Program-made: the position numbers and the translations under genes
The notes under the pieces: generated by a model
What the model saw: only the letters and a program-made list of their open reading frames with translations
What the model was told of the DNA's origin: nothing
Databases searched by the model: none
NCBI RefSeq assembly: GCF_023159225.1
Contig: NC_063169.1
Coordinates: 60,599,934 to 60,663,933, forward strand
Reading direction: 5' to 3'
DNA from: Perognathus longimembris pacificus
Lineage: Eukaryota; Chordata; Mammalia; Rodentia; Heteromyidae
DNA length: 64,000 nt
Part shown: positions 1-64,000 of the stretch, one piece after another
How positions within the stretch are numbered: the first letter of the stretch is position 1
Layout: the number at the start of each line of letters is the position of its first letter

Positions 1-1115
1 CAGCAGATTTTTCAACAGAAATTCTAAGTGCAAGAAGGACAGAAAACAATATATTCTAACTCTACACAGTAAACAAACATCAGCACAGATTAAGTATTAA
101 GCAAACATGTCCTTCACAATCAAAGCACAAATGAAAACTTTACACAATAAAAACTGATGGAATCTATGAGCACTAAACCAACACTGAAGAACAAATCCTC
201 CTACAGAAGTAGATTAACCAATGAGAATTAGGGGAAATACAAATACAGCAAAGTGACAGGAAATTATATATAACTTTCCATAGAAACCTTGAATGTTAAT
301 ATGCTTAATTCTCTAATCAAAAGACATAAAATGGTGACTTGAATTTAAAAGCAAGATCCAATGATTGTTGCCTAAAAGAAACATACTTCACTGACAAGGA
401 TAAAAACTAGCATAGGGTGGAAAGGTGGAAAAAATATTTTCCAAACAAATGAAGCCTAAAAGCAGACAGGAAGAGTAATTGTATACATATCTGACAAAAC
501 ATACTTCAAGCCAAATTAGCCAAAAGAGACAAAGAAAGTCAAACCATATTAATAAAGGCAACAATCCATCAAGAAAAGATAATAATTATTAATATATATT
601 GATACATTCCGTTTCACAAGGCAGATATGATACATATTCTTCTCTGTAGCCTATAGAACTTTCTCCCAAGCAGATCAGAATTCAGGACAAGAAGCAAGTC
701 ATTATAAATACTAGAAAATTGAAATGAGTTTGCATTTTATCAGACCACAACAAAAATAGCAAGCAAAAACAAGGGGAGGAAAAGACAGAAAATATTCAAA
801 CAGGTAGAGACTAAACAATATCCTGTTCAGTGATCACTGGGTCTTGAAAAAGGAAAGGGTGTAGAAAGATTCCTAAAATCAAGTGAAAATGTCAATGCAT
901 CTTACCAGAACTTCTAGAAAAGAGAGGATCACTAAGAAATATTTTGAAAATATACATTCTAATAATCTGGAAAGTCTAGACAAAATGGATAAATTCCTAG
1001 ATACCAATGACCTATGGAATTGTACTAAAAGAATACAAGTCATTTACACAGATCTATAACAAATAAAGAGATTGAAACAGTGATGAAGAGGGATGAAGAA
1101 GTGATGAACATTAAT
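1..1115 (+). mobile_element. Old L1 fragment, ORF2 endonuclease side
   Basis: Decayed LINE-1 in sense orientation, cut by the window edge. From about 300 the sequence follows the start of L1 ORF2: a block on unspooled repeats such as CTAATCAAAAGACATAAA, then the stretch on catching a primed target (endonuclease domain) to about 840. From about 930 to 1110 it follows a more downstream part of ORF2 that leads toward the reverse transcriptase domain, so an internal piece is missing. Stops occur in every frame, so it is dead. The 5' part (1-300) is probably the ORF1-ORF2 region but is less certain. Assignment rests on recognised word order, not on alignment. Confidence 0.75.
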
Positions 1116-1119
1116 GGAG

Positions 1120-2396
1120 ACCCTCCCAAGAAAGCCAATTGGCTCCTGTCTGCTAGCAGCTCCTGTGGCCAGGGTACTCGCAGTGTGACTTAATGAACAA
1201 ATCAGAGTCTCTCCCTATTTTAAAAAAATTAATTTCAACTGAAGCCCAAGGCACAGAGTATTTGGGTATTAAAGGGTATTTGGATGGCAAAGTATCAGCA
1301 ACCATTGTGTCAAAATCCCAAAGGTCATCCTTACTCCTACCATACTTTAGTCCCTAATTCAGAATTTAATGACACATTCAAAATTTGAAAAGCATCCTTC
1401 TCATTCTATTGCTACCTGGTGTTTAGTCTCCATTACAAATTTAAAGACCTAATGGATATAGTGCTTGGACCATCTGTGGACAGATGAATCTGATAGCTTT
1501 TGTCATTGAGCCTTTAAACTAACATTGGGATTTGGACCAGAATGCATGATTCTATGTAAATTAATTACCAGATGAGCTTCCCACAAACGAGTTCACAGTG
1601 CCCTTGAAATATATTGTCCTTCAACGTATGCCAGGTCAAAATCATACAAAGTGTGATTTAATTGCTGCACTGAGTTTAAGAGCAGCCAGCTCTGTCATAT
1701 TAGCCTTGTGTTGATTATATCAGCAAGTATTCAATAAATAACTCATTGACCAATTGACTGTGGCAATGTTGGAAAGAGTACTGGGTAATTTCCTCTGCTA
1801 TATGACCAGATGTCCTTTGCAGAGATGAACCCAGCAAAGCCCAGCAGGCAGCAATCAGAGGAAGTGCTGAAAATGCTTCAATGAGAGCGAGAGAGAAGAG
1901 AAAGGCATTCTCGGCACTCCAAGCCGGATGGAGCAGCATGGGTCATGATCTGCCACAGGAGAGAACACAGAGAAAACTGCCCAGGATCAGAGGCTGGGGC
2001 GTGGATGTGGGGTACCCTGCCAGGACCATGTGTGAAGCCTGGAGGAAATGTATTTGCGTTCTCTCTGGAAACTGGGCCCTATGTTTTCTAAGGTCATTTC
2101 TATACTTTTGTAGTTTTTATTGTGAAAAGTTTATACACATTTAAATATCAGGAGATCTTAGGCTTCTGCCTTCTCTCAGCTTTTCTTCCTTAACTATTCT
2201 AAGCATACTTGAAAATGCAATATGAATGCCCTAATAATAATCCTAGTCTTAAGAGAGTTCAGCTTATTAGGTTAATCATCAGACCAGAGAACTTTCATAT
2301 AATCAATTTTTCTTATACTCAATTATTCTTTGAATCAAGGGATATTTCATTTTAGTTTATAAGTACTTAAAATGTTTTATTAAGAACCTACCATAG
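1120..2396. other. Unannotated AT-rich sequence
   Basis: I see no recognisable gene, RNA or repeat family here. Short open frames near 1715-2144 are not supported by any motif or by splice-like boundaries. Confidence 0.5.
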
Positions 2397-2610
2397 GCGC
2401 TGGGAATATGGCCTAGTGGCAAGAGTGCTTACCTTGTATACATGAAGCCCTAGGTTCGATTCCTCAGCACCACATATATAGAACAGGCCAGAAGTAGCAC
2501 TGTGGCTCAAGTGGTAGAGTGCTAGCCTTGGGCAAAAAGAAGCCAGGGACAGTGCTCAGGCCCTGAGTCCAAGGCCCAGGGCTGGCAAAAAAAAAAAAAA
2601 AAAAAAAAAA
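2397..2610 (+). mobile_element. Dimeric ID-type SINE
   Basis: Full-length dimeric tRNA-derived SINE. The first half is ID-like, with an A box (ATGGCCTAGTGGCAAGAGTG) and a B box (AGGTTCGATTCCTCAGC). The second half has its own A-box-like TGGCTCAAGTGGTAGAGTGC, and ends CCAGGGCTGGC before a long A-tail. The flanks AAGAACCTACC (from about 2382) and AAGAATCTACC (from 2611) match at 10 of 11 bases and are the likely target-site duplication. Transcribed by Pol III and mobilised by L1 in related families; this copy is a fossil. Confidence 0.9.
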
Positions 2611-3068
2611 AAGAATCTACCCTCTTGTCATGTGCTAAATTAGATGGTCATGCCAGGGTCCCTACCTTCAAAGACATTATGGTCCTGTCAAGGAAATGAA
2701 AACTCAAACAGGGAATTTCACCCATAGTGCTGTCCCAGGGATTTTCATGCAGAGTTCTGGTGGAGTACAAGGAGTCAAACCAAGGGAAGATTTGAAATGT
2801 GAAATTGCCAGACTGAAGAGGCACTCCAGGCAGAGAGAAAGCACCAGATGATTTTGCAATAATGTGCACAGCTGATAGGAGCTTGAAGATACAGCTAGAT
2901 GAAAGGCTAGATTTGACATCTGTGAAGACCTAGAATGGAAAAAGGAACAAACGTAGAAAATAATTATTAGAAATAGATAACAGACCTATTTGTGAGTGGA
3001 GGTTCAGGGGACACAGTATCCTGTGCTCTAGAAGAAATCTTTGTAAACCACACAGACAGACCAGTCCG

Positions 3069-3388
3069 CAGGAAGCCAGGTGTGGTGGTGCACACCTTAG
3101 CTACTCAGAACGCACACCTCAGGAGAACCATGGTTTGAGAATGAGCCAGGCAAAAAGGCGCTGAGATTCCCCAGCTCAACAAATAAGATGAGCCTGGTGG
3201 TTCATATCCATAAGCCCAGCTGCACAGGAGATAGAGGTGGGAGAATCACCATCTGAGGTCAATTTGGGCAAAAAAATGCAATAGCCTCTCTGATAAACAG
3301 TCTAAAGCAAAAAAAGAATTGGAATATATGGCTCAAGGGGTAGACACCCACCCATGTAATACAAACCCCAGTAACCATTAAAAATTTG
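3069..3388 (+). mobile_element. B1-like plus tRNA-like SINE, diverged
   Basis: Contains 7SL-type words (AGCCAGGTGTGGTGGTGCAC, GAGCCTGGTGGTTCATATCC), apparently two B1-like pieces, followed by a tRNA-like segment (ATGGCTCAAGGGGTAGACAC, then CAAACCCCAGTA). Strongly mutated, so ends are approximate. Confidence 0.6.
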
Positions 3389-3547
3389 TCTATGGGAGTA
3401 AGAGGTTTTATTGTAGCATCAACCCATGATGGTACATTTTCTTATTTTCCTTAATTCTAGTTCTTCACAGGGCTTCTATTTACTCCCTTTATTGACATTG
3501 CATTCCCTTTGCCAGCATGCCTTCCACATGTGCAATCCTAATTATAA

Positions 3548-3660
3548 CTTTTTTCTTTTTTGTCAGTCACGGGGCTTGATCTCAGGCCCTGGGCACTGGC
3601 CCTGAGCACTTTCACTCAAGGTTAGTGCTCTACCTTTGAACCACAGTACCACTTCCTGAT
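3548..3660 (-). mobile_element. SINE tRNA-like half, antisense
   Basis: Begins with a T-rich tail (the A-tail on the minus strand), then GTCAGTCACGGGGCTTGATC and a reverse-complement A box near 3625-3645. It is the right half of the composite or dimeric SINE. The left half is missing, as expected for 5' truncation. Confidence 0.7.
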
Positions 3661-3664
3661 TATA

Positions 3665-6600
3665 ACTTTATCCTGCCCATCTGTCTGCTTTTTGGCTTTG
3701 GACTTGGGCAGGGGGGATGGTAAGGCCTTCTCTAGGTCACATCACTTCATCTCTGTATCTCCATCCTTAAGTAATCCCTAATTTCTAACATCCTTTAGGT
3801 CCATTGGATCCCTAGACACAGTGCTTAGCATCTTGGAGCCAAAACTCCCATAATAAATAACCTCTTGGAGGAGGAATCATAATTTCTCCAGGTATTGCAC
3901 TCATTTTCACAAGTCTTATTTTCCTGGACCTTGTAACCCTTCAGTAAGTAATGATAAGAGTTAGTTAACTCATATCTCTATTATATTTTATTTTCTTTAA
4001 AATCCCTGAAATTGGCTCCTAAATCCTAGAGAAATCTGTTTCTTTCTGTAGTAAAATGAATTAAGGTGCAAAAACAAAAAAAGTAGGAGCAGATAGAAAT
4101 AAAAGAGATTTAACCAGGAATGGCTTTCTTGCTCACTTTGCCTGGTTCCTTTTGCTGAGTATAATGTATGAGCTCCAGTGTATTGTATAATGTGATCATC
4201 AATTTTAATCTTGCTAGCCTTTCATTGGACTGTTGCTGCCATTTCCATCCTAATCTTCAAAGGGCACTGCCAGGCTGATTATCACAGCCGCCACATCTCG
4301 GCTGTAATGTCACTGAATCTGATCAGCCCATTTTGTTTGCAACTTGGGACCACAGGTAGAGCTATTGCACTCACTCTGATAATCACCTTGCTCCAAAAGC
4401 ACAGAGCTTAGGAGGATAGTGACCATAATTACACATTCTTTTACATAACCCAGTTCAATACTCTATTTTAGTCTACATTTAAATGGCCCTGGCAAATGGA
4501 TTTGCTTGATCCCACCTCTACTCAGCTGTACCAGAGGGTACATCTTGTTGAAGATGCCAAGAAGGCAAGCAGTCTCAAACTTTCCTCCATTTCACTGGAA
4601 GAGACTTCTGATGTATAAATGATCTACATTTACATAACTGTCTCGTACGCATAGAGAAGCCTCCAGATCCCCTCTTTTCTTACTGTGTTAGATTATTACT
4701 GCAACTAGACATCAGCACTTGAAAATTCTTGAAAACAAGTGATTCCAGTCAGTGTTTTAGTCCAAGGAAGAATGCTTTTCAATATAAAACTCTATAAGCA
4801 AATTTGCTGAGTTATCAAGTTCAGCCAGGAGATGTTTACAGTCTCAGCAACCACTTGACATTTCCCCAAAAATAAAGACAGTCAAGGTCTGTTTTTACTA
4901 GGTTAGCCCTTGCTTCCCTTTTTCCAGAACATGAAGTAATCTACTTATTGTCTGAGTCTAACGTCACCGTACGATGAATGTCTTTTGTTTGGGTATCAAC
5001 ATCAGGTAAGTGATTCTATCAGTTACTGCAATGAAGTTATGAAGGAACTCTTCACACAAGCTGAGTCTTGGGTTTCCTACAATCAATTCAAATCAAAACA
5101 CAAATTCCTATTTTGGCATCCATGCTGGCTATCTTCCATTGTATTCAACATTAAAAAGCCATTCTTCTTTTCTTACCAAATTCCATCACACAAGTGATTC
5201 TTGATGAATCTCATGCATATAAACATGAATTGTTTATCAGCTGTTCTTCTGGGACTGCTGTATTGGCTGTATTCTCATTTATTTGCAGCAGAAAATCCTC
5301 ACATAAACTCATAATCTTGTGAGTATACTAATAGCACATTCTACTTAATGTAGTAGAATTCTTTTTTTAAAAAAAAGCATGTTCATATGCTTGTATACAG
5401 ATATGAGGAGTTTTCACATTGAAACAATTATACTTGAAGAGTCAGTAGCCATTAACATTCTTTCAGACTGGAGTGTTTACAAATCAGTGAAGACTAAAAT
5501 CATTTCAATAACCAAGTTAATAGCACAAGTCCCTAGCTGATATGAATATTTCCCCAGTCCTGTTCATGGTGGAATCTCCCAAGAACAGTGTCTGGATTAT
5601 AAGAAGTTTAAAAAAAAACTTGTTCAAAAGGTGAACAAAATAATTCTCTGGAAATATTAGGCAGGACAGTTTTTTCCTTTAAAATTACTTGATGGTAAAG
5701 CAATACAGAAAAGAATGTGCTTTGGATCCAAAGAAAATATAAGTCTGGCCTTTGCAGTACCAATGTGAAGAATTTTGAGTATTTCTACTCTACTGAAGCT
5801 GCAATGACCTAAATGTTGGAAGCAAACACCGTAATTTAGAGTTGCTGATAAGCCTGACATGGAGAAGAGAGAGCAACCAACATGACCTCTGCTGGCACGG
5901 TAACACAAAGGGCAGAAGTGCAACTGAGTGAGCATGTCTAACCACGCTATTTTGTGGAACATGAGTCTGAGGGCAATGGGTTTACCTGCTTAGCTCTAAT
6001 AATTACAAGCATGTCTGTGACTGGAGATATTTAATCTAGTATACCCAACTTGTAAAAGGAAGCAGATGATATGCCTGATTGAGGGGAAATTGTTTTTCCA
6101 CCGTGTCAGTACATGACCAGCCACGTGCAGGACAAATTGTCATGGTGACACATCCATTTTGGTTCCTACATTGCTGGAAACATCCGAGTTCCATGGCCTC
6201 CCTTCTCGGGTGGGTTCAGTTTAAAGGCGGGATCATAGGATCCCAGGACAGGTTAGAACAAGACACCTTCCTGTCAGACTAAGTCATGTTGCCCAACAAG
6301 GAACTGGATTTTCCTGTTTCTCTTACTTATGCTTATCCTGGTACAAGTGGGAAGGATGGGTAAGGGTGATTGCAGAGGTTTAGGTTAGGTCCCCAAGCCT
6401 CACACCCTGTCGCCTATGTGATCTGCTCCAAGAGTGTTGCTAAGGGCTTTAATTTTGCTAGTAGGAAGTACATCTGGATGGACAGCTCACCTCTCAGATA
6501 TGTTTATTAAACCAGAAGATATCTGCTTATATACTAAAAAAAAAAACCACCCAAACCTAGGCTATATCACTGCTAAGGATCCCCACCACATCTTAAAACA

Positions 6601-7810
6601 TTAAGTTGAAGAGAAAGGAAGAAAAGTGATAAGCAAAAGTTAAATTTAAAAAAAAAAAAGGGAAAGTGAGAGATTTCACACATTGAGGGTTTTTCCATCC
6701 TGCGATCTATTTTTGCTTGCGAACTCTGCCATCTCTCCTCAGGTGTTGTGTTGCTCTCTGCCTGGGTGATTTACACTGTGCTGGTCACACTGTTGGCTCC
6801 AGCCTCACCTTCTCTTTCAAGTACAGCCAGAAATATGACACTGGGAAAGGTGAATTACTGTATGTTCAAGACACAAAAGAAAGTATGAACTGACACTTCT
6901 GTCCTAAAGGAAGGAAGGCTAAAAAGGCTTGTAAATGTGATTCAGAAAGGCGATATGCCTGCCAAGTCTGAGGAACTTCCTGTGTAGTTAACCTGTAGAT
7001 CTTACTGATGGCAAGGACTTTAGAATTTAATCTGGCCCAGTGTTCACACTTTACAGCTAAGACATTGATGGCAGAGATATAAGTGGTAAAGCCTAAGAAA
7101 CTGAACTTGACAATCTCAGCTAACCTGCCAAGATCAAAAGGACTGGAGACATGGCTGACTTTCTAGATCTATTTTCCAATGGCAAAATGATTTTAGGTAG
7201 TAAAACAATAGAGAGTATTTTAATAGCTCTATATTTCTTTACATTGAAAATAGAATTCCCATGTCAATCAAGTCCTTTAAATGAAAATAAACACAGCCAG
7301 CCATGTCCCAGAGAGAAAGCACTCAGTGGAAATGTGCCCTTGACATTCATGAAACTGGCTCTACCACTTCCATTGAAGTGGGATTGGAGAGGGTGGAAAA
7401 GGCAATGATGCCTCTCTGATAAGGGAACAATAAGGAAGATTTCTCTAATGTTAACGGTTTTTATTATAAGGAAAATCAGGTGCATCAGAAAAGTACACAA
7501 ATTTCATAGACCTGTTCCTAAAAAGGTTAAATCTAGTCTTCTTAAGAACTATGAGAAATAGTGTTTCCAGAACAGCACCCTAGCAATAGACTTTGTAACA
7601 CATGGGAGACAATTGGGCATCGACAAAGATCATCTCAATTTCTAATCACTGCTTTTGTGTTGGGTAGCAAGGAAACAGGAAAGGAATAAACAAATTTTGA
7701 CAATGAATGCTAGCAGCAGACTTCAGTAATTATTGCTACTGCCAACTATATGGCCTATTATGCAGGTTTTACACTAGCATTTCTCAGGAAGGAAGAGTGT
7801 ACTAAAGGTA
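3665..7810. other. Long stretch without recognised features
   Basis: AT-rich sequence with scattered short A runs (for example 6537-6547 and 6646-6659). I recognise no exon, RNA gene or interspersed repeat. Open frames of 60-100 codons here are at the number and length expected by chance. Confidence 0.5.
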
Positions 7811-7814
7811 GGGT

Positions 7815-8260
7815 TTGTTTGTTTTCCAATCCTGGGGTTTGAACTCAGGGCCTGGGCAATGTCACTGAGCTTTGTGCTCAAGGCTAGAACTCTACCACTT
7901 TAGCCACAGCGACACTTCTTGCCACTTCTGAGTAGTTTATTGGAGATGAAGAGTCTCACAGACATTCAGCTTCATTTGAGTTTGGTGTTGTTGTTTTTTA
8001 AATTGTCAAAGTGATGTACAGAGAGGGGTTACAATTTCATACATAAGGCATTGAGTGCATTTCTTATCAAACTTGTTACTTCATTTTTCTCCCACTTCCT
8101 CCTCCCCAATTCCAGTCCTCCCACCCCAGTGGCTCAGTTGGCTTACAGCATATTGTCTTGTAAGCATTGCTGTTGCATTGGTTAGTTTTGAACCACAATC
8201 CTCAAATCTCAGCCTCCTGAGTAGCTAGGTTTACAGGTGTGAGCCACCTGCACCCAGAAC
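7815..8260 (-). mobile_element. B1-tRNA composite SINE, antisense, interrupted
   Basis: The tRNA-like half lies first on this strand (CCTGGGGTTTGAACTCAGGG to about 7930), followed by the linker (TTTATTGGAGATGAAGAGTC). A piece of L1 tail then intervenes at about 7990-8185. The B1-like head resumes at about 8186-8258 (CTCAGCCTCCTGAGTAGCTA, then ACAGGTGTGAGCCACCTGCA). The two parts read as one SINE split by a later insertion. Confidence 0.75.
7990..8185 (-). mobile_element. L1 3' end inside the SINE, antisense
   Basis: AAATTGTCAAAGTGATGTAC followed by the reverse complement of the polypurine-rich L1 3' end matches, on the opposite strand, the L1 tails at 23830-23960 and 33520-33655 in this window. 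It is short (5' truncated) and sits inside the SINE at 7815-8260, so it inserted later. Confidence 0.75.
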
Positions 8261-8559
8261 TCATTTCTTTACCAAAGCTAATAAATCCCATCTAAATGGA
8301 AGTGCTTGAGAAATGGATCCAAGAGAAAGCCAATCAAGTGTCTCAAGCCTGTAATTCTAGCTATCATGGGTAGGGAATTTTTGTTCTGCCAAGGACCATC
8401 TAGGTATTCAGTAATATCATTCATAGGCCATAAAAACATGGTCAGTATAGGCAGGCAGGCTGAGGGAAGCCAGCAAGAGCCAATGAGAAGCATGCATGTC
8501 TGTCCCATCATGCACCAAATGAATATGCAAATGAATTATTTGGACAGGAAGTTGCAGTC

Positions 8560-8915
8560 TGGTTATTCTCCATCCTTAGTTGCTTAGGAGGTAGAGATTG
8601 GGGAATCACAGTTTGAGGCCAGTTTAGTCACAAAGGGACTTCGTGTCACTCAATGGTTGAGAGCAGTGGTGTGCACTTGTTACCCCAGGTACAGAGAAAG
8701 TACAATGGCTGGGAGCATTGCATGCCCCTGTCATCCACAGCAACACAGATAAGCACAGATAAGTCAGAAGATTTAAGCCCATGTCTTCTGGACATGCAGT
8801 TGAAATCATACCTTGAAAATAACCAAGTTAGAAAGAGCTGGAGTTGTGGTTCACTTGGTAAAGCACTTGCCTAGAATGCATAAGACCCTGAGTGCAATCC
8901 CCATTACTGTCCCAC
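8560..8915 (+). mobile_element. Old B1-like and ID-like SINE remnants
   Basis: About 8565-8640 carries a B1-like run (TTGCTTAGGAGGTAGAGATT, then ATCACAGTTTGAGGCCAG). About 8833-8913 carries an ID-like unit (GAGTTGTGGTTCACTTGGTA, then GAGTGCAATCCCCATTACTG). The 190 bases between them are unclear. They may be one decayed composite or two insertions. Confidence 0.55.
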
Positions 8916-8935
8916 AAAGAAAGTTAGCCTGATGG

Positions 8936-10225
8936 GTGGCTTCTTATCACTGAGGTGGTTAATAAAGCTAGTAAGTAACTTGGGAAGACTTCATTTAAGG
9001 CAGTGGTAGTGTTGGTACATTTTTAAGCTGGCCTTTTTCCTCAGATGAAGGAGATGCAATAGTGACATTTACCTAAGATTTCTGAATGTATTTATTTGAA
9101 CTCAAACAAAGTGAATAAATAAATCATATTAGGTTATTGGTTTTCATGCAAATAGAGTACTTTGATTTCTGCACACCTGAGATATTTCTTCTAGCTTTTC
9201 TCAGAAAACTATAAAAATCCAAAAGGTCCTGCGTAGTCGTGTCTCAGGAATGTCAGTTGCCTTCTGAGATTCACTCCAAGTCTCCTTAAAAAAAATTATA
9301 ATGAGTTCTAGGTCACTAAGCACAGTTGATACCAAAAATCGCATGCCAATTACTCATGGAGAAGTTTAATGTTGACATGACAATGCATCAACTTCCTTCT
9401 GGAATAATAATGCAATTGCTCTGTCAAAACATGCTCTTAATTGGCAGAAAATATATTACGAATTATAAATAGTCTAGATTCAACAGACTTTCTCATTACT
9501 ACCTTCCTAATTAGTATGAAATGAAGGTCAAAGTAGGACCCTGAGTAGCTATTAAAGCCATTTGCTTCTGGAAGAGATGGCTTTCTTCTAACATCAAAGC
9601 TGCCACAGTTCATATGACAGAATCTACAGTGGCAGAAGTAGGGGTAAAACAGAAGGACATCTTGGCTAAGACATTGTCACAACCTATATATCTTTGAGGT
9701 TATCATTAGGCAAAAGTATCCTGTGGAATTATGGGTAAAGATGAGCCCAGTAAAGTGTTGGAAAGTATTTTTACAATTTTTAAGCATTTTGAAAAGCGAC
9801 AGGCTTTTCACAAAGCCATCATTTCCTGTAGATGTTAAATGGATTCTCTAGGTTAGATCATCAAGCCATGGAACCAAACTTACTTCATACATCACCTAGT
9901 CTTTTATTTCTATTCTTTGCTGACAGTAGACGTAATTATTATGCACATTGACTTTATACTGTTTATGAATTTTAACTGTTGGGATCTCATCTCCACAACT
10001 TCTAAGCTGAAATACACAATACTTAATTCTTAGATAATTTCTTTCAATCTTGTAGTTTTAAATACCTAGTATAAGCCATCAACTGGCAGATTTATAGCTC
10101 CAGTAGTGACTTTGCCCTTAAAATACAGACCTGTTATGCAGTTACCCATGTCATATCTCTACTCTGACAAATCTTATGCATCTTATATTAAGTGTGGCAA
10201 GTGGCTGATCAATCTGCTGTGGCTG
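8936..10225. other. Unannotated AT-rich sequence
   Basis: No gene, RNA or repeat that I recognise. The sequence is AT-rich with no CpG cluster. Confidence 0.5.
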
Positions 10226-10227
10226 AA

Positions 10228-10625
10228 GTCTTCTTGATCTCAGTTAACAGCAATTTCCTCCTTCCAAATTCTTAGCCCCAACACCATGTCTTCATCTATG
10301 AGTCCTGTCTTTCTTTTATACCTTACATTCAATTTATCAGCATATCCCACTTGCTCAATCTTCAAAATATCTCTAGGATTTGAAAAGCCTTTTATCACAT
10401 GCACTGCTGCCCAGCTACGCCAAGTGTCTCTTCCTCTCACCTGGATTACTACTTTAGACCCCCAGAGAATGTCCTCATGTTAATCTGATGGCCTTTAATC
10501 CTGATGTGGTCTCTTCTCTATATATAATAGCCAGAAAGATTTGTATATATCTAGGTCATATGACTCAGATCTTCTGTGTCATCAACTGTAGCATCTAGAA
10601 AGTTCTATACAATCTGTCCCTGTCC
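10228..10625 (+). mobile_element. L2/CR1-type LINE fragment (RT C-terminal side)
   Basis: The order of words (GATCTCAGTTAACAGCAATT, then TCTTCATCTATGAGTCCTG, CATTCAATTTATCAGCATAT, CTCACCTGGATTACTACTTT) follows the downstream end of the L2/CR1 reverse-transcriptase ORF in sense orientation, including the segment corresponding to the family's conserved SRLDYCN-like motif. Ancient, many stops, no activity expected. Other CR1-clade LINEs are possible. Confidence 0.6.
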
Positions 10626-12774
10626 CCATTCCCAACAGTACTGTAAGTTCTGTCCTGAAACTCCATCCCTTGATGAGTTCCACATAGGAGGGTGTGAGGA
10701 AGCACAAGAGGGAGAAGTGGATCAGAATTGCAGATAGCTCAGATTCTGTCGGAATTTTTCCCCAGAAAAGCATTTTGCAAGGCTCATTGGAATGGTGGGA
10801 AAGCTTGGTTGTGAAGACAGTGACACAAATGTGGCCATAGCAACTGTCCATTCCCAGGAAAAAACAGTCTCTGCCATCTTCAGAACTGCTAGATGTGAAC
10901 ACATTACATAATCAATGGTTTTTTAAAAAATGCAAAATACTTATTAAGTGTCAAATTGCCATAGAAAATATACATCTTTTGTAAGTTTAGAAAATGAACT
11001 TTTGCAAATTATCAAGAAAAGAATATTTGTCAATAATTTTATGTGTATATATGTATACATGTATATGTGTATTTATATATACATACATATATATGGTGCG
11101 ATATCTTCTTCCATTATAATTATGCCATAGAAGGATGCTTTCACCAATACTGTAACATTTCCAGTGATGCCGCTAAGCTTGCCTGTCATTGATCATGACA
11201 TCAATTTGATGTCAAGTTATGTGAGTAATTGGGAAGATCCAATTCTAGGTTCTCGGCTCTAGGTTTCTGACTAGGAAGTATTCTCAATGGAATTGCTTTG
11301 AATTTATATGTGGTTTCTTGAGGCAGAAATTTTCTAAGTATATGCCTATATGCCTTCTTTTGCTTTGGCTATATTAGAAAACTAGTGATGACTTGAAAAG
11401 GAGAAAAGTGAGTTTGACAACTACTGACAAATAATTAAACATTTTGCTACTCTTGAGTGCATTACTTATTTTCAACAAATAAACATGCAGAGCAATATGC
11501 TTTCTTGATTTGGTATTCTTGCCCCATTGGAAGCATGAGGCTGCTAAAGAAAATATTTTGAAGCCAGAAGAACAGAAGCATTGTGTTTAACATCTGGAGC
11601 AAGGAGATGAGCACAAAGCAGGGAGGGGTATATGGGTCAGGCTCTGAAGCACAAATTAATTATGTGACTATGACTACTGTTTCATGCTATGATTCTATGA
11701 ACTAGGCAGAGGGATAAGGAATCTGCCGGCAGGGTCTCACATGTTAAGATTCACTCATCATAGGCACTTGAGTAATTTAATACAGTGGAAATTAAGTCTC
11801 TGTTTCAAATCCTCTAGATCATGGAACAAAGTGTTCTCAGCCTGTTCTATTTTCTGCTGCTGGGTCATGTCATTTTCAAGACACACTTGTGAAAGACAAC
11901 ACCATTAATTTAACTAACAGTATTCATTTTCTTTGCCTTCATTGTTTTTTGTAGCTTCCTATTTTGATGCTTGATCTAATAAATGCATAATACCCAGACA
12001 GTGCTTCTGTTTGAATTAATAACAGCATCTCGTTCACACCTCATCAATGATAGAGCAGTTCAGCCTCACTGTCAAGCATGGATTGGAAATGGTGGTGAGA
12101 GGATGGATGTAGACCAAAGCTGAAGGGAGATTGGAGTTGTGGTGAGTAGAGGAAATAAGTATATTCTGACTGCAAGGTACTATATGGGATGAGGCATGGC
12201 TTTTCGAAATACCTCAGTGACAAAGGAAAACTATTAAAGGCAACTAAGCATCCATGGTTGTGTCTGGAAAATGGGTGGAGGTCATCTGCATCATTACAAA
12301 TCTTCATGCTTCTATAACTGTACAGTTATGTACATCACATTTATAGTTTTAAAAAATGAGCAGTGATGACCCTTGTGATTGCTTAACAGAAAAACTTAGA
12401 AGGAAGGATTGTATGCAAAAGTAAATTTTATATTCGTTACTAACGATAATAATATTAATAATAATTACCATTTCCTACATGGTCATAAGATAGGCTCTAT
12501 GCTTATTATTAAATCACCACTACCACATTGTTACACAGGTCCATTTGGCCCTTCATTCATGTCCAAGTTTTCTACATACACAGTTTCAAACCAACCTGGA
12601 GTCAAAAATATTCAAGATAAATATCACCTGTCTAGGGTTTACACTGTATTAGAGATGATTTAAAGTCTGTGGGTTATATGAAAATATCATTCCACTTTAT
12701 ATAAAGGATGTGTGTCTCCATAGATTCTGGTAACTTTTCCTGAGGAAACTGAAAGATAATTGAAAAAAATTAAA
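10626..12774. other. No recognised gene; AT/GT low-complexity patch
   Basis: Holds a short TATATG/TATACA-type low-complexity patch at about 11041-11096 and otherwise unrecognised AT-rich sequence. Confidence 0.5.
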
Positions 12775-12777
12775 TAC

Positions 12778-12866
12778 CCAGGTGTGGAATGAAGTTCAGT
12801 GGTAAGGTATGTGCTTAGCATGCTCAAAGTGCTGGGTTCGATCTGCACTATCATTTATAAAAAAAT
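12778..12866 (+). mobile_element. Monomeric ID-like SINE
   Basis: A single tRNA-like unit: AAGTTCAGTGGTAAGGTATG (A box region), GCTGGGTTCGATCTGCACTA (B box region), then an A-rich tail. The second half of the dimeric SINE is absent, so this is either an older monomer or a truncated copy. Confidence 0.7.
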
Positions 12867-12869
12867 AAT

Positions 12870-13895
12870 AGAAAAGAATCCTATAATCAAAGAATTTCAT
12901 ATACCTTGTCCACCTTAAAGTTGCTTAGTGTGTATGTGGCAGAACCAAAAGCCAAATTCAGTACTCTCACCCTGCCAAACCAGAGCATTTATCTGTCATT
13001 TAAATTCCAAAGCAGCCAGGTTTAGAAACCTTACTTCTATAGTCATGTGTCTGCCCCTATGACACAGAAGGAAAGACACAGCGTTGTTGTTGCTGCGGAC
13101 GTTCACTCTACCCTACCATTCCACACAACTGATAGAATAGGTAAAACAAATACAGCCCTAGAGGTGAAAGATTTGAGTAATATTCTAAGGAAAAAGTGAG
13201 TATTCAAATGTTTTCATCAGTTGTTTGTAAAGTTGGTTTAGAATGCCTGTACACAGAAGAAGTTATTAATACTTCAGTTTGTTGTTCTTCGAATATTAGA
13301 TAAAATAATTATTAAATGTTTATTCCCTTATTAGATTTATTAGACCTGACTTACCTTTAAATTGCCAACATATAACCCAATGTTTCATACATTATAAAAA
13401 TACATCTACTGTAAGTAACTTAATGAATAAGCATTTTCCCCAAATCTAATTTACCCTGAATATTTTTCTCAGCATCTCTTCCTTTGTGAGTCTCTGCAAG
13501 GAAAGGAAGAAACACACAAGAGCAAATGTTTCGCTCTGTTCAAGTGGGAAAGAGTAAGTTGAATTAGAGAAAGAAATGGAACATTAAAATAGGGTGAAGA
13601 TCACACAGAGAACGAACCAGTGCTCTCAGTAGGAAGCCAACTCATACCAACCTAATAGGTTGCCTGAAAACTCCTTTCAAAATGTAGGATTCCCTCTCCA
13701 ATGAAATTTATAGCAGAAATGGTTTTCTAATGTTTCCTACACAATGACCTTTATTAAATTCAATACTTTACCCAACTATACCAAAGGGGAACTTGAAAAG
13801 TCAGTGTTTTAGACTTTGTTGAGATCTATGGGGAACTGATTTGAACAACAGCAGAAGAAATATAGAGTTAGAAGTTAGTAGTGCAAAATACAATC
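12870..13895. other. Unannotated AT-rich sequence
   Basis: No recognisable gene, RNA or repeat. Confidence 0.5.
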
Positions 13896-13899
13896 TTAA

Positions 13900-14125
13900 T
13901 GGTTGGAACAAAGGGTGAACAAACTCAGCAGTGATACTCACTAGACACTATGTTGGAAATGAACTATACAACTCAGAGGGAGGTGGGGCTGAGAGGAAGA
14001 AGAGCTCGGAGAAATGGAGGGGATGACACTGTATAAAAAGAAATGTACTCATTACCTGACTTACGTAACTGTAACTCCTCTGTACATCACCTTTACAGAA
14101 AAGAAAGAAAGAAAGGAAAATTTAA
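13900..14125 (+). mobile_element. L1 3' end, decayed
   Basis: The sequence GGTGAACAAACTCAGCAGTG and the purine-rich stretch at 13975-14030 are followed by AGAAATGTACTCATTACCTG and CTCCTCTGTACATCACCTTT. This is the L1 tail seen in better copies at 23820-23960. It ends in an (AAAG)n-like tail. Confidence 0.65.
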
Positions 14126-14577
14126 TCCTAAATTTTGGTACCACACCTTAAAGTTGTGAAAAGAGACGAGACCTGAGACCTCTACTTGCATTGTAGAGGT
14201 TCTTTCTGTACACATCTCAGGGACAAGTTGGTTCCCTTGTTCAGGATCTTCCCATAATCCTTACAAATCAGCATCCCAGCGGAAATTATGTCCCAATGTA
14301 GCTACGCACAAAGAAAACAAATCTATAGTTATTCCAGGATAGATTTGTCATAGATTTAGACAATATGTCCACGTCAGTGGCCATGAATCACATCGAATCA
14401 ATGACAGTCTCCTTAACCAGCCCTGTAACTTCTGTGCAAAAATAGCTACTTTACTTAAATCCCCATTGAATACTGTGGTCTTTGATGCCTATTGAGAAGA
14501 ATTATGTACCTTGTAAAATCCCCAAGGACTTCCTTTCAGGTCTTTCTCTTACTGGTAGGAGAATACAGATACCTAAG

Positions 14578-14589
14578 TGGTGTGTGTGT

Positions 14590-14646
<57 letters not shown>

Positions 14647-14650
14647 TGCG
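14578..14650. repeat. (TG)n microsatellite
   Basis: About 70 bases of nearly pure TG with a TACG variant near each end. It lies directly against the tail end of the antisense SINE that follows, so it probably grew from that SINE's tail. Confidence 0.95.
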
Positions 14651-14651
14651 C

Positions 14652-14873
14652 GCCAGTCCCGGGGCTTTAATTCAGGGCCTGGATGCTGTCACTGAGTTTT
14701 TGTTCAAGGCTATTACTCTACCACGAATCACATCTCCACTTCCAGCTTTTGGTGGTTTATTGGAAATAATAGTCTGACAAACTTCCCTGCACAAGCCTGC
14801 TTTGAACCTTGATCTTCTGATCTCTACTTCCTGAGCAGCTAGAGTTACAGGCATGGGCTTCTAGGCCCAGCTT
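14652..14873 (-). mobile_element. B1-tRNA composite SINE, antisense
   Basis: Reads on this strand as tail-side tRNA-like half (CCAGTCCCGGGGCTTTAATT, GCTATTACTCTACCACGAAT), linker (TTTATTGGAAATAATAGTCT), then B1-like head (TTCCTGAGCAGCTAGAGTTA, ACAGGCATGGGCTTCTAGGC). Near full length. Confidence 0.8.
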
Positions 14874-15109
14874 CCTAAGTGGTATTTTGAAGGCCTCACA
14901 GTAACATAAGTATATCTGCTTTATATGTAATGTTTTTTTCTTATGATAGAATGAAATCAGTTTTTCTTCAGTGCAGTGAGAATAATAGCTCTGAGAAATC
15001 AATAACAATTTTGCATCAAATTGCTGACTTTAATTTTAAGTGATAATGAAAAATATTAGCTAAATCTTTTTTCTTTTTTTTCATGATAGCTGCAAAACAT
15101 TGCAGTTGC

Positions 15110-15262
15110 CAGGCAAGCTCCCCTAGAGCCATACTTCCAGTCCTTTGTCATTTTTAGTTTGTTTGTTTTTTCTTTTTTCTTTTGTCTTACCCTGAACTAT
15201 AATCTTCCTGCATTCACCTCCTGAGATACCAAGACTACAGGCATGTGTGAACACAGCTGGCC
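15110..15262 (-). mobile_element. B1-like SINE fragment, antisense
   Basis: T-rich start followed by CACCTCCTGAGATACCAAGA and CTACAGGCATGTGTGAACAC, the reverse complement of a B1-type head. The tRNA-like part is missing or too decayed to see. Confidence 0.55.
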
Positions 15263-15269
15263 TTAAAGT

Positions 15270-17030
15270 ACCCATCTTTGTATCCCTCTTCCTTTCTCTA
15301 AATGCCTCTTCTTGCTGTCCTTAAGCCAAGTGTTTTCATGGTATCTGAGCTGGTGAACATTAAAGAACAGAAGGGTTGTTTTTTGTTTGTTTGTTTTTCC
15401 CAGTCTCTCCCTGCCCCAAGTCCCTCCTCCACCTTTTGAATCCTTTCCTGTGCCCCATGAGACTGAGCTGACACTGAACGGGCCTGGTGGAGAGCTGCTT
15501 TGCAAGGCCCTATGCTACTACCCATCCTTCTTCCTTACAAAAGGGAATGGGATTTCATAGTGTATAAATCTTATTTCAGAGAATACAAAGATGAGACATG
15601 CAGACTGGCACTCTGTCAGTATGAGAGAACAGTACACATGCAGTCATACTGGTGATAAGGAAAAGCAAAACATGGAAGATAACATTTAAAAAAAACACAC
15701 CACCAAACAGATGAACAATAACAAAAAAGTCAGCTGCACGAATTTCTAGTATTTGGTGTGACTGATTGCTTTGCATTAATGTGAACAAACTGCATTAAAA
15801 TAAGAATCAATGGAAAATTAGCTTTCTAAGCACCCTGGAAAACTGGAGATTCATTTCTGGGGCATCTAGACTTAGCCCTTGGATGAAGATGAAATCATGC
15901 AGACATTGGCCTGAGATCAGAAGGCAAATAGGTAGCTGTATAAGTCCTTCTAGGAACTAATGGAAATCCTTCAAAGGAAAGGCAATGACCTGGCAAGAAT
16001 GAGCCTTGGTCTGTCTTGTGAGGATCTTGACTCTTCAGTTGTGAGTTCCTATTCCATTTCAGGGAGAGCTGAGGAAGCTGTGCTGAGAAACGCTGCATCT
16101 GCCCCTCTCCTGGGGGGCCACCTCCCTTCTGATTAGGTTTGCATCCTTGGCAAATTCAATCAGGAACTTAATGTAACCTTGCAGCATGTGTGTTGGGAGT
16201 GAGTCGCTTCCTGTCAGTCTGCAATCTGACTGATACACTGCAGTGCTCAATAAACGTTGCCTATTAATGTCATCGTAATCATTGTGATTTTCTAACCAGC
16301 AACAGACATTTTTTCTGAATTGAGGCTTTTTTAGTTGATTTAAAATGCAGTCTTCCAGTAATCACAGATGAAAGACTAAAAAAAATTCCTCCTAATTGTG
16401 AATAAAAGCGTGGTTGAAGGAAGTGAGACTGTCAACCTGTCTGGGCGCATTCCTGAGCTATATCAGCACATGAACGGTGAAGAGACATTGTGGCTAGGCT
16501 GGATCACACTAGACCCAATTCCCTTAATAGCACAGGGCTAAGGATTTTATTAATTTCCATGAAGAATTGGAACTGTGCATCTCAAAGCCTGCTTTCTATG
16601 CTCCAGAGTTCTTTGTTGTTTAATTGGGCTGTAGTTCACTTGAGAGAACCATTTGTAGGGTGGATTCTTATTTTCTGTAATTGTCTGTGTCTTCAGAATC
16701 ATTTCAAGATGATTCATCTAATCTAGCAGCCTGGTGACTGTAGTCACTCTGCAGCCTTGCATGCACAAGGCAGGTGGGAACTGTTCTCCTGGACAGGGCT
16801 GAATCTGGGAGCTCCGTGTGCTGCTGCGCCAGCATCATGTCATGCCACCCTTCTGCCTTGCTGCTACCAATGAGTCATGTATATCGAGAGTCAGGATGAA
16901 CCTGGAAGCAGACCAGTGAATTCATTATGCCTCATTCCCTTCTTTCAGATTAGGAAATCGTACTAAATATTGTTCAACTACTTTGTACAGAAATCCTGCC
17001 TTACATTCATTTTTTAACGAAGATGTCCAA
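15270..17030. other. Unannotated sequence
   Basis: No exon or repeat recognised. Somewhat less AT-rich between 15900 and 16260 and between 16730 and 16860. That could reflect conserved non-coding sequence but cannot be judged without an alignment. Confidence 0.4.
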
Positions 17031-17031
17031 G

Positions 17032-17034
<3 letters not shown>

Positions 17035-17079
<45 letters not shown>
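17035..17079. repeat. (CA)n microsatellite
   Basis: An uninterrupted CA tract of about 44 bases. Confidence 0.95.
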
Positions 17080-17082
<3 letters not shown>

Positions 17083-17261
17083 CATTCCATTTGAAATAGG
17101 AAATTGAAGGATGGAGTTCTTCACTTACCTCCATGCTACCTGCTAGTAGACATCACTTAAGACAGGATCTTACGGGACTCGGGGGGGCCAGATGGCTTCT
17201 GAGAAGCCTTTCTGCCCTTGGCACTCTCTAATTCCAAAACTGTAGAAGATTCTGATGTCAT

Positions 17262-17475
17262 TTACAAAGTGTTTAATTTGTGCAAGGCCTGAAATAAGTG
17301 TTTTACACCCAGAATCTGATTTAAACTTTAACTATCTTTACAAAGTAGAGATGATTCCCTTGTTCAGATTCAGAAACTAAGGTTAAATCGTGTGCATAAG
17401 GTCACTTTGCCAGCAAGTGTGGCTCTAGGATTCAAACGTGGCATGGACAAACCCAAAGCACAACACTGACTAGCT
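17262..17475 (-). mobile_element. MIR-type SINE, antisense
   Basis: Follows the antisense MIR pattern: TTTACAAAGTAGAGATGATT, CAGATTCAGAAACTAAGGTT, then AAGGTCACTTTGCCAGCAAG and GGCTCTAGGATTCAAACGTG. Ancient mammal-wide SINE, much mutated. Confidence 0.75.
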
Positions 17476-17479
17476 TGTC

Positions 17480-19570
17480 TAGTGAAGAACCTACAGAGGA
17501 GAATTAGCCAGCAGACATAATGGGGCCTGAACCTCACGGTGAAGGACCTGGGCTGGTGTTTCTCCCACTCAGCTTTCAACAACAGCTTTCTCTTCTCCTC
17601 TTTCCCCTCCCCTCAGACATTCTGGCCTAAAAGTCAGTATTTGTAACAATGTTTCCTAGGTATGAGAACACCTCACATTTACTGTTATTTCTCCATCTGT
17701 GATTGGTTCCTTGTTCAATCTATGAATACACAACTCATAGGATGAGCACTTCCTTAAAGGAATTAGCTCAGCTTTCCCAGTGAGCCCCATCAGTAGTACC
17801 ACACGAAGAAACACAGCAGCACAGCTAAAGCTACAATTGACAGGTTTGGCATGTGAGCTCTTGGTCTGGAAATTCCATAAATGGCAATTATGATCACCTT
17901 ATCGTACTAAACTCCTCGTATTTTATAGACAGAAAGGGGAAGAATACAATGTCATATTGCACCTTATTTTCAATGTTTTCTTTGTTCTCAGTTCACTAGT
18001 TTAAATCTGAACAAACCATGTATCTCTTTCCAAACAAGTTTTCTTAATCTGCATATCCAGTGATATTTTACTCTGTATAATAAATTACCTACCAACAATC
18101 GATAATAATGCAGTCTTCGCAACTTTGAAGGGAGATAATTAGCCTTCCTGAGAAAGACATTTTTAATAACGCAGTTAAAATTATTTCAATGTAAATGATC
18201 ACATGTATACACGGATCAATTTTGAATCAGACCAGAGGATAGGTTATTAAGAAATAATACTATAAATTATGTAACAGTAAATTTATGAAATGGCACTTAT
18301 GATTATAGCTCCTTTTGTGTTTCCCTTCTTATCTCCTTGAAGCTAGCTTCCTTTCCTACCACTGAACATGAAAGTAACATGGAGAGATGATTGCTCTCCC
18401 ACTCATTCAGATCAACCTTCCCTTCCTCAGCTTTTGGAGTCCTTGAATTCTCTGCAGCTCTAGTAACCACACAGTCCTTGGGGTGACTTGAAGATGTACC
18501 TCTATTGCATTGGTCACCTTTCCGAAACCCTGGATACCATCCTCACATGCTTTCAATATTAATTTTATTATCCTTTCATTTCTATTTACCAACCAGCTCA
18601 GATGTCACATCAGTTCACAGCTTCAAGTATTTTTCTACAGAGAGGATGCTTAAATAGAAATGACAGCAACTTTTTTTAGCAGAAAGAAATGCCCTATCTG
18701 TACACTGATCTTCACTTACCTGAAAGAGAGTTTGTGTTTCTTGAAAAAGAGACAGGGTGAATTTGCAGTTAATGAGCTGTTGAAATTCTTATTCTTATTT
18801 ACAAAGCTAATGGATATCTCCTTCTGCTACTGAATCTTGAAAGTATTTCTTTGATTCTCTCTTCATAAAGTTTTCATCTTGCTTTCTCTTTTCTGAGAAG
18901 AGAGACCTGCACTATCTGGATTTGGTATCTCCATTTACTAACATAAATGATTGGATTCTGAACAAGGTCTCTCTCTTTCAGGTCATACAACACAGAAGTA
19001 GGCACTTCACACAGCAAATTCTAAACAAGAAGAGAACTAAGCAAGAAAAGAGCTGAGTGTGAACCTATGTGAGAACTAGGAAGTGAAACTGCTTATGGTA
19101 GCTTTATGCAAACATTTCCTGGCATCTTATTTTTGTAAAAATGGAAACTTCCATGGCTCCTTTGAATGACAGAGTACTAAGTCAAGCCACTGGTTGCTAT
19201 GGAAGCTCAGAACTCAATAGCAATAACTGCAGCTGAACCTTTTCATTTTCAAAATAGAATAATTATATATGTTTGTTAAGGTTTCTGGAAGTAGTAAAGC
19301 TAAGAATGATTACAACCAACACGAGTGGCTCTTCCAAACTAAGTAGAGGACGTGAGTTTGTGTTTCTACCAAAATCAGGCAATCTAGCTCAAGACAATGC
19401 ACCCCACTTCTGTTTAGAAATACAATAGCAGGTATCATTGCAACTGTCATCTAAATTTTCTCATTTATATGGTAAGGTGAAGAAAATGTATGGCAAAATC
19501 AGGAGTAAACACCTCTAAATATAAAAATAAAACTTAAGAATTATAACTGCTGGCTTTTTGCTCTCTGCCA
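17480..19570. other. Unannotated AT-rich sequence
   Basis: No recognisable gene or RNA. A possible L2 remnant around 18590-18650 is too weak to call. Confidence 0.45.
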
Positions 19571-19575
19571 GAATA

Positions 19576-19715
19576 ATATATGTGTGTGTGTGTGTGTGCG
19601 CACATCTATACATACATACATGTGTATATATCACACACATATATATCAAATCTATCTATGTATAACACACATATATATCACATGTGTGTATATATATCAG
19701 ATACACATATATAAT
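19576..19715. repeat. Mixed (TG)n/(ATAC)n/(TATC)n low-complexity region
   Basis: Opens with a TG run, then alternates ACATACAT, ACACATATAT and TATC-type words. It is a decayed compound microsatellite. Confidence 0.85.
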
Positions 19716-19719
19716 TTGG

Positions 19720-21165
19720 TTATTTGGTTACAGTTTTATAGAATTTACTGGCCCTTGGAATATTGAAAGCCTTAGAAGAGCCTGATGTACAAAGGTGATT
19801 GCTAGATTCTTTGTACCTGCCATCCCCAACACTAATCCAGCTGTAGATAATATGTAAACAAGTAGCATGTAAATCAGCATTTGTTTCACCATAAAAGAAA
19901 CCAATGTGGATTTGGTCTGGGGGCGGGTAGGGTGCATATCTCTATCCCCTTACTACAAAACATGAGTGCTTTGCATTTTCTTGTTATGTCTTTCTATAGC
20001 AAGTGAATTTTATAACCAGAAAAAATGTGTAAAGTTATTTTAATTTTAAAAAGCTAGTAAGACATACCAAAGCTGTATTTAGAAACATTTAAAACCTTAT
20101 CATTTTCATATTTTTAAAAATAATTGAGTATTTTGACTCAAATAGAAAATACACAAAGAACTCAGCCTGACAAAATTAATCAAAATAAAAAAACAGTCAA
20201 TTAAAAACTGCATCATCAATATATAAATGTAGGAATGGATCATACAGGAATAAATTTCATCATGAAATATTGTATCATAAGACACACTTGGAAAGATCCC
20301 ACAGTATCCTTTCTCCTCAAATCTCTGTTTCATTTTCCCCATTGTGGCAAAATAGCAGCTTTAAAAAACAACATGCTCCTGTAATGCCTTCTTATTCATA
20401 AAATGGTTCCAGCTTCACCCTTTGGAATTCAGGTCTGACAAATTAATGTCACCAGTCATGTAGTAGAAAGGATGGACATTTCTACAGTGTAGTCAAGTAG
20501 GGAAAAGGATCTTGCACAGAGATCGATGTATTTTCAGTGTAGCAAACATGCACTAATGGAGTTAACAGGGGAAATAATTTTTCATTGCTTTGTTCTGTTG
20601 AGGCTGCCTGTTTAGGACACTTCATTACATAACATGCTGTGGTACGTAAACACAAACTTGAAGTGATGTGCACTTTATTAATGCACGATTGTGCACTAAT
20701 ATATTAATCCCCTGGGGCCTTAGCTCCCACACTCTTAAAACTAGGGTGATAATTATAGCTACAGTAATGAGCTCAAAGGGTATAAGGCTCACGGGAGATA
20801 ATGTTTTTAAATGTGCCTCATGAAAAAGTTCCTTTCATTAACATCATTAACATCAAAGTGTAAATGATTGTGATTTCACAAGTATACTGAAATTTCACAC
20901 TTGTTCCATTTGCTCTAGAAAACCAACTTCAGTCCACACTTTTAAAAGCCAATGCTACCCAACCTGAATAGTGTACAAGAGACCTGGATTCACAAACACA
21001 GTCTCAGCCATGCTCTAAATGGATCAAGAACACTATGAGGTCAGGTGACAAGTTATGACCTAAATTTTGGGGAGTCTAGAGGACATACTGTGTCTTCTCT
21101 TTCCTATTATATTTATTATTTTTGTCATTAGTTACTCATATAATTAAACTAAAATTACCATTAAA
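19720..21165. other. Unannotated AT-rich sequence
   Basis: No gene, RNA or repeat family recognised. Several A/T runs only. Confidence 0.5.
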
Positions 21166-21178
21166 AATACAGAAATTC

Positions 21179-21394
21179 GGGCTGGGGATATGGCCTAGTG
21201 GCAAGAGTGCCTGCCTCATATACATGAGGCCCTGGGTTCGATTCCCCAGCACCACATATACAGAAAATGGCCAGAAGTGGCGCTGTGGCTCAAGTGGCAG
21301 AGTGCTAGCCTTGAGCAAAAAGAAGCCAGGGACAGTGTTCAGGCCCTGAGTCCAAGCCCCAGGACTGGCAAAAAAAAAAAAAAAAAAAAAAAAA
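21179..21394 (+). mobile_element. Dimeric ID-type SINE, young
   Basis: One of the best-preserved copies. The ID-like half starts GGGCTGGGGATATGGCCTAG and contains GGGTTCGATTCCCCAGCACC. The second half contains GTGGCTCAAGTGGCAGAGTG and ends GGACTGGC before an A-tail of about 25. It is flanked by perfect 10-bp duplications ACAGAAATTC (21169-21178 and 21395-21404). Confidence 0.95.
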
Positions 21395-21922
21395 ACAGAA
21401 ATTCTGCTAACTGAGCTCTAGTTAACAGACTCTCACTAGCTCTTGGCTGTACAATGGATCTTTATAGCAAATGTGCCCTCGGGCCATGGATGTTGACATT
21501 TTCTCTGTTCCTATCATGGAGCTGTATTCTCAGTAAAAGTCAATCAAGTTTGTTTCCAACCTATTTGTCTGTGTGGTGATTGTGCTGGTAATTGCAAGCA
21601 TGTAATTTAAGTTACTATTTAATAAACTAATTAAATTTGAGTGGGAAGAATTGTTTCCATCAGTTTGAAGTTAAATGGCTAAGGAAGATTCAATGACTTA
21701 AAACAGTATTGTCTAACTAGTTGTGGAAAGAAGAATTATATAAGGATATGAGGAAGATTTAGAAAAAAATGTAAAAGATTCTTAATCATGTTGAAATTAT
21801 CTTTAATTTCTAGCTGCTTTTAGGAATATAAATATTTATGCTTATAACAAATGTAATAAAATAAAGGAGAACTTTTATCAATTGACTTATGGAAAAAGAA
21901 TATGACTGATTCCTATCTCAAA

Positions 21923-21933
21923 AGATTGATGAG
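21923..21933. repeat. Target-site duplication, left copy
   Basis: AGATTGATGAG occurs here just before the SINE head and again at 24166-24176 after the L1 block. The two copies bracket the whole SINE-plus-L1 stack. Confidence 0.8.
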
Positions 21934-22138
21934 GGGCTGGGAATGGCGCTTAGCGGTAGAGTGCTTGTCTTGCATGCATGAAGCCCTGGGTTCTATTTCT
22001 CAGTACCATATAAACAGAAAAAGCCAGAAGTGGTGCTGTGACTCAAGAGGTAGAGTGCTAGCCTTGAGCAAAAAGAAGCCAGGGACACTGCTTAGGCCCT
22101 GAGTCCCAAGGACTGGCAAAAAAAAAAAAAAAAAAAAA
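21934..22138 (+). mobile_element. Dimeric ID-type SINE carrying an L1 in its tail
   Basis: Two tRNA-like halves (GGCGCTTAGCGGTAGAGTGC; GTGACTCAAGAGGTAGAGTG) ending GGACTGGC and about 20 A. Its right-hand target duplication does not follow the tail. It reappears at 24166, after about 2 kb of L1. The L1 therefore landed in the SINE's A-tail, a favoured A-rich target for L1 endonuclease. Confidence 0.9.
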
Positions 22139-22575
22139 GATTTCAGGGTTCAGGATATCTGTGTCTATTTTGAGGTCTTTGATCTATTTGGAATTGATTT
22201 GGGTGCAAGGTGATATATAAGGATCTAGTTTTAGTTTGTTGCAGGTGTTGAACCAGTTTTGCCAGCACCATTTGTTAAAGAGGTTATCTTTCTTCCATCC
22301 TATTTTTTTTTAGCTCCTTTATCAAAGAGTTAGTAGGCATAGCTCTGCAGGTTCATTTCTGGGTCTTCAGTTCTGTTCCATTGGTCTTCAATTCTGTTCC
22401 TGTACCAATACCAAGCTGTTTTTATTACTATAGCTTTATAATACAGCTTGAAGTTTGGTATTGTAATTCCCCCAGCACTGTTCTTTCTGCTTAGGATTGT
22501 TTTTGCTATTTGGGGTATTTTATTGTTCCATATGAATTTCAGGATTGCTTCCTCTATTTCATTAAAAGATGGTGT
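22139..22575 (-). mobile_element. L1 ORF2 segment, inverted 5' part of a twin-primed L1
   Basis: Read on the minus strand, this codes a recognisable C-terminal-domain stretch of L1 ORF2p (residues such as [21 protein letters not shown] and [10 protein letters not shown] in the 22330-22590 frame). It is opposite in orientation to the following segment but comes from immediately upstream in ORF2. This is the inverted arm of a 5'-inverted L1. The join to the sense arm lies within about 22570-22592. Confidence 0.92.
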
Positions 22576-23990
22576 TGGGGATATTAACACTTGGGCTCCT
22601 TGGCACAGGACAAAACTTCCTTAATAAAGGCCCAGAATTGCAACAAATCAAAGAAAGGTTGGACAAATGGGACTGCATCCAACTGCAGAGCTTCTCCAGG
22701 GCAAAGGACATAGCTTGCAAGATAAATAGGAAGCCCACAGATTGGGAAAAGATGTTTACCAGCCCACACAATGGACAAAGGCCTCATATCTAAAATATAT
22801 GCAGAACTCAAAAAATTAAATTCATCCAAAACAAAACCACAAAGAACCAACAGCCCCCTCAACAAGTGGGCCAAAGGCTTAAAAAGAGACTTCTCTGATG
22901 AGGAAATGAGAATGGCCAAAAGACATATGAAAAAGTGCTCTATATCACTGGCCATAAAAGAAATGCAAATCAAAACAACATTGAGATTCCACCTCACCTC
23001 AGTAAGAATGTCCATTATCAAGAAAACTAATAATAACAAATGTTGGAGGGGATGTAACCAAAAGGGGACCCTACTTCATTGTTGATGGGAATGTAAACTG
23101 GTTCAGCCACTCTGGCAAGCAGTACGGAGATTCCTCAGAAGTCTAAGCATAGACCCAGCAGCCCCACTTTTAGGCATCTACCCAAAAGACCACAAACAAG
23201 AACACACTGAAGCCACCAGCACAACAATGTTCATTGCAACACAACTTGTCATAGCTAAAATATGAAACCAACCCAGATGCCCCTCAGTAGATGAATGGAT
23301 CAGGAAAATGTGGTACATATACACAATGGAATTTTATGCCTCTATCAGAAAGAATGACATTGCCCCATTTGTAAGGAAATGGAAGGACTTGGAAAAAATT
23401 ATACTAAGTGAAGTGAGCCAGACCCAAAGAAACATGGACTCTATGGTTTCCCTCATAGGGAATAATTAGCACACGTTTAGGCTCACAGCAGAGGATCACA
23501 AAAGCCCAAAAGCTATGCCCTTATAAACACAGAAGATGATGCTAAGTGAAATGAACTCCATGTTATGGAAATGAGTGTTATATCACTGTTGTAATTACTT
23601 TCAACATGCCATGTGAAAACATAGCTTCTTTTGTTGATGATCCTCCTGTATTTCCTTCCTGTGGGTGTCCCTGCGCTATTACTGTTATCTCATCTGAGTA
23701 CCCTGGATATTGTTTATACTGGTATTAGAACTAGGAAAGTGAAAGGGAATATCAAAATCGAGAGACAAAGGATAAAAAGACAAACAACTCCAAAAGTAAT
23801 ACTTGCAAAACCACTTGGTATAAATCACCTGAACAACTCATGAGGGGAGAGGGAAAGGGGGAGGGGAGAGGAGGGGGAATGAGGGAGGAGGTAACAAATA
23901 GTACAAGAAATGTGCCCATGGCCTAACGTATGAAACTATAACCCCTCTGTACATCACTTTGACAATAAATAATTATTATTTAAAAAAATT
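22576..23990 (+). mobile_element. L1 ORF2 3' end and 3' UTR, sense part of twin-primed L1
   Basis: Sense L1. The frame from 22569 reads an ORF2 stretch with residues LDKWDCIQLQSF. A one-base frameshift near 22770 moves it to a second frame ([45 protein letters not shown]). That frame ends in a stop replacing a conserved Trp after LLHC near 23084. ORF2-like sequence continues to about 23465, then the 3' UTR with its G/A-rich tract at 23850-23890. It ends CATCACTTTGACAATAAATA and a short A-rich tail. Non-functional. Confidence 0.93.
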
Positions 23991-24165
23991 GTATAAACCA
24001 ACTGTGTAACTCATGGGGGGAGAGGGGAAGGGGGAAGGAGGAGGCAAGGAAAAATGAGGGAGCAGGTAGCAAATTGAACAAGAAATGTACTCACTGCCTT
24101 ATGTATGAAACTGTAACCCCTATGTACATCACTTTGATAATAAATAAGTAAATATTAAAAAAAAT
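23991..24165 (+). mobile_element. Second L1 3' end in tandem
   Basis: A second L1 tail follows the first in the same orientation: ATAAACCAACTGTGTAACTC, a G/A-rich tract, AGAAATGTACTCACTGCCTT, TACATCACTTTGATAATAAA and an A-tail. It differs from the first tail at many sites, so it is either an independent severely truncated insertion or an older tail reached by transcription read-through. Confidence 0.9.
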
Positions 24166-24187
24166 AGATTGATGAGTGGGTTTGGGT

Positions 24188-24413
24188 TCCAGGAGTTCAC
24201 ACTTGTAATCATAGCTATGCAAAAGGCTAAGGTCTGAGAATAACAGTTCCAAGTCAGCCCAGGCATGAAAGTCTGTAAGACTCTTATCTCCAATTAAGCA
24301 ACAACAACAACAAAAAAAGCCAGAAGAGGAGCTGTGACTCAGGTAGAGTACTAGCCTTGGGAAAGAAACTGCTCAGGGACAGCACTAAGGTCCTGAATTC
24401 AAGTCCTAGAACA
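24188..24413 (+). mobile_element. B1-tRNA composite SINE
   Basis: B1-like head (CACACTTGTAATCATAGCTA, AAGGCTAAGGTCTGAGAATA), linker (CTTATCTCCAATTAAGCAAC), then the tRNA-like half (GGAGCTGTGACTCAGGTAGA) ending CCTGAATTCAAGTCCTAGAA. Confidence 0.8.
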
Positions 24414-24514
24414 AAAAAGAATGATGAATAAATGCATATAAAACTAAAAATAAAAATGTTAACTATTCAGTATAATTCTTTCATCTACTTTTCAGGTAAA
24501 TAGGTTGTGCATTT

Positions 24515-24556
24515 ATACATATATACATATATACATATATATGTGTTGACATATAT
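24515..24556. repeat. (TATACA)n low-complexity repeat
   Basis: Short run of ATATACAT words continuing into TATATGTG. Confidence 0.8.
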
Positions 24557-24589
24557 GTTTGCTTATGAACTGTAATTTTTCCAAATTAA

Positions 24590-24785
24590 AATTGGCATGG
24601 TGGCATACACGTATAATTCCAGCTAGTTGATGGGAGGTAATTGGATCAAGATCTGAGGCAAGCCTTGGCAAAAACTTAAGACCCTATCTGAGCAAACTAA
24701 AAGTAAAAGGACTCTTGAGCCTGGCTTGAATGATTAAGTGCTTATCTAACAAGCATGAGGGTGTCAGTTCAATTTCCAGTAAAAG
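24590..24785 (+). mobile_element. Old B1-like plus ID-like SINE
   Basis: GGCATGGTGGCATACACGTA (B1-type start) and AGCAAACTAAAAGTAAAAGG, followed by an ID-like unit (TGGCTTGAATGATTAAGTGC; GTGTCAGTTCAATTTCCAGT). More diverged than the neighbouring composites, so probably older. The order resembles fused B1-tRNA SINEs. Confidence 0.6.
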
Positions 24786-24789
24786 GGAA

Positions 24790-25355
24790 AAGAATTCTGT
24801 TATATCAGGAGATACGGATTAATTTCTGACTCTGTCTTCAGGGTAACAAGAAACATGTTGGAGAACAGACGTATGAATAAAATGCAGTCCCCAAAATGCA
24901 ATTTCTTATATATTCCTGGGCAACATATGAGCAACTTCTCAGGTATCTCCTGAATTTGTGCAGACTACAATGTGCATCAAGTAATAGACTTGGCCCTACA
25001 GCTTGTCGAGTGGTTCAAATAAACTCATTATTTGTTCTCCTGAACAAATTTGATCCAGGCCATAAAAACACTGTATGATATTTAAAGGCCATGTTATGTG
25101 TGAGCTAAAGGAATCATTTTTATGACCATTCCAACAACTGTATGAGAAAGAGACATTTCAATCCAAAGAGGATAAGGAAGAAGGTCCGGATGAAACATTC
25201 TGTAGCATTTTTACTGTGTGTTTACTCATCATTCATTTATTTTTTTTTAACATTTTGAGTTTCTATAATGTGCCAGACCTGTAAGTGATAGGGCAAGGAA
25301 GGTCTGAAACACATTAACAAGATCTCTGAATTAATGTGAAAAGAATCACATACTT
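24790..25355. other. Unannotated sequence
   Basis: No gene or repeat recognised. Confidence 0.5.
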
Positions 25356-25357
25356 GG

Positions 25358-25585
25358 GGCTGCAAGTGGCTCATGCCTGTAATCTTACCTTTTCATGAGG
25401 CTGAGATTTGAGGGTCTAAGTTCAAAACCAGCCCATGTAGGAAAGTCTGTGAGTCTCTTATCTCCAATAAATTACCAAAAAAATGAAAATGGAGCTGTGT
25501 CTCAAGTGGTAGAACGCTCTCCTTGAGCAAAAAAAGCTCATGAACAGCACCTAGGCCTTGAGTTCAAGTCCCAGGACTTCCCCTC
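25358..25585 (+). mobile_element. B1-tRNA composite SINE
   Basis: Head CAAGTGGCTCATGCCTGTAA and TGAGGCTGAGATTTGAGGGT, linker CTCTTATCTCCAATAAATTA, tRNA-like half GAGCTGTGTCTCAAGTGGTA ending TTGAGTTCAAGTCCCAGGAC. The tail region has become C- and A-rich. Confidence 0.82.
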
Positions 25586-25699
25586 ACCGCACTCCCCCCA
25601 CCCCAAACAAAAACAGACACCCACTAAAGAGGTATAATGTTTATGACAGAGTCAGATACCTGCTTTCTAATTTCTGTTGTTATAGAAAGAAAGGGTTGG

Positions 25700-25915
25700 G
25701 GGCTGGGGATATGGCCTAGTGGCAAGAGTGCCTGCCTCATATACATGAGGCCCTGGGTTCGATTCCCCAGCACCACATATACAGAAAATGGCCAGAAGTG
25801 GCGCTGTGGCTCAAGTGGCAGAGTGCTAGCCTTGAGCAAAAAAGAAGCCAGGGACAGTGCTCAGGCCCTGAGTTCACGGCCTGGGACTGGCAAAAAAAAA
25901 AAAAAAAAAAAAAAA
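25700..25915 (+). mobile_element. Dimeric ID-type SINE, young
   Basis: Almost identical in its first 150 bases to the copy at 21179. The A-tail runs directly into a GAAA repeat. Target duplications GAAAGAAAGGGTTGG lie at 25685-25699 and, beyond the microsatellite, at 25962-25976, which shows that the GAAA tract arose between tail and duplication. Confidence 0.95.

Positions 25916-25970
<55 letters not shown>
25916..25970. repeat. (GAAA)n microsatellite
   Basis: About 13 GAAA units bridging the A-tail of the SINE and its right target duplication, which itself begins GAAAGAAAG. Confidence 0.95.
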
Positions 25971-26232
25971 GGTTGGAGAGAACAGAAAGGTGCTGGAAGA
26001 AGCCAGGAGTAATGTCTGCTCCAGATGTCTGACATTGTTTGCCCTGCATGGCCTGTGTGCCCCCTTCTCAGCTAGATGTGAAACTCCTTGCTATCAGGAA
26101 GTAAATATCTCACTACTCAGGGACCTATGAATTTTCTACAATTATTCTGATTTTTCCCAAAATGTAATCACAAAAAACATGCCACAAATTCCAGTAAGTT
26201 AGTGTCCAAAGACTATTTTCTTTATCGTCTGA

Positions 26233-26759
26233 TGTTGGGGATTTATCTTGGCCTTAAGGGGGGAAGGGCGATAAGAGCGCTCCTGAGATGCCGCCCTTCC
26301 CTCAGCCCTGGGGCAGTGTGGAAGTGAGCCACACCTATCTCCCTCTGGGTCCGGAACCAGAAGGGATAGCTTTGAGACCATCCCCCACCTTACGCCAGCA
26401 AGCACGTGTGCTCCCCTTTTCTTGGGCTTTGCCCAGAGGGCGGTACTATGGGAAGTGACGTTAGCCCATGAGGGAGGTCCTTGGGAGCTGCTCTTGGATG
26501 GACAAGCTCGCCAGCCTATCGCCAGCTCCTGCTCAATCCTCGTCATCACTACTATATTACTGTGAGCCATTCCCAAATAAACCGGATTGCTCTCCGAAGC
26601 GTCTCCAAGATCTGTCTGTGCCTGGCTTCCTTGGTGCGTAAGGAGGGAGGAAAAGGGGATCTCATCGGCCGCGTGCACTTTAGGCTTGCCCATGTCCCTT
26701 TGCTCCACCTTGGCCTCCGGCGGGTCGGGCGCCCAGGAGAGATGGTGAAAAGGGCAGCA
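26233..26759 (+). mobile_element. LTR-like segment, sense
   Basis: Could be a solo LTR: starts TGTTGGGG, ends GGGCAGCA, and is bracketed by a 4-bp repeat CTGA (26229-26232 and 26760-26763). It has a weak TATA-like ACTATATTAC near 26549, a poly(A) signal in CCAAATAAACCGG at about 26573, then a GT-rich U5-like stretch. A CRE-like TGACGT lies near 26457. No gag or pol sequence is seen, and a 4-bp repeat can arise by chance. A 240-codon minus-strand open frame crosses it but shows no known domain. Confidence 0.4.
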
Positions 26760-26929
26760 CTGATAAGGGAGTAAGCTTAGCATCCCCGCACCAGGGGAGG
26801 TAAATATAGCCTGGCAGTCTTCTACCCCAAAGAACCTAAAATCCTTTCCTATTTTGGCTTGGAATATTTGACCTTGAAGGCAGAGCATTAGAGTCAGTAT
26901 GGAACACCTCGCGGACACCATTACAGGGG

Positions 26930-27566
26930 CCTTGCATCTTTTTCCTCCCTACTAATTAAAGAATTATGAGGTAGGAAAAGTAGGAGCAGAGGCGAAGTTT
27001 ATTTGGACGTGAGCATTAGGGAGGCTGAGGAACACCTCTTAGCCTCTGGCAGATTGGTAAAGTCCCCACCTAGGACCCCCCCAGGCTGGGAAGGCCACCT
27101 GATGTCATTTGTGATCTTGTTACCCTATTTTCTGGGCAAGGAGCAGGAGGGGAGGAGGGAGTGGAGAGTAGACACTCCGTGTAAGAGTGAAAAAGAGGCC
27201 TTGAAATTCTTAAGCCTGTTGTAGGCTTGTAGGACCCCTCTTTTATAGCCTTTCTGGACGCGGGTCAGCTGATCTGGCATCTGGTTGGGTCATTTCCTAC
27301 CTCACCAAAAAGAGGGGCACCTGTCCCTTGTGGGTCTGCTCCAGGGCTGTTATGTAGGCCCCCTCCCGCCCCCATCCTCAGGAAGAGGAAGGGGCATTGT
27401 CACCCCTGGACAACTGTCTCGACTCCCCAAGGTCTTAAGAGAAGAAGTGATCTCCATGGCTGTCTCCAATCCCCAGGGTCCCCAAGAGGAAAACGGGGTG
27501 CTTCTCTCCTGGGTCACATCTCTCCCAATCTAACTAATCTTATCCTTTTTTGCCTCTCCCTCACAG
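26930..27566 (-). mobile_element. LTR-like segment, antisense
   Basis: Read on the minus strand it starts TGTGAGGGAG at 27566, has a TATA box (GCTATAAAAGAG, about 27240), a C/T-rich leader, and a poly(A) signal CCAAATAAACTTCG near 27000. That is the normal U3-R-U5 order and spacing of a retroviral LTR. The 3' edge is unclear. The sequence past it contains TGGTGTCCGCGAGG, a possible but unconvincing primer-binding site. Not matched to a named family. Confidence 0.5.
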
Positions 27567-27579
27567 TAAGTTTATGACG

Positions 27580-29722
27580 ATTCATTTACAAAAATACTAG
27601 TCTAAGGTAACTTTTGAAAATGTGAACAGACTTTAAAAATGACAGCAATTTGGGGGGCCATTTGGGATACTTTTCTAGCATTACATGCATTTGCTTTTAT
27701 TTTGGACTCATTGGCCAATTTTCAAAGCAATTTGAGTTCACTTTGTGTGTGTGAGAGAGAGAGAATGTCTCGAAGCAAATAGTCTGCCAAGGACTTTAGG
27801 ACACAAGATAAGTGACACCCCATCATTTCTCTCCTACTAAACACCCTTTATGAATCCATGTGAAAGAACGTGTTGTTCAATGCCAGGCTGCTGAGTCCAC
27901 AGACCTCTCTGCTCCCACCCCTTCCTCTACTGTGGCTTCCATTTCTCCCTCATCCCTTTTCCTGTTGAGCTGACTGTCCTCTCATTCTGTTGTGTAAGTA
28001 GTTCTGCTCTAGAGTTTGAATATCAAGGATTAAGCTTTTGAGAGAATGAAATTGTGAACCTTCTATATCATCCTTCCCATTGCCATTCTCATTTTCATTT
28101 TCATGCTTAAATTTTAGATCATCAAAATAAAAACATAAAATAACGCTTTAGCATATTTGTACTTTCCCTTTAGATTGTCTTGTGGTTGGTGTCAATGAAG
28201 TCACTCTGTGACAGAAAGAAAAAAAATTAACTTCCCTTCAAGTAGCCTAGAATAAGAATATGCTATAAATAATGCTCTGATTTGACTAAGTCAATGTTGG
28301 TGGTGTGGTGGAAAAAATTTTAAATCGAGAACCAGAAGCTTTGTTTAGACACAATAACCTTTTATATTTCTTAGAACCTCAGATAATAAGAATGTTAGTG
28401 AAATATATATTATTATTTATATATTAAATAGCATATAAATTTATATAATAAATATGCATAAAATATATGTAAATATATATGTGAGGGAAATAACAAATGG
28501 ATTACAAAGCAGGCTCAGGTGTAGTCTGGAAGCCTAAGAAGAAAAACAGTTTAGAAATTAGAAGATGATTGAAAATCTAACTGTTTTCTCCCAACCACCT
28601 CTTGTGACTCTTAGACAACCCCTTGTTACTTCAGCAACTCAGCTCCCTCCCTGCATATCTTTGATTCTGCTTGGCCCATAAAATTTCTTCCTTGGACTGG
28701 AATGTACTTACAGAATCTGTTTGCTCACAGGGAAGGTCATGTAAATTGCCCTCTTCTATTTCTGTATTTCCTTCAGCATCAGCCTTTGTTATCAACTGGA
28801 AGAGCACATTCCTTGTATTTTGTACTCACACTCTCCAGGAAGGTAATCGGATCTTAGCCACCATCATTTCTATTTGGCAAAGCTCTTGTGTCAGACCATC
28901 ATTGGGTGCTACGAGCCAACAAGTGGACCTCTCATCCTTAAGTTACTCTCTCAACATGAAGGAGGCCTAAAGTGTTGCTGCTGGTAGAAGGCAATCACTT
29001 GGTAATTTTCTATGGTGTGTTACATTCAAGAACCCATCTACTGCTACTCACAATCATAGGTGGGGACTTGGCTTTCTTCTCCGGTCTTTCCCCAAAGCTC
29101 CCATTTCTACATCGACATGGGAAAAAGTGGGATCACATTCTGCTTAATCCTTTCCAACTATAAGATTCTACTAGTCTGTACAACACTTAGAGATGAAGAC
29201 TCCTTTGGTTTGATTCTTTTCTGTTGTGTTATCAACCATGTGAGACATGGTTCAAGATACTGATAAGCAGCAACAGATGAGATAGGATAAATGTAACAAG
29301 ATTCTGAGAGGAATAAAGTTTTACCTCAGATGGGACAAATAAAATAATTTTCAGGAAAGAGCTACACAGATGTGCTTGGAAATATTTAGCAAATAAAAAT
29401 GGGAGGTCATATCATGCCAAGACTAACAACAGGGATATAAGCTATTGCCATGCCTAAGTTGAAGGATATCGAAGGGTTCCTGGAAAGGTGAGAAGTAGAG
29501 ATGCTATTGAACAACAGGAAGGTAACAGAGGTGTCTCCTTCTTCTCTCCCAGACCAGTCTCCTACCAGGGCTCACCATGGCCAACCCCAACTAGAAATAT
29601 GAGCAGAAAAGAGGAGGTGAGGTACATACACCTCAGCCTGTGGAGCCACAGTGAAGAGTGGAGAATTGCAGAAAATGGATAGAAGGGAATCGAATGGGAA
29701 CACGGGTCATTCGGTTCCTATC
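27580..29722. other. Unannotated AT-rich sequence
   Basis: Contains a short GTGTGTGA/GAGA patch (27744-27764) and an AT-rich low-complexity stretch (about 28403-28480). Faint MIR- or L2-like wording at 28310-28380 and 28590-28760 is too weak to call. Confidence 0.45.
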
Positions 29723-29735
29723 ATGATGGGGGCAA

Positions 29736-29942
29736 GGGCTGGGGATATAGCTTAGTGGCAAGAGCACTTGCCTTGTATACATGAAACCCTGGGTTCGATT
29801 CCCCAGCACCACATATACAGAAAATGGCCAGAAGTGGTGCTGTGACTCAAGTGGCAGAGTGCTAGCCTTGAGCAAAAAGAAGCCAAGGGACAGTGCTCAG
29901 GCTCTGAGTCCAAGACCCAGGACTGGCAAAAAAAAAAAAAAA
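29736..29942 (+). mobile_element. Dimeric ID-type SINE, very young
   Basis: Complete dimer (head GGGCTGGGGATATAGCTTAG; second half GTGACTCAAGTGGCAGAGTG; end GGACTGGC plus A-tail). It has a perfect 13-bp target duplication ATGATGGGGGCAA at 29723-29735 and 29943-29955. The unmutated duplication indicates recent insertion. Confidence 0.96.
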
Positions 29943-29956
29943 ATGATGGGGGCAAA

Positions 29957-30365
29957 TATTTTTTAAGTTAAACTAAAAGAGCATAATATACCACAAACAT
30001 AAATGTGGATGAAAATAAACACACTACAGGAAAAGAAGTGAGAACAGAAAGGCAGAAAATGATTTTCCAGAAAGGGGAGTTTGATAGATTTTTTGAAGTA
30101 TGTGATGGCAATGTTGTATTAATTTAATAAGCTGAACGTATAAATGCCTCATTTCATTTATTTTTGTGTCTTGGAAATGATAGGGGAGTGTTTATAAAAT
30201 ATGCAAGTTTGTGACAATAAAAAGCAAAGCACCCACAAACTACTGCTGACTTTGAAAAACTAAATATTTTGAATAGTTTATATTCCTTTCTCATGTTGTA
30301 TCAGGAGCACTAGTGGGCTTGCATTTAAATTTTTTATCTCAATCATTTTATCTTATTTTTAGTTA
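29957..30365. other. Unannotated AT-rich sequence
   Basis: Nothing recognised. Confidence 0.5.
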
Positions 30366-30656
30366 TTCTTTTTCCCTTCCTTCCTCCCACACTTCCTTTC
30401 TTCTTTCCTTCCTTCCTTCCTTCCTTTCTTCCTTCCTTCCTTCCTTCCTTCCTTCCTTTCTTCCTTCCTTCCTTCCTTCCTTCCTTCCTTTCTTTCTCCC
30501 TTTCTTTCTTTCTTTTTTCCTTCCTTTCTTCCTTCCTTCCTTCCTTCCTTCCTTCCTTCCTTCCTTCCTTTTTCTTTCTCCCTTTCTTTCTTTCTTTTTT
30601 CCTTCCTTCCTTCCTTTCTTTCTTTCTTTTTTTTTCTTTTTTCCTTCTTTCTTTTT
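30366..30656. repeat. (CCTT)n/(CTTT)n polypyrimidine tract
   Basis: From 30392 to 30656 every base on this strand is C or T, 265 nt without interruption. A motif with CTTTCTCCC appears twice, about 82 bases apart (30489 and 30571), showing internal duplication. It lies at the tail end of the antisense SINE remnant that follows, so it may derive from that tail. The 160-residue F/L/S/P open frame across it is a product of the repeat. Confidence 0.95.
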
Positions 30657-30925
30657 AGTACAACTGAAGTTTGAAATCAGAGTCTTAAACTTACTCTACC
30701 AATGGGGCCACTTCCTCCACTTCCTATTTTGGTTATGTTTGGGATATAGTCTTATTTTTATCTTGGATGTCTTGCACTGCTTTCCTCTAATTTAGCTTTA
30801 TTTGTTAAGATCGAAGTTCATGAACATTTTTGCCTGGACTGGCATTAAACCTCAACACCCAACTCCTGCCTCATAGAGTATATTCTCCCAATTTCTACCT
30901 CCCCTTTGATGTTATGATTACTAGC
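30657..30925 (-). mobile_element. Decayed B1-tRNA composite SINE, antisense
   Basis: Weak but ordered matches: GAAATCAGAGTCTTAAACTT and ACTCTACCAATGGGGCCAC (tRNA-like half), GCCTGGACTGGCATTAAACC (linker to head), ATTACTAGCACCCAGGTAGT (B1 start reversed). Confidence 0.45.
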
Positions 30926-31076
30926 ACCCAGGTAGTATTGCTTAGTTTTGAAAAACTATAAACTTGTATATCATTTGTCATTTTTCATTCACTATAGAAC
31001 TCCTTTCTGGGTTATTCAAAGTTATGACTTCAATTTCCAGATGAATAATATTTTTAATATATATACTTTCTTGATT

Positions 31077-31156
31077 TTTTTTTTTTTTGGCCAGTCCTGG
31101 GGCTTGGACTCAGGGCCTGAACACTGTCCCTGGCTTCTTTTTGCTCAAGGCTACTA
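31077..31156 (-). mobile_element. Dimeric SINE right half, antisense, 5' truncated
   Basis: T-tail, then GCCAGTCCTGGGGCTTGGAC and GGCTTCTTTTTGCTCAAGGC. This is the reverse complement of the second SINE half. The match stops after CTACT, so the ID-like half was never copied. Confidence 0.9.
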
Positions 31157-31159
31157 TTA

Positions 31160-32598
31160 AATGAAATATTATTTATGAACACTGATCCATTGGTCTTTTT
31201 AGCCTACTTTTTCCACTGATAAATTGTATCTATATGTACACATTGTCTGACACTTTTTCACACTTGGCTTATGGACATAACTATGATTTCCAAAAGGAAT
31301 TTATTTGAGAAACTTTTCTACTCTTTGGTAAAAAAAATTATATCTTCAAGGCTACATTTCTAAATAATATTACTAAAACATTCCATATATTTGCCGGTTC
31401 AATGATCAACCATACAAATCAATGTAAAGTCGCTCACTATGGTGCAGGAGATTTTTGTTGTTTGTTCCTGAAATTTTGGCCACATTTTGCTTCTAATATA
31501 TTTAATCTCTTATATATTCTTACAGGGTATAAGTTTCATCCAAAATATGTTCTATGTTGTCTGATACTATTCCATTGTCTGTATCTGTGTGAAATTGATA
31601 ATTTTGTAGATGAAAAATTGGCAAGTTCCTGAAGTTCATTGTAGAAGCTTTAACCAGTTATCTCTTTGCTCTCTTTGCTTTTTTTAGTAGATTAAGTTCT
31701 ATAAATAGACATTGCTTTGTATTTTCAAAGTATATACTCAGATAGTCTCTTCGTGTTTACAATACTTTCTGATATATCATTTCTACTTTAGGCAAAATAC
31801 ATTTAACTGGTTACATTAGAGAACAAAATGTATGAATTAGGCATCTCATGGGGGCCAGTAGGTGTTTAGACAGTTCCCTAAAAGCAGACAGGTCCCTAAA
31901 AGCAGTGTGGAATTTTACAGGCATATACAGAAAGATAACAAAGATAGAACTCAATATGGAAAATCACTAGTTAGAAGTTTAGTGGCAGTTTCTGACTGAT
32001 GAAGTCAGTAACCTCCCAAATAGATCATTTTTTTAGTAGTTATTACTTTTTTAATCATGAAGAGGTTTTATTTTCCAAGTTATTATTTCATAAGCAATAT
32101 GGTATAACCAGTATTTGCATAGCATTAAGTTTTCTTGTTTATTTTTTACTTCAGCGGTTGTACAAAGTGGTTTCAATTCAAAATATCAATTAATAAATAT
32201 AAGGTGTCTTAATGTCATCCCTTCCACCATATCTGTCTATCTCAGCCCTACTCATTCTAGTTACCCTTGAAAGATTCCATGTTGACACGTATTCACTGGC
32301 AATGACCATATTCATCCATCATTTTTCCCTTCCATTGGTCTGCCCTTTCCTTGAGTCACAACTCCTTCCAACAAAACATGTTTCAGCTTCCTGTTCTACA
32401 TTTTCTTAAGCTGTAAGTTAGTTGTTCAAAGGAGTTGCACATTGTACTACTCTCCTGTGAATACCATACTTTAGTCACTGTGTTTGTGTATAATGCATAT
32501 GTCTCCGTATATGCTTTTATGCATGTCATGATGCTCCCCTTTATTCAAATGAGGGACCTACGACTTTCGGCCATTCAGTTAAATGAAGAATGCAAGGT
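31160..32598. other. Unannotated AT-rich sequence
   Basis: No gene or repeat recognised. Confidence 0.5.
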
Positions 32599-32626
32599 TG
32601 GGCTGGGAATCTGGAGGGCTGGGAAT

Positions 32627-33306
32627 CCGTCCATCCGTCCGTCCATCATCACATGTCCGTCTGTCACATGACCGTCCGTAGCATGACCGTCTGTCTGTCA
32701 CATGTCCGTCTATCACATGTCCCTCCATCACATGTTCATCGTCACATGTCCATCCATCTGTCACGTGTCCGTCTGCCACAGGTCCATCCATCAGTCACAT
32801 GTCTGCCTGTCACATGTCCGTCCATCCATCACATGTCTGTCCTTTCATCACATGTCCATCCATCACATGTCTGTACAATCGTCACATGTCCGTCTGTCAC
32901 ATGTCAGGCCCCCAAATGTCTGTCTGCCCATCACATGCCCATCTGTCACATGTTGGTCACATGTCAGTCAAATTCTGATACATGTTTGTCACGTGTCCAT
33001 CACATGTCCATCACATTCTAGTAACCTGTCCGTCACATGTCGGTCACATGTCTGTCGCATGTCCAACTCATGTTGGTTGCATGTCCATTGCATGTCTGTC
33101 ACATGTCCATCCATCCTTCCATCATATGTCCATCCATCACATGTCCATCTGTCACATGTCTGTTCATCACATGCCCGTCCATCACATGTCTGTCTGTTTG
33201 TCACATGTCTGTCTATGCATCACATGTTCATCCATCACATGTCTGTTTGTCACATGTCCATCCACCTGTCACATGTCTGTCCGTCTGTCTGTCACATGTT
33301 TGTTTG
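32627..33306 (+). repeat. CACATGTCC minisatellite, long arm
   Basis: About 680 bp of tandem units built on a CACATGTCC core plus a variable spacer of ATC/CATC or GTC/TGTC words, so units are mostly 11 or 15 nt with longer variants. The middle (about 32945-33100) uses the short unit. The outer parts use units with extra CCAT or CTGT steps, a sign of tetranucleotide slippage inside the unit. All three forward frames are open over long distances (up to about 200 codons of His/Met/Ser/Cys/Val) only because the unit contains few stops. Confidence 0.95.
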
Positions 33307-33307
33307 A

Positions 33308-33668
33308 TGGTTTTGTTTAGTTTTGTTTCTCTTGTATCCCCTTCCTGTGGTTGTCCCTGCACTATCACTGTATCTCATCTGAGCACCCTGGATACTGTAT
33401 ATACAGTATTAGAACTAGGGAAGGGAAAGGGAATACCAAAATCGAGAGACAACGGATAAAAAGACAAACAACTCCAAAAGCAATACTTATAAAAACCATT
33501 TGGTGTAAACCAACTGAACAACTCATAGGAGGAGAGGGAATGGGGGAGGGGGAAGGGGGGAAACAAGGGAGGAGGTAACAAATTGTACAAGAAATGTACC
33601 CACTGCCTTACATATGAAACCATAACCCCTCTGTACATCACTTTAACAATAAACAATTATCCAGGGGG
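33308..33668 (+). mobile_element. L1 3' UTR, truncated
   Basis: Matches the 3' UTR at 23635-23960 closely: CCTTCCTGTGGTTGTCCCTG, CAAAATCGAGAGACAACGG, AACAACTCCAAAAGCAATAC, the G/A-rich tract at 33528-33575, ACATCACTTTAACAATAAAC. Inserted directly against the minisatellite end. Confidence 0.92.
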
Positions 33669-33691
33669 AAAATAAATAAATAAATGTAAAC

Positions 33692-33693
<2 letters not shown>

Positions 33694-33724
<31 letters not shown>
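33694..33724. repeat. (CA)n microsatellite
   Basis: About 30 bases of CA following an AAAT-rich L1 tail. Confidence 0.93.
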
Positions 33725-33726
<2 letters not shown>

Positions 33727-34108
33727 GAACAAAACATAAAATTACCAGGAATGTCACTCTTAGGCATTTATCCAAAGGATTACAAGTCCAGATAAAGTAG
33801 AGCCACTTGCACACCCATGTTAATTGCTGTTCAAGTCACCCTAGCCACATTATATAAACAACTTGGTTGCCCTACAATGGATAAATCAGGCACATGCGTG
33901 CGTGCATGCACACACACACACACACACACAGTAATATATTTTTATTCTCCCACCAGGGAGGTATTATGTTATTTGCAGGTAAATGGATGGATTTGAAAAA
34001 AAAAAAACCTGTCAAGTGAAGTGAGTTAGGCTCAGAGAAACAGAGATACATGTTTTCTCTCACATAGGGAGTTTAGATTTAAATTAAAAGCATATGTGAA
34101 AACATATC
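33725..34108 (+). mobile_element. L1 ORF2 3' end, diverged
   Basis: TCTTAGGCATTTATCCAAAG, TACAAGTCCAGATAAAGTAG, AATGGATAAATCAGGC and AAGTGAAGTGAGTTAGGCTC follow the last coding part of L1 ORF2, as at 23170-23460. It contains an internal (GTGC)/(CA)n at 33896-33930. It is a different, older copy than the 3' UTR before it. Confidence 0.8.
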
Positions 34109-34111
34109 CAG

Positions 34112-34372
34112 ATGACCGACATGTGACTGACATATGATGGACATGCAATGGTCACACAATGGACATGCAATGATCATGCAACAGACATGTGACTGACATG
34201 TGACTGGCATATGATTGACATTTGATCAACATGTGACAGACAGACATTTTACAGACAGGCAGAGAGACATGTGACTGATGGACATGTGACAGATGGACGG
34301 ACATGTGATGGGCGGACATGTGACGGACAGAAGGATGAACATGTGATGGACAGACATGTGACAGACATTTCA
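34112..34372 (-). repeat. CACATGTCC minisatellite, inverted short arm
   Basis: About 260 bp of GGACATGTGA-type units, the reverse complement of the array at 32627-33306. Read on the minus strand, long units with CCATC/CTGTC spacers come first, then short units with GTTGCATG/CCATTGCATG variants. The forward array shows the same order, including the GTTGCATGTCCATTGCATG variant near 33075-33093. This suggests an inverted duplicate of part of that array rather than an unrelated repeat. Confidence 0.93.
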
Positions 34373-34387
34373 TTTGTAGTTGCCTTT

Positions 34388-34600
34388 TTAACCAGTGTTG
34401 CTACTGGAGCTAGATCCCAGGACCTCACTTGTCTCTCTGCTCTGAGCTAGTGCTGTGCCACATGAACCACACCTTCATTTCTGGCTTTTGGATGATTAAT
34501 TGGAGATCAGAGTTTCTCAGCTCTGGGCTATTTCTGGACTGAGATTCTCAAATCTTAGCCTTCTGGGTAGCTAGGATAATAGGCAAGACCTACCAATCCA
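34388..34600 (-). mobile_element. B1-tRNA composite SINE, antisense, diverged
   Basis: GAGCTAGATCCCAGGACCTC (tRNA-like half), TTAATTGGAGATCAGAGTTT (linker), CTTAGCCTTCTGGGTAGCTA (B1-like head). Confidence 0.72.
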
Positions 34601-34621
34601 CAGGAAAAAAATAACCTTCTG

Positions 34622-34836
34622 ATGGGCATCAGTGGCTCACACCTGTAATGGGAGCGACTCAGGAAGCTAAGATCTGAGGATCGTGGTTCAAAGCCACCCT
34701 GGGAAGCAAAGTCCTTAACTCCAATATACTACCAAAAAACCAGAAGTGGGGCTGTGGTACTAGTTATAGAGCATTTGCCTTGAGCATGAAAGCTCTAGGA
34801 CAGCACCCAGGCCCTGAGTACAAGCCCCAGCCCCAG
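34622..34836 (+). mobile_element. B1-tRNA composite SINE
   Basis: GGCATCAGTGGCTCACACCT, AAGCTAAGATCTGAGGATCG, TCCAATATACTACCAAAAAA, then GGGGCTGTGGTACTAGTTAT and CCTGAGTACAAGCCCCAGCC. It stands back-to-back with the antisense SINE just upstream. Confidence 0.85.
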
Positions 34837-34886
34837 TGCACACGTGTGTGTGTGTGTGCACATGCACACGCACACACACATATATA
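34837..34886. repeat. (CA)n/(TG)n compound microsatellite
   Basis: CACACGTG, a TG run, then CACACACA. It begins exactly at the SINE 3' end. Confidence 0.9.
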
Positions 34887-34929
34887 ATCTTTTAAATTGA
34901 TTTTTTGTGTGTTTTCCTTGAAGGTTTTT

Positions 34930-35600
34930 GTACTCTTACAACTGTGGATTAATGAAAAAAGACAAACTGGCCTATAGACCAAGATTTCTATGATATAGAC
35001 TCATATCTCAGAATAAGTGCACAAAAAGACAGTACCATAAGTCAGATGGCTCAGTAAATGAGGATAGTATACTACTTTATTATGGAGAAAAATCCACACC
35101 TGTTGCCACAGATAAAAATAGAATCCAAATATATTAGAGAAATAAATCAAGGAAAATTATAAAGGCCAAAGATGATTTGCCTGGGGCTGAGGAATGAACT
35201 TCTGTAACAAAACCCTAAAAGCATTGATTAATAGATTTCATCATATCAAAATTAGAAAATTCTATGTTAAAGTTATGAGAAAGATATATAATTTCCCATG
35301 TCTAAAATCACAAAGTAAATATTACCTGGGATATACAGAGAAATGAATCATATGTAAAGAATCATCCCAAGTTTTAAAGATAGGAAAAAATATTTGAGTC
35401 CACAAAAATATAAACAGATAGTCAAAGTCATTAGTAATCAGAAAAATAGGTATTCCAATAGAAAGAAAATACATTAGACCCTTTTTATCCTAAACAGTGT
35501 TAGTAAAAAAAAAAAACAACTAAGAAATACGGTACCGTTTGTGTAAATTTAGACTACATGAAACACGACAGACTTAATCCTGATGCTTCAAAACAGAAGA
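34930..35600 (+). mobile_element. Ancient L1 ORF2 fragment
   Basis: AACTTCTGTAACAAAACCCT, CATCATATCAAAATTAGAAA and AGTCATTAGTAATCAGAAAA follow, in order, the downstream third of L1 ORF2. Very diverged and full of stops and small deletions. Confidence 0.6.
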
Positions 35601-35865
35601 ATGTACTAAATGTCAGGAGATCTGAAGTAAAGAACACACAAGGAACTTTGCATAGGCAAATTTCACTAGTTGAACAAAATTATAGTAGATAGCTGACTCA
35701 TTAGCACAAAGCAGACCATAATGTCCAGAAGAGACATACCATGTCATCCTGTGTTCTGGCTTCTCTCTCAGGAGTCTTAATCATCCTGACTTGGAAATCC
35801 GTCCTTACCCAAGATACTCACTTCTCTGTGACTATCTAAGGTCCCAACAATCCTATTTCCTAGTA

Positions 35866-36440
35866 TTAGTCATGGTTCTCTAGAGGAACAGAGCAAACAC
35901 AGACACAATTGTTTATAGAGATTCCCTAGGTTGGTTTACACAATGAGAGACTGGGATGGCCTAATTATGACCATCTACAGGCTGAAAAACCAGAGAACAA
36001 TCAGTCCCCCAGTCCAGGGATCTGGAAGGTAAGGGATGAAGTAAGGAATGGGCAACAATCCAGCTCAAAGTGAGAGGAAGGGCCAGAAGCTTCCAACAGT
36101 CACTCCACTCCGAAAGGCTGAAGAAGCTGGAGTCGGGAGTTCATAGGCAAGGGCCAAAGCAATAGATGCACCTGCTCATGAAGAATGCCATCTGTATGGC
36201 TAGGTTTCTCTCCTTCCACGTGCATTGCATCCAGCCTATCAGATGGTACTGCTCACATCCAGCGCAGGTCTTTTCCCCTCAGTTGCTCTGCACCCTGTCA
36301 CTCCTCAGTAGAAAAGCCTTTGCAGGTACATCCCTCCTCTCCAGGTGTGCTTTACCAATCCCCCAGCCATCTCTCGATCCAGATAAGTGGACAATCAAGA
36401 TTAAGGATCATGAACATCATCATCCTTCTGACTAGTCTGG
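35866..36440 (-). mobile_element. ERVL-type LTR (MLT2-like), antisense
   Basis: ATGGTTCTCTAGAGGAACAG and TTTATAGAGATTCCCTAGG, with CATCTACAGGCTGAAAAACC and AGCTGGAGTCGGGAGTTCAT, follow the reverse complement of the old ERVL LTR class that I know as MLT2. The right-hand third is too diverged to place. Flanks TAGTATTAGTC and GACTAGTC may include the duplication. Confidence 0.6.
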
Positions 36441-36444
36441 CTTT

Positions 36445-37050
36445 TCATCTGGTTTTCCAAATATTCCTATTCCCACAGAAATGTAACAGTGGAATAATAA
36501 GCATTTTGGCCTGTTTTAAAAAGTAAACTTGATGTTTAACATACTTTTATTTTAACCCAAAGTTTGTTTTTTGTTTTATTTTGTTTTGGTCATATTGTCT
36601 TGTATCTTTTCTCTGACCTAATTTACTTAACAGAATTTATTGCATCAAGGAAGGAGTAAGATAGAAAAAAAAAAAAGCCAAGAAAGTCTTTTAGGAAGTT
36701 GGAAGTTTTAGGATATAAAATATTATATTTGGAAAACAGATGAAGAGGCAGGCCTCCCCAACCTCAAACCACAGGAAGACAGTAGGTGTGTAGGGAACAA
36801 GGACAGTACAGCAGTAGATCAGCTCAGCTGGGTGTGGGCTCCTGGGTAGAAAGTCCTGTAGGAAGGTCTGCCCATAAGTAATTGAGACTCTGAGACTGGG
36901 CGGGGGGTGGGGGGGGGCGTCCTTTCCCCAGAAAGAGCCCAGACCTAGCAAGATTCCAGTGTTCCTGCACTTTGGCCTAGTTCCCTAATAAGGTGCTGCA
37001 AGCAGGCCTGATGGAATGAAATGTCCAACCACTTTTTTTTTTTTGGTAAG
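36445..37050. other. Unannotated; GGGGTGGGGGGGGG patch
   Basis: No gene recognised. A G-rich run at 36900-36918 could form a G-quadruplex, and an A run lies at 36664-36675. Confidence 0.5.
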
Positions 37051-37051
37051 G

Positions 37052-37391
37052 AATACAGATGGTCTTTGACTTACCATGAAGTCATACCCCCAAATAACCC
37101 ATCATACGTTAAGGCTGTTAGCTCAGAAATGCCCTCAATACATATAATCAAGAGCACATCATCACGTTGCAACACAACACACTGCAATGTCAGTTGTTCA
37201 CATTCAGAACTGCGTGGCTTCCTGGGAGCCGTGGCTCATTGCCTCTGCCCAGCATCACAAGAGATGTATGTCCTATGCTTCTAAGTTTGGGAGTGAGAGA
37301 AATTGAAGTCAAATCTACAGTAGGGTTTCATGTATCATATTTGTAACAGTGTCCATTAAGATATTGCAAGTAGGGGACCCTGTGTATAGCA
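37052..37391. mobile_element. Tigger-type DNA transposon, non-autonomous
   Basis: Left end ACAGATGGTCTTTGACTTAC and right end AGTAGGGGACCCTGTGTATA are imperfect inverted repeats of the pogo/Tigger type. Inside, GCGTGGCTTCCTGGGAGCCG and CTGCCCAGCATCACAAGAGA match the Tigger body. Flanking TA is the expected target site. No transposase ORF remains. Confidence 0.8.
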
Positions 37392-37394
37392 TTG

Positions 37395-39055
37395 CTCTAG
37401 TATAAAATAATCAACACTCAATTCTTCATGTAGGGAACAGGGCTTTGAGGGGATAGAAAAGTTAAGTGACTTTAAAGTAAGGTAAAATAATTCACCCACA
37501 ATGAGGGAAATGAATCATAATCATGAAGATAGAGTCTAGAGATTTACAACAGAACAATAAGCAAAGGAAAGAAGAAGGGAGAGGAAAGAAAAGCCAAGTC
37601 ATTCACGGAGCAACACTGAGAGGGAAAGAAGTGATGCAATGAAGCCTGTGAACAGTTTTCGGAGAGGTGAGCTTCCTTTTAAACTTCCAGACTCCACACT
37701 TCCCATTTACGAAGACAATGACATGGAAACCAACCCCCCCAACCGTCCAGCAAAAATGCCAGCAAAAAGAAAAATAGAAAGTGTTTTCAAAACCAGCTGG
37801 AGTGAAAAATGAAAACCTAAAATAAGGAAGAAGGAATGAAAAAAAGCCAAAGGGAAGAGGGGAAAAAGAAAAGAAAACCATAAAATATTTGCACTGATTA
37901 AAAAATAAATGAATGACATGCTACCCTAGTGTCCCATTTTTATGTGAAAGCAAGTAACTATGAAGCATCACTGACATAAACACTGATGAAGAGAGATTAA
38001 ATGTCTTCGGAGGAAATGTCATAACATTACACAGTGTCCGTGTGCAATGTTCTCAAAATGTTAATGACCTCCAGCTTCAGCTGCTTGGATCACAGGGGCT
38101 CCCATGGGAAAGAAACCTCAGCTGCTCGGCTTCCAGGGGGAGGCCCGGGCCTTGTCTGGGCTTCTTGCTGTTAGCAGATAAAAGTTTCATTGAAAATGAG
38201 GTGGTGACATTTGCCCATAATTCAGAAGGGACTAGATTTTTGTAAGAAGAAATTGTCTTTTACCAGAAAGGAGCTGGGTCTATCTTATCATTCCAATAAT
38301 GCTCCAGACCTGATTCCGTCAGTCTGAGACACTCTTTAGAATAAATGTCTTCTATTCTTTCACAGTGACATTTCCCCAGCAACAGTAGCATCTGCAGAAA
38401 ATCTAGAAAGTGAGAGTTCATCATTTTACAAGCTAATTCTAAAGGGAAACAAAAAAAGCATAGATCAGAATGAATTTAAAACTACCTCACCAGGCTAGAT
38501 CCCCAAATCGTTCAAGAAGTGTTAGGGTATATTCTCACTGGCCACATCCCCTCATTAGTACAACCACAATTATTTTTGCCTCCCAGTCAAATACAGTAGG
38601 CTAACAATCCATAGGTTCCTTCACAATTACTTATCTTCTTCTACCTATTCTACTGACCCAATGTTTCACAGGACATGTGCCTCCCCATTTTATTGACAAC
38701 ACTTGACCACATGAACCCATTTATCGGTTACCTAATGTTAACTAATATGTACAGGCGCATATCTGTTATCTAGAAAAGTGTCCAAGTGTATTCAGATGTT
38801 GATGCTTGGTCCAATTTTATTTGCCTTTATTCAAAAAATTCTTATGCAGATTTTACTCAACTTTAATCAGTTTCTCCTCTTAGGAATCTTACAACATCTG
38901 GGATGGGGTAGGAGGTAAAAAACCATGGGAAACAAAATGGATGCAGTATAGATAAGTTACACATCTAGGATCAAATTAGAATGCTTAATATTTTAGCTTG
39001 AGACATCAAAGAAGCCATCAGGACAGAGTTAAATAACTTGAAGCATAATATTTCT
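37395..39055. other. Unannotated sequence
   Basis: No exon, RNA or repeat recognised. A short GC-richer patch lies at 38080-38165. Confidence 0.45.
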
Positions 39056-39059
39056 GAGA

Positions 39060-39290
39060 GAATATAGATACAGAGGCACTACATAAAATATTCTGTATGT
39101 CATAGTAGAGTAATCATTAACCATGTATTTATGTATGTTGAAATGAAACTGAAATAAAATTAAAAATTCAGTTACAGTAGCCACATTTCATGTGTTTAAT
39201 AGGCAAAAACAATATGGTCACTAGTGGCTACCATATTGTATAGTACAGAAGAATGTTTCCATCTTTGTACACTATATGGGATCTTCTCTA
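39060..39290. mobile_element. MER5A-like hAT element
   Basis: TTCAGTTACAGTAGCCACAT, TTTCATGTGTTTAATAGGC, CACTAGTGGCTACCATATTG and AGAATGTTTCCATCTTTG match the short hAT-Charlie MER5A pattern in order. Left edge approximate. Confidence 0.75.
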
Positions 39291-39294
39291 TGCT

Positions 39295-41735
39295 AAATTG
39301 AGGGAACTGTCACTTACAGACTACAGAAGGTATTTTACAGATGTGTGGAGATGAGAAAACTTCCCGTTGAGCTGGATCACAGGGTGTGAAGAAAAGAGTA
39401 GCAGTAGATAAGAGGAGAAAGACAATTAGCTTGATTTTCAGTGAATGTTAAATGCATTTATTTGGAACCAAGGTTTTTCTCAGAGCATAAGACCAGATTT
39501 GGAAGGTCCAAACTTTAAGCGCGTGTGAAACAGTGATTCGGGATAGCATTGAGACAAGAGGTACTCAGCCACAGGTGTTTTTTTTTTTTGTTGTTGTTGT
39601 TGTTGTTAATTCTCAGTACTCAAGTATTCGATGAAGGCAATCAAAATCTCTAGACAGTGAGATTCAATCATCAGCATTTTCTGAGTTGATCCAGGCACTT
39701 CCAGTGTACAAAGTTAGGCACCTGTTGCCTTTGTGTGTAAGGCATCTTTCCTTTCTTCCACTACTGTCAGAAAAAACCGTTTTCCTTCATGAACATCTTC
39801 TTTTATTCTCTACTCTCTCCTGGTGCAGTTGCCAACAAAAAATAAGCTAACTACTTGGTCCCATAGAGTATTCTTAAAAGCAACCCTCCCCCCGCATATA
39901 TGCTGGGTATAGTTCAGAGCATATACCATGTTTATACCAGACTATATGTCAGGCGAATGAAAGATGGCTTAGGGATTTTACGTATATCTATTCTTGGCTT
40001 AGAGGGCTCTATTTCATCAAGAAGGTCATGAATCTTGGATAACCTTGGCCTTAATGCTCCACAACTACCAATACCCTGTTATACGGTTAAAAAAAAAGTT
40101 AGCCCCACCCCAAATGTACAAAACTCGTAAGTACAAGCACAGTGAAAAGATTTAGAGTTGTGAGCAAAGAGACACAGGGAAGACCTCAATGGGTTCTAGA
40201 CAGTCACTGAGATCATATACGTCTCTGTATTGCTTAGTTATATTAGCCAAGAAATTACTCACTAATCTTTCTTTTTTTCCGCTCCTCCTTCCCTTCTTCC
40301 TCTTCATCTTTCTTCTTCTTACTTTTGTATGAGATGGGTTAAAAAAAATCTAGATAAGGAGTATAATTTGGCCAAACCTGTTTAAACAAAGCTCTCTTTC
40401 TAAGAATAACTATTAAAAAAGATTGACAAAATGAGAGGCCCAGTCTCTAAGTAGACCCTCCCTGATAAGAATCACGTGTAAACCTAAAGCTAAAGATAAT
40501 GAACTGACTTTCACAACACAACCAAAGAAAGTGAGAGAGAGAGACTTGAGGAGGTCTCGGATACCTAAAAGTTGAAAGGAAAATGAAAAAAGTTCCACAG
40601 AAGAAGTCACAGAAGAATAATAGTACAGGAAGTTCTACTATCACTTTTGCATTACTTTTGTGTCTTGTGTAGGAACTCCAACTTAATTTATATTGGCTAC
40701 ATGGCTCAAGCTCTAGGTTTTGTGCCAGGTAGAAGCAGGTGGCTTTGTCTTTGGTTCATCACCTAAAGCACAGTATTGTGGGTAGAGTTTTAATGTAAAG
40801 GAAACCCTTCAAAGCTCATGTATCCATTGTGTTTACTCTTCTTGATGTTTGTTTCAACATCTATTCCTCTTTAGGTTGCTTCTTTCTAGGCACTATTATA
40901 AAGCATAGCTATTACAAGATGAACCCAAGACTACCTCTGATTCTCCTCATATTGTCAGGCCTCACATGGTCTGCTTGATTGGGCCTTGACCAGCTGACTT
41001 AATGAAAAGTCTGGATGTAAGTATAAGTGACCCTAAGGACCAATTTTTTTTTTTTTTACTGAAATAGTACACAGCTCACTCCTCTTTTTAACTAATTTTC
41101 TTTGTAATTTGTCTAAAGGGTTAATCCAGGTTGGGCATCATGTCCAGTTTTGAGCCTTTTCTTAGCTTCTGAGCACAATAAACCTACTCATGTCTGTTGC
41201 TTGGCCATTCCCATGTATGAATTCATGGGGCTTACTGTATTTATACTAATAAGTCATGACAACCAAGAACATATAAATCAGTGAATATGTTTCATTGCAT
41301 AAGAAAATTGGAGGGTATTAGATATTCTCACAAGTGGGGAAATAAGGCTTTAGATCAAGAAAGAAAATGCCTGGTAACATAGGATTTTTTTCCACCCAGC
41401 AATTCTCCATGGCTGATATATCCTGTCACATTTACTTGAAGACACAACTTTCACCTTATACTACCTCGGGCATTTTATGTAACTCAACCCAGGCAAATTT
41501 TGGATGCCAGTCTCTATAGGTTGTGCTCTGTATTTTGAAGACATTTTACAATACAGCACTCTAAAATGTAGGATTCGAAGATGCCTGATAAAGAAATCTG
41601 TTCCCTGGTAGGAAGTTGCTCTTCTAGTTCCTAATACTGAATGACAAATTTTAAACATTCAAAAATATGACTACTGCATGAGTACAGAAAAGGAAAAAAA
41701 AATCTACAAGTGTGATAACAAAGGTCAAAAGCAAG
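39295..41735. other. Unannotated sequence
   Basis: Contains a (TTG)n run at 39587-39607 and a T run at 41044-41058. A MIR remnant near 39335-39400 is possible but weak. Confidence 0.45.
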
Positions 41736-41739
41736 GGTA

Positions 41740-41970
41740 CTCATGCGCCAGTGGCTCACGGCTCACAGTTGTAATCCTAGCCGCTAAGGAGGCCTAGATT
41801 TGAGGATTGAGGCTCAATGCCAGCCCAAGTCGGAAAGTCCATGAGACATCTCCAATTAACCACCAAGAAGCCAGAAGTAGAGCTGTGATCAAGTGGTAGA
41901 GCACTGGACTTGAGCACATAAAGCACCAAGACAGCACCCAGGCCCTGAGTTCAAGCTCCAGGACCAGCGT
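41740..41970 (+). mobile_element. B1-tRNA composite SINE
   Basis: CAGTTGTAATCCTAGCCGCT, TCGGAAAGTCCATGAGACAT, GAGCTGTGATCAAGTGGTAG, CCTGAGTTCAAGCTCCAGGA. Complete, with the tail replaced by a CA tract. Confidence 0.88.

Positions 41971-42020
<50 letters not shown>
41971..42020. repeat. (CA)n microsatellite
   Basis: About 50 bases of CA directly at the SINE 3' end, followed by a GAGA run to about 42040. Confidence 0.95.
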
Positions 42021-42023
<3 letters not shown>

Positions 42024-42044
42024 GAGGGAGAGAGAGAGAAAAAT

Positions 42045-42970
42045 AGATTTCTGGAACTCTCTTCCTTTCCTACCTGAATGCATTACAGATAAAACAAGAT
42101 TCAAAACACTTTTGACATTCAAGGAATTCAGTTTTCTATATAATCACCATGTCAACCATGCAACATTTGGTTTTCATTATTGTGCCTCATGGAATTCAGG
42201 TCACCTGGCAAAGATGACGTTAAGTGTTATAAACAGTATTAGGCTGCTTGATTATGAGTTCTTGATTGAGATTATGATGATGAAGATGTATTCTCATATC
42301 AGACTGGTTCCTTAAAGTCCAAAAGATTTGGATATCCTACCAGACAAAAATATATTTCCCATAGAGTCAGTCATCTCATTCATTGGAGCCAATGTATATA
42401 ATGCATATTGTATGCATTAGATACATATATTATACACATAGAGAGATATCAGATAGATAGATGAGATATTCACTAAGCCCATAAATTTCTAACCTTTTTA
42501 AATGGCATCAATGTCTAACACAGAATTGGATAAAAGAACCTACGGGTAGAGGAAATGAGAGTCCTTTGAATTCTGTCTTTATCTCCTCTATCATCCAGAG
42601 ATTTTTTTCAATGAGCAAAACATGAAAATTTAGCATCCTGAATTCTGTCTTGTATTGGCTGTCAAATATAGTATGTCTGTATGACTCAATAATGTAATGG
42701 AGTCACCATATAACTGAGAAGCTTTCGTATCTTTTGCAGTCCTTGATAAAAATGCAAGTGTTCCTAGAAGGTGAGACATTTTATTCAAGTATGGGGATTA
42801 GATTGTCAATTCGCAATTGAGAAGTTCAGTCCACAGCAGTGCCTTGTAGGATGGAACAGAGATACGGAGAGTAAAGAAACAGAAGCAGGTGTAACCAATG
42901 GAAGCCCTCCTTATCTCCTATGGTTATATGTGACTCACTACCATGCTATCAATACTTTTTAAATAAAAAG
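42045..42970. other. Unannotated; short ATAC/GATA patch
   Basis: Low-complexity TATACACATA/GATAGATAGA words at 42400-42465. Otherwise nothing recognised. Confidence 0.5.
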
Positions 42971-42975
42971 TCTAG

Positions 42976-43048
42976 AAGGGGGAATAATTCAAGTGTCTTC
43001 TTAGCAAGTTCAAGACCCTGAATTCAAACCCCAGTACTATGGGAAACA
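42976..43048 (+). mobile_element. tRNA-like SINE remnant
   Basis: GGGAATAATTCAAGTGTCTT and ACCCTGAATTCAAACCCCAG retain A-box and B-box spacing of the SINE tRNA-like unit. Confidence 0.5.
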
Positions 43049-43049
43049 T

Positions 43050-43742
43050 AAAAACCAAGAGAATGCTTTCAAACAAATAGCTATAAAGCAACCAACATTT
43101 GAGAGAGACATTTTTCAAAGTCTTGCTTTAAGTACTGTGATTTATTATGAGTTATTATTTAGTGTTTTCTTACAATTATTTGGCAAAAGTAATGTTTTAT
43201 ACACTTGCTAGGAAACTTAAAACACACAGCTAGAAAGAATCAAAGCCAATATTGAAATCTTCGTAGTGTAGCTCTAAGGCCTGTGATAACCTGACGCCAT
43301 GCTACATGGCCCAGAAAAGTAGAAAACCATTGCAGTTCGTTCCAGACCTTCCAGAAGATAGTTCCTTCCGAACTTTAACATTCTCACACCTCTGAACCTC
43401 CTGATTCTTTCAGAGGAATCCAGAAAGATGCACTTCTAGAGATGACAGTAATCCTCCAGTTTTACAGCCCAAGGTCTAACCAGCTGAATAAGGATCTTGC
43501 ATAACTGAAGGAAGTGTTCTCAGGTCTGCTTTGCACCTCAGCCGGGGCCCTGCTGCAAAGCACCAGGAAACAACACACAAATCAATTTTGATACTAACAT
43601 CATTCATCTTCTTGAGCCGGACTGTGAAACTTGGTCCTCTGAGAATGTCACTCTGTGCCCAGAATGTTAAAGCAAAAACTTCACTGTGTAACCTGCTTTG
43701 TGTCTTCTACAGAGTTGTTCAACTTAAGATGCTCTCCTGAAT
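43050..43742. other. Unannotated sequence, mildly GC-richer
   Basis: Nothing recognised. The 43260-43740 part is less AT-rich than its surroundings and would be worth an alignment for conserved non-coding sequence. Confidence 0.4.
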
Positions 43743-43745
43743 CAT

Positions 43746-43948
43746 TTTTTCCTTGCCAGTACTAGGACTTGAACTCATGGCCTGGGTGCTATCCCTTAGC
43801 TTTTTCCACTCAAGGCTGATGCTCTTTCATTTGAGCCATGCTTTACTTCTGGATTTTTCTACTAGGGCTGGCTTTGAAATATTATCCTACGATCTCAACA
43901 TCCTGACTATTTAATGTTCTACGCATGAGCTACCAGCACCTGGCTCAT
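43746..43948 (-). mobile_element. B1-tRNA composite SINE, antisense
   Basis: CCAGTACTAGGACTTGAACT, CACTCAAGGCTGATGCTCTT, CGATCTCAACATCCTGACTA, ATGAGCTACCAGCACCTGGC. Full-length but diverged. Confidence 0.78.
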
Positions 43949-44457
43949 TGAGTATTTTTTATTGGACAATCTGGTGAAAGCATTTATATAGATGAGCTGA
44001 AATACTTTGGAATCAGAAGATAAAAGTTGGAGAAAATGGTAACATCCAAAAGTACTTTTTCACTTACGCTATCAAATATTTTAATGTTTGAATGCTGGAA
44101 ACACATGAAAAAGAAATGAACAGTTCAGAAACAGATGTGCATGTATATATGGCTAATTTATTTTCAACAATGGTGCTAAAGTAATTCAGCAGGGACACAA
44201 TCTTTTTTAAACAACTATTTTTTCACCAATTAGGCATCTAAAATAACAAAAAATTGACTTTTACTTTACATTGTATGTGAAATATAACCAAAGACGCATT
44301 ATAGTCCTATGCATTTAATATTTATAAAATAAAATTTCTCATTGGAAAAACAGCAGAAAACTTAGGAATTTGTATGAAAGCAAGCTTCTCATTTAAGACT
44401 AAAAAAGCATAAAAATTACTTAGTCAAACTTCATAAAAAGGAAAACTTTTATTTATC

Positions 44458-44472
44458 AAAAATACCTTTAAG
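44458..44472. repeat. Target-site duplication of the U1 retrocopy, left
   Basis: AAAAATACCTTTAAG, repeated without mismatch at 44643-44657. Confidence 0.95.
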
Positions 44473-44636
44473 ATACTTACCTGGCAGGGGAGACACCATG
44501 ATCAGGCAGGTGGTTCTCCCAGGGCGAGGCTCATCCATTGCACTTTGGCTGTGCTGACCCCTGCGATTTCCCCAAATGCGGGAAACTCGACTGCACAATT
44601 TGTGTTAGTGGGGGACTGCGTCCGCGCTCTCCCCCG
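44473..44636 (+). pseudogene. RNU1: U1 snRNA retropseudogene, full length
   Basis: 164 nt, the full length of mammalian U1, from ATACTTACCTGGCAGGGGAG to CGCGCTCTCCCCCG. The splice-donor pairing sequence ACTTACCTG is intact. Compared with the human U1 I remember there are about 14 differences, mostly C/T transitions. The loop I region that binds U1-70K is altered (GATCAGGCAGG), the U1A loop core ATTGCAC is kept, and the Sm site reads AATTTGTGT. It ends in an A-tail and has perfect 15-bp target duplications. Upstream is L1 sequence, so the snRNA promoter is absent and expression is unlikely. L1-mediated retroposition of U1 RNA is inferred. Confidence 0.95.
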
Positions 44637-45297
44637 GAAAAAAAAAATACCTTTAAGAAAATCAAAAGGAAGTCCACAGAGTAAGGGAAAAAACTGAAAT
44701 ATAAACCTGTTAAATGGCTTATTTACAATACATAAAAGACCATTCAATTTAATAAGAAAACATCCCTTTATTTAAAATAAATAAAAGATTTAAATAGATA
44801 CTCAACAAAGAGCAAACAGAGGTGAAAAACAAGCACACAGAGAAGACATAATATGATTAATCATTAAGAAAATGCAAATAAGAATTGCGATAACCAAACT
44901 GGCTAATATTTAAAGGCTGGAATTACCAAGTGTCACACGAATGCAATGCAACACAAGCCTTTCAACACTGAGGATTCTGTATAGCATTTAGGGAAATATT
45001 TGAGACATCTCTTATAAAGATAAATAAATATATGCTTACTCTATGAGCCTACAATTACTCTTCTAAGTATATTGATCCACGGGAAAGAAAAACATGTCCA
45101 CAAGGCATATACGAAGATCTGTTTGCAAATGAAAACTGCCTTCATAGCCATCAAAAATGAAAACAAAACAAATGACCTTCAACTGATGCATGGGTAAACA
45201 AAGTGGAAATATACATCTATATCAGAATACTCAGCAATAAGGAAGAAATCAGGTAGACATTTGCATCAATATAGATGACTTTCAAAAGGAACTACAG

Positions 45298-45488
45298 GGC
45301 TGGGAATGTGGCCTAGTGGTAGAGTGCTTGCCTAGCATGCATGAAGCCCTGGGCTCGATTCCTCAGCACCACATAAACAGAAAAAGCCATAAGTGACACT
45401 GTGGCTCAAGAAGTAAAGTGCTTGCCTTCAGCAAAAAGAAGACAGCAGTGCCCAGGCCCTGAATCCCAAGCCTCAGGCCTGGCATTAA
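45298..45488 (+). mobile_element. Dimeric ID-type SINE
   Basis: Head GGGCTGGGAATGTGGCCTAG with B box GGGCTCGATTCCTCAGCACC; second half CACTGTGGCTCAAGAAGTAA; ends CAGGCCTGGC and an A-rich tail. AACTACA lies on both sides as a short likely duplication. It is inserted in the ancient L1. Confidence 0.9.
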
Positions 45489-45628
45489 AAGAAAAAAAAG
45501 CAACTACAAAATGCCAAACACAAAGTATTTATGAAATGTAGATCTATTAAATTAAAATAAAGTTGCATGCTATGTTGTTCTTGTTTTTATGAAATATTAG
45601 AAAAGCAAAACTGTAATGATTCTAAGCA

Positions 45629-45637
45629 AGTGTGTGT

Positions 45638-45669
<32 letters not shown>

Positions 45670-45670
45670 T
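45629..45670. repeat. (TG)n microsatellite
   Basis: About 40 bases of TG with one TATG interruption. Confidence 0.93.
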
Positions 45671-45674
45671 GCCA

Positions 45675-46230
45675 GGGGCAAGGAAGTTGGTGAAAATAAT
45701 GTGTGACAAATAACTAGAAATTTTGACATTACAGAAATGGTCTCCATAATGATGTTCTTGGACTTGGCTACCATTTAAAATTGTCAGGATTCATCTAATC
45801 AGACATGGAATCAGTGGATTTGATTGTATGTAGGTCAATAAATCTGACAAAAACCAAAAGGGAAACAAAAAAAGAGGGAAATGGTCTCTTTATGAAACAA
45901 TTGTACCCTTTGCCGAAAGCCAAAATAAGACACAAAAGATTAAAGATTTTTACTGAGAAAAAGGTTTTAGTGAAAGTATTTTCTACTTTGTATTTCTGAG
46001 CATTCTCCAGGAAAAAAAATGAAATAATAGGATTTGAAGTGAGGGAGAGTTAAAAAAAATAAGATCAAGTAAGAAACAGATGGAGAGAGACAGAGACAGA
46101 GATTCTAACAAACACAGAGAAGGAATTGTGTGGTTGACTTACAAGATTTTCAAGGCTTTACTGAGGTCATAGTGCAACTTGCAAGGTAGAATATTGGTAT
46201 AATTACTTCTTCATACTAGGAAATAAGTAT
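45675..46230. other. Unannotated AT-rich sequence
   Basis: Nothing recognised. Confidence 0.5.
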
Positions 46231-46231
46231 T

Positions 46232-46420
46232 TTACAAATAGAGCCTTCAGTTGATTAGATGAAGCCCATTCCCATTCGAAGAAAGTATATTTCATATGTA
46301 GTCCACTTATTTAATGTTAATCTCACCTTTAAAATATCTTCCCAGAAATATCTAGAATAATATTCGACCAAATATCTTGATTCTATGGTTTACTAACATT
46401 GTTACATGAAAATAGCCACC
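46232..46420 (-). mobile_element. ERVL-type LTR fragment (MLT2-like), antisense
   Basis: CTTCAGTTGATTAGATGAAG, TTTAATGTTAATCTCACCTT, AGAAATATCTAGAATAATAT and CGACCAAATATCTTGATTCT follow the MLT2 U3 region reversed. Only the 5' LTR part is left. Confidence 0.75.
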
Positions 46421-46424
46421 AGAA

Positions 46425-47030
46425 TAGGCAATACTATTATACATATTAAGTTATTTTTCTTCATTCTGAACCAGTTAGACAGAAGTTACATTCTCTACCA
46501 TTAGAGGGTAAGAAACTGAAATTTCAAGAAATTATTTGAATCCTCATCTCTCCTGGGTGGCAATAGGTGATTGTGAAATGTAACCCAATTATACAGTCTT
46601 AAGGAGCATTGTCTGTGGCCTCAGAGAGAGCAAACTCAGCACTTTGGGCCTCTGTCTACAAAATTAATATACCAAGTACACAGAAGTGTGACCGGTAGAT
46701 GTATTATAAAGTATCTGAGCCATTGGAGATCTGGCATGACAGCATTTCTCCCAATATCCTGGTACTGCTAAGCTCTGGTGGTTCCTAACAAGTCCTCTCA
46801 TAACCACAGCCTTTATCCTAGGCCTAACTCTAGCCCAAGTCCTCGTTGCTTGCCTAGGTGGTCTACGTACACTATAGCATAGTCTCCAAGCCACATGAGG
46901 GACTAAAGCAATCACCCTCCATAACTACAAACAGTGCCCAAGAAATCTGAGAAAGCAATGGCAAAATTGCTTTTGCATTCCTTTACGATGTTCCCTGACA
47001 TTCCCCAGAGATGGATAGTTTAAAAATTAT
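46425..47030. other. Unannotated sequence
   Basis: No gene or repeat recognised. Confidence 0.5.
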
Positions 47031-47032
47031 AT

Positions 47033-47200
47033 GTATGTAATATATGTATGTATGTATGTATGTAATATGTATGTATACATATTACATACATACATACATA
47101 CATATATACATATATACATACATATATACATACATATATACATACATATATACATACATATATATACATATATACATATATACATACATATATATATCCC
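47033..47200. repeat. (GTAT)n/(ATAC)n palindromic microsatellite
   Basis: A GTAT run flips to ATAC at about 47075-47080. The arms ending GTAATATGTA and beginning TACATATTAC are separated by four bases, with more than 25 paired bases on each side. An ATATACATAC run continues to about 47200. Open frames of Tyr/Ile/His here are products of the repeat. Confidence 0.92.
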
Positions 47201-47329
47201 CAAGAACTTGTTCTAAATTGCCAGTCACCCAGAGACAAAAGTGGGCACCAAATTTTATCAACAACATCAACCATAAAAACCAGGTACCTTTCTTGATGAG
47301 TGCTTCTCCAAGGATAGCAATGAATATGA

Positions 47330-47462
47330 TGTCACTTAATCCTGTCTCTGACCCAGTTAGGTAGCTATTATCATTCTTCAAGACAGATCAGAAACTGATT
47401 AGGTATCAAAGAAGTTAAGGAAATTCAATTAGTACGAGTCAGGATTTGCACCTTTGTTAAAG
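47330..47462 (-). mobile_element. MIR-type SINE, antisense
   Basis: GATGTCACTTAATCCTGTCT, TTAGGTAGCTATTATCATTC, TCAGAAACTGATTAGGTATC and GAGTCAGGATTTGCACCTTT follow the antisense MIR order. Confidence 0.65.
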
Positions 47463-47534
47463 AGAAAGACTGTAAATGTGTGCACCACTGTGTATGTCCA
47501 GCACAAAAGGACTAATAAAAACCACTCAAAATGG

Positions 47535-47805
47535 AGAAAGGGAACCAGGAGCTGGTGGCTCATGTTTGTGCTTCTAGCTACTCAGGAAGCTGAGATCTGA
47601 AGATTGATCAAAGTTATACGCCAGTCTAGGCAGGGCATGAAAGTTCCTGAGACTCACTTCTAGTTAACCAACAAAGGGGGTCGGGGGTGGGGGGAACTAG
47701 AAGTGGAGCTGTGGCTCAAATGGCAGAGCCCTACTCATCTTGAGCCACAAAGCTCAGGGACAGTAACCAGTCCCTGAGTTCAAGCCCCTGAGCTGCCACA
47801 AAAAG
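47535..47805 (+). mobile_element. B1-tRNA composite SINE
   Basis: GAGCTGGTGGCTCATGTTTG, CTACTCAGGAAGCTGAGATC, GGAGCTGTGGCTCAAATGGC, CTGAGTTCAAGCCCCTGAGC. A G-rich insertion (GGGGTCGGGGGTGGGGGG) sits in the linker near 47675-47695. Confidence 0.85.
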
Positions 47806-47809
47806 AGAT

Positions 47810-48950
47810 AGGGGGTGGAAAACAAGTTATATTTAGAAGTGGATATGAATAAGGATGGAAAGCATTCAGCAATTTTCTCATTTGGAGGCCCAAACCCACA
47901 TCACAGAAGTAAGTGGTAAGAATTGAAGGCAGAGTGGGGGCTGGACATTTGACAAAAGGCTGCTTTCTTCTCCCCCATTGTAACTCCACACTCCAAGACT
48001 TACCCAATACTCCATGTTCTGGCATACCTTCTCAGCATCTTCACATCTCAGTACTATTCTAAATAGAAAATCTGTCATGCTCAGCTTTCTTTTGGAAAGT
48101 GATTGGAGGTAAGTAGGTGGGTATGGTAGCAAGGAGAAACTACCAAAGGAAAAAAGGTGGGAAGTGGGTGGCGGTGGGTCACTGCAAATGAAAAGAAATC
48201 AGAACTATATTTGTACTTACTTGGAAAAAAATGACTAAGTAAAATAAGTGTGATCATTTGAAGCAGTCAGTCATTTTGAACTTTGTAAAAAGGGCAAGAT
48301 GCTTTTATTTTCTCCCACTCCAAGCCATTTTAAAGCAATCCAAAAAGGGTTGCTTCTCCCAGTAGTGAGATGCTATAGAGCTATTATCTGCAAAGAGGGA
48401 GTTTGAAGGATCAGAGCATACATTTTTTTGAAGTGTAGGGGTGGTAGACTCTAAAGAAAAATCAGGTGTTTGTTCTTGCGTGAGTCAGCATGGATATGGC
48501 ATAAACAGATATGCAGCAAAAGATAACTTCAGGCAAAATCTGTTGAGAAGCAAATGATAAGCAGCTTTACCTTTTCTAAATAAAACTATATAGCATATTT
48601 TTCCTGATGAACACTGGGGATAGGGTATCAAGAGATCTACACTAAGGTAGGACAGGACAGTAAGCTAAAATATCTCCCCATTACCAAACCATTCTACATG
48701 GTAAAAGCAAGGTAGTCATGTCTCTCATGGAAAGAGAAGATTCACTCATGTACTCAAGGCTGGTCAGCTTATGAAGATGAAAGACCAATGGAGACTGATT
48801 TCAGACAGTAAAATGGAGACTGATACTTACTGTCTGAAATGAGTCTCAAATCTGATGACAGGGCTTTTTGATCTTCACCACATGCAGAGGATTAATAAAC
48901 TCTAAAACTCATCTCAAGAAAAAGAATGGAACAGTGAAGGAATCTGTGTT
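47810..48950. other. Unannotated sequence with one short inverted repeat
   Basis: No gene recognised. GAGACTGATTTCAGACAGTAA-type and reverse-complement arms lie at about 48792-48848, with about 15 bases between. Confidence 0.5.
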
Positions 48951-48954
48951 TGTT

Positions 48955-49372
48955 TGTTTGTTTGTTTGGGCTGCTGGAGCAAAGTACCAGGAAGTAAGTG
49001 GCTTACCTTGGATCACAGTTCAAAAGTGACAGGGTGGATAAACTATAGGGGAGAATCTTTCCTTGGCCTTTCAAGCTTTAGGAAAAAGGCATTCATTGTT
49101 GGCATTCCTTGACCTGCAACTGCCTGAATCCAGGCTCAACCTTTGTCATCCACCACCTGGCATTCTCCCAAGTGTCTTTGCCCTTAATGATATTTTCTCT
49201 CTTCATGAGGAAACTAGTGATATTTAATTCATCTTAATTCTACTAACAGAATCTTAGCATGATTACATCTAGAGATGAAGAAAAAGATCACATTCCCAGA
49301 TAGTTGGGGGCTAGCATGTCTTTTATCGGGGACACCTAGGGGAAACCTTGTAACTCATGACCACATCTCCTG
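48955..49372 (-). mobile_element. MLT1-type MaLR LTR, antisense
   Basis: GGGCTGCTGGAGCAAAGTAC, AGAATCTTTCCTTGGCCTTT, TGTTGGCATTCCTTGACCTG, TAGCATGATTACATCTAGAG and AAAAGATCACATTCCCAGAT follow MLT1 reversed from U5 to U3. Preceded by a (TTTG)n at 48948-48968. Confidence 0.8.
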
Positions 49373-49714
49373 TTCATTCTATGCTCCTCATGGAGTCAAC
49401 AATTGTGTCCACAATTCCTCCAGGAAAAAGCAAGCAAGGAGTAGGTCCTGAAAGGGGAAGGTGCCAAAAGTCCTGGTAGGAGAGATCAGGAGACTCAAGA
49501 GAAGTGAGGGACAGCAGAATTTGACCACAAAATTTTGTTGGAGTTATTAAGAGTACAAAAAGAAAGAAAAAGGGGTGAGTTGCAGTGTTAAATTCTCAGG
49601 AAGCTCTGATGTGAAGATTCGAGGAACAACAGAATGATAACTTTACCTCCTCTCATCTTCAGCCCCAACATGTATAGTATTTTTTTTTGTTTTAAAACTG
49701 GATTTTCTTTTTCT

Positions 49715-49940
49715 TTTTCTATATTTTATTATCTTTAAGGAGTTGTACAATGGAGTTGCCATTCAACAGAGCAACTTATGCATGCATTTAGATCAATGTC
49801 ACTTCTTTGAACATTCTTACCCATGCCTTCCAATTTAACCTTTCCCTTACTTTCCTTAATTTTATACAATATATATTGAATTTTGATTACATGTTCCCAC
49901 TTCTTGTCTTCATTTGTCCACCCCTCTCCTCTTTCTGAAG
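49715..49940 (-). mobile_element. Possible old L1 3' UTR, antisense
   Basis: TTTATTATCTTTAAGGAGTT and GTACAATGGAGTTGCCATTC, then GATCAATGTCACTTCTTTG and C/T-rich sequence, resemble a diverged reversed L1 tail (compare 7990-8110). Confidence 0.4.
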
Positions 49941-49944
49941 TGTA

Positions 49945-51820
49945 CAGTTTTAATGGAAGTTTTACAACATACCCTTTAATGTTGGTATTTTTCCATTAAA
50001 CATATATATGTTAAATTATATATATTTATATGAAGCCTATTCTAAAAATTTTAAGGTATATTTCAGAACAATTGAACCAGAAAAGATAAGCTGCCTCACT
50101 AAAGGGTCCCAACTATAAGATGGTTTTGAATAGATCTATTTCTTAATGTTAAACTAAGTAAAGTTAGTTTCATCCATATTCCACCCCAGGAAATATTACT
50201 GGTTCAATTGATGCAGATTTACATTCACTCTACATATAAAGAAGTGTTTGGCAAACATAATACTTTAAAATATAAAACAAATTGTAAAGAGAAGACTACA
50301 TTAATAAATGGAGTAAATTCAAGGGTTGATGCCTCTATCTTAGACAAAGAGAAAAACTGTCACATCTGAAAATAGATCTTGACAGCAAGAAGTAATTCCT
50401 CCAATACCTTTCCAGGACATGACACATCAAAATAAAACAAGGATGCTATATTAGCCAGTTTCCATTAAAATGGCAGTAGAGGTTAAAGAGAAAAATGCTT
50501 ATGCTCTATTCAAAACACTAAGTAGAAAAAATAAATTTCCCAAGAGAAATTAAAAGGGCACATCTAGTTATAATGTTATAATATATAAGTGTGTAATACC
50601 CAGTTGGTTGAAGATAATAAATTCTATTAAGGAATTTAAAATTTTCTTGTTATAAAAATTATGCAAAGGCCATTATGTATATACACAATCTACCCTCCTA
50701 GAGCAATAAAAGTTGATAATTTTGACAGAAACAAACAAGAAGACAACACTGCTTTACAAGAACCCATGTCATTTAGAACACTTACTTGTAAAGCTGAGCT
50801 GACTCTAAGAAAACATAAACAAGGAAGTAGTAACTTCTAGAAAAGCATATAAATTGGAAAAGTTACCAGGCAATTAAAACCTCAAAACAGTAGAAAATGC
50901 TTCCAAAAAAGTGTCTTAAGTGTTTCAAAATATGAAGGAAGAATAAAACACTAAACATCAATGATACCAATGTAAAAAAACATGTCTGGAAAAGTTTATT
51001 TCTGGAAATGTTAAAAGCTGATCACTGAAATACAGAGTGAACGTGATGGGTACAGAAAAGCATTGAAAGAAGAGGGAAATAAGATGGCCAAAGAAAAGCT
51101 TGAAAAAAGCCAGAGTGGAAGTATAACTTACATGGCTGAGCACCAACCAAGCTAGCTCAGGTCCCAGCCCCTGAGTTCAAACTGCAAACCAAACCAAAAG
51201 AACACTTTTTTAATGTCAGAGAAAAAGAATGACTTTCCCTACTTCTTCACAGGCAATGTAAGTTATTACATGTAAACTTACCTGGTTTTCCTCACATCCT
51301 TCCTATTTCTATTACATCCATTTCCTTTCCTTTCCTCTTGACTCCCGTCTTTCACTTACAGAGACATTCTGGTATGCAGATGAGGATGTCAGTGAAGTGC
51401 TTCTCCTAACTTCTAGCATACATGCTGAGAATGAAATGGAGATGGATGTAATTAATGAGATTAGCCATCTGTACCAATACAAGAAATGTCCCTCAGGAGT
51501 GAGGGGCTGAAGTGCTCGAGGAGCATCCTGTAGCCTCAGCACACTCAGTGCTCTCTCAGAGAATCATTAGCCTGTCTAGGGTTATCAACTGAATCATAAA
51601 ATCATACGATTAGGAGACAGCTCAATGTTTAAATAATTCTAGCGAAGCTACTTGTATAATTTTGTTCAATTTGTCAAACATTTTTCTCATCTATATAGTA
51701 AAGTGAGTGGCACATACTTCACTAGATTGTACAGTTAAATGGCAGAGCATATATGGCGCCCATCCATGGTGCCAATGAGATCTGACAGTGACTGTATCTA
51801 CAACTATAAAGGAACTGCTT
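49945..51820. other. Unannotated AT-rich sequence
   Basis: Nothing firmly recognised. A scrap at 51150-51185 (AGCCCCTGAGTTCAAACTGC) may be the end of a SINE tRNA-like half. Confidence 0.45.
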
Positions 51821-51823
51821 TGT

Positions 51824-52202
51824 GCTGGCTTTTCATTGCTATGACAAAATATCCAAGACAAACAAATGGAGCAAAGGTTTATTTTTGACTCATGGTTTCA
51901 GAGTTTTCAATTCATAGTCCCTTGACTCCTGTCCCTTGACTTCTGTCTGTGGTGACGCAGAACATTGTGGGGTTAGAGCAAACTGCTTATATAACAATAG
52001 TCAGGAAGTGAAAAGAGAGAGGAATGGACCAGGATCCCAATAGAACCTCTTAGAGCATATCCTTAGTAACCTACATTCTCCAGCTAGACTCGACCTCTAA
52101 CGTCGCCACCATTTCCCAATAGAACCATCATCAGATGAGGAAAACTCTCCAATACGTAAGCACTTGGGGGGCACATTTATGATCCAAATCATAATAGCAT
52201 TG
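51824..52202 (-). mobile_element. MaLR-type LTR, antisense
   Basis: CATTGCTATGACAAAATATC, AAGGTTTATTTTTGACTCAT, ACGCAGAACATTGTGGGGTT, CACCATTTCCCAATAGAACC and TTATGATCCAAATCATAATA follow the reversed MaLR LTR pattern in order. Close to complete. Confidence 0.78.
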
Positions 52203-52204
52203 TT

Positions 52205-52720
52205 GCTTAACGGGTATATAAGAATCACTAGCATGACACACAGAAAACAAACAGAAAGGCAGTTATAACTGTTTTGTATGGCTCTTCCGTAACCAATGAA
52301 TCTATATCATCCAGTTATCTTGCCAGTAGATTTCCATGTAGTGTGTTGAGCTACCATAGATCAAGAGCATTAAAATCATCCCATTAATTCTCATTATTCT
52401 AATGTATTACTTGTCCACTAACTCAGTAATTTGTCTTCTTAAGTAACTTTCTTATTGATCGAGACAGAAATAGTTTCTTGACATGTATACTTTTCATCAT
52501 AAAAGCTGCCATTCTTGTTTAATATTGTGTCCATCCCTGAGACATTGGTTATCTACCAGCATATGGGCATAGTCAGATTGCTACCTCTTCAGAGTTGATC
52601 ATCATCTGGCCATGGCTTATCTGACCTCACTGAAGTTAATGACTGAGCATTCCCACATTTTACTGTGAATCTCTTCTTTTCTTTCAAGTATAACTAAAGT
52701 ACCACTTCATTTATGATAAT
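52205..52720. other. Unannotated sequence
   Basis: Nothing recognised. Confidence 0.5.

Positions 52721-52723
<3 letters not shown>

Positions 52724-52796
<73 letters not shown>
52724..52796. repeat. (TC)n microsatellite
   Basis: About 36 uninterrupted TC units, a mirror-symmetric polypyrimidine tract. Confidence 0.97.
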
Positions 52797-52797
<1 letters not shown>

Positions 52798-53084
52798 AAC
52801 AAAGAGCAATTCTTCTTAAAGCATTGAAACACAATGTGTTCTCCTAGACAAAGGGTATCCATGCCTATTTTAGATGCAAATCCCATTGGGATTCTAGGTG
52901 TCATTTGGCTGTCTTACTGCCACTCTGGCAGTTGAGTTCCAGCAATGGTACAATGAGACACCCCTGCACTCCTTATTGCTATTTGAATGTGTAATAGAGT
53001 TCTCTATCTCATACCCGGTGGCAAGCTAACTTGTTAGTTTGTTAGTAGCATAAAATACCAGGCCCCGAAAGATGGAGGTAGGAA

Positions 53085-53268
53085 AAGAGATTCAGACAAA
53101 CTCACTAAAGCCACCAGCATGACCATTTTTATTGCAATGTATTTACCATAGCCAAGATATGGAATCAGTCCAGATGTCTATCAATGGATGAAGGGATCAA
53201 GAAGATGTGGTATGTATATACAATGGAATTTTATTCATCCATCAGAAAGAATGACATTGAACATTGGA
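53085..53268 (+). mobile_element. L1 ORF2 3' fragment
   Basis: AAAGCCACCAGCATGACCAT, CAGTCCAGATGTCTATCAAT, GAAGATGTGGTATGTATATA and CAGAAAGAATGACATTGAAC match 23210-23360 in order. Both ends are missing. Confidence 0.85.
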
Positions 53269-53269
53269 C

Positions 53270-56200
53270 TAAAGAGATGATGAAGAAACATTTACAGCTT
53301 AGGAAAATCACTTCCAAATTTACCTCCTAGTAATGTATGAGTTTTGTACCTGTGGCCTGTGGTCTGCACAATGATTTCCTTCCAACTGCACAGCAAGGTA
53401 CTTACTGCCAGTCTGCATGATCCAGCTAGACCTGGAGCCTGCCAGCCTTACTGATGGTTTCCTTCTCATACAGGAATGAGATTGTCTAGAATTAGATTTC
53501 ATGCATTATGAAACAACTGTCTTCTATAAAAGTGGTGACGCTCTGAAGTCTTTTCTCTTGTAATCCAAAGCACATGAATTATCTGGCAGTCCAGCATACA
53601 AGGGAAGTCCCAAGAGAAGATAAGAATTTTCTTTTCCTTGCATGGACCTCTTTTAAAATTTAAGTGGCCCTAGGAGAAGAGTGTGAAACTGAGCCACAAG
53701 GATGTAACATGCTAAGAACAGCACTTCCTCTCTAAGTGTGTAAGTCTTGGGTATTCCCTACTCAACCCAGACTATCACGCAAAGGCTTTTTCCAGCTTCT
53801 CAATTAGCCAGGCCTATTTCTAAATCCACTGTCAGAGCTGATAGAATTGAGTGACAAGCTACATCAGACTTTAATGAGTCCAAAGGGTTGGCTGGTTCTG
53901 CCATCCAGCAGATTCTCACAGAGGAGTCTAAGCTCAATTCCTTGCTAGGTACAAATTGAGTATGCATAACAGACCTCTTAAGGAATATGTTATAATTTTT
54001 TAAGTATATCTTGTATTTCACTAAACAGCTTGCAATTAAGATGCACTGGGGAGGCTTCAGAGGTGAAATAGGGAGTAACAGAATAAGCTTTTCCAATAGT
54101 TAACTCCTGAATTTTATCTTCTCTTAGTTTGCTGTTTTCCATCATGTTTTTATGTTGTGCTAGAGTTTGAGGTGTGGTTGTCATTTTTAAGAAGGACAGG
54201 TTCATTATTACAAAATACTTAAGTGCTTCTCAGAGAATGTTGAATTTCCACTTAAAATAATGAACATTTCCAAGTTTCCTCAGTTTAAATCTTCTTTGAT
54301 ATAATGCATTATCTCTTTCTTGGGATTTCACAGTGAGAGCACAATTCCTCCCAGCTCCTGCTGCCTGACGCTCACAGCGATGGTGAGCTTGTAGTCATCT
54401 GTTCAGAAAGTGCTTTCCTTGATGCACTGGGACTTCTAAGAGCACTGGGCTCATCTGCCCACTTGGTACCCAGCAGCCAGAACCTCACCTAACACAAGCC
54501 TGACATTTAAGAAATAATTTCTTTATGCACATAAAGTTTGTTCACTACCCAGGATGGGGTGCTCAGTTAAGTCAATCCTTTCCTGAAAAGAAAACAAAAA
54601 AAAAAACTGAACTTGTTGATTAATATTCACAAAATACCACAATTCTAACTCTTCAATTTTTCCAACACTGATATTCTGACAGAAATAAAGATGAGGCGCA
54701 ATGCAGCATGTCACAGTTCCTTAACTTGTGAAGAGCCTGAATACATAACATGCTATATGATTCAGACCATGATTCAAAATAAATGTGAGTACCAATTTAC
54801 TGAAGAGCAGTCATTATCTACAATAGCCAGCAGGGTAGGAACAATATCTTTTTAAAATTATAGATTTGAAATAATAATGATAGAAGTTATTGCTAGATGC
54901 CAACCAAAACTCAGGATACTCAGTTAAGATACAGACAAAGTAGCTTCTTCTTCCATGGGGAGCTGGCCTCTCTTCCAAACTTATACACTTGGAGAAAAAA
55001 AAACACACATATGGAATACTCAAAGAGCTTCTATAGACACAAGTGTCCATGAGGGTAGAAGGGGAGAGTCTCTACCAGGAAGAGTTTCTACATCTGCAAG
55101 CTTTTGGGTTGCTATGGAGTCAAGAGTAAGGAGAGGTGAGGAAAGATGAGACTATTGAATTGACAATGATGTACTTTATCAGTGTGACAAGAAATTAGGG
55201 TTGGGCAGTTATAAAAAAAGCAACATATTTCTGACCTCATCAGTGCTTCCAACTTCTAGCTAGTTTTGAATACCCTTCTTCTTGACCTGTTGCTGGCTTG
55301 GTACAAGACTGACTTATTGAGGCAGATATTCTGACTTATGCTGAAAGCTTATACTCGTTCTACACAGGGAAACCCAGTTAACACAGGAAGAAAGAGAAAG
55401 AAATAAGGGCTTTGTGAAAGCAAGAAAGAAAAAAAGGAGGAAGGGAGGAAGAGGATGAGAGAAAGCCAGAGAAGACGGAAGGAAGAAATACAGGGAGGGA
55501 AAAAATTGAAAGCTGCTGCAAGATGACTTAAAGCAAACCTACATAACTTCTTGATGCACTCACTAGAACATAATGACTACTGTATTTCATTCACAGAAGA
55601 ATGCAATTTGTGCTGATATATGTGGGGCACAGGAATGCTTAGGTGACAATAACATATGTAACTAGTTCAAGCTTAAAGTGTGAACACATTAAGAGTTATA
55701 CCACAAACACAAATCTGGATTCTGAAAAAAAACTATCCAGAGGTTAATTTGCATAACAGCTTTGAATACTTCTTGAGAATGAATTCACCCTCAGGCTGAA
55801 AAATAGAGGAGCAATTTCAAGTAAGTCCTTAAACTTAGTGCATAGGAACTGGGCCCCAGGCTACACTAAATGATGGTGACAAAACTGAAGTATCTGCAAG
55901 CCGTCAGGCCAAAAAAACGTCTGAACTGAAACTCATCAGTGTTGGTCAGAGGTAGGGTCATGGAGCCACGTGAGGAATCAAATGATCTGCCTTGAAAAAC
56001 TGGATGAAGCATCTGCTGAGCTTCCCACAGACAAGGTTTTGTCATCCACAAGTAGTTGGAGACATAGTATTGATAATGGTGAGACATTTCATTGAGGTTT
56101 TCTACAAGCATGCTCACAACCATCATGGTACCACAGAACATGGTACTAGGTTTTTCTTCTTTCTGAGCAATAAAATTCTCTAGAGTATTCTGAGATACTC

Positions 56201-57148
56201 GTTCAAAGTTGTACTGAGAACTTTGCAAAAGTGAAATCTAATAATACTATCCCTATGTTGATGTCACTATGAACTCTTAACTAGTAAGAACTGGTGGGAC
56301 TGAGTATATACTGAGGAAACAGCAAAAGAATTCTGAAAACTCCAAAGAACCAAATGCAAAATACTCTGCTATTTACATGTTAAATGTTTCTACTTTTCAA
56401 TGTCTATGCCAAGAGCAAATCATGCAAACATCACATAGAAATATAAAATTAACCACAAATAACTTAAGACTTGTCAGACAGCAACTGGTTAGATGGACCA
56501 ACGACCAGCTTCACACATTCTGTCTTCAGCACACACAGCAGCTGTAGTGCCAAGAGTACATTCTGACTACAATCATAAATAAACGAAGAATGATTAAATT
56601 GAGACTAGGATTAAATTCCGCAAAATAACTTGAGTTCTATAGTCCCCATCATTAATGTACTAAAAAACAACAACACTCTAGAAAATTATTTCCATCATGC
56701 ATTCCCAGGATTTTCATATCATTGTTGACTAGACTTGTATTTTATGATTGGAACAGTAAAAATTAAGGTGAATTCCAAATATATGTATATACAAGTATCT
56801 CTGAAGCTTAAGCTTAAATGTCTAACAAAGGGAGAGGGGGTGGAATTATAAATCTGACCATCCCATTATAGATCTCTGAATTGCTCAAATTCACCAAGAC
56901 TGTGTAGACCACATGCTATACCTTAAAAAAGATTTAATTAATCTCATGTAGTTGCAACATAATATAAGGCTACAGGAAAACATATATAAAAAGACTATAG
57001 TTTAAAAAATCTATAGTAAATTTTTTTCTATTGATTTTACTATATAACTCTAGACTCCAGCTTTGAAATTAGACACGTCAACATGGTTTCTAGGTCTACC
57101 TAGAAACTAAGCCTACTAATTGCATTACTGAACAAGTGCTTAGCCTCT
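53270..57148. other. Long stretch without recognised features
   Basis: No exon, RNA gene or repeat family recognised. A purine-rich patch (AAGAAAG/GGAGGAAG words) lies at about 55385-55500. A 120-codon minus-strand open frame at 55866-56228 has no domain that I recognise. Confidence 0.45.
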
Positions 57149-57149
57149 T

Positions 57150-57312
57150 TCAGCAATTCTACTGACCTTGAAATGATAAATGGCAAAACCTCATAGGGTG
57201 TACAAGAGTAATTGAAATAATGCATGTTTTGTTCTTAGCACGGTGCTTAGTATACAATCAATTCTCCACAAACAGTGGACTTCCACTATTGCTTCTACTG
57301 TGACTTCCACTA
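57150..57312 (+). mobile_element. MIR-type SINE
   Basis: CTTAGCCTCTTTCAGCAATT, CCTCATAGGGTGTACAAGAG, AATTGAAATAATGCATGTTT, CTTAGCACGGTGCTTAGTAT: MIR core and 3' region in sense. Confidence 0.75.
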
Positions 57313-57893
57313 ATGCTGCAAATGCTTTTACACAGCTACTATTACTAGTGTTACTGTTACTATTAATAATGCTAAAAAAAACCTAGTGTGTAACATCACA
57401 GACTCTGGATATGAGAGTAATAAATAGAGTTTATTTATTTCATAGTTGAAAATACAAAAATTAGAAGAATAAAAGGGGTGGCACTAAAGTTCTAGATGTT
57501 GAATGAGTCTTACTAAAATTTTCTTTCTGAGAGCATTATAGAATTAACATTAGCTTGGCTTGCTTGTAGCACACTTGATTAAAACACAGAGTGAGCCCCT
57601 TTACTCTAGCTACTTTGTCATTCAGGAAGCCTGACCAAAGATCCTAGAATGTAAGAATTACAGAACAGCTGCACAGAACTGTATCTCTTGGGAATGCTAA
57701 ATATATGGCATTTGGAGAGTATAAATGACAAAATAACATGTACCAACAGTACGTTTTAAGCATTAGAGCGTATTTATTAAGCCTATAAAATGTTGTACAT
57801 ACTTAGAATTATATCAGGGAGATTACCAATGACAAATGACATGTGAGGCAAATCCCTAACATTGTTACTTCCTAATTTAATATTATTGTAGAT

Positions 57894-57945
57894 GGGTTAG
57901 TGGTTTAGCTCAGCAATAGAGTGTTTGTTCCATAAACAGAACACA
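57894..57945 (+). mobile_element. ID-like SINE head only
   Basis: GTTAGTGGTTTAGCTCAGCA and ATAGAGTGTTTGTTCC match the first half of the ID-like unit. The match stops near the anticodon-loop position and a CA tract follows. No target duplication is clear. Confidence 0.5.
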
Positions 57946-58010
57946 CACACACACCACATATATGTGTGTATATATGCATATGTGTGTGTATATATATGTA
58001 TGTATATATG
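57943..58010. repeat. (CA)n and (TATG)n low-complexity region
   Basis: ACACACACAC followed by TATATGTGTG and TATATATGTA words. Confidence 0.9.
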
Positions 58011-58011
58011 A

Positions 58012-59045
58012 GAGCGGAACAAAAGTATGCCAAAAAAAAATGTCATATGGCCAAACAGCTCCTGAAGACTACAGGTTGGCTAGCATCAGTGCAGTGAAGA
58101 GTGGAGGAGCCATATACAATTCCACAAAGAAGAAGAGATTCTGAGCCCTGACAGGTCTCAGAGAGCAAAGGCAAGATGTTCCAGACAAAGCTTCATCATA
58201 AACCAAGTCACAGAAAAAGGATCCAGCTTTATTGGCTTGCAAGAATGATGGGATCACTGGTTTTGCAAAGCATTTTGCAAAATAGTGCTTCCTGAAATTG
58301 CATTTAAGTCAGCAAGCTGGTAACTTGAGAAATTCTCTGTAGGAAAAATGTCTACATCAAAATGCCAGATGATTGTAGATAGCAAAGCCTGAAGATAGGA
58401 AAAGCTTGTAGGAGGTTGTAAGAACCTGCATGAGGCAAAGAGAGTTTGGGCAGAGTGAGTGCAGAGAAATAAAAAGTAGTGAGAAAAAGCCTGAAGGATG
58501 ATCAGTAGGCCCTGTTATCTGACTGGACATGAGGAGTGCACGTGTTGGGAGAGAAAGAAGAGAGGAAAGGATTGGGCATTTTCTGACTTGATGTATGAAA
58601 GGCATCAGAATGGAAAAAAAAAGATGTAGCCCATCAGAGGACAAGGTCTCGAACTTGCGGAGAGATGCTCAGAGGAATGAAACATTAAGGTCACACTAGT
58701 CAATGATGCAAGAGGGGAAGTAGCCTTAAGAATTTCTTAGAAACTATCAGTATGGAACTTTTATTTCCTTAACTGCAAACTGTGATGAAAATGGTAAGTT
58801 ATGGTTTATCGGCAAAATCCTAAATTTATGCAAATAAAAAAGGTGTCTCTCTCTGCCCTGAACACAGTCCAGACACATGGGAATGTGGGAAGGTCACAAG
58901 ATGGAATTGAGACAATCTCCTTGTCTCCTACCCACACGGTCAGTATCTCTGGTGCTTGACAGCGGCAGCGGGTCCTACTGAGTCCCAGAGACAAAGCAGG
59001 CCAATGCTGTTAGGCTCAGGAAGGTGTGAACAGAACCTGTCTTAC
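58012..59045. other. Unannotated sequence
   Basis: No gene or repeat recognised with confidence. Confidence 0.45.
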
Positions 59046-59046
59046 T

Positions 59047-59064
59047 GGGGGGGGGGGGGGGGGG
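59047..59064. repeat. G18 homopolymer
   Basis: Eighteen consecutive G, 5 bases before a SINE target duplication. A run this long can form a G-quadruplex and is length-unstable. Confidence 0.95.
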
Positions 59065-59077
59065 AAGCTGCTACCTG

Positions 59078-59290
59078 GGCTGGGAATGTGGCTTAGTAGT
59101 AGAGCACTTGCCTAGCATGCATGAACCCCTAGCTTCGATTCCTCAGCACCATATAAAACATAAAGCTGGAAGTGGTGCTGTGGCTCAAGTGGTAGAGGGC
59201 TAGCCTTGAGTAAAAGAAGCTCAGGAACAGTGTCCAGGCCCTGAGTTCAAGCCCCAGGACTGGCAAAAAAAAAAAAAAAAAAAAAAAAAA
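59078..59290 (+). mobile_element. Dimeric ID-type SINE
   Basis: Head GGCTGGGAATGTGGCTTAGT, second half GCTGTGGCTCAAGTGGTAGA, end GGACTGGC plus about 25 A. It has 8-bp duplications GCTACCTG at 59070-59077 and 59291-59298. Confidence 0.94.
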
Positions 59291-59299
59291 GCTACCTGA

Positions 59300-59920
59300 T
59301 GATTTGAACTTGGCACCTAGATATATTCACAGTCAAATCATCCCCTAGTCTTTCAACTTTCCCTTTTTCTCTGCTTTGACCAGAGTCCAACATTTCTACC
59401 TGAGAACAGGGACTCAGGCTGATTCAGCCTTCCTAGAGCTAAGTTAGCTTTACTAAATTAGGAGCACTTTCTTCTAGATTCCTTGACTTGATTACAAAAA
59501 ATAAACACTCTAGGGACATTACTTGAAAGGAGATGTGAGACTTGCGAAGTTATGCAAATATATCTGATATACCTCAAGTCCATTAGTGGATATCAAAATA
59601 ATTATAAATCTTTCACAGAAAGGGGCTTAGTGTTCTCTACTCTTTTTGTTGTTGTTTATCTCATCTACTCTTTTCCTAAAATGAAATTAGAGGAGAAATC
59701 CACAAGAAGAGATACAAGAATACAGAAAATTTAAATCATTCTAGGACATCAAATACCAAATAAGAAAATTTGGTGAAAATTTGACCTTGTATTAAGTGTC
59801 CAGATATTCTCAAAAGCTGCAAATCATCACAAAATTCAAATTTATTGACTTCATAATAATATACTGATGATAAATGTCATTTTAGAATAAAGGCATAAAA
59901 TTTAAGAACAAATGTTTGCA
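59300..59920. other. Unannotated AT-rich sequence
   Basis: Nothing recognised. Confidence 0.5.
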
Positions 59921-59923
59921 GTT

Positions 59924-59940
59924 ACATTTTTGTCTACCAA
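59924..59940. repeat. Target-site duplication of the tailless SINE head, left
   Basis: ACATTTTTGTCTACCAA, repeated without mismatch at 59984-60000. Confidence 0.97.
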
Positions 59941-59983
59941 GGGCTGGGGATATGGCCTAGTGGCAAGAGTGCTTGCCTCGTAT
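59941..59983 (+). mobile_element. Tailless SINE head (5' tRNA-half length)
   Basis: 43 bp, GGGCTGGGGATATGGCCTAG to CTTGCCTCGTAT: only the first 43 bases of the dimeric SINE, up to about the anticodon-loop position of its tRNA-like fold. There is no B box, second half or A-tail, yet perfect 17-bp duplications flank it. The SINE consensus continues with ACAT, the first four bases of the target repeat, so the 3' junction has 4 bp of microhomology. LINE insertions normally lose 5' sequence; this one lacks the 3' end. Confidence 0.93.
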
Positions 59984-60177
59984 ACATTTTTGTCTACCAA
60001 ATGTTGACTTACAAAGTGACTTTTTTCCTTTGATTTTTTTAGGTCTGATCTGCTTCAAAAGAGATACCATCCAGTAGTACTTGTATGTATACTACAGCAC
60101 ATGGAAGTAAGTCAACCTCCATATTCCTAAGTTCTAAGAGTTTTAATTATTAGATCACAATAGCTCCATAGCTATGT

Positions 60178-60815
60178 CCATATGAACACATAAGATGATG
60201 CTAAGCAAAATGAACTCCACTTTGGCGTATCCCATGTGGTTACTGTATATGATTTTGGTACACTGGATATTGTACATATGTTTACTTGAACTAGGGAAGG
60301 GAAAGAAAAATGAGGGAAGGTGTAACAAATATGACAAGAAATGTACTCACTACTTTATTATGTAACTGTACCCCCCTCTGTACATCACCTTGTCAATAAA
60401 ATTTAATTTTAAAAAAATGAACTCCAAGTTATGGAAATAAGTGGTTTATCATGGTTGTTGTTAGGTTCAATGTACCATGTGAAATTATGCCATTTTATTT
60501 TGTCTTTCTTTCCCATGGTTTTATCCCTGACATCACTGTAACTGATTTTGGTGCCCTGGGAATTGGAACTAGGGAAGGGAAGAGGAACATCAAAATGAGA
60601 GACAAAAGGTAAAAGGCAAACCAATGCAATAACAATACTTAAAAAACTATATGCTGTAAACCAACACAACTGGGGGAGGGGATTGGGGAGGGGGGAAGGT
60701 GGGAGAAAAGAGAGGAAGGAGGTAACAAATTTGATTAAAAAAAATAATGTACTCACTGCCTTACTATGAAACTAACCCCTCTGTACTTCAGTTTGACAAT
60801 AAATAAATCATTTAA
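60178..60815 (+). mobile_element. L1 3' end (outer), split by another L1
   Basis: CATAAGATGATGCTAAGCAA and ATGAACTCCA up to 60219, then, after the inner element, AGTTATGGAAATAAGTGG, TCAATGTACCATGTGAAATT, TGGAACTAGGGAAGGGAAG, the G-rich tract at 60671-60705 and TTCAGTTTGACAATAAATAA. Compare 23535-23960. Confidence 0.88.
60220..60414 (+). mobile_element. L1 3' end (inner), nested
   Basis: A shorter L1 tail (TTGAACTAGGGAAGGGAAAG, AGAAATGTACTCACTACTTT, TGTACATCACCTTGTCAATA) with an A-rich tail. It is bracketed by AAATGAACTCCA at 60208-60219 and 60415-60426, which is outer-L1 sequence duplicated on insertion. Confidence 0.88.
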
Positions 60816-60819
60816 AAAT

Positions 60820-61262
60820 CTCAAATTAGTGAATAGGCCTGGTAAAGAGGCAAAGAGAAATGCTGATGTGAATGGAGCAAATTTTCTTCTCTGGTTGAAG
60901 AAATGGGTGGACATTGGACTATTTTGAGCTGAAACATGATGCGATGGAATTTGCATCTTAGACAGATCACTATGGTGATGTGGGTTGGAAGGAGGCCGTT
61001 TGGGAAGCAGGAGAGTGAGAAGGACCGGAATTGCTGCCACATCAGTGACAGTGCAAAAGAGGAGCTTGCTGAAGAGATGAGGATTGGAATTGGGCAGAGA
61101 AAGGACTCCATCTTCTCTGCTAACTACTGACTACCATGCTCTGTATGAGAAAGTCCTTGCCTACGGGAAGAGGCAAACCTTTACTCTGCCCAAGAAGGCT
61201 TCTCCAGTCAGGCCAAAGCCTCACCTATTATTACACCATAAATGGCAGTAAGAATTTATCTA
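60820..61262. other. Unannotated sequence
   Basis: Nothing recognised. Confidence 0.5.
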
Positions 61263-61265
61263 AGT

Positions 61266-61497
61266 GAAGCCAGGTACGAGTGTTCATGCCTGTAATCCTA
61301 GCTGTTCAGGAGGCTGAGATCTGAGTATCTCATAGCCAGCTCTGGCAGGAAAGTCCAAGAGACTCTTACCTTCAGTTAACTAGAAAAGAAAGCCTGTTAA
61401 TTAAAGATAAGTTGGCTCAAGCAGTAGAGTTCTAGCCTTTAGTGAAAAAGCTCAGGGACAGTGCTCAGGCCCTGAATTCAAGCTTTAGGATCACCCC
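61266..61497 (+). mobile_element. B1-tRNA composite SINE
   Basis: GTTCATGCCTGTAATCCTAG, CAGGAGGCTGAGATCTGAGT, GTTGGCTCAAGCAGTAGAGT, CCTGAATTCAAGCTTTAGGA. Full-length. Confidence 0.87.
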
Positions 61498-61664
61498 AAC
61501 CCGACCTCATGAACAAAAAGAATTTATCAAAGTGAAATGGGATGACCCAAACTGATTTTTTTCACATTTATTCTTAAATTTATTCTAACCTTTTCTTCAC
61601 TAAGTTGATGATATAGATAAATCAAACCTTGGGACATCAGGCAATGTTTGAGTCAGTGCTGGAA

Positions 61665-61850
61665 GTTTTTGTTTTTTTGTAATAGTGAGGCTTGAATTCA
61701 AGGTCCAATTGAGTTGTGCTTCCAGTCCAGATTCTTATAGAGTTTCAAAAATTATTTTTCCTGGACTGGCTTCTAACCACAATTCTCTGGATCTCAAACT
61801 CTTGAGTAGCTAGGATGACAGACAAGAGTTTCCTGTGCCCAGCTGACATT
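61665..61850 (-). mobile_element. B1-tRNA composite SINE, antisense, diverged
   Basis: AGGCTTGAATTCAAGGTCCA (tRNA-like), TCCTGGACTGGCTTCTAACC and CTCAAACTCTTGAGTAGCTA (B1-like). Part of the tRNA half is lost. Confidence 0.68.
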
Positions 61851-61854
61851 TTTG

Positions 61855-63565
61855 ATGAGAGAAGTTAACTCAAGCACATAATTTACCTTCCTCAAATTTC
61901 ATTTGGTCTATAAAATGTGAGGATTTAACCAGCTTTAAATATTCCTACCATATGTTTCTTATTATTATATGTTCTAAATTAATATGTTCTTATTATTAAT
62001 ACATTCTTATTATTATACTTTCTAAATATTCTACTTATAGTCTATTAATCTCTTGTGATTTAGAGAAAATACTAATTAATCATCAAAGCAATTTACTAGA
62101 TAACTTCTTGAAAAAGAAAGATGCTGAAGCAAAATACACACTTCTCTAAATTAAAACAAAGGTATAAAGAAAGCAATTCAGTGAGATTCCATTGCTCAAA
62201 ATGTATTGAACTTGAATTAGATACCTAAATTTAAGAAAATCACATAATATGTTTAACTACCTAGGACTAAAGACTTGAGAGAATGCTATGTAACTCATGA
62301 TCCAGTAAATCTCTATTCCCTAGTTACTGAATTCACCTTAAATTCCTTCTAACAAATGTATTCATTTAGTGAACATTTGCTTTGCCTTCCCAATGGTTTG
62401 GGTTTGGTTTTAATCAAGTAACCTTCTCCTTGAAGAACAGCATCCCTCCATCTCTTGAGGCATGGCCCCTGACTGACTGAATTCATGATCTGAGAGCTGC
62501 CATCTAGCTATTCGGCCCTGACAACTATCACAACAATTTGGTAGCAGTTCTTCCTCTAGCCAACCCAAACAAAAATCCCTACCTTTCTGATGCTAACACT
62601 GAAATGATAGAGCCTCAACGTTTCAGTGGTCAAAGTTGTATGCTAAGAAAACCTTTTTTAGATGAAGAATAGAGATGAAAAGGAACCTGAACATGTTCAA
62701 AATGTCATTCTTTGCTCCTGAGACTCTGCCAGCTACTTTGTACCTTGTAAAAATGTCTTCAATTCTTCTGATTTTTGAGCCTAGGTTTTCTACTGATATT
62801 AAAGTTGTGTTTCAAAATTTTGAAACATAAAAACATAAAACGCCCCCTCTGATGGATTGTTCCCACAAGTAAGTAAAGCAAATAAATAAATAAAACCCAA
62901 AAAACCCCAAAACATAAGAAAATGATTTAGTTTTCTCTGTCACTACCAGGAAAACAATTTAAGTGTCCAAACATCGGTGATAAGTCAGTGATTTTCAAGT
63001 ACCTATCTGTCTGTCTGTCTATCATCAGTCCTTTCAGAATATTTGTTAAGAAGTTAAGAAGAATAAAAGATTATCTTCAGAACTGTGAAAGAACAGATTT
63101 GTGGACCAAAAAAATGTTAAAGTAGGGATATTACCCATATTGATTCATGATCCCCTTTCACATTTTTGTGAATTCTACAGAAATTTTACTATTCTCAATA
63201 AAGGGCATACCCATATCCCCAACTTTCCAGGACAAAATATTCCATCGTTTTTTTCCCCCATAATTAGCAGCTCAAGTACAAGAGTTTCATAGCAAGTTCT
63301 CCTGGCTCTACTCTCTTTCTCAGAGCTTCAACTCCAGTCAAATCTATTAGGGGTAGATTAAGACAAAATCCTACCAACTATACTCCAACCCTACTCCCTC
63401 TCATACTTCAGTTTACAGACATGAGGAAAAATATGCTCCTTTAAAATGTAAATCATGCCACCATTGCCCAAATATATACCCACTAGCTTCATAATTGTAT
63501 ATAAATAAAGTGAAAATACTGTGGCCTACAAAATCCAACAGGACCTATGTAAACTAGTGGTAGGA
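61855..63565. other. Unannotated AT-rich sequence
   Basis: No gene recognised. A TTATTA-rich patch lies at 61955-62030 and a short (CTGT)n at 63004-63021. Confidence 0.45.
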
Positions 63566-63567
63566 AA

Positions 63568-63692
63568 ATGGCAGCTAGCATTTATTGAGCATCTACCCAC
63601 TTTACTCCAAGCTCATAAGTTATATATTACAACCTGTAGACATTTTAAAGATGGTAAAACTAAGACTCGGGTTATGGAATTTGTGCAAAGAT
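63568..63692 (-). mobile_element. MIR-type SINE, antisense
   Basis: CTAGCATTTATTGAGCATCT, CATTTTAAAGATGGTAAAAC and TAAGACTCGGGTTATGGAAT follow the antisense MIR core. Confidence 0.6.
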
Positions 63693-63829
63693 AAATGGGG
63701 AAAAAAACCTAAAACATACCTGTCTACCATTTGATTCCAGATACTACAATCCTTGAGCTTAGGGCGAAGCACTGTAATATTTAAACCCTCACTCCATCTC
63801 AAGACATTCAAGATCCAAAAGGACTATGC

Positions 63830-64000
63830 ACAAGCCACGCATCTCTCTATTCCCCAGACATATCAAATTCATTCTCACTCTGAAGCATGTGAATTTATTT
63901 CTTCTGTCTAACATCCTTCCTCTGGGTCATAGCATGTGTGACTCCTCCTTATTCAAGCCTATCCTTACTACAGAGCATACTCCTATCCTAATTGATTTCC
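63830..64000. mobile_element. Possible L2 3' fragment
   Basis: CTCTGAAGCATGTGAATTTA, then GACTCCTCCTTATTCAAGCC and a C/T-rich course resemble the L2 3' region. Weak, and cut by the window edge. Confidence 0.35.

Follow-up and report, generated by a model that had tools for sequence, protein, structure and literature searches.

A 5′ SINE head without A-tail between perfect 18-bp repeats, a probable tailless retropseudogene in Perognathus longimembris pacificus

The short insert and its SINE relatives

The window analysed here, a stretch of 64,000 nucleotides of Perognathus longimembris pacificus, contains a short composite structure between positions 59923 and 60000. It is formed by an 18-bp repeat on the forward strand (59923..59940, TACATTTTTGTCTACCAA), by the 5′ end of a dimeric tRNA-derived SINE in the same orientation (59941..59982, SINE positions 1-42), and by a second, exact copy of the repeat (59983..60000, forward strand). 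The two copies of this target-site duplication are 100% identical. As the initial annotation had described, neither the 3′ part of the SINE nor an A-tail is found between the head and the second repeat, which abuts the head immediately. A single T fits the SINE as well as the target, and its assignment decides between an insert of 42 bases with an 18-bp repeat and one of 43 bases with a 17-bp repeat; when the boundary is set at TT/ACAT, the head has 43 bases and reaches 59983. From the earlier description of a 43-base head within a 17-bp duplication, the perfect duplication around the head stood, while the exact repeat measured 18 bp and left 42 bases outside it.

The head was located where it had been proposed, and in blastn comparisons within the window its alignment began at SINE position 1, which means that the 5′ end is complete. 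All of the 43 head bases (43/43) were aligned; the identity was 95.3% with both the 21179 and the 25700 copies, which are also the nearest relatives of the head in the window (45/47 bases each). The alignment of 59941-59987 with positions 1-47 of the reference copy had 2 mismatches, and it extends past the head because the bases TACAT are common to the SINE and the target. Considering that this SINE has a length of about 191 bases, of which 42-43 are present, approximately 78% of the element is missing.

The family is presumably similar to a dimeric ID-like SINE that occurs in kangaroo rats and pocket mice. Eight BLAST matches in the window started at SINE position 1-3; seven of them (2399, 21179, 21934, 25700, 29736, 45297, and 59077) reached the 3′ end of the SINE and an A-rich tail, and the eighth was the head at 59941. 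The copy used as reference (21179..21369, forward strand) has 191 bases followed by 26 A. Two other forward-strand copies have an A-tail and an exact duplication, of 16 bp in 25700..25891 and of 13 bp in 29736..29927, the latter with a tRNA-like part that matches the Rfam tRNA model. In the other five full-length copies the duplications detected with a simple script were short or imperfect. A second tailless head was not found: with BLAST at an E threshold of 0.5, which very short heads would escape, the match at 59941 was the only one that starts at position 1-3 yet stops short.

Other pieces of the SINE were also seen. Copies consisting of the second unit only lie at 7826-7927, 14652-14742, 24313-24412, 25487-25578, 34432-34485, 34740-34830, and 41870-41964; by eye they share a leader like CTCCAATTAACCACCAAAAA, and perhaps they represent a separate SINE family that has the right unit in common. 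On the reverse strand, 31090-31153 corresponds to SINE positions 128-191, is 100% identical to the copy at 21179, and is followed by an A-rich tail; it looks like an ordinary 5′-truncated young copy.

Two simple explanations of the short insert were discarded. An ordinary 5′-truncated SINE is ruled out, since it is the 3′ end that is absent here, and the 5′ end is retained. A chance repeat is likewise ruled out by a scan of the window for exact direct repeats of at least 13 bp with a spacing of 25-450, from which low complexity was removed. The 18-bp pair was the longest found, apart from the repeat-rich stretches at ~32.6-33.3 and 34.1-34.4 kb, and it abuts the first SINE base; in 20 order-1 Markov sequences of the same length there were 0-2 repeats of at least 13 bp per sequence, and the longest exact direct repeat reached 15 bp.

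Junction overlap and position of the stop

The first five bases of the second repeat, TACAT (59983..59987, forward strand), coincide with positions 43-47 of the SINE, whose alignment continues up to 59987; we presume that this is the priming site. By pairing a random SINE position with a random target 400,000 times, the probability of a junction overlap of at least 5 was estimated as 0.0057. The short overlap between target and SINE RNA that had been claimed is thus borne out, at a chance level of about 0.006. Whether the SINE continues with the bases that open the repeat, as had also been claimed, depends on the copy taken as source: the bases aligned to positions 43-47 are TACAT in 4/7 full-length copies, for which the claim is correct, and TGCAT in 3/7, for which it is not. 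An overlap of 5 nt is expected both under internal priming of the RNA and under a later deletion of a full copy; it therefore speaks against chance and against a fragment cut in the loop, and not against the deletion.

The stop was also placed on the fold of the SINE RNA. By alignment of the Rfam tRNA model to the copy at 29736, with the SINE numbering counted by hand, the anticodon loop falls on SINE positions 37-43, and positions 44-48 form the 3′ strand of its stem. In agreement with the stop near the anticodon loop that had been noted, this model puts the end of the head at the end of the loop, so the head is predicted to stop at its 3′ edge. Three source RNAs were modelled by joining the SINE head to the remainder of three window copies, and in their folds, both full and 1-78, bases 42-45 were located in a hairpin loop with an unpaired probability of 0.9-1.0; bases 46-47, which belong to the presumed priming site, were predicted to be paired. 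The folds of the 7 natural copies and of the consensus vary, and several of them pair bases 43-47. For the presumed priming site, these models support a single-stranded state only in part.

The position of the stop could favour a template already cut in the anticodon loop, that is, a SINE RNA fragment comparable to a tRNA half, which LINE-1 would have used from its 3′ end. When the head is taken as 43 bases, its end falls on a UA step (U43/A44) at the loop edge. In PMC13174262 it is reported that the tRNA pieces joined to LINE-1 in chimeras usually have half the length of a tRNA, that nucleotides 1-37 are often incorporated, and that the breakpoints resemble the cleavage sites of tRNA halves. 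The tRNA-half-like origin suggested in the initial annotation does not agree with the junction. The matching bases 43-47 begin at the 3′ edge of the loop and continue past it, and an RNA cut in the loop would not carry them all; because the pairing bases have this location, priming by microhomology and a tRNA-half template are in conflict. For a fragment that ends at base 43 or before and lacks bases 44-47, the overlap with the target would be a coincidence, with a probability of about 0.006. In addition, Noll et al. sought fragments of 5S rRNA and U2 and their adenylated versions, obtained none that was convincing, and favoured internal priming (PMC5322556). We consider it improbable that LINE-1 in this lineage captured a stable 5′ SINE RNA fragment cut at the anticodon loop; if it did, SINE-derived RNAs similar to tRNA halves would exist in the germline and would be mobilised as such.

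Internal priming, later deletion, and break-primed insertion

Taking into account the anatomy of the insert, it is very probably a tailless retropseudogene that arose from SINE RNA through the LINE-1 machinery, by target-primed reverse transcription in which the nicked target annealed inside the RNA. The LINE-1 endonuclease would nick the lower strand either at TT/ACAT or one base before it, and the freed 3′ end (...AAATGT or ...AAATGTA) would anneal to (U)ACAU, SINE bases 43/44-47, and not to the A-tail. This annealing site would adjoin the loop of the tRNA-like fold. Reverse transcription would proceed from there to the 5′ end of the RNA, and cleavage of the second strand 17-18 bp away would produce the duplication. 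We infer the enzyme, the position of the nick, and a longer, internally primed template RNA; what is observed is a 5′ end that is complete, no tail, a perfect duplication, and an overlap, and target-primed reverse transcription from inside the RNA accounts for all four in one step.

The same features could be the result of two events. A full-length A-tailed SINE would have been inserted normally, and the region from approximately base 43 to the end of the tail would have been lost later by microhomology-mediated deletion, between the TACAT of the SINE and that with which the second repeat begins (ATACAT when the last A of the tail is counted); the outcome would be the observed sequence. In a simulated full copy at the site with a 26-A tail, the exact deletion has an overlap of 6 nt and is 1 of the 7 possible deletions with an overlap of at least 6, and 4/52 deletions with an overlap of at least 5 leave a clean tailless duplication. 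The 5-nt overlap is likewise predicted by this reading, and in one human study the polymorphisms of AluS were mostly deletions (37/48), possibly of another kind (PMC5402677). Against this, the deletion must end exactly at the border between tail and repeat, and only 150/33,159 enumerated deletions (0.45%) give a clean tailless duplication. The two repeats have kept their full identity, so that a second event would have had less time to occur. The repeat also begins with at most one A, which would be a poor primer for an A-tail, a weak argument since 8 tailed controls lead with 1-5 A, two of them with 1. We regard the deletion as unlikely, because the second event must end exactly at that border while the repeats are identical.

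With respect to the nick proposed for internal priming, the TT/ACAT boundary matches 4/6 bases of TT/AAAA, a score of at least 4 that 7.5% of the window positions reach, and the context TT/ACATTTT resembles the published TT/WAAAAWW only weakly. Nine control insertions, namely, the seven SINE copies, a U1 copy, and the second-unit SINE copy at 3564-3655, scored 2-6 against TT/AAAA, each at the best of three offsets, which is generous; the start of the duplication in the control at 59077 was picked by eye. The endonuclease motif is compatible and not diagnostic, and it cannot separate priming from deletion because the controls overlap. The motif score and the leading-A content were for this reason dropped as discriminators between both, being too weak.

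The imperfect motif (4/6) could also be read in favour of LINE-1 priming at a staggered double-strand break without the endonuclease, or of another repair-linked capture of SINE cDNA. A perfect 18-bp duplication together with a TT/A nick context is ordinary for an endonuclease-dependent insertion, and this stands against a break. In PMC5402677, internal priming at staggered breaks is stated to yield tail-less copies with duplications. Even so, we hold an origin at a break to be very improbable, more so than any of the others considered here.

Relation to known tailless copies and other features of the window

Tailless retropseudogenes of therian mammals were reportedly described by Schmitz et al. 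in 2004 and are said to have been known as a by-product of LINE-1 since then. Noll et al. 2015 characterise them by a 3′ truncation at single-stranded regions, duplications, no tail, and a target complementarity of 2-18 nt, with 2,402 clear human cases from many RNAs (PMC5322556). Their criteria are a 3′ truncation of at least 10 nt, an element of at least 30 nt, and an identity above 69% (PMC5322556); the head has 42-43 of about 191 nt and 95.3% identity to the closest window copies. Its 5-nt target complementarity at the 3′ stop lies inside the published range, and its 18-bp, 100% identical duplication falls in the range of 8-35 nt of tailless retropseudogenes. The fit to this class (PMC5322556, PMC3747384) that had been claimed is thus sustained: the insert is 5′-complete and 3′-truncated, with no A-tail, a perfect duplication, and a target complementary at the stop. 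It is not an unusual new class but a further case of the known tailless kind.

The source differs from that of the described tailless retropseudogenes, being here a dimeric tRNA-derived SINE. The transcripts of B2, ID, B1, and Alu are named as significant sources, with data not shown, in PMC5322556, and in a limited literature search no published tailless example from this dimeric SINE family was noticed. PMC2912911 examines tailless tRNA copies for microhomologies at their 3′ junctions, and internal priming of Alu is treated in PMC5402677 and PMC5059674. The insert is similar to the Alu and L1 insertions by internal priming (Srikanta et al. 2009, cited in PMC5402677), in which reverse transcription starts within the RNA and a duplication without tail results. 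The one polymorphic AluS described in PMC5402677 is full-length and lacks only the tail, whereas here ~78% of the element is absent. Alu copies that resemble monomers also comprise the front part of a dimeric SINE and share the ambiguity between internal priming and recombination (PMC5322556 and PMC5059674); those cases have been described as monomers, which in some instances carry a few right-monomer bases (PMC5322556), whereas the head stops at the anticodon loop of the tRNA. The insert is a clean single example, and it suggests that a dimeric tRNA-derived SINE was also subject to the relaxed LINE-1 priming for which most descriptions come from human data. To a map of where SINE RNA is primed internally it contributes one data point, and the general picture is unchanged.

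Other truncated copies of small RNAs were searched for with Rfam in the window at E up to 0.5, and 33 matches were obtained. Of these, 28 were to microRNA families, all below the gathering score, and judged from the match table alone they are probably matches to simple repeats. The remaining ones were U1, the tRNA part of the SINE, one weak Metazoa_SRP (21.5 bits), and two weak SCARNA7 (23.4 and 21.7 bits). The weak matches, in this order at 8160-8258 (reverse strand), 17026-17161 (reverse strand), and 45537-45681 (forward strand), are below the gathering score and may be due to chance or to old SINE relics. The U1 snRNA-like copy at 44473-44636 is full-length and scores 161.9 bits with Rfam U1. 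Together with its A-rich end and a duplication of 16 bp, AAAAATACCTTTAAGA, it occupies 44458-44658; it looks like an ordinary tailed U1 retrocopy, in contrast to the tailless head.

Degenerate tandem-like units of the TCACATGTCCATC type run from 32646 to about 33280 and from 34118 to about 34370, and some units of the second stretch resemble the reverse complement of this type. Finally, TGTACATCACyTTGwCAATAAA is, by eye, common to about 60380-60410 and 23948-23975, which suggests that the former stretch, just downstream of the SINE head, is another dispersed repeat.
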